41,054 nt of DNA from Candidatus Eiseniibacteriota bacterium (lineage in GTDB: Bacteria > Eisenbacteria > RBG-16-71-46 > JAFGJU01): the NCBI GenBank assembly GCA_020349905.1, contig CP070702.1, positions 1,766,624-1,807,677 on the forward strand, read 5' to 3'. A model generated the notes under the pieces. It ran no database searches and was not told where the DNA came from. It was given only the letters and a program-made list of their open reading frames with translations. Position numbers and translations under genes: made by a program. Shown in pieces: positions 1 through 41,054 of this stretch (position 1 is its first letter; the number at the start of each line of letters is the position of its first letter).

Positions 1-795
1 CCGGCTCTCATGTCTCTCCACTACGTACGCACTGCGGACGACAAGAAGTCTGCCACGTTCGTGGGGTCACAGTACGACCCGCGGGGTTTCGCGTCCGACA
101 ACAAGGTATACGGTGCGCTTGTATCCGTGCCCCTGCACGACCGGCTCTCAATGGAAGTGGAGTTCGACCGAACCGAGACCTACCACAACGTTCTCAACCC
201 GTCCGAGATTGCCGACTGGGGAACCGCGCTTATGGGCACGTTGAGAGGAAAGGTGGCAGCCGGGGTTAACGTGTCTGCGTCCTACCTCTCCCTGTCCGAG
301 GAGTTTCACTCGGCTTACGCCGCCCTCTCATACCTGCCCAACAGGACGGGAGTGAGGGCCAGCGTCAGCGTGAGAAGGGGTGGCTTTAGCTCTGACCTTT
401 TCGCCAAGTTTCTGAAACCCTACGCGGAAGAGACCACGATCACTCCCGACTTCTTCCCTCCCGCGACGCGGGCACGGTTCAAGAACCAGTTCACGCTGGG
501 CGCCTGGGCGTCCAGGCAGCTCTTCGGCGACCTGGAGTTGGGCGGCGGGTGGCTCCTGGAGCGGGTTGTCGATGACGTTGACCGCCCCCTGCCCGGCCCC
601 CTACCACCGGCAGGCTACGAACACCTTAGGTTTCAGAAGAGGAAGAACGTTTTTACGCTTCAGCTGCTCCGCACTCTCGCCGCTCGCAGCTCGGCCGAGC
701 TGGTCTACCAATACGTGGACTACGCGGACAAAATCGAGCCTGCGAATGACTACTCCCTTCACAGGACCAGCCTGCAATTCTCAATCAGGTTCTAG
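1..795 (+). CDS. Outer-membrane beta-barrel protein, C-terminal part (5' truncated by window edge)
   Basis: The reading frame is open from base 1 (codons for P-A-L precede the first ATG at position 10), and no ribosome-binding site can be seen in the 9 available bases, so the visible part is probably the C-terminal 260-odd residues of a longer protein. It has alternating polar and hydrophobic stretches broken by short turns, and it ends in SLQFSIRF. A terminal aromatic preceded by alternating residues is the usual C-terminal beta-signal recognised by the BAM complex. I infer a transmembrane beta-barrel, possibly a porin-like or transport protein, but no specific family is recognised. It converges on the radical SAM gene 58 bases downstream. 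Certainty is good for an outer-membrane barrel and low for any function. Confidence 0.6.
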   Translation, partial: PALMSLHYVRTADDKKSATFVGSQYDPRGFASDNKVYGALVSVPLHDRLSMEVEFDRTETYHNVLNPSEIADWGTALMGTLRGKVAAGVNVSASYLSLSEEFHSAYAALSYLPNRTGVRASVSVRRGGFSSDLFAKFLKPYAEETTITPDFFPPATRARFKNQFTLGAWASRQLFGDLELGGGWLLERVVDDVDRPLPGPLPPAGYEHLRFQKRKNVFTLQLLRTLAARSSAELVYQYVDYADKIEPANDYSLHRTSLQFSIRF

Positions 796-853
796 TCGAA
801 GTTCAGAGCTTCGTGAGGTTCACAGATTCTGTGGAATTGCCTCGCCTCGAGGC

Positions 854-2251
854 TCACATCTTCTTAACGAGGCTCCGTTCGCGGTGACACTGAAAGGCGG
901 AGACGCCTTCGGCAGTCGCTAGTAGCTGGTCTCTTATCTTCTTGCTTATCCTCTCTCTGTGACGCATGAGGTGTCTGTATTGAAGCTGGAAGAGCAGAAG
1001 CGGAACCATGCTCTTCCATCTCTTATACGACCTCAGAACCCGCTTTGAGATGTTCCAGCGGGAATAGAATTCTCTCCACGCCCATTCGTATCCTTCCAAC
1101 AGTTTCTCGGGCCTAATTTTCTTCGGCCAGTAAACGACTTCGTTCGCGCCGTACTTGCTCCAATCCTGTACGGCTATCCTTCCCTCATTCTCGAGCTTCG
1201 AGAAAAGCTCGGTGCCCGGTAGCGGAGTGAGTATTGTGAACTGTGCGGCGTCAATCCCGATCTTGTCAGCGAATTCGAGCGTCTGCTCAAACACCGTTTC
1301 GTCGTCCGAATCAAACCCAAATATGAACGCTCCTTCAACCATGATACCGTGGTCGTGGAGGAGTTTGATTTTCTCGCGGAACTGCTCCGGACGGAGCCAC
1401 TTCTTCTTGGCTTCCGTGAGAGAAGAAGGATTCGATGATTCCAATCCTATGAAGAGACCCCGACAACCGCTCTTTGCCATCAGGGGTACCATGCCCGGCA
1501 TGCTCACGACATCGAGAGTGGCCTGGGCGACCCAAAGGATGTTGAGGGGGACCAGTCTCTGGAAGAGTTCCGTAGAATAGCTACTTTCTCCCACGATGTT
1601 GTCATCGAGGAATCCAAAGAAGCGGTCTCTCATCGAGTTTCCCCTCAGCTGTCTGATCTCGTCCACGACGTCCTCGACGGGCCTCATCCTATAACTACGA
1701 CCGAAGAATCGCGACACAGAGCAAAAGCTGCAATTGAACTTGCAGCCCCTAAACACCTGGATCGTGTTCTTAAACAGGTATCCCTTATCCGAGAGAAGGT
1801 CTCTTCTGGCAAGTGGAAGGCTGGCGAGCGAGGGTCTGTCCGAATTCCGGTATATCCTCTTCAATTGACCACGGCGGAAATCCTCAAAAACGCTCTTCCA
1901 GAGAGACTCGGCCTCTCCGACGACCACCGCGTCGGCGAAGCGGGCCGCCTCATCTGGAAGAGCAGTCGGGTGAATCCCCCCTAGAACGACTTTTGCCCCT
2001 CGCTTCCTCATTTCGGTGGCGATTTCGTAAGCGCGTGGAGCCTGAGCGGTCATGGCAGTGATTCCGACGATGTCTCCCATTTTCTCGTCGTAATCCCAGT
2101 GCTCCACGTTCTCGTCCACTATTTCCACGTCCACCTCCGATGGCGTGAGGGACGCCACGATCGGGAGATTGAGAGGAGGAAAAGCAAATATCCTCTGTTT
2201 CGTAAGACCGTAATCTCGATTGAAAGAGGGCGATATAAGGGTTAGCTTCAT
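854..2251 (-). CDS. B12-binding-type radical SAM protein
   Basis: This 465-residue protein has two recognisable parts. Residues 1-130 form a Rossmann-like cobalamin-binding-type domain (VVLGGIHPTALP near 88-99, VVVGEAE near 109-115) without the DxHxxG histidine motif, so any cobalamin would not be bound through that histidine. Residues 160-390 form a radical SAM barrel with the CxxxCxxC cluster motif at C170, C174 and C177 (CKFNCSFC), which binds the [4Fe-4S] cluster that cleaves S-adenosylmethionine. A C-terminal helical region follows, as in many members of the class. Members include methyltransferases and ring-forming enzymes, so the substrate cannot be named. The ATG at 2251 is preceded by CAGGAG at 8-base spacing. 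It appears to be a single-gene unit with its own promoter candidate at 2299-2327. Confidence 0.85.
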   Translation of the reverse strand: MKLTLISPSFNRDYGLTKQRIFAFPPLNLPIVASLTPSEVDVEIVDENVEHWDYDEKMGDIVGITAMTAQAPRAYEIATEMRKRGAKVVLGGIHPTALPDEAARFADAVVVGEAESLWKSVFEDFRRGQLKRIYRNSDRPSLASLPLARRDLLSDKGYLFKNTIQVFRGCKFNCSFCSVSRFFGRSYRMRPVEDVVDEIRQLRGNSMRDRFFGFLDDNIVGESSYSTELFQRLVPLNILWVAQATLDVVSMPGMVPLMAKSGCRGLFIGLESSNPSSLTEAKKKWLRPEQFREKIKLLHDHGIMVEGAFIFGFDSDDETVFEQTLEFADKIGIDAAQFTILTPLPGTELFSKLENEGRIAVQDWSKYGANEVVYWPKKIRPEKLLEGYEWAWREFYSRWNISKRVLRSYKRWKSMVPLLLFQLQYRHLMRHRERISKKIRDQLLATAEGVSAFQCHRERSLVKKM

Positions 2252-2298
2252 AAGTACTCCTGTTTGCGCCGCCGAGAAGGTCAGAGTTCAATCCGTTC

Positions 2299-2327
2299 AC
2301 CTTAGTCTCTTTCCCCCGGCGTGTCAA
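2299..2327 (-). promoter_or_regulatory. Sigma-70-like promoter candidate for the radical SAM gene
   Basis: Read on the minus strand, a perfect -35 box TTGACA (2327-2322) is followed after exactly 17 bases by TAAGGT (2304-2299), which matches TATAAT at 3 of 6 positions. The start codon lies about 48 bases downstream of the -10 box. The -10 match is weak. Confidence 0.45.
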
Positions 2328-2353
2328 CCCAAGGTTTGGGGCCACCGCCTTTT

Positions 2354-2393
2354 CACAATCGTGCTGCTGTTGTAGGATTGTGAGGAGCAGCAC
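2354..2393. repeat. Interlocked inverted repeats (A-B-A'-B' order)
   Basis: CACAATC (2354-2360) is the reverse complement of GATTGTG (2376-2382), and the abutting GTGCTGCT (2361-2368) is the reverse complement of AGCAGCAC (2386-2393). The two perfect repeats are interleaved, so the two stems compete if transcribed, or the site could be a composite operator in DNA. Each stem is 7-8 bp without mismatch. The site lies between the two divergent promoter candidates. Confidence 0.55.
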
Positions 2394-2481
2394 ATAGACG
2401 AAAGCAAGATTCGAAGTTCTGCTGGCATTGCCCCGCGTGAGTCACTGGATCCTGGCGCCGCTCCCTGCGTCTACAAATCAG

Positions 2482-2510
2482 TTGCCACCCACGCCAGGCC
2501 GTGCTAAGAT
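2482..2510 (+). promoter_or_regulatory. Sigma-70-like promoter candidate for the beta-helix gene
   Basis: TTGCCA (2482-2487) matches TTGACA at 5 of 6 positions. After a 17-base spacer comes TAAGAT (2505-2510), matching TATAAT at 4 of 6. The predicted start of transcription, near 2517, is about 54 bases before the ATG at 2571. Confidence 0.5.
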
Positions 2511-2570
2511 ATTAAGGTATCACAACATCAGTGTGGTCTGGTTGTGGAATGATGGGAGGAGGTTGTTAGG

Positions 2571-3476
2571 ATGTTTTCTCTTGCTCGTTTACACCGTACT
2601 CGTTCTACCTTCCCTAGGAGAAGGTTCGTTCCCGCCCCTTGCCTTTTTTTCGCTCGTTTTACACGTCCGTTTGGCACATCCAGTTTCGCGGCGTCACGTT
2701 ACGTGTCAATTCTCGTCGCGTTCACATGCTTGTGGCTGTTTCCCTTGCCGACTTCCGGCTTGGTGACCGAGACTCTTCAGTCCGCCTTCGACGCTGCAGG
2801 CCCGGGAGAGGGATACGACATGCTCCTCGAGCTTCAGGGCGACGAGGTTCTCACGGGCGGCATCACGATACCGGTCGGGACGCGCGCCTGCATAAAGGGT
2901 AACGGGGCCATCCTGGACCTTCAGACTTCCAGCATACAGATCCAGGGTCGGGGCACGGTCCTGGACATCGACCACTGCGTCATCATGAACGGTGGAGACC
3001 CTGACTACGGAATCTTGCAGGGGGCCCTCAATTTCGTGGGCGGTGAAGGAAACGTCATAAACAATACGATTTACATGAACACGGTAGGAGTCAGGGTCTA
3101 CAGTACTCCTCCGGGACTGGTTGTTGTCAAGAACAACATCATCGTTCTGAACACCAGGGCTGGCCTGCTGTGCCAGCAGTACTACGAGCCAATGGTTCTC
3201 TACAACAACTGTTGGGGGAATTACATCGACAACTACCTTGTCGATTGTGGGTGAGGCGGGGGGATCAAGCACTGGTCCCCAACGCCTGGTACAGGCGAAA
3301 TCAGTTCCGACCCGCTCTTCGTGAACGCCGGCATTAACGATTTCCGTCTTCAGAGCGGAAGCCCCTGCATAAACGCAGGGGACCCTGCGGGCACGGAGAT
3401 GGGCGCTTTCGACTACATCCCGGACGCCGTTGAGCAGACCTCCTGGGGAAGAATAAAAGCTCTCTTTTCCAGGTAG
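2571..3476 (+). pseudogene. Secreted parallel beta-helix protein interrupted by an in-frame TGA
   Basis: The ATG at 2571 follows a strong GGGAGGAGG (2554-2562). The basic N-terminus leads to a hydrophobic export segment around residues 44-62. The body then has Asn-rich, regularly spaced strands (NVINNTIYMNTVGVRVY, VVVKNNIIVLN) typical of right-handed beta-helix proteins. The frame meets TGA at 3252-3254 (codon 228), yet stays open in the same frame for 73 more codons to TAG at 3474-3476. That tail carries the family's usual ending: ISSDPLFVN, then FRLQSGSPCINAGDP, then a GAFDYIP segment. The tail is clearly part of the same protein, so the gene is a recent nonsense mutant, a sequencing error or a readthrough gene. 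TGA serves as an ordinary stop in neighbouring genes. A GC-rich hairpin begins at the base after the TGA. Molecular role unknown; such domains are often found in secreted or surface proteins. Confidence 0.75.
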
Positions 3477-3524
3477 TCCGCACGCGCGGACGAAAGGACT
3501 CGATCTCCTCCAGTGACCTTTCCA

Positions 3525-3556
3525 GGGCCCCGAGCTACACCGACGGGGCCCTTTTT
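3525..3556 (+). terminator. Rho-independent terminator after the beta-helix gene
   Basis: A perfect 8-bp stem, GGGCCCCG (3525-3532) with CGGGGCCC (3544-3551), encloses an 11-base loop and is followed at once by TTTTT (3552-3556). It lies 49 bases beyond the TAG at 3474 and insulates the gene from the promoter at 3584. Confidence 0.9.
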
Positions 3557-3583
3557 GTGCAATCCCCTGACGACCGTTTTCTG

Positions 3584-3612
3584 TTGACATCCTCCGCGCA
3601 GTTGCCTACTCT
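3584..3612 (+). promoter_or_regulatory. Sigma-70 promoter of the four-gene membrane cluster
   Basis: A perfect TTGACA (3584-3589), a spacer of exactly 17 bases and TACTCT (3607-3612, matching TATAAT at 3 of 6, including both invariant ends) lie just after the upstream terminator. The predicted transcript would start near 3619 and give a leader of about 48 bases. Confidence 0.6.
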
Positions 3613-3666
3613 CTAGGAACCCTGTGTGCTGTTCTGTCGGCTGAGGTTCTGCGGCGCGGAGAGTCC

Positions 3667-4941
3667 ATGGCCCCTCCAGACAGGGACTGTCGTCACTTCT
3701 CTAAGCCGGCGCTTCTTTTGTCGCTGGTGCTTTTTCTCTCGCCGGTGCTTCTCCTCTGCACGGGAAACCTCCCCGAGGCAGGTGCACAGGAGACAACCCT
3801 CACGATTCCCGCCATCGTTCATCCCGAGCTGGCCACTCCGACCAACGTCGAAGCGTTCGACTCCCCCAGCGACCAGGGCGGCAGCATAACCATCACCTGG
3901 GAGGAGTCGACCGACGACGTACCCGGAACAACGCTCGTCAAAGGTTACGTGATACTGCGTTCCGAGAGTCCCACGGGAGACTTTGAAGAAATAAGCTCGG
4001 TCCCGCCGCACGCAGAGGAGTATCTGGACACTTCTGTCAGGAACAACACAGATTACTACTACAAGGTTGGTGTCGTGGGGGCGGAACAGACGTTCCTCTC
4101 ACAGACTGTTGGCCCCGCGGTGGCGAAGCAGCAGTGGTTTAACAGCCGCAAGGTCAACCTGCTTTTCATAGCGCTCATCCTCACCTTCGCCATCATCTTG
4201 TACGTCTTCCAGGCCAAGGCAGGAAAGAAGCTCTACATAAGAAGAATCTCCGGCATCGAGGCCGTTGACGAAGCCGTTGGAAGAGCCACGGAGATGGGAA
4301 AGCCCATCCTCTTCATTCCCGGCATACAGGACATGGACAACGTGCAGACCGTGGCCGGCTTGACGATTCTGGCCAGCGTCGGGAAGCTTACCGCCCAGTA
4401 CGAGACCAAGCTGGAAGTGCCGGTAAGCCGCTCGCTAGTGATGAGTACGGGCAGGGAAACGCTAAAGCAGGCCTACCTTAGCGTGGGAAGGCCTGATTTG
4501 TATTCCGACGACATGGTCCACTACGTCACGGACGAGCAGTTCGGCTACGTCGCGGCGGTAGACGGCATCATGGTGAGGGAGAAGCCCGCCACCTGCTTCT
4601 ACATGGGTGCCTTTTTTGCCGAGTCTCTCATCCTTGCCGAGACCGGAAACTCGGTAGGCGCTATTCAAATAGCGGGAACCGCGATGCCCACGCAGCTTCC
4701 CTTTTTCGTGGCGGCCTGTGACTACACGCTCATAGGCGAAGAGCTGTTTGCCGCCAGCGCCTATCTCTCTGGAGACGAGAAGATGATTGGCAGTCTCAAG
4801 GGGCAGGACGTGGGCAAGGCCATCGCGATGTTCTTCATACTTGTTGGTGCGGTCCTGGCAACCGCGGCCTCTCTCAGCGGAAACGAGGCGCTCACGGGAG
4901 CCAGCGATTGGTTGAGAAACCTGTTTACCCTGAACTTCTGA
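3667..4941 (+). CDS. Membrane protein with fibronectin type III-like domain and a DUF6754-like domain
   Basis: First gene of a four-gene membrane cluster. The 424-residue protein has an N-terminal signal or anchor segment (about residues 16-32), then an exported fibronectin type III-like beta-sandwich at about 57-150 (ITITWEES, KGYVILRSES, YYYKVGVVG), a transmembrane helix at about 163-183, a conserved soluble region at about 190-385, and a last hydrophobic segment at about 378-398. From memory, the soluble region resembles DUF6754, which has no known function; this should be confirmed by profile search. Topology suggests a periplasmic Fn3 domain and a cytoplasmic DUF region. GGAGAG lies 3 bases before the ATG, a short spacing. 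The next gene begins 7 bases after the stop. It has no recognisable catalytic motif, so an adaptor, receptor or structural role is possible. Confidence 0.75.
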   Translation: MAPPDRDCRHFSKPALLLSLVLFLSPVLLLCTGNLPEAGAQETTLTIPAIVHPELATPTNVEAFDSPSDQGGSITITWEESTDDVPGTTLVKGYVILRSESPTGDFEEISSVPPHAEEYLDTSVRNNTDYYYKVGVVGAEQTFLSQTVGPAVAKQQWFNSRKVNLLFIALILTFAIILYVFQAKAGKKLYIRRISGIEAVDEAVGRATEMGKPILFIPGIQDMDNVQTVAGLTILASVGKLTAQYETKLEVPVSRSLVMSTGRETLKQAYLSVGRPDLYSDDMVHYVTDEQFGYVAAVDGIMVREKPATCFYMGAFFAESLILAETGNSVGAIQIAGTAMPTQLPFFVAACDYTLIGEELFAASAYLSGDEKMIGSLKGQDVGKAIAMFFILVGAVLATAASLSGNEALTGASDWLRNLFTLNF

Positions 4942-4948
4942 CGTAGGC

Positions 4949-5632
4949 ATGCGAGTACAGATTCCTCTGATCATAACCTTCATCGTGGGCATCGCCCTCA
5001 TCGTGGCCATCTTTGTGCCCCACGATCCTTTCCACAGGATGAACGAGGAGTTCTCGGTCTACTTCGACCTCATCGCCGTCTTTGCCTTCATCCTGGGCGG
5101 AGGCAACTTACTCAAGATACACGGAAACAGGATCTCCAGGCGAAGCAGGGACTGGAAGTACAGCATCGTCACCGTCGTGGGCTTTCTCACGATGCTCATC
5201 GTGGGCGCCTTCAAGATAGGCGGACCCCCGGGTCTTACCGGAGACGTGACGGCGGAGGGCAGCTGGTTTAAGTTCATGTACGATTCCGTCTTCGTCTCCT
5301 GCCAGGCCACGATGTTCTCGCTCCTGGCGTTCTTCGTGGCGTCGGCCTCCTATCGCGCATTTCGCGCCAAGACCAAAGAGGCCACGCTTCTTCTCATCGC
5401 GGCGTTCATAATCTTGATAGGTCGAACTCCTCTCGGACACTACATGACCGGCTGGCTTCCCCAGCAATTGGAATTTCTGCACATACCCAACTTGAGCAAT
5501 TGGATTCTTTCCATACCGAACATGGCCGGGCAACGGGCCATCATGATAGGAATTGCACTCGGCATCATCTCGACGTCGCTCAAGCTCATTCTGGGAATAG
5601 AGCGCTCGTATCTGGGCGGAGAAGGCAAGTAG
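4949..5632 (+). CDS. Polytopic membrane protein of unknown function (second gene of cluster)
   Basis: The 227-residue protein consists mostly of hydrophobic helices: about residues 4-24, 39-52, 70-88, 112-133, 145-162 and 193-213, so around six membrane spans, with short basic cytoplasmic loops (KIHGNRISRRSRDWK, RAFRAKTKE). I recognise no transporter, enzyme or receptor motif. The start lies 7 bases after the preceding stop and the next gene begins 1 base after its TAG, which implies translational coupling. The ribosome-binding site is weak, also consistent with coupling. It is probably a membrane subunit of a complex with its three neighbours. Confidence 0.75.
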   Translation: MRVQIPLIITFIVGIALIVAIFVPHDPFHRMNEEFSVYFDLIAVFAFILGGGNLLKIHGNRISRRSRDWKYSIVTVVGFLTMLIVGAFKIGGPPGLTGDVTAEGSWFKFMYDSVFVSCQATMFSLLAFFVASASYRAFRAKTKEATLLLIAAFIILIGRTPLGHYMTGWLPQQLEFLHIPNLSNWILSIPNMAGQRAIMIGIALGIISTSLKLILGIERSYLGGEGK

Positions 5633-5633
5633 C

Positions 5634-6512
5634 ATGGCAGAAGGAAAGCGCGACATAGTAGAGGTGCTCAAGGCCATAGACAGGCGAATCATCTTCCTGC
5701 TCATCGCCCTTGCGGTGATTCTGCCCCTGGCGTTTCACCTTGTCTTTTCTGTTCACAGTTCACCCATCGTGGAGGCCATCTTCGACAAGGTTGAGAGCCT
5801 ACCCCCGGGTTCCAAGGTGTTGATAAGTTTTGATTACGGTCCGAGCACAGTTCCCGAGAACCAGCCCATGGCCGAGGCCGTGGCGCGGCACGTTCTTCAC
5901 AAGGACCTCAAGCTCTACATGATGGCCGTCTGGGCCACAGGGCCTCCGCAGACCGAGGTCTTGATAAGGAACGTCATCCAGACGGACTTTCAGGACAAGG
6001 TGTACGGGGTGGACTGGATTAACCTGGGCTACAAGGCTGGAAACCAGGGTCTAATCAACGCCATCCTGCTGGACCTAAAGGGGATGTACACGACCGACAT
6101 TAACGGCACCGGCATCGGTGAATTCGAGATGATGAGAGACGTCGACAACCTCACCGACATGTCTCTCATCATCTGCATAGGAAGCGGGTTTCCGGGAGTG
6201 CGCGAATGGGTACAGTTCGCGGGCGACCCCGGAGACATACCGGTCGCAGGCGGGGTGACGGCCGTGGAGGCTCCCCTGCTCTACCCATACTACCCCAGGC
6301 AGCTCCTGGGGCTCATGGGTGGCCTTCAGGGGGCGGCGGAATACGAGGCGGCCCTCGTCAGCAAGTATCCGCAGTTTGAGGCCAGCTCGGAGCAGGCCAT
6401 ACAACTGATGGGTCCGCAGACCGTGGCCCATCTCGTGATAATCGCCTTCGTGGTAGTCGGCAACATCGCGTTCTTCGCAGAGAGACGACGTGAGCGCAGG
6501 AGGAAAGCCTGA
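5634..6512 (+). CDS. Membrane-anchored protein with Rossmann-like exported or cytosolic domain (third gene of cluster)
   Basis: The 292-residue protein has one transmembrane helix near each end (about residues 18-40 and 262-282), and the second is followed by a strongly basic tail (RRRERRRKA), which places the C-terminus in the cytoplasm. The domain between them (about 50-255) alternates strands and helices: KVLISFDYGPST, LKLYMMAVWATGP, VDWINLGYK, MSLIICIGSGFPGVREWVQ. This resembles a substrate-binding or Rossmann-like fold, but I do not recognise a named family. With an N-terminal in-to-out helix, the central domain would face the periplasm. The ATG lies 1 base after the previous stop, and a GGAGAAGG inside the previous gene can serve as ribosome-binding site. 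The protein is likely a soluble partner of the polytopic subunits on either side. Confidence 0.75.
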   Translation: MAEGKRDIVEVLKAIDRRIIFLLIALAVILPLAFHLVFSVHSSPIVEAIFDKVESLPPGSKVLISFDYGPSTVPENQPMAEAVARHVLHKDLKLYMMAVWATGPPQTEVLIRNVIQTDFQDKVYGVDWINLGYKAGNQGLINAILLDLKGMYTTDINGTGIGEFEMMRDVDNLTDMSLIICIGSGFPGVREWVQFAGDPGDIPVAGGVTAVEAPLLYPYYPRQLLGLMGGLQGAAEYEAALVSKYPQFEASSEQAIQLMGPQTVAHLVIIAFVVVGNIAFFAERRRERRRKA

Positions 6513-6515
6513 GAC

Positions 6516-7187
6516 ATGGCCCAGACGCTTGAACTCTGGATAGCTGCGCTTCTGACTTTCATGATATTCAGCTTCTTGTACAAGGATAATCCCTTCTACA
6601 AGTTCGCAGAGCATCTGTTCGTTGGAGTCTCCGCGGCCTACTGGATGGTGATCGGCATCTGGTCGACCCTCATGCCCAACCTCGTGGCTCGCCTCTGGCC
6701 CTCATCCGTGAGCGGCTTCATCAACATGCCCGAGGACGCGCAGCCGGAGTATCATTTCATAATACCCGCGATATTCGGAATCCTGATGCTAACGAGGCTC
6801 GTGGAGAGAATCAGCTGGCTCTCCAGATGGGCCATGGCCTTCGTCATAGGCTTTGCCGCTGGCACCAACTTCACGCGGTATCTTCAGTCTGACTTCGTGG
6901 GTCAGATATACAACTCGATGTATCCCATCATCGTGAAAGCCGACGGTGGATTCGCCCTCGGCGCGACCATTTCCTCGATAGTCCTCATCGTGGGCGTCAT
7001 ATGCGCCCTGATATATTTCTTCTTCTCGAAGGAGCACACTGGAGCGTTCGGAGCCGCCTCTCGCCTGGGAATCTGGTTCCTGATGGTCACGTTCGGAGCC
7101 GCCTTCGGCTACACGGTGATGGCTCGAATCTCCCTGCTCACGGGTAGAATACAGTTTTTGGGCAGCTGGCTCGCATCCATATTCTAG
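6516..7187 (+). CDS. Polytopic membrane protein of unknown function (fourth gene of cluster)
   Basis: The 223-residue protein has hydrophobic segments at about residues 5-22, 33-52, 82-98, 105-120, 145-170 and 183-203. A conserved-looking acidic and aromatic N-terminal stretch (KDNPFYKFAEHLFVGVSAAYW) lies between the first two. No named family is recognised. The ribosome-binding site AGGAGG lies within the end of the previous gene and the start is 3 bases after its TGA. A strong terminator at 7223-7251 ends the unit, so these four genes form one complete transcript. The cluster contains two small polytopic subunits, one double-anchored soluble domain and one Fn3/DUF receptor-like protein; a transport, sensing or envelope complex is plausible but unproven. 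Confidence 0.75.
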   Translation: MAQTLELWIAALLTFMIFSFLYKDNPFYKFAEHLFVGVSAAYWMVIGIWSTLMPNLVARLWPSSVSGFINMPEDAQPEYHFIIPAIFGILMLTRLVERISWLSRWAMAFVIGFAAGTNFTRYLQSDFVGQIYNSMYPIIVKADGGFALGATISSIVLIVGVICALIYFFFSKEHTGAFGAASRLGIWFLMVTFGAAFGYTVMARISLLTGRIQFLGSWLASIF

Positions 7188-7222
7188 CGAAGTAGAAAAC
7201 GACACACAGGGAGGCAAGCAGA

Positions 7223-7251
7223 GGGGGAAGCGTTGGGCGCTTCTCCCTTTT
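7223..7251 (+). terminator. Rho-independent terminator of the membrane cluster
   Basis: GGGGGAAGCG (7223-7232) pairs with CGCTTCTCCC (7238-7247): a 10-bp stem with one G-U pair and a 5-base loop TTGGG, followed by TTTT (7248-7251) and a further T-rich stretch. It lies 36 bases past the last stop codon of the cluster. Confidence 0.85.
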
Positions 7252-7393
7252 GCTTTGGGGGACGTTCGCGCTTGGAACGCACGTGCCTGGAAATGCGCAG
7301 GGAGCGCACGCACCTGATGCGCGCCGGAACGGGTGGTCTAAAAGACCGGGCACCCGTGCGGAAACGTGCACCCGGAAATGTGCTCGGACTCGC

Positions 7394-8269
7394 TCAGGGA
7401 AGGTCTTCGGCAATCTCCACGTACGAATCAGGCCGCCGGTCTCTGTAGAACTGCCAGGTTTTTCTCACTTCCTGTATCATGTCCAGGTCCAGGTCGGCCA
7501 CCACCAGCTCGTCCCGGTCCCTGCTTCCCTCGGCGAGCATCTGTCCTCTCGGGTCGCAGAAGTAACTGGTACCGTAGAACTCCCCGATGTTCCAGGGGGC
7601 CTCAGTGCCCACCCTGTTGATGACTCCGATAAAGTACCCGTTTGCCACGGCGTGTGCGGGTTGCTCCAGCTTCCACAGGTACTCGGAGAGACCTGCCACG
7701 GTGGCCGAGGGATTGAACACTATCTCGGCCCCTGCGAGGCCCAGGATGCGTGCCCCTTCAGGGAAGTGCCTGTCGTAGCAGATGTATGCGGCCACTTTTC
7801 CGTAAGCCGTCTCAAAGACTGGGTAGCCCAGATTGCCGGGGCGGAAGTAGAACTTTTCCCAGAACCCGGGCCAGCAATGGGGTATGTGCGTCTTTCTGTA
7901 TTTACCGAGAAAGGTCCCGTCAGAATCTATGAGCGCGGCCGTGTTGTAGAAGACTCCCGTTATCTCTTCCTCGTAGACCGGCACGACCAGGACCATCCCC
8001 TTTTCCTTGGCCACGTCCTGCATGAGCCTCGTGGTCTCCCCGCCCGGCACGGGTTCCACTGCCACGTACCACCTCACGTCCTGTTCCGCCGGGAAGTAGG
8101 GAAGGGTGAAAAGCTCCTGGAAGGCCAGGACTCTCACGCCTCTCTTGGCGGCCTCCTCAACCAGCGGCATCTGCTTATCCAGCATGGCCTTCTTGATGGA
8201 AGGTATGGACTTCCCGGAGATGTCAACACACTTGCACTGTATGAGACCGCATCTGACAATTCGAGCCAT
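7394..8269 (-). CDS. Carbon-nitrogen hydrolase (nitrilase superfamily, amidase or carbamoylase type)
   Basis: The 291-residue protein has the full nitrilase-superfamily fold and the catalytic triad in its usual contexts: Glu52 (FQELF), Lys126 (KYRKTHIP) and Cys164 (ICYDRHFPE). The enzymes hydrolyse non-peptide C-N bonds in the cytoplasm. The HIPHCWPGFWEKFYFRPGN stretch and overall size resemble beta-ureidopropionase and N-carbamoylputrescine amidase-like members, so a carbamoyl-amine or amide substrate is likely, but the exact substrate is open. The ATG at 8269 follows GGAGGGAG. It is the last gene of the minus-strand run that begins with the NuoE-like gene, 142 bases after the zinc-ribbon gene. 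A link to amide nitrogen release near a glutamate-synthase-like complex is tempting but is inference. Confidence 0.85.
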   Translation of the reverse strand: MARIVRCGLIQCKCVDISGKSIPSIKKAMLDKQMPLVEEAAKRGVRVLAFQELFTLPYFPAEQDVRWYVAVEPVPGGETTRLMQDVAKEKGMVLVVPVYEEEITGVFYNTAALIDSDGTFLGKYRKTHIPHCWPGFWEKFYFRPGNLGYPVFETAYGKVAAYICYDRHFPEGARILGLAGAEIVFNPSATVAGLSEYLWKLEQPAHAVANGYFIGVINRVGTEAPWNIGEFYGTSYFCDPRGQMLAEGSRDRDELVVADLDLDMIQEVRKTWQFYRDRRPDSYVEIAEDLP

Positions 8270-8411
8270 CCTGCTCCCTCCTGCCGGCTTGGCCTCCCGT
8301 GGAGGCGGGAGTGTAACGTGTGAGGCGGCCCAGAGCTCGCACCTCGGACCGATATGGAATCTCTACTCGCGTCTGTAATCGGGGCTATGCGTGCCGTGCG
8401 GTTCGCAGGAC

Positions 8412-8702
8412 TCAACCACCCTTCTTCCCGAATAGGTTGTCCAGCTTCTTTCTGGCAGAGTCTTCCCTGGATACACCGCGCCTGGCAGCTCGTTCAGATA
8501 AGCGAAAGTAGTCGCAGAAGTTGGAGCGCGCCTTGTCAGTCACCCATTCCGCCTGCGGCTCCCGGCACTTGTTGTGCGCGCCTTCATCGTAGAAGGTGCA
8601 ATTGAGGCAGATTTTCACGTCGCGCCCACAGGACGGGCAAACGTCGCTCCTGGAAGGCTTGCGGGCCTCAAGCTGACCCCCGCAGTGATGACAGGCAGGC
8701 AC
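8412..8702 (-). CDS. Small conserved zinc-ribbon protein
   Basis: I place the start at GTG 8702, because AGGAGAGG lies 10 bases upstream and the protein then begins directly with its first metal pair. The frame is open further up to 8822, but that extension (about 40 residues) is basic and looks non-coding. The 96-residue protein contains CHHC (residues 4-7 of the short form), then CPSC and CLNC, then further cysteines around KCREPQ and FCDYF. This indicates one zinc ribbon plus a Cys-rich segment that may bind a second metal. The pattern PSCGRD...CLNCTFYD...CREPQAE...FCDYF resembles a widespread small family without a known function. It lies 124 bases downstream of the glutamate-synthase-like gene, in the same direction. 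Confidence 0.65.
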   Translation of the reverse strand: MPACHHCGGQLEARKPSRSDVCPSCGRDVKICLNCTFYDEGAHNKCREPQAEWVTDKARSNFCDYFRLSERAARRGVSREDSARKKLDNLFGKKGG

Positions 8703-8826
8703 TTGGAAACCACCTCTCCTCAGGCACGCGTTTGGACACGCGCTCTGATACGGAGTGATACCACGGACACGGTGACTCCGCCGGTGCGAAATCACGCCGG
8801 CCAGCTCTCCGCGGGCAATCACCCGC

Positions 8827-10410
8827 CTAGCTGCTCAGTATCTTCTTGACCTCGGCATCATCGACATCCATAACGTGCTTGACGCCGCTGATCTTTGCTG
8901 ATTCCTCCGTGAGAGCCGCTATATCGTCTCGAGCTATGTGTTCTATCGAGAACTTGCGGCTACCGGCCATGAGTTGGCGAAGCCCCTGGGCCAGCCGCTC
9001 GTAGTATGTGTAGAGGCCTAGAGCGCCGGCAGGAATCTTCTCAAACTCAGCATCGCCCAGCTCCGCCCGCAGCGAGGTCGCAGTCACGAAAATCTCGTCT
9101 TTCGTGTTTCCAAAACGCTCGATGTATACCGGAACGCGCTGGTTCTCAATGGCTCGTCCTATCGTTTTACCCACCATCGCGGCCGCAATCGGCCCACGCG
9201 CCATGCCCACGAGCCGGGTGAATGGGGCGCAGAGGGCCAGTGCCTTGAATATCTGATCTTCAAAAGTGATGCCGCCGGCCACTGCCAGAGCAGGAACGTA
9301 TTTCCCCTTGTCCGCCAGTTGCTTGGTGTAGTTATACAGCAACGAGTGGATCTCCACCGGCGGAATGCCCCACTCGTTCATCATTCGCCACGGGCTCATG
9401 CCCGTACCACCGCCTGCTCCGTCAACAGTGAGGAGGTCTATCTTGTACTTCGAGGAATAGGCCACGGCCCTGGCCAGGTCGGCCGGCCGGTATGCCCCCG
9501 TCTTCAGAAAGACGTACTTGGCGCCCGCCTTGCGAAGTTCCTCTACGCGCCGGGCGAAGGCCTCCTCGCTCACCATCCCCACCCGCGAATGCCGTTCGAA
9601 CTCCTTGAAAGCGCCACGCTCGAACGCCTCGATAACCTTCGGGTCGGTAGGATTCGGCAGAACGATGTACCCGCGCTCGTACAACATCTGGGCCTTCTTG
9701 AGATTGATTATCTTGACCTCGCCACCGATATCCTTGGCGCCCTGACCCCACTTGAGTTCTACACACCGGACTCCCAGCTTGTCTATGGCATATTCCTGCG
9801 CGCCTAGACGCGTGTCCTCTACGTTGGCTTGCACAATAACGGCACCGTACCCGTCACGCATGTTGTCCTTGAAGAGCTTGACACGCTGCTTGAGGTCGAC
9901 GGTGTCTACCACACGACCGTTCTTCATCGTGGCCTGCGGGTCCATACCGACAACGTTCTCACCAATTGTGAGACCAGTCCCCGCGAGGGCAGACCCGATG
10001 GCCAGGCCTTCCCAGTTGTTCTTCGCGACGTTGGTCGAGCCGATACCCGGAATGATCCACGGGAGGCGAAACTTGAGCCCCTTGTCGTGGCCGAATCTAG
10101 ACTCGATGTTGACGGCCGGGAAGATGGCCTTGTCGGGATCTGCATCGACTCCGTATGCCCCCACGGCCGTGCCCATTATGCTGAAATGCGAATAGTCGAC
10201 CGGATATATTTTGTCGGAGGCGGCGGTGATGATACCGAATGGCTGCGGATAGATGACCTCGTGACCTCGGTACGCAGACTTACCAATCTCGCACATCCCA
10301 ACGCAGCCATCCACACAGGTCACGCACATGCCCGAGGCGGGCACGACAGAACCTTCAGTCCTGTTCTTGGTCAGAGTGGCGGCCGAAGCGTTTATTCTCG
10401 AGAGAGACAT
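8827..10410 (-). CDS. Glutamate synthase-like FMN protein (GltB central domain, no glutaminase domain)
   Basis: The 527-residue protein matches the FMN-binding TIM-barrel synthase domain of glutamate synthase: the glycine-rich AVNIESRFGHDKGLKFRLP region, VDGAGGGTGMSPWRMMNEWG (about residues 327-346) and AVAGGI followed by LVGMARGPIAAAMVG. The N-terminus carries a tight cysteine set, CVTCVDGCVGMC (C29, C32, C36, C40), able to hold an Fe-S cluster. There is no N-terminal glutamine amidotransferase domain, so it cannot release ammonia from glutamine by itself. Such short GltB-like proteins reduce 2-oxoglutarate with ammonia in some archaea and bacteria, or act on other substrates. GGAGGAGG lies 8 bases before the ATG. 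It follows three electron-transfer subunits in one operon, which suggests that it is the catalytic end of that complex. Confidence 0.8.
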   Translation of the reverse strand: MSLSRINASAATLTKNRTEGSVVPASGMCVTCVDGCVGMCEIGKSAYRGHEVIYPQPFGIITAASDKIYPVDYSHFSIMGTAVGAYGVDADPDKAIFPAVNIESRFGHDKGLKFRLPWIIPGIGSTNVAKNNWEGLAIGSALAGTGLTIGENVVGMDPQATMKNGRVVDTVDLKQRVKLFKDNMRDGYGAVIVQANVEDTRLGAQEYAIDKLGVRCVELKWGQGAKDIGGEVKIINLKKAQMLYERGYIVLPNPTDPKVIEAFERGAFKEFERHSRVGMVSEEAFARRVEELRKAGAKYVFLKTGAYRPADLARAVAYSSKYKIDLLTVDGAGGGTGMSPWRMMNEWGIPPVEIHSLLYNYTKQLADKGKYVPALAVAGGITFEDQIFKALALCAPFTRLVGMARGPIAAAMVGKTIGRAIENQRVPVYIERFGNTKDEIFVTATSLRAELGDAEFEKIPAGALGLYTYYERLAQGLRQLMAGSRKFSIEHIARDDIAALTEESAKISGVKHVMDVDDAEVKKILSS

Positions 10411-10437
10411 CGCGTTATCCTCCTCCTTTTGCCTGCC

Positions 10438-11115
10438 CTATTCAGTCTCTTGCTCGCAGGCCACACAAGGATCCATATAGCACATCATGTCGTCGAACTG
10501 ATCTTTCTCAACACAGGGCGGACTAAGATTCGCACAGCCGCCGCAGACCGCCCGCTCTGGTTCGTTGTAAGTACATCTCAGCTGGCAGGCCGGGCAAACG
10601 TACATACAGCCTCCGCACAGCCGGCACTCTTCAGAGCGAACGTCGAACGGGGTACCTAGATCACGATTCTCTCCTCGCCCCCGGAAGCCGATCGCCTTGG
10701 CCATCATCTGTTCTTCGCACATACGGGTGCACAAACCGCAAAGAATGCAGTCTTCATCTTCCTGCTTGAACCGCTGCTGACGTACGTCATGAGCCGCCGC
10801 GAGATCCTGAATGACTTTCGATTGAGGGCATGTGGCCAGCAGGAGCTCCAGAACCATCTTCCGTGCGTTTACCACTCTTGAAGATGCAGTCCGCACCCTC
10901 AGTCCCTGCTCGGCGGGATATGTACACGATGATACCAGCTTCGCTTTCGGCCCCTCCCCTATCTCCACGACGCAGAGACGGCAGGCCCCATAAGGGGAAA
11001 GCCCCTCCATGTAACAGAGCGTAGGAATGGGGAAGCCAAGGAATTTCGCAGCTTCGAGCAGGGTCGTACCCTCCTCAACTGAGACCTCCAGGCCGTTTAT
11101 AATTAGCGAAATCAT
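10438..11115 (-). CDS. Iron-sulfur electron-transfer subunit (2Fe-2S plus two 4Fe-4S; NuoG/HydA N-terminal type)
   Basis: The 225-residue protein begins with a plant-type [2Fe-2S] ferredoxin domain, ligands C34, C45, C48 and C64. A linker follows, then two [4Fe-4S] motifs: C123, C126, C129, C133 and C164, C167, C170, C174. A Cys-rich tail (CGGC near 191-194, CVAC near 217-220) may hold another metal. This is the N-terminal layout of NuoG and of [FeFe]-hydrogenase HydA, but there is no hydrogenase H-cluster domain and no molybdopterin domain. The protein should therefore shuttle electrons between the NADH flavin subunit and a partner. Its ATG overlaps the stop of the NuoF-GltD gene (ATGA), implying translational coupling. 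Confidence 0.85.
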   Translation of the reverse strand: MISLIINGLEVSVEEGTTLLEAAKFLGFPIPTLCYMEGLSPYGACRLCVVEIGEGPKAKLVSSCTYPAEQGLRVRTASSRVVNARKMVLELLLATCPQSKVIQDLAAAHDVRQQRFKQEDEDCILCGLCTRMCEEQMMAKAIGFRGRGENRDLGTPFDVRSEECRLCGGCMYVCPACQLRCTYNEPERAVCGGCANLSPPCVEKDQFDDMMCYMDPCVACEQETE

Positions 11116-14100
11116 TCTGTTCTTCCTCCAACTGCTTTTCGATCGAACTCATCATCCTTCCGCTGCGTGAACTCCAAATCGCATCTCAGGCACCTCTTGG
11201 CCTCCTGTTTGGCATTCTTAACAGACAGCGCTCCCTCCACTTCCACGAAATCCCTCTTCCGTAGCTTCGCAGGAACGGTGGGCGGCTTGGCCCTGGCACT
11301 CTCGCCAGGCTCTTCTTCGTGGGTCGTGAGCGGTTCAATGAAGAATTCCGGCAGCCGTACGGCATACGGTTCCTCAAGATCTTCTCCCCGCAGAAAACGA
11401 CCGATGACTCTCGCCGCTTTCTTCCCCGCCGCGATTGCATCAACCACGGTGTTGGGACCGCTAACCACATCCCCGCCTGCAAACACTCCGTGTCTGACAG
11501 TGGAAAGGGTTTCAGGGTCAGCTCGCAGCGTGTCCCACTTGCTTATCTCAAGACCCATGGAAGAAACATAATCAATGTCAGGCTTCTCGCCGATGGCAAC
11601 GATAAGCGTGTCTAGACATACTGTGCGTTCCGTCCCCGGCACGGGAACTGGTCTTCGTCTACCGCTCGCATCAATCTCTCCAAGCTCGTTTCTAACGACT
11701 TCGACTGCGGCCAAACGCTGATCCTTAGATAACACTCTTACAGGGGAAGCCAACATTTCAAACCCTATCCCCTCCTCCAGTGCAGCTTCTATCTCTTCCT
11801 TAAAGGCAGGCATCTCTTGACGCGTACGCCGGTAGATTATTGTCACACTCTCGACGCCTTTCTGCCGTAAAGCCACTCTTGCTGAATCCACAGCGGAGTT
11901 CCCGCCACCGATAACTCCGACGTGCCCCTTTGCGAGTTCCTTCCCGTGCAGGTTGAAAGCCTTTAGAAACTCCATGGCCGCAAGGACTCCATCGGTGTCT
12001 TCACCATCTACATTCAGCGGCTGGCTCTTGTAAGCACCCATGGCCAGAAAAACGGCTTTGAAGCCATCTTGAAAAAGACTGTCAATGGTCACATCGCGGC
12101 CCAACGCAACACCACACCTGAGAGTCACATTCTCGTCAATGAGTGAGTCTATTTCCCGACGAAGTACATCGCGCGGCAGACGATAGGCCGGAATGCCGAT
12201 GAGCAGCATCCCCCCGGGCTGCGCTTCCGCTTCAAAGACCGTCACTTTGCAGCCACTGAGCGAGAGATAATGCGCGGCAGAGAGGCCAGCTGGTCCCGCC
12301 CCGACGATAGCCACCGCCAGTGCATCCTTATGTATCCTAGCTATTCTCAGTGGCTTATGTGCGGAAGGCTTGACCCGGTCGGTAACAAAACGTTTCATGG
12401 CTCGAATCGCGATTGACTGTTGTCCAGTTGTAGCCGCCCGGCACACATCCTCGCAAGGGTGACTACAGACCCGGGCGCACACGGACGGGAATGGATTGGG
12501 CTCCCTAATAGCCCTGTATGCCTCTTCGTATTCACCCCTGCCTACGTGAGCGATGTAACGCCAGGCCTCTGTACCCAGGGGGCATGCAGACTGGCACGGT
12601 GCCCCCACCAACTCCTTGCATACGAAAGCGTCACATTTCTTCTTCGAAATATGTCGGATGTACTCGTGGCGAAAATAGCGGAGCGTGCTGAGAACCGGGT
12701 TTGAGGCTGTCTGACCCAAACCGCACATTGTCGTGTCCTTCACCGCATTAGCGAGTTCTTCGAGAAGGTCGATGCTTTCGCTTGTTCCCTGGCCTCGTGA
12801 AATGTCATCAAGAATCTCATACATTCGCTGCGTGCCCTTGCGACAGGTAAAACACTTGCCGCAAGACTCGTCTTTGAGGAAATTCATGAAGTACTTGGCG
12901 ACATCGACCATGCAGGTGCCTTCGTCCATCACTATCATGCCGCCGGAACCCATTATGGAGCCTGCCTTCGTAAGGCTGTCATAGTCGATGGACAGGTCAA
13001 ACAGCTTGGCCGGTATGCATCCGCCGGAAGGCCCGCCTGTCTGAACGGCCTTGATTTTACGGCTGCCCACTGGACCGCCACCTATGTCGTGGACGATCTG
13101 ATTGATAGAGACCCCCATGGGCACCTCGACCAGACCCGTGTTCTTTATCTTGCCGACCAAGCTGAATATCTTGGTGCCCGAATTGTTCTTAGTTCCAATC
13201 TTGGCGAACTTCTCCGCACCTTCTCCGATAATGACCGGGATGTTGGCCCAGGTCTCCACGTTGTTGATCGCGGTTGGCTTTCCGAAGATGCCTTTCTGGA
13301 CGGGATAAGGAGGACGCTGGGTGGGTTCCCCCATCTTTCCTTCGATCGACCGCATCATCGCAGTCTCCTCGCCGCACACAAACGCTCCCGCGCCTCTCAC
13401 CAGCCTAATGTCGAAGGAAAAGGCGGTACCCAGTATGCTCGGACCCAGGAGTCCTCTCTCGCGGGCCTGTCGGAGCCCGATGATCAGGTGCTTTATGGCG
13501 AGCGGGTACTCGTTCCGGACGTAAACCACACCTTCACTGGCCCCTGTCGCAAATGCCCCTATGACCATACCCTCGATGATAGCGTGTGGATTTCCCTCAA
13601 GGACACTGCGGTCCATGTAGGCGCCCGGATCCCCTTCGTCCGCGTTACAGACGAGGAACTTCTCTTTGCCGTTCGTCTGCTTGGCAAGAAGCTCCCATTT
13701 CAGACCGGTGGGAAAGCCTCCACCGCCCCTGCCGCGAAGACCGGAAGTCTTCACTTGTGCGACGACCCACTCGGGGTCTCCCCTCATCAGGACGTCGGCG
13801 AGCGCCTGATATCCGCCGTTCTCTATGTAATCGTCGATACGAATCGGATCGATCTTCTCGAGACGGTCAAGGATCGTGCGCACCTGGCTCTTGTAGTATT
13901 GCATTTCGCTCATCTTCAAGACGGGCTTGCCGGTCTTAGGGTCGGCATACAGCAACTCCTCGACCGTCTGCCCTTTAGACACGGCGTCGATTATCTTAAC
14001 CATGCCTTCTATGCTCAGTTTTGGATAAAAGTGATCGTAGGGCTCAACGATTATGGAGGGTTCCATTTCACAGAAGCCGTGGCACCCGGTAATCCGGAGG

Positions 14101-14285
14101 TGAATCTTCTCTGTCAGACTTCTAGACAAGAGCTCTCTCTTCGTCACGCGGATAAGATCGTTAGCACCACTCGCCTGGCCGCAGGTGCCGGCCGTGATAA
14201 CGATCGTCGGGACCGAAAGGTCGCGGCTCCCCCTGAACGTTTCTCTCAACTCCTTCAGACTCTCGCTTGACTTAAGCTTCTCCAT
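11112..14285 (-). CDS. NuoF/HydB-type NADH subunit fused to a GltD/NfnB-type FAD-NAD(P) oxidoreductase
   Basis: One 1057-residue chain joins two enzymes. Residues 1-105 are a thioredoxin-like [2Fe-2S] domain with C35, C68 and C72; the usual fourth cysteine is not evident. Residues 150-545 are the NuoF/HydB flavin domain: RGRGGGGFPTGLKW (184-197) for NADH, NADEGDPGAYMDR for FMN, and the [4Fe-4S] ligands C475, C478, C481 and C521. Residues 551-635 hold the GltD-type double-cluster motif (C564, C568, C603, C607, C611, C615, preceded by C551 and C556). Residues 657-1000 are the FAD/NAD(P) module, with GAGPAG (662-667) and GGGNSAVD (793-800). A CLRC pair ends the protein. HydB and NfnB-type flavins are known in electron-bifurcating enzymes, so bifurcation is possible but not shown. 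The frame is unbroken across the junction, so this is a genuine fusion. Confidence 0.85.
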   Translation of the reverse strand: MEKLKSSESLKELRETFRGSRDLSVPTIVITAGTCGQASGANDLIRVTKRELLSRSLTEKIHLRITGCHGFCEMEPSIIVEPYDHFYPKLSIEGMVKIIDAVSKGQTVEELLYADPKTGKPVLKMSEMQYYKSQVRTILDRLEKIDPIRIDDYIENGGYQALADVLMRGDPEWVVAQVKTSGLRGRGGGGFPTGLKWELLAKQTNGKEKFLVCNADEGDPGAYMDRSVLEGNPHAIIEGMVIGAFATGASEGVVYVRNEYPLAIKHLIIGLRQARERGLLGPSILGTAFSFDIRLVRGAGAFVCGEETAMMRSIEGKMGEPTQRPPYPVQKGIFGKPTAINNVETWANIPVIIGEGAEKFAKIGTKNNSGTKIFSLVGKIKNTGLVEVPMGVSINQIVHDIGGGPVGSRKIKAVQTGGPSGGCIPAKLFDLSIDYDSLTKAGSIMGSGGMIVMDEGTCMVDVAKYFMNFLKDESCGKCFTCRKGTQRMYEILDDISRGQGTSESIDLLEELANAVKDTTMCGLGQTASNPVLSTLRYFRHEYIRHISKKKCDAFVCKELVGAPCQSACPLGTEAWRYIAHVGRGEYEEAYRAIREPNPFPSVCARVCSHPCEDVCRAATTGQQSIAIRAMKRFVTDRVKPSAHKPLRIARIHKDALAVAIVGAGPAGLSAAHYLSLSGCKVTVFEAEAQPGGMLLIGIPAYRLPRDVLRREIDSLIDENVTLRCGVALGRDVTIDSLFQDGFKAVFLAMGAYKSQPLNVDGEDTDGVLAAMEFLKAFNLHGKELAKGHVGVIGGGNSAVDSARVALRQKGVESVTIIYRRTRQEMPAFKEEIEAALEEGIGFEMLASPVRVLSKDQRLAAVEVVRNELGEIDASGRRRPVPVPGTERTVCLDTLIVAIGEKPDIDYVSSMGLEISKWDTLRADPETLSTVRHGVFAGGDVVSGPNTVVDAIAAGKKAARVIGRFLRGEDLEEPYAVRLPEFFIEPLTTHEEEPGESARAKPPTVPAKLRKRDFVEVEGALSVKNAKQEAKRCLRCDLEFTQRKDDEFDRKAVGGRTE

Positions 14286-14350
14286 CAGTTTTCCATCTCC
14301 CTCGGCTGCTTGAGCCCTGCCTCCCTAACGTCACCCTAGTTCAGTCCAGT

Positions 14351-15199
14351 TCAGACCTCCACCTCTCCAAGCTCCAACATGTGCCCCTTACAGCCACGGC
14401 GCGAGCAGATCTGAACCAGACCTCCGCCCCGCACTATCATCGGTACCATGGGGGCGCCGCACTCCACGCAATCGGTGGCCCCGATCAGCTCGGCATGGCA
14501 ATGAGGACAGAACAGATGAACTACCGTGTCCTCGGGGATCTCAAATTCCGACTCTACGTGGTAGCTTCCATACAGTGAAGATAGCGCAACCCAGCTGTGC
14601 TTGTCCCCGAAAGAGGCGATCACTCGTATCGATGGGTACGAATCGATCAGGTGCTCAGGGTTCATAAGAGTGTGGTTACATCGCGGGCAGCTGACCTCCA
14701 CGGGGAATATTCGCTCGTCGCCCTTTATCTCTACTTTGTCCAAGCCCACCGTGGCTTTCTGGATTATCTTCTTCACGGTAGCCACGTTGACATTCGAGAA
14801 GTAGTGACCATCCACGACCACGATGGGGCCCAACGCGCACGCGCCTAGGCAGTTTACCGTCTCCAATGTGAATTCCCTGTCGGTCGTCGTCTCACCCGCC
14901 GCGATGCCCAGCTGTCGTTCGAATTCCTCCGCGATTATTGGGGCACTGCGTACGTGGCAGGCAGTGCCCAGGCAAACTGACACGAGATGCCTGCCCCTCG
15001 GCTTTAGACTGAATGATCTATAAAAGGTGGCAACTCCGTATATGTCTACCAGCGAACGGCCGGTCTTCTCTGCCACGGCCCTAAGAGCGTCCGCAGGAAG
15101 ATAGCCGTACTTCGCCTGAATATCCTCCAGGATATAAATGAGTGACCCGCGATCGTCTCTACGTTTTTCGATTATTCCTGCAACATCGTCCGTCTTCAT
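14351..15199 (-). CDS. NuoE/HydC-type [2Fe-2S] subunit with C-terminal zinc-ribbon-like extension
   Basis: Residues 1-155 are a complete NuoE/HydC thioredoxin-like [2Fe-2S] domain with ligands C76, C81, C117 and C121 (CLGTAC, NCLGAC). This subunit normally docks on NuoF/HydB and takes part in NADH oxidation. Residues 165-282 are an extra domain not found in standard NuoE (about 160-170 residues). It contains four Cys pairs: CPRC (171, 174), CPHC (231, 234), CVEC (244, 247) and C265/C270, suggesting zinc ribbons. The ATG at 15199 follows AAAGGGAACGT. It is the first gene of the run, with a strong promoter candidate just upstream, and it lies 65 bases before the NuoF-GltD fusion. The extension may recruit the glutamate-synthase-like partner; this is inference. 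Confidence 0.85.
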   Translation of the reverse strand: MKTDDVAGIIEKRRDDRGSLIYILEDIQAKYGYLPADALRAVAEKTGRSLVDIYGVATFYRSFSLKPRGRHLVSVCLGTACHVRSAPIIAEEFERQLGIAAGETTTDREFTLETVNCLGACALGPIVVVDGHYFSNVNVATVKKIIQKATVGLDKVEIKGDERIFPVEVSCPRCNHTLMNPEHLIDSYPSIRVIASFGDKHSWVALSSLYGSYHVESEFEIPEDTVVHLFCPHCHAELIGATDCVECGAPMVPMIVRGGGLVQICSRRGCKGHMLELGEVEV

Positions 15200-15690
15200 A
15201 CGTTCCCTTTCACACCGTGACCATACAGCTACCTAACTGCAAATATGACATTATACATCCAGTCTCCTCCGGACGCAACGTTCTAATCTGCCGCTCACGG
15301 TGGGGCGGCCGGTTCTAGCGGCCTATCGGTTTGCCGCGCATCCGATTATCCCTGCGCTGCCGAGCACGGCTGCCGCAAGTCGGCCTGGAAGGCGAGGGGT
15401 CGAGCTGTCAGGCCATTGGTCTAATGGTCATACAGACTGTAAGTTATGGCTAATGCAGGAGCCTCGAAAGGCCGATATCAAACAGGGAACGGGGTCGCCC
15501 GGTTCTACTGGAGGCATCCGTCCTCAGCACGTTGCGGGTCCATCCTGGAACCACGACCACCCGCACGTCGGGGCAGCGGAGGAAGCGAGGGCGGGGATCA
15601 CTTGGTCACGGCGCCGGACAATAGCGTGCCCTTCGGGCCCTTTCAGCGGCGGCAAGAGCTGTACACAGCAGCAGGAGGCACAACTCAATC
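15200..15690. other. Divergent intergenic region with leader-like structures
   Basis: This 491-base stretch separates the NuoE-like gene (leftward) from the PAS/GAF gene (rightward). It holds the promoter at 15250-15278 for the leftward operon. At 15412-15450 a set of mutually exclusive stems can form: CCATT/AATGG (15413-15417 with 15423-15427), or GCCAT/ATGGC (15412-15416 with 15446-15450) enclosing GTCT/AGAC. A short hairpin with a CGAA loop (GCCTCGAAAGGC) follows. I see no tRNA, no recognisable riboswitch family and no convincing gene. Confidence 0.5.
15250..15278 (-). promoter_or_regulatory. Sigma-70 promoter of the NuoE/NuoF-GltD/GltB operon
   Basis: On the minus strand, TTGCGT (15278-15273) is followed after exactly 17 bases by a perfect TATAAT (15255-15250). 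Transcription would start near 15243, giving a leader of about 44 bases before the ATG at 15199. The -10 match is 6 of 6 and the -35 match is 3 of 6. Confidence 0.6.
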
Positions 15691-18165
15691 ATGAGCAGTA
15701 TGGGAAAGCAGCAGGCCAAATCCGACTCCGTAAGCGTAAGCCACGAGATCTGCACCAGACTTCTGGAAGGCATTCCGATCCCGCTGGTGCTTCTGGACCA
15801 CGAGGGCAAGGTGATGTTTCTCAACAAGGCGATGGAGGAGCTTTCAGGCTACTCCGCCGCTGAAGCGAAAGGTGTCAGCTTCGTCTCCAGCTTCATACCG
15901 GAGAGGGAACGAGCCAAGGAAAGGGAGATAATCGAAAGCCTCGTATGGCTGCAGCAGCCCGCGACCCACACGTCTCTCCTGCTCACAAAGGGAGGCTACG
16001 AGACCATTCAGGAGTGGACGGCCCTCTGTCTTCCTGACCCCATAGGAAGAGCGTCGGCGGTCGCGTTCCTGACGGGCTGCAAACAAACGTATCGCAACTC
16101 CGCTGATCCGCTGACCGGTGCCGGAGAGTTCCTGGAGTTTGTTCTGGAGAGTCTTAACGCCGGGCTTGCCCTCATAGACAGGGATCGGAAGATAGTGCGC
16201 GTCTGCGGCGGTCTGAGAGAGCAGTTCCGGCAGTGTGTCGGAAGGCCCTGCTACGAGAGCTTCGGTGCCTCACACGACGTTTGTCCAAACTGCCCCGCGA
16301 AACTCATCTTCGACAGCGAGAGAGAGGTCCTGAGTGGCAAGAGAGAAGGGCTGCTTCAACGATCGGAAGTAGAGAGCGTAACGGGAGAGTGGCCTGCCCG
16401 CTGCGGTTACAGCAAGCTCATCGTCCTGCCGGTGACGGATAACGCGGGCGAGCTGGTCGGAATAGCCGAGCTGACGATCGGAAACCACGAGGAGCGCCTG
16501 CTTCAAGAGTGGCTTCGTGTGGCACAGGAAAGTTTGAACACGTTTCTCTCTCACTCTCCTGACGGCATACTCATCGCTGACCCGACGACGGACGTCATTC
16601 TGGACGCTAATCAGCAAGCATGCCGAGTGCTTCGTACCGAGAAAGATGCCCTGGTCGGGTCTCCTGCTTCGGAAGTCTTCCCCCCGGAATGGAGGGCAGA
16701 ATACAAGCAACTCGTGAGCCAGAAACTCCTCAAGAACGGCGACCTGTTCCAGGAGAGCACGTACGTAACGAAAGGAGACTCCCCGCGTGTTCCCGTGGAA
16801 CTGCTGGTCGTGCTCGCCGACCCCGACAGCGGCAGGAAGCGCCTACAAATGATGTTCAGGGACGTCTCGAAGGAGCGCTACGTTCAAGGGCAGCTCAAAT
16901 CACAGGCCAGTCTGCTCCACAACGTGAACGACGCCATCATCTCCGTTGACATGGACGAAACCCTTCTCTTTCTGAACAAGAAGGCGGAGGCTCTCTACGG
17001 CTGGAAGGCCGAGGAGGCAATCTGTCGCCCGCTGTATGACCTTATTAGGTACGAATTTACAAGCCCGTCGCAGGAACAGGATTACAGACGTGCCCTGGAA
17101 GAGGAGGGGCACTGGGCCGGAGACGTCGTCCATCACCACAAGGACGGTCACGCCATTAGCGTCGCCACGTCGGTCTCGACCGTGACCGGAGACGATGGTA
17201 CTCCCACGGGTTTGGTCATGGTCAACAGGGACATCACGGAGACAAAGCAAAGCCAGGCGGAGTTGAAGAGGAGGGCAAACGAGATGATCGCCCTCTACGA
17301 GATCGGCCAGGCCATAAGCACGCACCTCAGCCTGAAAGACGTGCTTTCGGTAATCCACGCCCAGGTGGGCAGGCTCATGAGAGCCCGGAACTTCTACATC
17401 GCCCTGCTGGATGAGACGAGGGAGGAAGTTCGCTTCCCCATATACGTGGATGAGCTGGTGATGAAGAACGGGACTTCCAGGAAGGCCGGAAAGGGCTACA
17501 CGGAGTACGTAATCCACCTGGGAGAACCCGTACTTCTGTCTGACGAAGTGGAACACCGGATGGTGGAGGCCGGCTACGAGGGCGTGGGACCGCGCGCCCT
17601 GAGCTGGCTCGGAGTGCCGCTTACGTTCCGGCAGAAAACCATAGGAATGATGGCCGTGCAAAGCTACACGAAGGCCAACCTGTATGATGAAGACGACATC
17701 TGGATTCTCTCCGCCATCTCAGACATGGCGGCCATCGCCATAGCGAATGCGAGAATGTTCGAGCAGGTCAGATCCTCTGAAGAGAGATACAGAGACATAC
17801 TGGAGAACATGTCTGAAGGCTACGTCGTGATCCAGGACGGCAGGATTGCCTTCGCAAACAGGGCGTTCGCCGAACTCTCTTCGTATGCAAAGGAAAGACT
17901 CCTCGGCAGAGAGTTCTGCGAAATCCTCTCGAGCGAATCACAGAGCATAATTGAGAATCTCTTCAAGAGAAAGTCTATCGGCCCCGAAGAGGAGATTCTC
18001 TCTCGCTTGACGCTGGTGTCGAAGGACGGGGAGGAGACTCAATTCCAGTGCGATTTTAGAAGTCTCAGCTACGATGGCAAGCCCGCGCTCATAGGCGTGT
18101 GCCCGAAGTCCACGACCACAAGGGTCTCCGTTTCCACGGAGGCCACGGCGCCGGGACGCGCCTGA
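15691..18165 (+). CDS. Multi-PAS/GAF sensory protein without output domain
   Basis: The 824-residue protein is soluble and built of sensor domains: PAS at about 20-130, a divergent PAS at about 145-270, PAS at about 275-395, PAS at about 400-520 (ending DITETK), GAF at about 535-685 and a last PAS at about 695-805. The second PAS carries a Cys set (C182, C187, C198, C201; GRPCYESFG, CPNCP) that could bind a metal, heme or Fe-S group, as in similar PAS domains of anaerobes. There is no histidine kinase, GGDEF, EAL, HTH or sigma-54 domain, although such proteins usually end in one. The stop lies only 29 bases from the end of the converging hflX gene, so there is no hidden downstream part. It may act through a partner protein. 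AGGAGG lies 12 bases before the ATG, a slightly long spacing. Confidence 0.85.
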   Translation: MSSMGKQQAKSDSVSVSHEICTRLLEGIPIPLVLLDHEGKVMFLNKAMEELSGYSAAEAKGVSFVSSFIPERERAKEREIIESLVWLQQPATHTSLLLTKGGYETIQEWTALCLPDPIGRASAVAFLTGCKQTYRNSADPLTGAGEFLEFVLESLNAGLALIDRDRKIVRVCGGLREQFRQCVGRPCYESFGASHDVCPNCPAKLIFDSEREVLSGKREGLLQRSEVESVTGEWPARCGYSKLIVLPVTDNAGELVGIAELTIGNHEERLLQEWLRVAQESLNTFLSHSPDGILIADPTTDVILDANQQACRVLRTEKDALVGSPASEVFPPEWRAEYKQLVSQKLLKNGDLFQESTYVTKGDSPRVPVELLVVLADPDSGRKRLQMMFRDVSKERYVQGQLKSQASLLHNVNDAIISVDMDETLLFLNKKAEALYGWKAEEAICRPLYDLIRYEFTSPSQEQDYRRALEEEGHWAGDVVHHHKDGHAISVATSVSTVTGDDGTPTGLVMVNRDITETKQSQAELKRRANEMIALYEIGQAISTHLSLKDVLSVIHAQVGRLMRARNFYIALLDETREEVRFPIYVDELVMKNGTSRKAGKGYTEYVIHLGEPVLLSDEVEHRMVEAGYEGVGPRALSWLGVPLTFRQKTIGMMAVQSYTKANLYDEDDIWILSAISDMAAIAIANARMFEQVRSSEERYRDILENMSEGYVVIQDGRIAFANRAFAELSSYAKERLLGREFCEILSSESQSIIENLFKRKSIGPEEEILSRLTLVSKDGEETQFQCDFRSLSYDGKPALIGVCPKSTTTRVSVSTEATAPGRA

Positions 18166-18168
18166 CGC

Positions 18169-18192
18169 CGGGGCCTGAGCAGGGGCGCCCCG
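18169..18192. terminator. Possible bidirectional hairpin between converging genes
   Basis: CGGGGC (18169-18174) pairs with GCCCCG (18187-18192) around a 12-base loop and is followed by TTT on the plus strand. It fills the 29-base gap between the PAS/GAF gene and hflX. The T-run is short, so termination is a modest guess. Confidence 0.3.
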
Positions 18193-18194
18193 TT

Positions 18195-19463
18195 TCAACC
18201 GAACCGCACAGGGAACCCTCGCCGGCTCAGCCTGCCCACTTCGTCGGACCCCGCCCAGCACTGGATGCTGACGCGGTCCGTCAGTGTCCTCTCTTCAACG
18301 AATTCGCAGGACTCCCTCAGGTGTGAGAGCAATCTCTTCTCCGAGAGGGGAATCTCAACCGTGACGAGCACTCTCCTCTGGCGCACGGCCTCGAGTATCC
18401 TCTCCGTCAGCGCATCGATGTTGACTCTCTTAAGTGCGGATATCTCCACGGCGGAAGGAAACTGATACCTGAGGCTCTGCAGTGCCTCTTCTTCGGCGAG
18501 GTCTATCTTGTTCAACACGATGATGACGGGTTTTCCCCCGGCCTGCATCGTAACGAGCACGTCCTCGACCGTCGCGGCCTGCTGCGCCGCACGGGAGGAG
18601 CTTGAGTCCACGACGTGAAGCAGCAGGTCCGCCTGCACCACTTCCTCCAGCGTCGCGTGAAACGAGGTCACGAGATGGTGCGGCAGCTTCTTTATGAAAC
18701 CCACGGTGTCGGTTATGACTGTCGACGGTGCCCGGATGGACCCGAGCCGCCTGGTTGTGGCGTCAACGGTTGCAAACAGTCTGTCTTCGACAAAGACTTC
18801 GGTTTCCGTGAGAACACGGAAGAGCGTGGACTTCCCCGCATTGGTGTAGCCCACGATGGCGACCCTGAAGGCGTTTTCTCTCTTCTTACGCTGAACGCTT
18901 CTCTCCTTCTCAACCCCTGCGAGCTGTTTCTTTAGACTCCCTATCTTCTCTCGAACGCGTCTCCTGTCTACCTCGAGCTGGGTCTCACCCGGCCCACGCG
19001 TCCCTATTCCACCGCCCAGACGCGAGAGGTGCTTCCACAGCCTGGTCAACCTGGGAAGTTGATACTCCAGCTGGGCCAGCTCAACCTGGACTCGCGCCTC
19101 ACTCGACTTGGCCCGGAGCGCGAATATGTGAAGTATGACCTCGCTTCTGTCTACGACCTTTATTCCGAGTTCCTTTTCTAGATTTCTCACCTGCCCCGGA
19201 GAGAGGTCCTCGTCAAACACGGCCACGTCGATGGAGTCCCGCCCGATGAGCCCCTTGAGTTCTTCCAGTTTTCCCCGCCCCAGGAACGTTCTGGGGGAAA
19301 TGGACTCTCGCTTTTGAAGCAGGTGCCCCGCAACGACACCACCCGCCGTGTCTACGAGAAGCCCAAGTTCCTCAAGGGAATCGTTGGCTTCCCTACCTCT
19401 GGAATCTCTCAACCCTATGAGAACCGCTCGCTCCGGTCTCTTGTCGTCATCCGGTCTGTAGAT
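18195..19463 (-). CDS. hflX: Ribosome-associated GTPase HflX
   Basis: HflX binds the large ribosomal subunit and splits stalled or stressed ribosomes. The protein shows the HflX N-terminal domain (GGGIGTRGPGETQLE near its end), then a GTPase domain with P-loop GYTNAGKST, DTVGF and NKID motifs, and a short C-terminal region. The usual N-terminal strand ERAVLIGL lies upstream of the first canonical start (TTG at 19412), in the same frame, so that TTG would cut into the fold. The frame is open up to a TGA at 19472. The best-placed start is ATC at 19463, 6 bases after AGAGGTGA; ATC starts are rare. It follows the M24 peptidase gene by about 20 bases, so the two are probably co-transcribed. Identity is firm; the start is uncertain (19412 is the alternative). 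Confidence 0.9.
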   Translation of the reverse strand: MYRPDDDKRPERAVLIGLRDSRGREANDSLEELGLLVDTAGGVVAGHLLQKRESISPRTFLGRGKLEELKGLIGRDSIDVAVFDEDLSPGQVRNLEKELGIKVVDRSEVILHIFALRAKSSEARVQVELAQLEYQLPRLTRLWKHLSRLGGGIGTRGPGETQLEVDRRRVREKIGSLKKQLAGVEKERSVQRKKRENAFRVAIVGYTNAGKSTLFRVLTETEVFVEDRLFATVDATTRRLGSIRAPSTVITDTVGFIKKLPHHLVTSFHATLEEVVQADLLLHVVDSSSSRAAQQAATVEDVLVTMQAGGKPVIIVLNKIDLAEEEALQSLRYQFPSAVEISALKRVNIDALTERILEAVRQRRVLVTVEIPLSEKRLLSHLRESCEFVEERTLTDRVSIQCWAGSDEVGRLSRRGFPVRFG

Positions 19464-19482
19464 GCTCGCTCACCTCTTCCGC

Positions 19483-20712
19483 CTAGGCCCTCCAGACGGG
19501 CGACAGTTCTCTAGGGAAGTCCACGAGAACTTCGAACTTCCCCTCCGGTCTTGCGTACACGATGTCCTCTATCCTGACCCCGATGCCCCTGGAAGGAAAA
19601 TAGAGGCCGGGCTCCACCGTGAAGACGGAACCGCGGACTATTTCGTCACTGTTTGTCTCTGGCCCCGCGAGACGCGGTTTTTCGTGCACTTCAAGCCCTA
19701 TGCCGTGTCCCGTGCCGTGCACGTATCCTTCCTGAAGCGTGTCGTCCTGGCGAATCGTCCTGTATCCACGGCTCTCGAAGAATTCACAGGTCTGGTCCTG
19801 GTAGATTCGCGCTGGCGTGTCGACCTTTAGTGAATTGAGCACAAGTTCCTGGGCCCCCAGAACGTCGTCGTAAACCTTCTTGACCTCCTCCGGGACGTCT
19901 CCCACGCAGTAGGTCCTGGTGATGTCAAACTTGTATCCGCCCCCTATCTCGCCTGGGAACACGTCCATCACGATGGTCTTTCCGGGTTCGATGATTTGCT
20001 CGTCGTTCCCGAAATTGTGGGGAACGGCGGAGTCGCGCCCCATCGAAATGATGGTGCCGCTGCTCTCCACGAGCCCGCGCTGAATGAGTTCGCGTCGCAT
20101 CATGGAACGCAGGTCACCCAGCTTGAGGGGCTTGCCATCGGACTTGACCAGGCGATTGCGCTCGATCTTGCACGAGAAGAGGAAGTCCCTGACCAACGCG
20201 AGGCTCTCGCAGCTTCTTCTACCCACGTCCTTCATCTGTTCTATCTCGGACTCATTCTTGGTGCCCCGCGCCACGTCGAAGATAGTCCTGTCGCCCTCCA
20301 GGGCGATTTCGATACCGTTCATCGTCTGCTTGAGGAATTCTACTTGCATGAGAAGGCGACTGGCCTCGATGTTTCCGTACAGGCCAACCTTCCCCTTCAC
20401 GCCGAGCTTTTCAAGTATGAGGCCCATCATCCTGGCCTCACCCCTTACTTCGCTCTGCTCCTGGCGAGTGAGGTCCTTCAATTTGAAATCCGCAAAAGTA
20501 CTGCAGGGAAGGCCCGTCTCCGCTGCTTCGTCGCGCTCCATCGGATTGTGCACGAGAAGCGACGTTCCGTCGGCCTTCATGGCGTAGAAAGAGCGCAGCA
20601 GCCGCGCCGGACCCGTCATGTATGTCATTATCGGGTTGTTTACTCCACCACCTGCTATCATGATGGCGTCCAGTCCGCGTTCACTCATCAGCCCGGGAAT
20701 ATCACTCTTCAT
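19483..20712 (-). CDS. M24 family metallopeptidase (Xaa-Pro aminopeptidase-like)
   Basis: The 409-residue protein has an N-terminal creatinase-like domain (about 1-150) and a C-terminal pita-bread domain with all five metal ligands expected of the family: Asp250 (VMDVFPG), Asp263 (KFDITRTY), His336 (HGTGHGIG), Glu367 (TVEPGLY) and Glu382 (RIED). It should be a two-metal cytoplasmic aminopeptidase or dipeptidase acting on Xaa-Pro bonds; creatinase-type activities are an alternative. The start ATG at 20712 is preceded by GGAGGACGTT. The gene precedes hflX by about 20 bases on the same strand. No odd residues are seen. Confidence 0.88.
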   Translation of the reverse strand: MKSDIPGLMSERGLDAIMIAGGGVNNPIMTYMTGPARLLRSFYAMKADGTSLLVHNPMERDEAAETGLPCSTFADFKLKDLTRQEQSEVRGEARMMGLILEKLGVKGKVGLYGNIEASRLLMQVEFLKQTMNGIEIALEGDRTIFDVARGTKNESEIEQMKDVGRRSCESLALVRDFLFSCKIERNRLVKSDGKPLKLGDLRSMMRRELIQRGLVESSGTIISMGRDSAVPHNFGNDEQIIEPGKTIVMDVFPGEIGGGYKFDITRTYCVGDVPEEVKKVYDDVLGAQELVLNSLKVDTPARIYQDQTCEFFESRGYRTIRQDDTLQEGYVHGTGHGIGLEVHEKPRLAGPETNSDEIVRGSVFTVEPGLYFPSRGIGVRIEDIVYARPEGKFEVLVDFPRELSPVWRA

Positions 20713-20779
20713 AACGTCCTCCGTCCTCTCAACTATGACCGGTCAAGTCACAGCCCGGCACGCGGGAGCTACAAATCCG

Positions 20780-20808
20780 TTGAGCCACGTTGCGACATGG
20801 TACATAAT
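20780..20808 (+). promoter_or_regulatory. Sigma-70-like promoter candidate for the CoA-disulfide-reductase-like gene
   Basis: TTGAGC (20780-20785; 4 of 6), a 17-base spacer and CATAAT (20803-20808; 5 of 6) would start a transcript near 20815. The leader would then be about 176 bases, with a small GC hairpin (CGCAG AG CTGCG) in it. Confidence 0.4.
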
Positions 20809-20990
20809 CATTGAACGACCTGGCCGCTTGCGTCGCAGAGCTGCGCCACACGCAGCGGTAAGGTTCTCATACTCACGATATTACTGGAATTGGCCCAGAC
20901 TGTAAACGAGAAAGCCCGGCGCGCTATTTGTGCTGGGGGGTCGTGCATACGCGTTTAGGCCCTGTCTCTAACAGAAAGACTGGAGGGGTT

Positions 20991-22676
20991 ATGCAGAGCA
21001 AGGGTAAGCGAGTGGTCATCATCGGCGGAGGAGCGGTGGGCCCAAAGGCGGCATCGCGTGCCCGCAGGCTCGAACCAGACGCTGACATAAAGATAATCGA
21101 GAGGGGAAAGTTCATCTCCTACGCGGCCTGTGGAATGCCTTATTACATCTCGGGCGACATCAGCGATTCCCGAGAGTTGATAGCCAGAGACGCTGCGTAC
21201 TTCAAGGACCGGTTGGACGTGGACGTCCTCACCGAGACAGAAGTCCTTTCCATCGACAGAAAAGCAGGACGCGTTAATTGCCGCGAGACTGGTGGAAGGG
21301 AGTTTCCCTTGCCGTACGATGCGCTCGTTGTCGCGACAGGAGCGGAACCGTTCGTCCCTCCTCTGGAGGGACGTGAGCTCACCGGCATATTCAAGCTCAA
21401 GGGAATACCCGACGCCATCGCCATTAGGGATTATCTAAAGAAGGAAGAGCCGAGAAAGGCGGCCATCGTCGGAGCCGGACTGATCGGGCTGGAAATGGCA
21501 GAGGCTTTTAGGGCCAGGGGCCTTTCGGTCACCGTAGTCGAAATGCTGGATTGGCCGCTTCCAGCCCTTCTGGATTTTGAAATCGCGACGATCCTGGGAA
21601 AGTATCTGGAGGAAGAAGGTGTCAACCTGGTGTTCTCACGAAAGGCCACCGGCTTTGACGGAACGCCGGGGGGGCGCGTGAAGAGGCTCAGGACGGAGGA
21701 CGGCCCCATAGATTGCGACGTCGCGCTCATCTCGATAGGTGTGAGACCCAACACCTCTTTGGCCGCAGAAGCAGGGCTCGAACTCGGTCCCGCGCGCGCG
21801 ATAGCCGTGAACGAGTTCCTTCAGACGAACGATCCGGCGATCTACGCGGGCGGGGACTGCGTGGAGTGCAAGCACCTGGTGACCGGGAAGCCGGCCTTCG
21901 TGCCCCTCGGCTCTACCGCGAACAAGCACGGCCGTGTCATCGGCAACAACGTCGTCGGGGGCAGGGACGTGTTTCCGGGCATACTGGGGACAGCCATTGC
22001 CAAGGTGCTCGGCATGGCCGTGGGTCGCACGGGCCTGACGGAAAGGGAGGCCGTGGAAGCTGGCTACAAGGTGGTGTGCTCTACTGTGACGCCGAACGAT
22101 ATTGCACATTACTACCCGGGCGGCAACAGGATAACGCTCAAGCTCGTCGCAGACGGGAACACCGGCAGGGTCCTCGGCGCCCAGTGTGTGGGTAAGGGCG
22201 AGGTGGCAAAACGAATCGACGTTCTGGCAACGGCACTCAGCAGCGGGATGAGCGCAACTGACCTGGCAAACCTGGACCTCTCCTACGCTCCTCCCTACAA
22301 CTCCGCCATGGACGCAATACACCACGCGGCGAACGTGATACGAAACAAGATGGACGGAACCGCCAGGAGCATCCCCCCGCAGCAGTTGAAGGATAAGATG
22401 AACGGACAGGAGAACCTCGTCATCCTGGACGTGCGCTCCGAGAGAGAATGGCGCGAGCTGCGGCTTGGCCATTCCAAGGTCCGGCACGTCCCGATGGAGC
22501 GCCTGTCGCAGACCGCCGCGCGGGATTACGAGGGAAAAGAAATAGTGACGCTGTGCAAGTCAAGCGTGCGCGCGTATCACGCGCAGAAGATGCTCGAGCG
22601 AAAGGGGCTCTCTGATGTCAAGTTCCTGGACGGAAGTCTCCTGGTCTGGCCGTACGATGTGAAGAAGTCGAAGTAG
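20991..22676 (+). CDS. CoA-disulfide reductase / NADH oxidase-like flavoprotein with C-terminal rhodanese domain
   Basis: I choose ATG 20991, because GGAGGGG lies just before it and the FAD motif VVIIGGGAVG then begins at residue 8; the frame is open a further 21 codons upstream without supporting signals. Residues 1-445 form a two-Rossmann flavoprotein of the CoA-disulfide reductase / NADH oxidase / persulfide reductase family, with the single active-site Cys47 in SYAACGMPYY, the NAD motif AIVGAGLIGLEMAE and the AGGDCVE FAD motif. Residues 460-561 form a rhodanese domain with catalytic Cys522 (TLCKSS). Such fusions reduce CoA-bound persulfides or polysulfides, moving sulfur via the rhodanese Cys. 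This suggests a role in sulfur or thiol redox balance in the cytoplasm. It stands alone on the plus strand and converges on the ABC permease gene. Confidence 0.88.
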   Translation: MQSKGKRVVIIGGGAVGPKAASRARRLEPDADIKIIERGKFISYAACGMPYYISGDISDSRELIARDAAYFKDRLDVDVLTETEVLSIDRKAGRVNCRETGGREFPLPYDALVVATGAEPFVPPLEGRELTGIFKLKGIPDAIAIRDYLKKEEPRKAAIVGAGLIGLEMAEAFRARGLSVTVVEMLDWPLPALLDFEIATILGKYLEEEGVNLVFSRKATGFDGTPGGRVKRLRTEDGPIDCDVALISIGVRPNTSLAAEAGLELGPARAIAVNEFLQTNDPAIYAGGDCVECKHLVTGKPAFVPLGSTANKHGRVIGNNVVGGRDVFPGILGTAIAKVLGMAVGRTGLTEREAVEAGYKVVCSTVTPNDIAHYYPGGNRITLKLVADGNTGRVLGAQCVGKGEVAKRIDVLATALSSGMSATDLANLDLSYAPPYNSAMDAIHHAANVIRNKMDGTARSIPPQQLKDKMNGQENLVILDVRSEREWRELRLGHSKVRHVPMERLSQTAARDYEGKEIVTLCKSSVRAYHAQKMLERKGLSDVKFLDGSLLVWPYDVKKSK

Positions 22677-22683
22677 GCGCCGC

Positions 22684-23889
22684 TCAGACCCTGAACATCA
22701 CTTTCTCGTTAGAGAAGAGCTTGACGGACACAAGGAGCGCCCCCACCGCGATGGCGAGAGTGGACAGAAGCGCGACACACGTGTGCACGATGTCGAAGCC
22801 GCCGGTCAGAATCTCCTTCTCCAGAAAGAGCACGCCTAGGAGCGGGACGGCGTAGCCAGTTAGTCCCGTCTCGAAACCCGGAAAGATAGTCACGACAGCG
22901 GACAACATTATCAGCATGTAGAAGTAGGAGGAATACGTCTGTCCTTCCTTGATGCTCTTGGCGAAGCAACCGATGGCGACGAAGGTGGCTGCCACGAACA
23001 CCATCACCGGGAGAAGGGTGAGCAGAAGTATCATGACCGTGCTGAAAGAGATGGTCAGGCTTCCCTCTCCCACGTCGGTCATGAAAGACAGGCCGCTGTA
23101 TATCGTAAGCAGGAGTCCCACGAGGCCCATTATCGCCGTTGCAAGTGAGGCGAGCATGACTGCCACGAACTTACCGAAAACGACCTCCGTGCGTGAGGCA
23201 GAGCTGGCCAGGATAGTCTCCAGCGTGCTGCGTTCCTTCTCCCCCACTGTCACGTCTATGGCGGTGTGCTGGGCGCCAGCGCACATGAGGATTATGAGGA
23301 AGAACGGGACTATGGTGCCTACGGCGAACGCTCCCATTTCTCCGGCAGTGGCCACGTTCTCGGTCCCGATGTCCATAGTGTCCAGGATGGATACGTCCAA
23401 TCCCCGCCCCTCCAGCCTCGATCGCACGACTTCGCTCCCGTATTCCCTCAGAAGAGAGATGACCCTGTCCCTGCCGCTCACGGAGATCATGTCGGCCCCG
23501 TCGTACAGAACGGTGAGCCCGGCCAGCGTACCCGCTTTCACCAATTCGTCGAACCCGTCAGGAACGACGAGCGCCACGTTTGCGACCTGCCCCCTCACGA
23601 CGTCGGCCGCCCCTTCCCCCTCCAGCCGGGGCATGAGCAGGACTTCGAATTTCTCTTGCACCGACAGGAACTCCACCAACTCGTGGGCGTCCGTGTAGTT
23701 CACCACGGCAACGGAAACGCCTGCCTCCCTTTGCCTCTTTCGAACCAGCCTCTCGAAATACCCGAGCCCCGTGAAGAGCGCCGGATATATGATGAGGGGA
23801 AGAGCGATCATGAGAAAGATGGTACGGCTGTCTCTGAGGGAATCGATGACTTCTTTCCACAGGACCGTGCGCACGTTACTCAGCTTCAT
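22684..23889 (-). CDS. ABC-2 type exporter permease (NatB-like)
   Basis: The 401-residue protein has a first membrane helix at about 24-45, a large extracytoplasmic domain at about 55-185, and five or six further helices between about 187 and 395. The VTVGEKERSTLETILASSASRTEVVFGKF stretch after the second helix is typical of ABC-2 permeases of the NatB type, whose best-known member expels Na+. Substrate here is not determined; drug, ion or lipid export are alternatives. AGGTGATTCG precedes the ATG. It lies 13 bases downstream of its ATPase gene, and together they make a complete half-transporter pair. Confidence 0.85.
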   Translation of the reverse strand: MKLSNVRTVLWKEVIDSLRDSRTIFLMIALPLIIYPALFTGLGYFERLVRKRQREAGVSVAVVNYTDAHELVEFLSVQEKFEVLLMPRLEGEGAADVVRGQVANVALVVPDGFDELVKAGTLAGLTVLYDGADMISVSGRDRVISLLREYGSEVVRSRLEGRGLDVSILDTMDIGTENVATAGEMGAFAVGTIVPFFLIILMCAGAQHTAIDVTVGEKERSTLETILASSASRTEVVFGKFVAVMLASLATAIMGLVGLLLTIYSGLSFMTDVGEGSLTISFSTVMILLLTLLPVMVFVAATFVAIGCFAKSIKEGQTYSSYFYMLIMLSAVVTIFPGFETGLTGYAVPLLGVLFLEKEILTGGFDIVHTCVALLSTLAIAVGALLVSVKLFSNEKVMFRV

Positions 23890-23902
23890 CGAATCACCTG
23901 CC

Positions 23903-24652
23903 TCACGCTTCAGAGACGCCCTTCGTATCCACGAGCCTCACGAATACGTCTTCCAGATTCTGACAGCCGTGCGATTGCAGAAGCCCCGCAGGAGAACCGC
24001 TGGCGAGCAGTTTACCCTTCTCGATGATGCCCAGCTCGTCACACAGTCTCTCTGCCTCGGTCATGATGTGCGTCGAGAAAATGATGGTCTTCCGCTCCTC
24101 TTTCCATTGTCGTATCAGGTCAAAGGTGGCCCTGGCGTTCACAACGTCGAGACCCAGGGTCGGCTCGTCCAGTATCAAAACAGAGGGGTCGTGTAGAATC
24201 ACTCTGGCAACGGATATCTTCTGCTTCATGCCGGTGGACATCTTTCCGATTCTTACGTCCAGCACGTCATCCAGCTTGAATTTCTGCCTGAGCTCCTGAA
24301 TCCGTCTCTCCAGAACTTCCCCCTGCAGGCCTGCGAGCTTGCCAAAGTACTTCAGGGTTTCCCCGCCGGTGAGCCTGTCGTAGAGCTTGGTGTCGCCGGA
24401 AAGAAACCCTATCTGCTCTCTCACCTTTCCGGGGCTCCGCAGGAGATCGTGACCTCCCACGACCGCCGTCCCCGAAGTGGGCACGAGGATGGTCGCCAGC
24501 ATCCTCAGGGTAGTAGTCTTTCCGGCCCCGTTTCTTCCCAGAAGACCGAAGATGCACCCCGGCTGGCACTCGAAGCTGAGGTCGTCGACGGCGACCACGT
24601 CGCCCTTTTTTCCGTCGTAGAAGATCTTCTTCAATGAAGTGGCTCGAACCAA
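23903..24652 (-). CDS. ABC transporter ATP-binding protein (NatA-like)
   Basis: The 249-residue ATPase has Walker A GRNGAGKTT at about residues 39-47, an STGMKQK signature in place of LSGGQ (usual for the NatA/ABC-2 exporter branch), Walker B VLILDEP, and a switch His in FSTHIM. It energises the permease encoded 13 bases downstream. The start is TTG at 24652, supported by GAGGAGG 4 bases upstream; that ribosome-binding site overlaps the stop codon of the helicase gene, so translation of the two is probably coupled. Confidence 0.9.
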   Translation of the reverse strand: MVRATSLKKIFYDGKKGDVVAVDDLSFECQPGCIFGLLGRNGAGKTTTLRMLATILVPTSGTAVVGGHDLLRSPGKVREQIGFLSGDTKLYDRLTGGETLKYFGKLAGLQGEVLERRIQELRQKFKLDDVLDVRIGKMSTGMKQKISVARVILHDPSVLILDEPTLGLDVVNARATFDLIRQWKEERKTIIFSTHIMTEAERLCDELGIIEKGKLLASGSPAGLLQSHGCQNLEDVFVRLVDTKGVSEA

Positions 24653-24661
24653 ATGTCCTCC

Positions 24662-27652
24662 TCAACGCCGTTTCGCACCAGGACATATGCCAGCGTAGGC
24701 GCAGTACTGACACGAGAGGTAGCCGGGCGATGCCGCAAAGTCGCGGGACCGAATCCCTCCCGCAGCGTCGGAGATCCTCTGAAGAGCCTTTTCCAGGTCC
24801 TTCTCCGCGACGGCGTGGCGACCGGAAAGTCCGGTCCCCAGGAAACGTAGTTCAACGAAGGCCGGAAGTCTACCAAACGTTCTCTCGTAAGCGAGGGCGT
24901 ATATCTGAAGCTGTAGGCTCTCTTTGGTCTTCCTGTCCGCGTCCTTCTGGGCGCGAACGTCCGAGGACTTGAAGTCTATTATCCTAACCTCGCCCTCGCT
25001 CTCGTCCACTCTGTCCCACCTCCCGATGATCCTGTTCTTCCCCACGAAGAAGCAGAACTCCTTCTCCACGTAAGCCGGCACAACTTCGTTCTTCGACTCC
25101 TCCTCGAAGAATCTCATCAGGGCCGTCTTTCCCTCTTCGAAACGCTGCTCCTCGTGCTCCCGGGTCAAGAATCCCTCGCTGACCCACGACGCCTTGAAGA
25201 CGGCAAGTAGTTCCTCCACGGTCATCTGGCGGTCTTCGCATTTTCGTCGCAAGTATTCCTGGACAGCCCGGTGAAGGGCGCTGCCGTAGACCACGGCGTG
25301 GTGCCGCATGATGGGCACTCGAAGGATGTGTACGTACTTGTACTTCAAGGGACAGGTCTCGTAGTCGTCTATCTGCAGGTAGCTCAGCGTGAGAGTCTCC
25401 TCCGGCGGGATGGGCCGCATGAGCGGCGCCAGCTTTTCTTCGGGATGCCCCGCGCTTCGCTCGATTGTCTCCAGAGCGGAAGACTTGAAAGGAGAAGGGC
25501 TGGTCTTTGGGAGGTCCAGGGCTTCCATCACGAAGTGACTCACCTTCTTGGGTCTCGCTCCCCCGTAGTCATGGGCGCTAGTCAGAAACAGCTCTTCCTT
25601 CGCTCTTGTCATTCCGACGTAGAAGAGTCGCCGCTCCTCCTGGATGTGAAAATCCCCGCCCGGCAGGATGTCTTTCACGAGCGACTCGGGAAGTTCGATG
25701 GGCTCCCGCCTGTGCGGTACGGGAAATCTCTGGGAGACCAGGCTTACCATGAAAACGACTCTGAACTCCAGACCCTTGGCCTTGTGTATCGTGAGCACGT
25801 TGACCGCGTCGATGTCCAGGTCTGCCTCCGAAACCGCCGGGTCGTCTCCCGCCTCGGTCAGCATGTCGACGTGCTGAACGAAGCTCTGGACGTTGTCGTG
25901 CACGGCCACTGACCCGAACGCCCGGAGCAGATCGAAAAACTTGGCTATGTTGCGAATCTTCTCGTCCGCAGTGGGAGACGCCTCCCTGCTGAGACGCTGA
26001 AGGAAACCCGTCTCCTTTATGAAAGCGTACAGAACTTCCCCGGCCGTTCTTCCCCTCGACGCTCTCACGTATTGCTCAACGTCGGTCATCAGCTTGTGGA
26101 TTCTGACGAGAGTATCCTCGGAAACCTCCGGAACTTCCACCTCTCCTGCACCTGCTTCGCCCTGCACGAGGGCGTTGAAGACGTCGTGCAGGGTCCTGTT
26201 CCGTCTCCTTGCGAAATTGCTCAACTTGGTGAGCTCGACCTGGTCCACGCCGTATATCTCCGAGCCTGCCAAGTAGTGGAGGCTTATGCTGTCGGCAAAA
26301 TCAGAAATCGACCGCAGGAAGCAGAGCAGAAGCCGCACCTCCTCCCTTCCGTAGAGTCCTCTGCTCCCGGAAAACCTGTGTGGTATGCCCCGCATGTTCA
26401 GGGCTCTCAGGAAGGGGTCCGCGTCGTTGTTGGAACGCACAAGAATTGCGAAGTCCCGGAAACTGTAGTCGCCGGTCGAGGCCCGTTCTTCGATGAGGCC
26501 GGCAACCGCGTCGGCTTCGCCGGAGACGGTCTCGAAGTGAAGATGCCGAGGAGCCGGGCCGTCTTTCCACGAAGAGACGAGCCGCTTGTTTATGGAGTTC
26601 TTGACTTCCAGCCTGTCGGGGTTGTTGAAGGTGATGAGTCCGTACGCGCGGTCCAGTACTGCCTGGGGAGATCTGTAGTTGGTCGTAAGAACAACCTGCC
26701 TGGCCTCCGGATAGGTCTGCATGAAGCCCAGGATGTTGCTTATGGCGGCACCCCGGAACTTGTAGATGCTCTGGTCGTCGTCCCCCACCACGGTTATGTT
26801 CCTCGCCCGGCTTGCCAGGAGCTTGACTATCTCGAACTGTGCGTAGTTGGTGTCCTGGAATTCGTCCACCAGGATGTATCTGAACCTCTGCTGATATCTA
26901 CTGAGTACCGTCGGATGAGTGCGGAAGAGCTTGAGCGTCAGATTGACCTGATCCCCGAAATCTACCCTGCCCTCCCTGGCCATGAGCTCTTGGTATAGCT
27001 GGTAACAGTCCGCGACCTCGGCTTCCTTCCGGGCTCTCTCCGAGAGCTCCTCGTCCTGCGGCTTGAGCCTGCTCTCTTCCAGCAGCGCGTTTGCGTACTC
27101 AAGATACTCGGAGGGACTCACGTCCTCGTCCTTGGCCCTGCTGAACACGGTGACGATAGCGTGGATGAATCGAGTGGGGTCGCCGAGCGGCCTGTAGTAG
27201 GAGAGCGGAAACTGGAAGAGATGCTCTCGAAAGAAGATTATCTGTTCTGGCTGGGTGAGTACCTTGAAATCGGGAGTGAGGCCCAGCTCCAGCGCGTACT
27301 CCCTGAGCACCCGGTCGCCGAAGGCGTGGAACGTGCTTATCCAGGCGTCCGTGTATCCGTAAGGAACAAGGACGTCCACTCGCTCCTCCATCTCGGCCGC
27401 GGCTTTGTCTGTGAACGTGAGGGCGATTATCTCGTCGGGCCTCGCCCTCTTGGAGGCGATGAGGTGCGCGATTCGCCTAACTATGACGGAAGTCTTCCCC
27501 GTGCCGGCTCCCGCCACTATAAGGAGGGGGCCCTCCTCGTGGAGCACGGCCTGTCTTTGCTCTGAATTGAGCCCGGCCAGAATACCTTCGCAACGCTCGA
27601 TGGTGGGACTCCGGTCGACCTCGTTGAGAGAGGGTGTTCTGCTGTCGTTCAT
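24662..27652 (-). CDS. UvrD/RecB-like helicase fused to a PD-(D/E)XK nuclease with Fe-S cluster motif
   Basis: The 996-residue protein is a superfamily 1A helicase: Walker A AGAGTGKTS (Lys53), Walker B VDEFQDTN (about 268), GDDDQSIYKFRGA, VLTTNYRS, and VLTIHKAKGLEFRVVF. Residues from about 760 form a RecB-family nuclease: GRWDRVDE, IIDFKSS, LQLQIYALAYE. Cysteines around it (C in CPLKYKY, then CQYCAYAGIC) match the four-Cys [4Fe-4S] pin of AddB/Cas4-type nucleases. The protein should unwind and cut DNA ends, as AddAB or AdnAB do, feeding recombinational repair. I see no second helicase-nuclease subunit nearby. The gene ends 10 bases before the ABC ATPase gene and begins 25 bases after the SDR gene. 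Confidence 0.88.
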   Translation of the reverse strand: MNDSRTPSLNEVDRSPTIERCEGILAGLNSEQRQAVLHEEGPLLIVAGAGTGKTSVIVRRIAHLIASKRARPDEIIALTFTDKAAAEMEERVDVLVPYGYTDAWISTFHAFGDRVLREYALELGLTPDFKVLTQPEQIIFFREHLFQFPLSYYRPLGDPTRFIHAIVTVFSRAKDEDVSPSEYLEYANALLEESRLKPQDEELSERARKEAEVADCYQLYQELMAREGRVDFGDQVNLTLKLFRTHPTVLSRYQQRFRYILVDEFQDTNYAQFEIVKLLASRARNITVVGDDDQSIYKFRGAAISNILGFMQTYPEARQVVLTTNYRSPQAVLDRAYGLITFNNPDRLEVKNSINKRLVSSWKDGPAPRHLHFETVSGEADAVAGLIEERASTGDYSFRDFAILVRSNNDADPFLRALNMRGIPHRFSGSRGLYGREEVRLLLCFLRSISDFADSISLHYLAGSEIYGVDQVELTKLSNFARRRNRTLHDVFNALVQGEAGAGEVEVPEVSEDTLVRIHKLMTDVEQYVRASRGRTAGEVLYAFIKETGFLQRLSREASPTADEKIRNIAKFFDLLRAFGSVAVHDNVQSFVQHVDMLTEAGDDPAVSEADLDIDAVNVLTIHKAKGLEFRVVFMVSLVSQRFPVPHRREPIELPESLVKDILPGGDFHIQEERRLFYVGMTRAKEELFLTSAHDYGGARPKKVSHFVMEALDLPKTSPSPFKSSALETIERSAGHPEEKLAPLMRPIPPEETLTLSYLQIDDYETCPLKYKYVHILRVPIMRHHAVVYGSALHRAVQEYLRRKCEDRQMTVEELLAVFKASWVSEGFLTREHEEQRFEEGKTALMRFFEEESKNEVVPAYVEKEFCFFVGKNRIIGRWDRVDESEGEVRIIDFKSSDVRAQKDADRKTKESLQLQIYALAYERTFGRLPAFVELRFLGTGLSGRHAVAEKDLEKALQRISDAAGGIRSRDFAASPGYLSCQYCAYAGICPGAKRR

Positions 27653-27677
27653 GCCCGGAGACTATCCTGGGTTCTCT

Positions 27678-28670
27678 TTACAGAAGCCAGCCTCCAGAAA
27701 CCGGTATGCACGAGCCGGTAACGTACGAGGCGTCCTCAGAAACAAGAAAGAGCACGATTGCGGAGATCTCCTCCAGTGTGGCCGCGCGGCGCATGGGAAG
27801 TCCCCTTTCGACCCTCCTCATCTCGCGCTCCGAGAGTGCCTCGGTGTCAACCATGCCGGGAGCAACGACGTTCACCGTCACTCCGAAAGGAGCAAGTTCC
27901 TTCGCCATCGACTTGGTAAGGATGAGCACTCCCGTCTTGGCTGCGTTGTAGGCGGTCGTGTTGGGAAAAGCCCGGACGTTCTCGCAGCCCGCCACGCCTA
28001 AGTTGATTATTCGACCCCACTCCTGCTTTCTCATCTGCGCGCCGGCGTAACTGGAACAGTAGAACGAACTGTCGAGGTTACTCTGGACCGTTCTTCTCCA
28101 TTCCTCGGGTTCGACCTCCAGCAGCGGCTTGTGCAGGAACTCGCCCACGTTGTTTATGAGAACGTCCAGCTGTCCGAAAGTCCTGACCGTAGTCTCGACC
28201 GCCTTCCTGGCCCCGCGGGGCAGGGACACGTCTGCCGCGACGACGGCCGCCTCTCCACCCGAAGCCCGTATATCGTCAACCACCCTGGCTGCCGGGGCTC
28301 TCTCGGAGCGATAATTGACCATCACGGCCGCCCCGGCTCTGCCCAGAGCCAGACAGAGGGCCTTCCCGATGCCAGCGCCCCCACCGGTCACAAGAGCGAC
28401 CCGTGCCCGAAGCGGGCGGTCCTCCGCGACTGTTGCTTCGGTCTGCCGGGCTGCGCTGTGAGCAACCCCGATTCGCGCGGCTTTCAGCCGCGAGGCTCCT
28501 CTCCTCGTGGACCCGCTTTGTGAGACCCCCGTTCTCGAAGCTCCCCTTCCCAAAATCCCGCCTCGTGGAGCTCTGTTCTGCGAGACTCCCCTACGTGAGG
28601 ACACCGATTTCGACGCTCCTCTCTTCGAGACTCTGGTTCGTGAAGATACACTCTTATCGCGGCGCTTCAT
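27678..28670 (-). CDS. Short-chain dehydrogenase/reductase with repetitive Ser/Arg/Gly N-terminal tail
   Basis: Residues 88-330 form a classical SDR: TGGGAGIG (95-102) for NAD(P), NNVG (173-176), Asn198, Tyr241 and Lys245 (YNAAK), and a C-terminal SGGWLL. The serine that normally lies in an SSVAG-like strand before the active Tyr appears as Gly225 (LGVAG), so catalysis may be altered. Residues 6-75 are a basic tail with a five-residue period (VSKRG, SSRRG, ASRTG, STRRG), encoded by a 15-base tandem repeat. The ATG at 28670 is preceded by GGAGGAG at 10 bases, and there is no ATG, GTG or TTG between the repeats and the nucleotide-binding motif, so the tail is probably translated. The substrate is unknown; 3-oxoacyl-ACP reductase-like enzymes are the nearest type. 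It lies 60 bases after the OYE gene. Confidence 0.82.
   Translation of the reverse strand: MKRRDKSVSSRTRVSKRGASKSVSSRRGVSQNRAPRGGILGRGASRTGVSQSGSTRRGASRLKAARIGVAHSAARQTEATVAEDRPLRARVALVTGGGAGIGKALCLALGRAGAAVMVNYRSERAPAARVVDDIRASGGEAAVVAADVSLPRGARKAVETTVRTFGQLDVLINNVGEFLHKPLLEVEPEEWRRTVQSNLDSSFYCSSYAGAQMRKQEWGRIINLGVAGCENVRAFPNTTAYNAAKTGVLILTKSMAKELAPFGVTVNVVAPGMVDTEALSEREMRRVERGLPMRRAATLEEISAIVLFLVSEDASYVTGSCIPVSGGWLL
28455..28664. repeat. Degenerate 15-base tandem repeat (about 14 units) within the SDR 5' end
   Basis: Consecutive 15-base units run without indels from 28455. Examples are GCTTTGTGAGACCCC (28515), GTTCTGCGAGACTCC (28575), CCTACGTGAGGACAC (28590), TCTCTTCGAGACTCT (28620) and GGTTCGTGAAGATAC (28635). 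The approximate consensus is NNTTCGTGAGACTCC. As 15 is a multiple of three, gain or loss of units keeps the SDR frame, and all frames show a five-residue period. Confidence 0.8.
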
Positions 28671-28730
28671 TCTGAATCAACTCCTCCAACGTACCGCCAG
28701 CGTCCGGCGAGCGCCTCCCGGCGACGCGCT

Positions 28731-29837
28731 TCAACCCTCGGAGCCACCTCTCAGTTCTTCTTCTAGCACAAGACACTTGATTTCCGGCTTCTGCGACAGC
28801 AGGCACCGATTGCAGGAGATGCAGGACGCTTCGCTAGCGCCTTTCTCAAAAGAGCTCACGAGGTCCGGCTCTCTGATGAGTGGCCTGGAGAGCGAAACGA
28901 AATCTGCCTCTCCGCTGCGCACTATCTCTTCCATCAGGGCGAGGGACCGCAGCCCGCCCACCAGTATCACCGGCACGTCCACGCTCTTCTTCAAGCCGGA
29001 AGCGAAGTGTCGGAAATAGGCCTCTCCTTTGCCCGGCAGGACGTTCCTCCTCGTGTTCTGCATCCCCTCGGAAAAGCCACCGCTGGTCTCCACGGCGTCT
29101 ATGCCGCGCTCGCGAAGCCGCCTGGAAACGGAGATTCCGTCCGCGAGCTTAAGGCCGTCGTCCACGAAGTCCTCCATGCCCAGCTTGATGAGAACGGGAA
29201 AGTCCTTCCCCACTTCCTCTCTGACGCGTCGCAGTACTTCAGACAGAAACCTGAACCTGCCCTTCTCGTCTTTTCCCCATCTGTCCGTGCGCCGGTTTGA
29301 GACCGGAGACAGGAACTGTCCTATGAGGTAACCGTGCGCTCCGTGCAACTGGACTGCGTCGAAGCCGGCCGCCTTCACCCTTCCTGCGGCCGCGGCAAAG
29401 AACTCGACTATCTGTTCCGTCTCCTCGTCCGAGAGCTCGTGCGGAACCGTCTTCTGAAGTCCGTACGGGATCGCCGAAGGGGCCAGCGGAGTTGTCCCGA
29501 TGATCTCCGGTCGCGTCTGCCGCCCGGCGTGAGTTATCTGGACAGCCGCCCGCCCACCGCAATCGTGCACGGCTTCTGCGATTCTCCGGAGCCCCGGTAC
29601 GAAGCGGTCGTCGTAAATAGCGGTCTGTCTGACGCTTCCCTGCCCGAGAGGGTGAACGTACGCGTGCCCGGTTATTATGAGGCCCACGCCTCCGCGCGCG
29701 AGTGACCTGTAGAAGTCTACCGCCTCGTCCGTAACGGCTCCGTCGTCCGCCACCATCCTGTCGTTCGTGGCAGAGCGCACGAAGCGGTTTTTTATCTCCA
29801 TTGGCCCGATCCGGGCCGGGGTGAAGAGAACGCTCAC
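28731..29837 (-). CDS. NADH:flavin oxidoreductase, Old Yellow Enzyme family
   Basis: The 368-residue FMN TIM barrel carries the substrate-binding His pair H165/H168 and Tyr170 (LHGAHGYLIGQFLSP), the ITHAGRQ strand (101-107) and the C-terminal FMN phosphate region (VGGLRS, SLSRPLI). A C-terminal Cys set, C339, C342, C345 and C355, matches the [4Fe-4S] region of the 2,4-dienoyl-CoA reductase branch in outline. The chain stops there, without the second flavin/NAD domain of that enzyme. It should reduce activated C=C bonds. GTG at 29837 follows GAGGAG at 8 bases. It is the first gene of a five-gene minus-strand run (OYE, SDR, helicase-nuclease, ABC pair); OYE and SDR may act on the same ketone or enoyl substrate. 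Confidence 0.87.
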   Translation of the reverse strand: MSVLFTPARIGPMEIKNRFVRSATNDRMVADDGAVTDEAVDFYRSLARGGVGLIITGHAYVHPLGQGSVRQTAIYDDRFVPGLRRIAEAVHDCGGRAAVQITHAGRQTRPEIIGTTPLAPSAIPYGLQKTVPHELSDEETEQIVEFFAAAAGRVKAAGFDAVQLHGAHGYLIGQFLSPVSNRRTDRWGKDEKGRFRFLSEVLRRVREEVGKDFPVLIKLGMEDFVDDGLKLADGISVSRRLRERGIDAVETSGGFSEGMQNTRRNVLPGKGEAYFRHFASGLKKSVDVPVILVGGLRSLALMEEIVRSGEADFVSLSRPLIREPDLVSSFEKGASEASCISCNRCLLSQKPEIKCLVLEEELRGGSEG

Positions 29838-30030
29838 AACCTGACTCCTCGCAGACTCCAGAGATTCTCTTGGCCGGGGGGACGAAGATTCTGGTTCATA
29901 CTAGCAGACAATGCAGTGGTCAGAAAGGAAAACCGAGGAGGCTCGCTTCCCGTTCCATCGGCGCCGGCTGGAAAGAGAAACCGGCTGACGCTCGTGTTCC
30001 GTGCCAGCTGTTGCGCAGTCTACGCCCCCC

Positions 30031-30069
30031 AAAAAACAGAAGGGGTCCGTGCCACCGACACGGACCCCT
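30031..30069 (-). terminator. Rho-independent terminator of groESL
   Basis: On the minus strand a perfect 11-bp stem (AGGGGTCCGTG, 30069-30059, with its complement at 30051-30041) has a 7-base loop and is followed by TCTG and six Ts (30036-30031). It lies 31 bases past the groEL stop. Confidence 0.9.
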
Positions 30070-30099
30070 CGCTCATCAGAAGAAGCTGGCACCTGACTC

Positions 30100-31761
<1,662 letters not shown>

Positions 31762-31827
31762 CTAAGAGACCTAAGAATCCGGCTCCGCGGAACCGGGACG
31801 AACCCGGCCCCTTCGAGCACGTGACCA

Positions 31828-32115
31828 CTATCCCACGATGGCGAGCACGTCGTCCTCGCGCATGATGACGTATTCTTTGCCGTCGATCTTGACTTCCGTA
31901 CCTGAATACTTGCCCATCAAGACCCTATCACCCTTCTTGAGCTCAACAGGGATGCGCTTGCCGGCTTCGTTAAGCCTGCCGCCTCCGACAGCGATGACTT
32001 CTCCCTCCTGAGGTTTCTCCTTCGCGGTGTCAGGGATGATGATGCCTCCTTTCTTGACCTCTTTCTCCTCGAGGCGCTTGACCAGGATGCGGTCTGCCAA
32101 TGGCGTCACCTTCAT
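31828..32115 (-). CDS. groS: Co-chaperonin GroES (Hsp10)
   Basis: The 95-residue protein has the GroES fold, with [10 protein letters not shown] at the N-terminus, the mobile loop [15 protein letters not shown] that binds GroEL, and the [11 protein letters not shown] strand. I choose ATG 32115: the GTG nine bases upstream (32124) forms part of the AAGGAGTG ribosome-binding site, which is 8 bases before this ATG. It is the first gene of the groES-groEL operon. Confidence 0.96.
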
Positions 32116-32191
32116 GATAGACACTCCTTTCTGAAGATGAAGTTACGCGACCAGAAATGATAACGATGGTTCATGTTCAACGCGCGCCAAC

Positions 32192-32206
32192 GCAACTAGC
32201 GTGCCA
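32192..32206 (-). promoter_or_regulatory. Sigma-54 (-24/-12) promoter upstream of groES
   Basis: On the minus strand the sequence is TGGCACG CTAG TTGC, which matches the sigma-54 core TGGCACG-N4-TTGC at every defined base, with the invariant GG and GC at correct spacing. Transcription would start near 32180, about 65 bases before the groES ATG. Confidence 0.75.
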
Positions 32207-32314
32207 TTCGTGGAGGAGTCAGAAGGTCAGAGTCGCAACTCAATATTGAAGAACGAATTGCGCAATCGGCGCGGCGCAGGGCGGACCCGGGTGCGTCGGC
32301 AGACGCGCGCTCTC

Positions 32315-32331
32315 TTTGCCCAAATGGCATC
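32315..32331. promoter_or_regulatory. Palindromic element, proximal copy (candidate enhancer site)
   Basis: TTTGCC CAAAT GGCATC shares 15 bases (TTTGCCCAAATGGCA) with the distal copy at 32438. It is a near-perfect inverted repeat about 143 bases upstream of the predicted sigma-54 transcription start, a usual enhancer distance. Confidence 0.5.
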
Positions 32332-32437
32332 TGAATGGGAGGGTCCATTACGAAAACAAGAGGGAGCAGGCGGACGATGTGAAAAGCTCCCTGGACAAAC
32401 ACGAGGCGTGGCGCGGAAAAGGGCTCAAGGGACCCGT

Positions 32438-32454
32438 TTTGCCCAAATGGCAAA
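32438..32454. promoter_or_regulatory. Palindromic element, distal copy (candidate enhancer site)
   Basis: TTTGCC CAAAT GGCAAA is a perfect 6-bp inverted repeat with a 5-base centre, about 266 bases upstream of the predicted groESL start and 123 bases from the proximal copy. The size and symmetry fit a dimeric Fis-type helix-turn-helix activator. Confidence 0.5.
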
Positions 32455-32526
32455 GCAGCGCCCGCCGACACACAGAGCCGGCCGGAGCGCGCGACGCACA
32501 ATGCGAAGTGCGCCACGTCAGGCGGC

Positions 32527-33900
32527 TCAGCCGGACCAGATGTCGTATTCCTTCATCTTTCTGTAGAGCGTCCTCAGACCGATTCCCAGGATTTCGGCTG
32601 CCTTCTGCTTGTCGTAGCCGACCGACTTCAACGTCTCTTCCATGGCGATCTTCTCGACCTCTTCCATGCTGATGCCGACCGGTATCCTGAAGAACTGCCT
32701 GCGCTTCTTGCTTGCCCTGAGATGTGCGGGAAGGTCCGCCACGTCGAGGAGCCTCTCACGGGTGCAAAAGACGACCATCCCCTCGATGCAGTTCCGCAGC
32801 TCCCGCACGTTTCCTGGCCAGTAGTGCTGCATGAACAGATCCATCGCACCGCGCGTGATGCCCTTCACCTTCTTCCCGTGCAGCTGGTTGAACTCACTGA
32901 TGAACGCGTTCACCAGGAGCGGGATGTCCTCTTTTCGTTCCCTGAGAGGCGGCACTTCTATCGTGACGACCTTGAGCCGGTAGTACAGGTCCTCCCGGAA
33001 CTTCTTCTTCCTCACGAGGGGCTCGAGTCTCTGATTGGTGGCCACGACGAGTCTGACGTCCACCTTTATTGTGTCCGAACCGCCCACTCGCTCGAACTCG
33101 CGCTCCTGCAGCATGCGAAGGAGCTTCACCTGGACCGGGGGCGTTATCTCGCTCACCTCGTCTATGAAGAGTGTCCCGCAGTCAGCCACCTCGAAGCGCC
33201 CCCTTCTCATAGAGATGGCCCCCGTGAAAGCACCTTTCTCGTGCCCGAAGAGTTCGCTCTCGAGGACTCCTTCCGAGAGGGCGGCGCAGTTGAGTTTCAC
33301 GAAGCGCTCGTCCCTTCTGGGGCTGTTCTGGTGGATGGCGAGCGCAATCAGTTCTTTCCCGGTGCCCGTCTCACCGGAGATGAGCACCGTGGCTCTGGTG
33401 GGGGCGATCTGCCGGATCTTCTCGAAGATGTCGTTCATCCCGCGCGATATGCCTATCAGGTTCTCGAAGCCGTAGCGCGAATCCAGCCGCGTGTGAAGGT
33501 CCGTTATCTGGCCCACGAGCTGCTGGTGGGAGATCCCCCGCTCTATGACCGCCTTTATCTTCTCCAGGTTGACGGGCTTCACCTGGAAATCGTAAGCACC
33601 CTGCCGCATCGCCTCGGTGGCCAGCCCCACGTCCGCGTCCTTCGTGACGGCTATTACGCACACTTCCGGGTTGCGGGCGCGCGCAATGGAGAGCAGACGC
33701 ATCCCGTCTATCCTCTGAAGCCTGAGCTCGGAAATGAGCACGTTTATGGGCTCCGAATCTATTATGTTGTAGGCCGCTTCGCCGTCTCGCGCCCAGAGCA
33801 CTTTGTAGCCGTTTTCCTCGAGGAAAGCGACGAGTCGTTTCGTGTCCGGTGTCTCGGTATCAACGACGAGCACCCTGGGTGTCTCGATCTCGAACGTCAT
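32527..33900 (-). CDS. Sigma-54-dependent response regulator (NtrC family) with Glu at the phosphoacceptor position
   Basis: The 457-residue protein has a receiver domain (8-120), an AAA+ domain (about 143-375; Walker A GETGTGKE 176-183, sigma-54 contact loop GAFTGA 223-228, Walker B TLFIDE) and a Fis-type helix-turn-helix at about 420-455 (KAAEILGIGLRTLYRKMKEY). In the receiver, the strand that should end in the phosphorylated Asp reads VLISELR, placing Glu58 there, and the second residue of the acidic pocket is Thr15 (VVDTE). Lys108 and Thr86 are kept. Glu can mimic phospho-Asp, so activity may not depend on a kinase; no kinase gene is adjacent. AGAAGGAAG precedes the ATG. It follows the RND pump gene by 49 bases and precedes the sigma-54-type groESL promoter, so either could be its target. 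Confidence 0.92.
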   Translation of the reverse strand: MTFEIETPRVLVVDTETPDTKRLVAFLEENGYKVLWARDGEAAYNIIDSEPINVLISELRLQRIDGMRLLSIARARNPEVCVIAVTKDADVGLATEAMRQGAYDFQVKPVNLEKIKAVIERGISHQQLVGQITDLHTRLDSRYGFENLIGISRGMNDIFEKIRQIAPTRATVLISGETGTGKELIALAIHQNSPRRDERFVKLNCAALSEGVLESELFGHEKGAFTGAISMRRGRFEVADCGTLFIDEVSEITPPVQVKLLRMLQEREFERVGGSDTIKVDVRLVVATNQRLEPLVRKKKFREDLYYRLKVVTIEVPPLRERKEDIPLLVNAFISEFNQLHGKKVKGITRGAMDLFMQHYWPGNVRELRNCIEGMVVFCTRERLLDVADLPAHLRASKKRRQFFRIPVGISMEEVEKIAMEETLKSVGYDKQKAAEILGIGLRTLYRKMKEYDIWSG

Positions 33901-33949
33901 CCGGCTTCCTTCTGATTACCGTCCAGCCGATTCCTGGCCGGGAGGGCAC

Positions 33950-36900
33950 CTAACGTGCCTCTCCGCGATGGAAGATGAACAAGAACGTTCTCTGTAGCCT
34001 CTGCCCGAAGGCGTCCACATAAGTGTACACCACCGGGACTATCACGAGGCTCAGAAGCGTAGAGAGAGTCAGACCCCCTATAACGGCGACCGCCATGGGT
34101 GTGCGCACCTCGGAGCCTTCCCCGAGACCCAGAGCCAGAGGAAGCAACCCGAGCACCGTGGTCATGGCCGTGAGCAGAATGGGCCTCAATCGGACGCAAC
34201 CCGCCTCGTAGAGGGCCTCCCGCATCTCTTTTCCCTGCGCTCTGAGGCGCTGCACGTAATCCAGCAGCACGATGGCGTTGTTGACGACTATGCCCACGAG
34301 CATGACCACCCCGATGAGCGCGTTCACCGTGAGGGTGTGCTGGGTGATGAACAGGGCAAATATCGCACCCGTGATGGCGAACGGTACGGAAAGCATGATG
34401 GTGAAAGGGTGAAGCAGCGATTCGAACAGGGCCGCCATCACCATGTAGACCAGGATGAGGGCGAGAAGGAAATCGATTGCCAAGTTCCTGAACGATTCCC
34501 TCATGTCTTCGTCTTCTCCACCATAGTCGATGGTGTAACCCTCTGGCAGGGGAAAGTTGGACAAACGCCCTCTCACGTCGGTCATGAGGCCCCTCAGGTC
34601 TCGACCGCTTCTGTTCACGCCGATCCAGACCAGACGTCTCTGGTTCTCTCGGTGAAGCTTCGCCGGGCTCTCCCCAAACTCCGTGGTCACCAGATATCGC
34701 AGAGGCACCCTGACTCCCTGGGGTGTGGAAACCACCATGCTCTCGAGGCGCTCGATCCTGTCTCTTCCGCTTTCGGCAAGCTGCACGCGGACATCTACCT
34801 CGGTCCCGTATTGCTCTATCCTCGTGGCCACCGTCCCCTGGAGCGCCGTCTTCACCATCGTGGCGAGCTGCCAGGCGTCCATACCCACCAGCGCGCTCCT
34901 CTCCCTGTCCACCACCAATCTCACTTCGGGACGCGACTCCTCGATGCTGGAAGCCGTCTCCCTTACTCCGTCTATGGTGGCCACTTCGCTCTCGATGGCC
35001 TTTGCGAGCATCCTGAGGGTCCCGTAATCATTTCCGGAAACCTTGATTTCTATGTCCCCGTAGCCGCCTCCCTGTTGCGGCCCCATCTGAACCAACGTGT
35101 ATTTAGCACCTCCCAGTCGAGTCAGCTCCTCCCTGGCCATGTCCATCGCTTCGCGCGTGCTGACGTCACGCTCTTCCTTGTCCACCAGACGAACGTACAG
35201 GGTGCCCTTGTTGGGAACCATGTCCTCGGTCATCTCGGCAGCCTCGCCACCCATCGCGAAAATGGTGGCCACGTTCGGCATCTGCAGCAGCCGCTCCTCC
35301 GCAGAATAGATCAGCCTGTCAGTCTCCTCGAGGGGCGCTCCACCGGGAAGCTCCGCGAAGACCGCGAAGATCCCGTCGTCGCTCTGAGGCATGAAGTCCG
35401 CTCCGACGGGCACGAGTAGAACCAGCCCCGCGACAAAAAGTCCTGCGGCCGAGAGAAGCACCGTTTTGCGGTGTCCAAGAGACCAGAGGAGTATTCTCTC
35501 GTAGCGCGCCCGTATGGCCCTCATGAGACCCGTGGACCTGTCCAGCCTCCGGGTCTCGGCGACGTTCATTATTTTCGAGCAAATCATAGGCACCAGGGTG
35601 AGCGCCACCACGAGTGAGGCAACCAGAGAGAAGGCCACGCTTGCGGCAAGCTGCCCGAACAGAACTTTGACAATCCCCTGCGTGAAGAGAATCGGTACGA
35701 AAACTATGACCGTGGTTAGCGTGGAGGCAGTCACCGCCATTGCCACCTGCGCAGAGCCCGCTTCCGCCGCCAGGAACCGGTCCTCGCCGCCGTGCAGTCG
35801 GCGAAAGATGTTCTCGAGGACGACGATGGAGTTGTCCACCAGCATGCCCACGCCGATGGCCAGCCCGCCGAGCGAGATGATGTTCACGGATATTCCCATG
35901 AAGTAGAGCGGAAAGAATGTGCAAACTATTGATATGGGGATGGCCAGCCCTATGATGAAGGACGAGCGATAGCTTCTCAGGAACAGCCACACCACGAAGA
36001 TGGCCAGCAGGGCGCCGTAGAGGGCCGCGTCGCGCACGTTCCGAACGGAGTCCTCTATGTACGCCGCGGAGTCAAAGAGCTCGTGGACACCCACGTCCTC
36101 CGGCAGCCGCGGGCCCAGCGACTCAAGCGCCTTGCGCACCTTCCTGGCGACGCTCACCGTGTTTGCGCCCGACTGCTTCATGACCGCTATCATGGCGCTC
36201 TCTCGGAGGTCCATGCGCGCGAAGGCGGTCTTCTCCACGTCTTCGTAGGAGACGTCCGCGATGTCCTTGAGCTTGACGATCGTGCCGCCATCCGTCTTGA
36301 GCACCAGATTCGCCACGTCGTCTATGCTCTGGAACTCGCCGGCTATCTTTACGTTGTAATCTCTCAGCTCCTGGACGACGTGTCCTGCTCCGAGGTCCGT
36401 GTCCTCTGCCCGGATGATGTTGACCACATTGCCCAGACTCATCCCGAGCGCCGCCAGCTTCGCCTGGTCAACTGCGACACGTATCTCCCTCTCTCCGCCA
36501 GCCCAGACGATAACGTAAGCGACGCCGTCCAGCTTCTCGAGCACCGGCCTTATGTCGTCTTCAGAGATGTTCTTGAGCTCTCGTTGAGTCCTGACTGCTG
36601 ACGACACGCCGTAAAAGGACACTGGCATGTCGGCAGGGTCGTACTTGAAGATGAGCGGTTTGCGCAAGTCCTCGGGCAGGAATTCGTTCTCGACCGCGAT
36701 CTCTATGTTCTCCCTTATGTCACCCATCGTCTGGTCGAGGTCGGTCCCCCATTCGAACTCCAGTTCCAGCGCAGAAACCCCGTATTGCGAAACGGAGCGG
36801 ATGTTCTTCACCCCGGAAACCTGGCTCACGGAGGCCTCCAGGGGCCTCGTGACCAGCTCTTCCATCTCTTCCGGCCCCACACCCTCGTACCTTCCGCTCA

Positions 36901-37039
36901 GGAACAGGACGGGAAAGTTGAGCTCGGGAATGAACTCCACCGGCATCTTCCGAAGCGAGATGAAACCCATCACCACAAAGACCAGCACGAACATGGAAAT
37001 TGCGACGGGTCTTCGTACGGAAAAACCTGAGAGTCTCAC
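33950..37039 (-). CDS. RND efflux pump inner-membrane subunit (HAE1/AcrB-like)
   Basis: The 1029-residue protein is of full RND length, with an N-terminal helix (about 12-29), two large periplasmic loops and the expected two sets of six helices. The proton-relay helix reads GVGMLVDNSIVVLEN, with Asp402 followed by Asn where AcrB has a second Asp; VDN is common in this branch. It should export hydrophobic compounds by proton exchange in complex with the adaptor encoded 7 bases upstream and an outer-membrane channel not present in this window. The start is GTG at 37039, supported by GGAGAGGTGA. It lies between the adaptor gene and the sigma-54 regulator gene in one likely operon. Confidence 0.93.
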   Translation of the reverse strand: MRLSGFSVRRPVAISMFVLVFVVMGFISLRKMPVEFIPELNFPVLFLSGRYEGVGPEEMEELVTRPLEASVSQVSGVKNIRSVSQYGVSALELEFEWGTDLDQTMGDIRENIEIAVENEFLPEDLRKPLIFKYDPADMPVSFYGVSSAVRTQRELKNISEDDIRPVLEKLDGVAYVIVWAGGEREIRVAVDQAKLAALGMSLGNVVNIIRAEDTDLGAGHVVQELRDYNVKIAGEFQSIDDVANLVLKTDGGTIVKLKDIADVSYEDVEKTAFARMDLRESAMIAVMKQSGANTVSVARKVRKALESLGPRLPEDVGVHELFDSAAYIEDSVRNVRDAALYGALLAIFVVWLFLRSYRSSFIIGLAIPISIVCTFFPLYFMGISVNIISLGGLAIGVGMLVDNSIVVLENIFRRLHGGEDRFLAAEAGSAQVAMAVTASTLTTVIVFVPILFTQGIVKVLFGQLAASVAFSLVASLVVALTLVPMICSKIMNVAETRRLDRSTGLMRAIRARYERILLWSLGHRKTVLLSAAGLFVAGLVLLVPVGADFMPQSDDGIFAVFAELPGGAPLEETDRLIYSAEERLLQMPNVATIFAMGGEAAEMTEDMVPNKGTLYVRLVDKEERDVSTREAMDMAREELTRLGGAKYTLVQMGPQQGGGYGDIEIKVSGNDYGTLRMLAKAIESEVATIDGVRETASSIEESRPEVRLVVDRERSALVGMDAWQLATMVKTALQGTVATRIEQYGTEVDVRVQLAESGRDRIERLESMVVSTPQGVRVPLRYLVTTEFGESPAKLHRENQRRLVWIGVNRSGRDLRGLMTDVRGRLSNFPLPEGYTIDYGGEDEDMRESFRNLAIDFLLALILVYMVMAALFESLLHPFTIMLSVPFAITGAIFALFITQHTLTVNALIGVVMLVGIVVNNAIVLLDYVQRLRAQGKEMREALYEAGCVRLRPILLTAMTTVLGLLPLALGLGEGSEVRTPMAVAVIGGLTLSTLLSLVIVPVVYTYVDAFGQRLQRTFLFIFHRGEAR

Positions 37040-37046
37040 TCGACCA

Positions 37047-38138
37047 TCACCTCTCCGAGGCTGCTGTGTCAGCGTCCGTCACCCGGACGAGACTGTTGTG
37101 TTTGAGCTGGAATTGCCCCTTCACGACCACCGAGTCCTGCTCGCTCAGACCCGAGAGCACCTCTACGGCGCCAGAGCTGACGATTCCCGTCTCCACCTTT
37201 AGCTCCCGTGCGCGCCCGTCCTTCACGACGAAGAGAGTGGCGATTCCCACTTCGCGTCTCACGGACGACTCGGGAACCACGAGCGCGTTCTCCCGAGTGT
37301 TCACCCGCACCGAGACCTTGGCGGTCATGCCCGGCTTGAGCGTGCCGCCGGGATTCTCGACCACGATCTCGGCCTCCGCTGTCCTGGTGTACTCACCCAC
37401 GAGAGGGCTGAGCGTAGAAACTCGTCCTTCGAACTGTATATCGGGGTAAGCGGAAACGGAAAGAGCGGCGGATTGGCCCACCTCTATCTTGCCCATGTCC
37501 GATTCCGGCACTCCCACCTTGACCTTCACGCTCGATATGTCCAGCAGGACGAAGTTGGGGGCTGCGGCTGCCATCGGGACGATGACCTCTCCCAGTTCGA
37601 TGTTTCTGCTGGCCACAAACCCGGAGAACGGCGCTCTCAACGTGCAATCCCTGAGCGTTTCCTCGGCAGAGACGAAGCTGGCCCTCGCCTGTTCCATCGT
37701 CAGCCGCGCGGTTTCGAGCTGATGGTCGGAGGCGATGCCGTCCTTGTGAAGTCTCTCCGTTCGCTCGGCGTCCAGTTTGGCCTTCGAAAAAGCCACCTCG
37801 GCCTGGAGGAGGTGAGCCTTCGTCTTCGTCTCATCCAGAACGGCCAGCACGTCCCCCTTGCCCACGGACCTTCCGACGTCCACCTCCACGCGGGCCACCT
37901 TGCCGCCTATCTCGAAGCTGAGGTTGGCTTCTTTCCTGCCGCGGATCTCTCCCACGAATTCGATGTTCACACTCAGGTCCATCCTCTCGGGGAGCCGGAC
38001 CTCCACAGGAACAGGCTGCTCCTCCTGGCTCTGCTCACGGGGCGAGCAACCGGGCACACAGAGAAGGACTGCCCCCACGAGCACCAGCAGGGCCGAGCGG
38101 GTCGAGACAGGACGGGACGCACTAATGAGCCTTGCCAA
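37047..38138 (-). CDS. RND periplasmic adaptor (membrane fusion) lipoprotein
   Basis: The 363-residue protein has a lipoprotein signal (hydrophobic 16-27, lipobox VPGC with Cys31), then the barrel-sandwich hybrid (NLSFEIGGKVARVEVDVGRSVGKGD), a helical hairpin (about 105-160), the returning half (LRAPFSGFVASRNIELGEV) and beta-barrel and membrane-proximal domains. It bridges the pump to an outer-membrane channel. TTG at 38138 is the start, with AAAGGAG 7 bases upstream. It is the first gene of the adaptor-pump-regulator operon. Confidence 0.92.
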   Translation of the reverse strand: MARLISASRPVSTRSALLVLVGAVLLCVPGCSPREQSQEEQPVPVEVRLPERMDLSVNIEFVGEIRGRKEANLSFEIGGKVARVEVDVGRSVGKGDVLAVLDETKTKAHLLQAEVAFSKAKLDAERTERLHKDGIASDHQLETARLTMEQARASFVSAEETLRDCTLRAPFSGFVASRNIELGEVIVPMAAAAPNFVLLDISSVKVKVGVPESDMGKIEVGQSAALSVSAYPDIQFEGRVSTLSPLVGEYTRTAEAEIVVENPGGTLKPGMTAKVSVRVNTRENALVVPESSVRREVGIATLFVVKDGRARELKVETGIVSSGAVEVLSGLSEQDSVVVKGQFQLKHNSLVRVTDADTAASER

Positions 38139-38290
38139 CTCTAACTCCTTTCATAGATGGTAATTAGCGGGATATTGCTCGTTGCAGGAGGAGTGCTCGG
38201 AGCCACCGGTCCTGGACCGATATCCTAGCGAGTATAGCACCTTGGGCGGCCCTTTTGAGAAGAAACTGGGGCACGGCCGGCTGGCCTGGC

Positions 38291-40507
38291 TCAGGGCTGG
38301 GCGAGGCGGATGACGTGGGCTTCCTGGTCTAGGTGCCTGTTCTCATGTGTGAACAGTATTATCTGCATTTCCCTTATCCCCATCAGGTCGCGCAGAAGTT
38401 GCCTGGCTCTCTCCAGTCTCCGGTCGTCGAAGTTGACGAACGGGTCGTCCAGGATGAGAGGGAGCCCCTTCTCCCCCGAGAGTTCCTCCAGCATCGCGAC
38501 TCTCATGCAGAAATAGAGCTGGTCCTCTGTCCCGGTGCTTACTTCCGACACGTCGATATCGGTCCTTGAGTCGGTGCTGAGAGACGGCACCTCCTCCGAG
38601 GACAGGTCCACTGCGTTGTAGCGTCCACCGGTGACCATTGAGAAGAGCTCCGAGATGCGAGAAGAAATCCGGCTCGTCGATTCCGCCTGATACTCCTCCA
38701 CGCACTTGACGAGCGTGTCCACTCCCAGTCTGAGAGCGTCGCGCCGCTCCTTCAATCTGAGAAGCTTCTTCTCCAGCCACTCAATCTCCTCCCTGTAGGT
38801 TTCCGGCGAGCCGAGTGTCGTGGTTGAAAGCCCGGCCAGCTCTATCTCGATCTTCTTCAGCCCCTCCTCGAGCTCCTTCAACTTCGAATCCGCCTCGTTC
38901 GCCCTACGCTCCGCTTCGGTCGCCATCCTCGTGGCCCTTTCCGGCTCGTCCTTCAAGGGCAGGAGCTCCTTCTCGTCCCGGAGGAATTCCTCCAGCTGGG
39001 ACTGGGCAACGGCAAGTTCTTTCAGCGCGTCCGCGTGGGTCTCCTCGGCGTCCTCGCTCTGTGGTGAGAGGAGTCTATGCTTGAGTTCCTGGAGCCCCTT
39101 CCTGGCCTTGACGAAATCGGCGTACTGCGTGGAAAGCTCACTCAGACTGCGACGCTGCAGAGACGGGCGTACCTGCTCCGGAAAGAGCCGCCACGCCTCT
39201 TCACTTAGAGACCGAATCTCGTCCTTCAGGGTCGCCACCTGCTTGTCCAGCTCTTCCACTTTGCGAGTCAGGTCGGAGGAGGGACGACGTCCTGCACGGA
39301 AGAAGAGCCACAGTCCCAACGCCAGAAAGACCGAAACCAGGATCGCCAGAATGAACATCTGCCCGGCCTTGCCCAGCGCGATTCCGAGAGCGGAGAGAAG
39401 AAGGAAAGAGACGACAGGAGCCACAGCCACCACCCACGCCGGAAAGGGCCTCCTGCCTCCGACCGGGACCGCCTGCAGCCCGGCCAGTTCTTTTTCCCTC
39501 CCGGTCAGGCTCTCCTCGGCCGAAGCCCCTCTGGAAAGTGTGGAATCGATGGCGGACAGGGTGTCGTCCCCGAGCCGGGAGAAGAGCGAGTGTTCTTGCT
39601 CGAGCTTCTCTTCTGCCTCATCGCACGCCTTCCGCGCTCGCTCGAAACCGGCCTTGGCCCTCTGCTCGCTGTCGTAGCGCTCCTGCTTACCCCGCAGCTT
39701 GCCCTGCAGTTGCACCAGCCGGTGAAGCTTCGTAAGGAATCTGTGGCCCGCGTCGCGCTCCTGGACAAGCCGGGTCCTCTCCTTCTCCAGCTTACTGCGC
39801 TCTTCGGCCAGCTTGCTGCTCTCTTGAAAGAGAGACTCCGCCTGCCTGAGCTCTGCCCGCTTCGCCTCAAGCTCGTCTGCGCTCTTCTCGAGGGCCCTCT
39901 TCCTCCTGCGGGCCGAGCCCCACGGGTTCTGGGTCGTGATGTCGGCGAACCTTTCTCTCAAAATCTGGATCGCTTCGTGATAGTCGGCCGACCCTGCTCC
40001 GGAGATGAGCCCCCGGAGAGCGGGCGTGAACTTTGTCTCGAGGTCTTTCTGTCCCACGAAGGACGTTCTCCTGGCAAGCTCTCCGTCGGAGAATCCGAGC
40101 AGCTCTCTGAGCACCTCGTTGTAACCTCTCCTTTCCTCGCGCCGGGAACGCGGGCTGGCCTCTCCCCGAAAGAGCTCCGTTTCCTTCCCTCCTTCGCTTC
40201 TCGAGACAGTAACCTTGTTGGAAGAGAAGTCTCTGAAAAACCTGACGGGGCCGCCCCCGAGGGCGAACTCCACGGCCCCGGTGTAGTCTTCGGAGGCAAG
40301 CCACGACTCGTAGCGCTCTTCGGTCTCCTTCTTCTGGAACCCGAAAAGCGTGGCGTAGATGGCTTCCATCAGGGTCGATTTTCCCGACTCGTTGCCCCCG
40401 AACACGATGTTCAACACGTTGTCGCGGAAACTGAACGAACGCGGGGTCGAGAACGTGCCGAATCCCTGTATGTCCACCTTCGTTATCTTCATCTCGGGCA
40501 ATCTCAC
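38291..40507 (-). CDS. SMC/SbcC-like ATPase with central membrane hairpin (YhaN-like)
   Basis: The 738-residue protein has an N-terminal ATPase half (Walker A GGNESGKST, 37-45; Q-loop SFVGQKDLE, 149-157), long coiled coils (about 200-310 and 405-625) and a C-terminal half with signature VSTGTEDQLYF and Walker B LPLILDDPFVNFDD. In the middle of the coiled coil, where SbcC/Rad50 has a zinc hook, lie two hydrophobic helices (357-378 and 383-403), as in YhaN-type proteins. It likely works with the exonuclease encoded just upstream on DNA ends or at the membrane. The start is GTG 40507, overlapping the stop of that gene (GTGA); ATG 40492 is the alternative. The gene is followed by a 152-base gap with no clear terminator. 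Confidence 0.85.
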   Translation of the reverse strand: MRLPEMKITKVDIQGFGTFSTPRSFSFRDNVLNIVFGGNESGKSTLMEAIYATLFGFQKKETEERYESWLASEDYTGAVEFALGGGPVRFFRDFSSNKVTVSRSEGGKETELFRGEASPRSRREERRGYNEVLRELLGFSDGELARRTSFVGQKDLETKFTPALRGLISGAGSADYHEAIQILRERFADITTQNPWGSARRRKRALEKSADELEAKRAELRQAESLFQESSKLAEERSKLEKERTRLVQERDAGHRFLTKLHRLVQLQGKLRGKQERYDSEQRAKAGFERARKACDEAEEKLEQEHSLFSRLGDDTLSAIDSTLSRGASAEESLTGREKELAGLQAVPVGGRRPFPAWVVAVAPVVSFLLLSALGIALGKAGQMFILAILVSVFLALGLWLFFRAGRRPSSDLTRKVEELDKQVATLKDEIRSLSEEAWRLFPEQVRPSLQRRSLSELSTQYADFVKARKGLQELKHRLLSPQSEDAEETHADALKELAVAQSQLEEFLRDEKELLPLKDEPERATRMATEAERRANEADSKLKELEEGLKKIEIELAGLSTTTLGSPETYREEIEWLEKKLLRLKERRDALRLGVDTLVKCVEEYQAESTSRISSRISELFSMVTGGRYNAVDLSSEEVPSLSTDSRTDIDVSEVSTGTEDQLYFCMRVAMLEELSGEKGLPLILDDPFVNFDDRRLERARQLLRDLMGIREMQIILFTHENRHLDQEAHVIRLAQP

Positions 40508-41054
40508 TCGCTGCGTGAGGGAGGCCCAACGCCCCTCTTTGAGAACGCGCTGAGCCCCTCCTTCAGGGCCAGTTCGTAGACGCCGCGCTCCGCCTCGGGC
40601 GCGGACAGCATCTCCTCTCTCAGTTGGCGTACAAACATGCCTCGAATTGTCTTCTCTTCCAGGACCGTCTCCGACAGCGCGGAGGACAGCACGCTTGTCT
40701 CGTCCTCGATTTCCAGGTGAAAGAAGTCATCCGTCAGGGCAGCCGTCAGGTAGTCCGCTCTCACGGGGAAGTCCGGACTGCCGGTCAAAGTGAGCTTGAG
40801 CAGCAGGTCCTCGCCCCCCAGCGAGCGTATCCTCTCGAGCAGCTCTCCCTCAGAAGAGACGGCCTCCGAGTCGAGGGACAAGCTCTCCTCTTTGAGGGTC
40901 CGCCTGTTGAACGGGCGCCTCTCTACACGCACCCGGCCGTCCTCGAAGACTGCGGTCAACAGGTGGCGCTCTCCGTTCTCACCGAAAGACTTGCCCTCCA
41001 GCGTGCCCGGGTAGACCACGAGCGTCTCCCGGGATTCGAAGCTGAAGAAGTTGT
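40504..41054 (-). CDS. YhaO/SbcD-like DNA repair exonuclease, C-terminal part (5' truncated by window edge)
   Basis: The frame is open to the right edge (… FESRETLVVYPGTLEGKSFGE), so this is the C-terminal 180-odd residues of a longer protein whose start lies outside. The VVYPGTLEGKSFGENGE segment, followed by a strand-rich capping domain (VRVERRPFNRRTL), is typical of the end of SbcD/YhaO-type calcineurin-like nucleases, just after the metal-binding GHTH motif. The catalytic part is not visible. The gene overlaps the YhaN-like ATPase gene by 4 bases, which fits an SbcCD-like two-subunit enzyme. Confidence 0.75.
   Translation of the reverse strand, partial: NFFSFESRETLVVYPGTLEGKSFGENGERHLLTAVFEDGRVRVERRPFNRRTLKEESLSLDSEAVSSEGELLERIRSLGGEDLLLKLTLTGSPDFPVRADYLTAALTDDFFHLEIEDETSVLSSALSETVLEEKTIRGMFVRQLREEMLSAPEAERGVYELALKEGLSAFSKRGVGPPSRSE

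Follow-up and report, generated by a model that had tools for sequence, protein, structure and literature searches.

In the 41,054-nucleotide stretch of a Candidatus Eiseniibacteriota genome analyzed here (referred to as the window), groESL is probably transcribed by sigma-54 RNA polymerase from a -24/-12 promoter at 32206-32192 on the minus strand, activated by the product of the adjacent enhancer-binding protein (EBP) gene through two upstream repeats, a reading to which we assign a probability of roughly 0.86. In the proposed mechanism, the Fis-type HTH of the EBP would bind the two TTGCCCAAATGGCAA enhancers (32316-32330 and 32439-32453), and the enhancer-bound protein would loop to the promoter and open it by ATP hydrolysis through an intact GAFTGA loop; EBP binding, activation and the role of 32206-32192 as the main groESL promoter are all steps that we infer from sequence. 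Control of bacterial groESL operons is usually ascribed to HrcA/CIRCE or RpoH. If a sigma-54 route equipped with its own activator is conserved, then several phyla that have few isolates or none would express an essential chaperonin from a promoter that is ATP-dependent, opens only with its activator and has no basal leak. The first-pass annotation of this DNA had proposed sigma-54 control rather than CIRCE/HrcA or sigma-32, and this proposal is supported by the exact promoter site, the presence of rpoN, the failure to find HrcA, CIRCE or RpoH, the EBP gene upstream, repeats unique to the locus and the conservation of the promoter across phyla. The features discussed are collected in Table 1.

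Table 1. Coordinates of groESL and its predicted regulatory features in the window.
Feature	Position	Strand	Remarks
groEL	30100..31734	-	
groES	31828..32115	-	ATG at 32115
Shine-Dalgarno AAAGGAG of groES	32124..32130	-	read from the sequence
Sigma-54 -24/-12 promoter, TGGCACGCTAGTTGC	32192..32206	-	exact match to core
Promoter-proximal putative enhancer (UAS), TTTGCCCAAATGGCAT on + strand	32315..32330	-	15-nt repeat at 32316-32330; kept in relatives
Distal putative enhancer (UAS), perfect inverted repeat TTTGCCCAAATGGCAAA	32438..32454	-	15-nt repeat at 32439-32453
NtrC-type EBP, 457 aa	32527..33900	-	receiver, sigma-54 AAA+ and Fis-type HTH domains

The gap upstream of groES (32116-32526) runs from the groES start codon to the stop codon of the upstream gene and contains TGGCACG-N4-TTGC exactly where it had first been reported, as the sole exact copy in the window. 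The site has the GG and GC dinucleotides at -24/-12 with the correct spacing in a TGGCAC-N5-TTGC context, and among 2000 dinucleotide shuffles of this intergenic region none gave an equal or better sigma-54 score (P about 5e-4). The 65 bases originally given as its distance from groES correspond to the 5' leader from a predicted transcription start near 32180, whereas the distance from the site to the ATG is 76 nt. A genome-wide ranking, proposed earlier as a check, was made from pattern counts; the genome, a single contig of 2.69 Mb, has seven exact copies of the site. The remaining six are likewise intergenic with respect to predicted genes, most of them shortly 5' of a same-strand gene start, and their settings include regions 5' of response-regulator genes and of a pair of genes that includes one for a FliA-like sigma factor; intergenic placement of all seven copies is what should be expected of true sigma-54 promoters. 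Sigma-54 itself, whose absence had been raised as a possible objection, is encoded in the genome (rpoN, PF04552, 216 bits). A sigma-54 site identical to that of groES including the spacer (L036:1501-1515; G000:C1:2468662-2468676) was observed ~100 bp before a gene encoding a 259-aa protein without a Pfam match.

The standard regulators of groESL were not recovered. As first noted, there is no CIRCE operator upstream of groES, where no CIRCE-like sequence with 5 or fewer mismatches in 18 positions was detected, and no HrcA gene was found in the genome; CIRCE/HrcA control was rejected on these two grounds. Control by sigma-32 was rejected since no RpoH-type sigma factor exceeded the curated cut-off (best 147.5 against 323.1 bits), a threshold set on a proteobacterial model that distant heat-shock sigmas could escape, and a sigma-70 promoter was rejected since 32050-32600 contains no sigma-70-type match. 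A sole activator-dependent promoter would be unusual for an essential gene, and a second, non-consensus promoter may be conceivable.

The EBP gene lies directly 5' of groES on the same strand and had not been picked up in the first-pass annotation. Its sigma-54 AAA+ domain has an intact Walker A motif and an intact GAFTGA (residues 223-228), the loop contacting sigma-54, and its HTH was assigned to the Fis type (PF02954, 1.7e-14). In the receiver, E58 replaces the phosphoacceptor Asp and T15 the second acidic residue; the phosphorylatable Asp and acidic pair that define a two-component response regulator are not present. The phosphoacceptor Asp is kept in 5 of 49 family rows of the alignment compared to 46 of 46 outgroup rows, and the second acidic Asp in none of the family rows. 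The phosphorylation pocket is thus degenerate throughout the family, which makes classical kinase control unlikely, and a histidine kinase is probably not what switches the EBP. In NtrC, a Glu that replaces the acceptor Asp acts as a mimic of aspartyl phosphate and is activating (Klose et al., 1993, cited in PMC4395418), and E58 could therefore mean that the EBP is active by default. The most economical reading is a constitutive activator restrained by another input; feedback of free GroEL on the EBP, as for HrcA, would be a guess, and a rather doubtful one. Same-strand genes for an RND efflux permease and adaptor (33950-38138) end 49 bp 5' of the EBP gene, which may for this reason be co-transcribed with them. 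Autoregulation of the EBP gene through a weak site at 33960-33946 (two mismatches) is not supported, as matches with two mismatches occur at close to the expected number (12 versus 10.8).

Between the EBP gene and the promoter, two identical copies of the 15-nt TTTGCCCAAATGGCA, both missed in the first pass, are located 123 bp apart. The repeats are near-palindromic, and one copy extends to a perfect inverted repeat, TTTGCC-N5-GGCAAA. Their centers lie ~142 bp (proximal) and ~265 bp (distal) 5' of the predicted start, a usual position for sigma-54 enhancers. With 2 or fewer mismatches, the enhancer sequence occurs genome-wide in just these two copies; a wider enhancer regulon in this genome was rejected, as there is no third copy at this threshold and three-mismatch matches are at background level.

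Orthologs of the EBP were recovered from Eisenbacteria and from MAGs named Poribacteria, Hydrogenedentota, Latescibacterota, Handelsmanbacteria and Gemmatimonadota, and form a single clade relative to other NtrC-type proteins (SH-aLRT 100). Eisenbacteria is the window's own phylum, since MAGs of this name recovered with the EBP came back at identical coordinates when the phylum was searched. Orthologs with 49-62% identity are found beside groESL or in its vicinity in Eisenbacteria and Poribacteria. In Eisenbacteria families f3, f4, f5 and f10 the EBP gene precedes groESL on the same strand, either immediately or separated from it by one gene, and in family f11 it is about 3 kb 5' of groESL; nearly all of these genomes have the enhancer upstream of groES. 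In f10, it is a gene without a Pfam match that separates EBP and groES (L066:4899-5636, L291:4139-5119). A sigma-54 site equivalent to that of the window was found at groES in relatives from four or more phyla. In five Eisenbacteria (G001, G002, G035, G036, and G048) no family EBP was found at the E-value threshold used, which strongly diverged copies away from groES could escape, and the enhancer was absent too; for four of them the tree places the best EBP-like matches outside the family, and in G002 there was no match. G001 and G002 belong to the same family as the window's genome and are its closest relatives (groES 84-85% identical), and they have no EBP at groES, no enhancer and no good sigma-54 site. 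This absence in the closest relatives counts against the proposed mechanism; the system appears to have been either lost in G001 and G002 or gained in the lineage of the window.

Across the family, the state of the GAFTGA loop and the sigma-54 site co-vary. In genomes whose EBP keeps GAFTGA, the best sigma-54 score 5' of groES has a median of 15.3 and is above shuffles in 27 of 29 cases, compared to a median of 4.9 and 5 of 26 cases where GAFTGA is lost (Mann-Whitney P 5e-8, an optimistic value with genomes treated as independent; the count of 5 and the test include the f5 half-site scores described below, as first counted). A kinship-aware pairs test yielded two supported independent pairs, both in the expected direction, a sample too small to reach significance, and about 3-5 changes on the tree underlie the co-variation. 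GAFTGA was lost in three main places: in f10 except G006, in the clade of G049 with f3/f4/f5, and in the pair G029 and G034. Within f10, G006 alone has GAFTGA, and it alone has a good sigma-54 site, and G029 and G034 have sigma-70-like promoters in place of the sigma-54 site. Since 45 of 47 Eisenbacteria genomes keep rpoN, loss of sigma-54 does not explain the loss of the site. Several f2/f5 Eisenbacteria have two rpoN genes (G035, G036, G037, G041, G042, and G045). The genomes that lack GAFTGA and still score for sigma-54 are G042-G045 and G049. For G042-G044 the scores seem to come from an enhancer half-site next to a sigma-70-like promoter, a reading that does not extend to G049; the f5 scores were rejected as exceptions, being mostly such half-sites beside a sigma-70-like TTGACA-N17-CATGAT.

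GAFTGA-less EBPs are usually accompanied by the enhancer, with the sigma-54 site usually gone. In some f5 members with such an EBP (L268, L269, L270, and L273), a sigma-70-like promoter has its spacer/-10 overlapped by the enhancer palindrome, at about -190 to -150 relative to groES, and this position of the enhancer inside the promoter suggests that the f5 EBP may be a repressor. Both observations are in line with an EBP that, through the repeats and independently of sigma-54, represses groESL or activates it with sigma-70; the sigma-54 site would then be secondary. For the window we regard this as improbable, given that its EBP retains GAFTGA and Walker A, that the sigma-54 site is top-ranked with the repeats located well 5' of it, and that no sigma-70-like match is present.

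The enhancer also varies with the recognition helix of the EBP. With 3 or fewer mismatches allowed, 32 of the 43 genomes with an LRTLYRK helix have it 5' of groES, compared to 1 of 10 with LSTLYRK, none of 5 in which no family EBP was found, and about 1% of shuffles; the difference between LRTLYRK and LSTLYRK (Latescibacterota group) has a Fisher P of 3e-4, uncorrected for kinship. The enhancer paired with LRTLYRK is TTGCC-N5-GGCAA, and some LSTLYRK genomes have TTGCC/GAGAA hybrids or AT-rich GAGAA-type repeats and retain near-perfect sigma-54 sites near groES. An initial search of the window's own genome gave 31 candidate EBP-related stretches, in line with a real sigma-54 promoter driven by another EBP, with the neighboring EBP serving some other target. 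We consider this quite unlikely, because across phyla the enhancer and the groES promoter go together with the neighbor's family, in which a change of recognition helix accompanies the enhancer change. Consensus matches alone are weak evidence, and a sigma-70-type consensus may not fit the window's phylum, but a chance sigma-54 match with groESL using an unrecognized housekeeping promoter has very little probability in view of the shuffles and because tens of genomes that have an orthologous EBP conserve the site at groES.

Sigma-54 transcription of groESL from the promoter at 32206-32192, activated by the neighboring EBP, can be compared with several known systems. Bradyrhizobium groESL3 reportedly has a sigma-54 promoter driven by NifA, and resembles the window in that groESL is expressed from an EBP-driven sigma-54 promoter. 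In Bradyrhizobium, however, the activator is a nitrogen-fixation regulator and this groESL is one of several copies, whereas the window has a dedicated neighboring EBP and no second groES was found in its genome. The parallel with NifA drawn in the first-pass annotation holds as an analogy only, as the EBP is not NifA (TIGR01817 389.4 bits against a cut-off of 528.85; receiver present, GAF domain absent). Its description of sigma-54 chaperonin operons as established stands, but the qualifier "rare" fits less well: Flavobacterium psychrophilum is reported to have sigma-54 sites at mapped groESL starts, with sigma-54 (SM4) promoters at groESL, dnaK, grpE and lon (PMC9723704), and sigma-54 regulons of Bacteroidota and Planctomycetota show predicted heat-shock enrichment (PMC12316311). 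These systems share with the window a groESL behind a sigma-54 promoter outside Proteobacteria; the available parts of both sources name no activator or enhancer, whereas the enhancer of the window occurs only at groESL in its genome.

HsfA of Myxococcus xanthus is phosphorylated by HsfB (PMC9109919), in contrast to the present EBP family, which has no phosphorylation pocket and groESL as its target. GAFTGA-less EBPs acting on sigma-70 promoters include NtrC of Caulobacter and Rhodobacter capsulatus and VspR (PMC10274813), and in this they resemble the derived, GAFTGA-less members of the present family. The EBP of the window differs from them in keeping GAFTGA, and where its family has lost the loop, one conserved target has lost its sigma-54 site as well. 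Other aspartate-less receivers (PMC4395418) likewise have no phosphorylatable Asp; here such a receiver is fused to a sigma-54 AAA+ activator. No description of a dedicated aspartate-less groESL EBP with its own operator was found in the open-access literature, and none for Eisenbacteria; the dedicated aspartate-less regulator and the repeated loss of sigma-54 contact look new.

More broadly, we lean slightly toward the view that an orphan, phosphorylation-independent EBP family may be a dedicated groESL regulator across several uncultured phyla, replacing HrcA/RpoH, and that at least three lineages may have independently lost the sigma-54 contact and kept the groESL operator. If true, this would be a natural series from a sigma-54 activator to a sigma-54-independent regulator, perhaps a repressor. 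As a comparative series on one target, with loss of the phosphosite, change of helix and operator, and repeated loss of GAFTGA and the sigma-54 site, the family makes it testable how an enhancer-binding activator turns into an ordinary regulator.

Regulatory elements at groES differ in arrangement among the relatives. In contrast to the window, where both enhancer copies are upstream, Eisenbacteria f11/f7 and Hydrogenedentota have a second, inverted enhancer ~155-180 bp downstream of the first, the pair flanking the sigma-54 site (L147, L152, L154, L211-L213, L219, L231, L148, L153, and L151). Extra groESL copies in G008 and G004 (L171, L172) have a near-consensus CIRCE and neither enhancer nor sigma-54 site, and the two copies within each genome are therefore probably under different control. 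In groES regions of the Hydrogenedentota type, a degenerate CIRCE-like sequence, TTGGCACTC-N9-xxxTGCTAA, is located immediately 5' of the first enhancer, about -330 to -410 from groES (L148, L149, L151, L155, L156, and L157).
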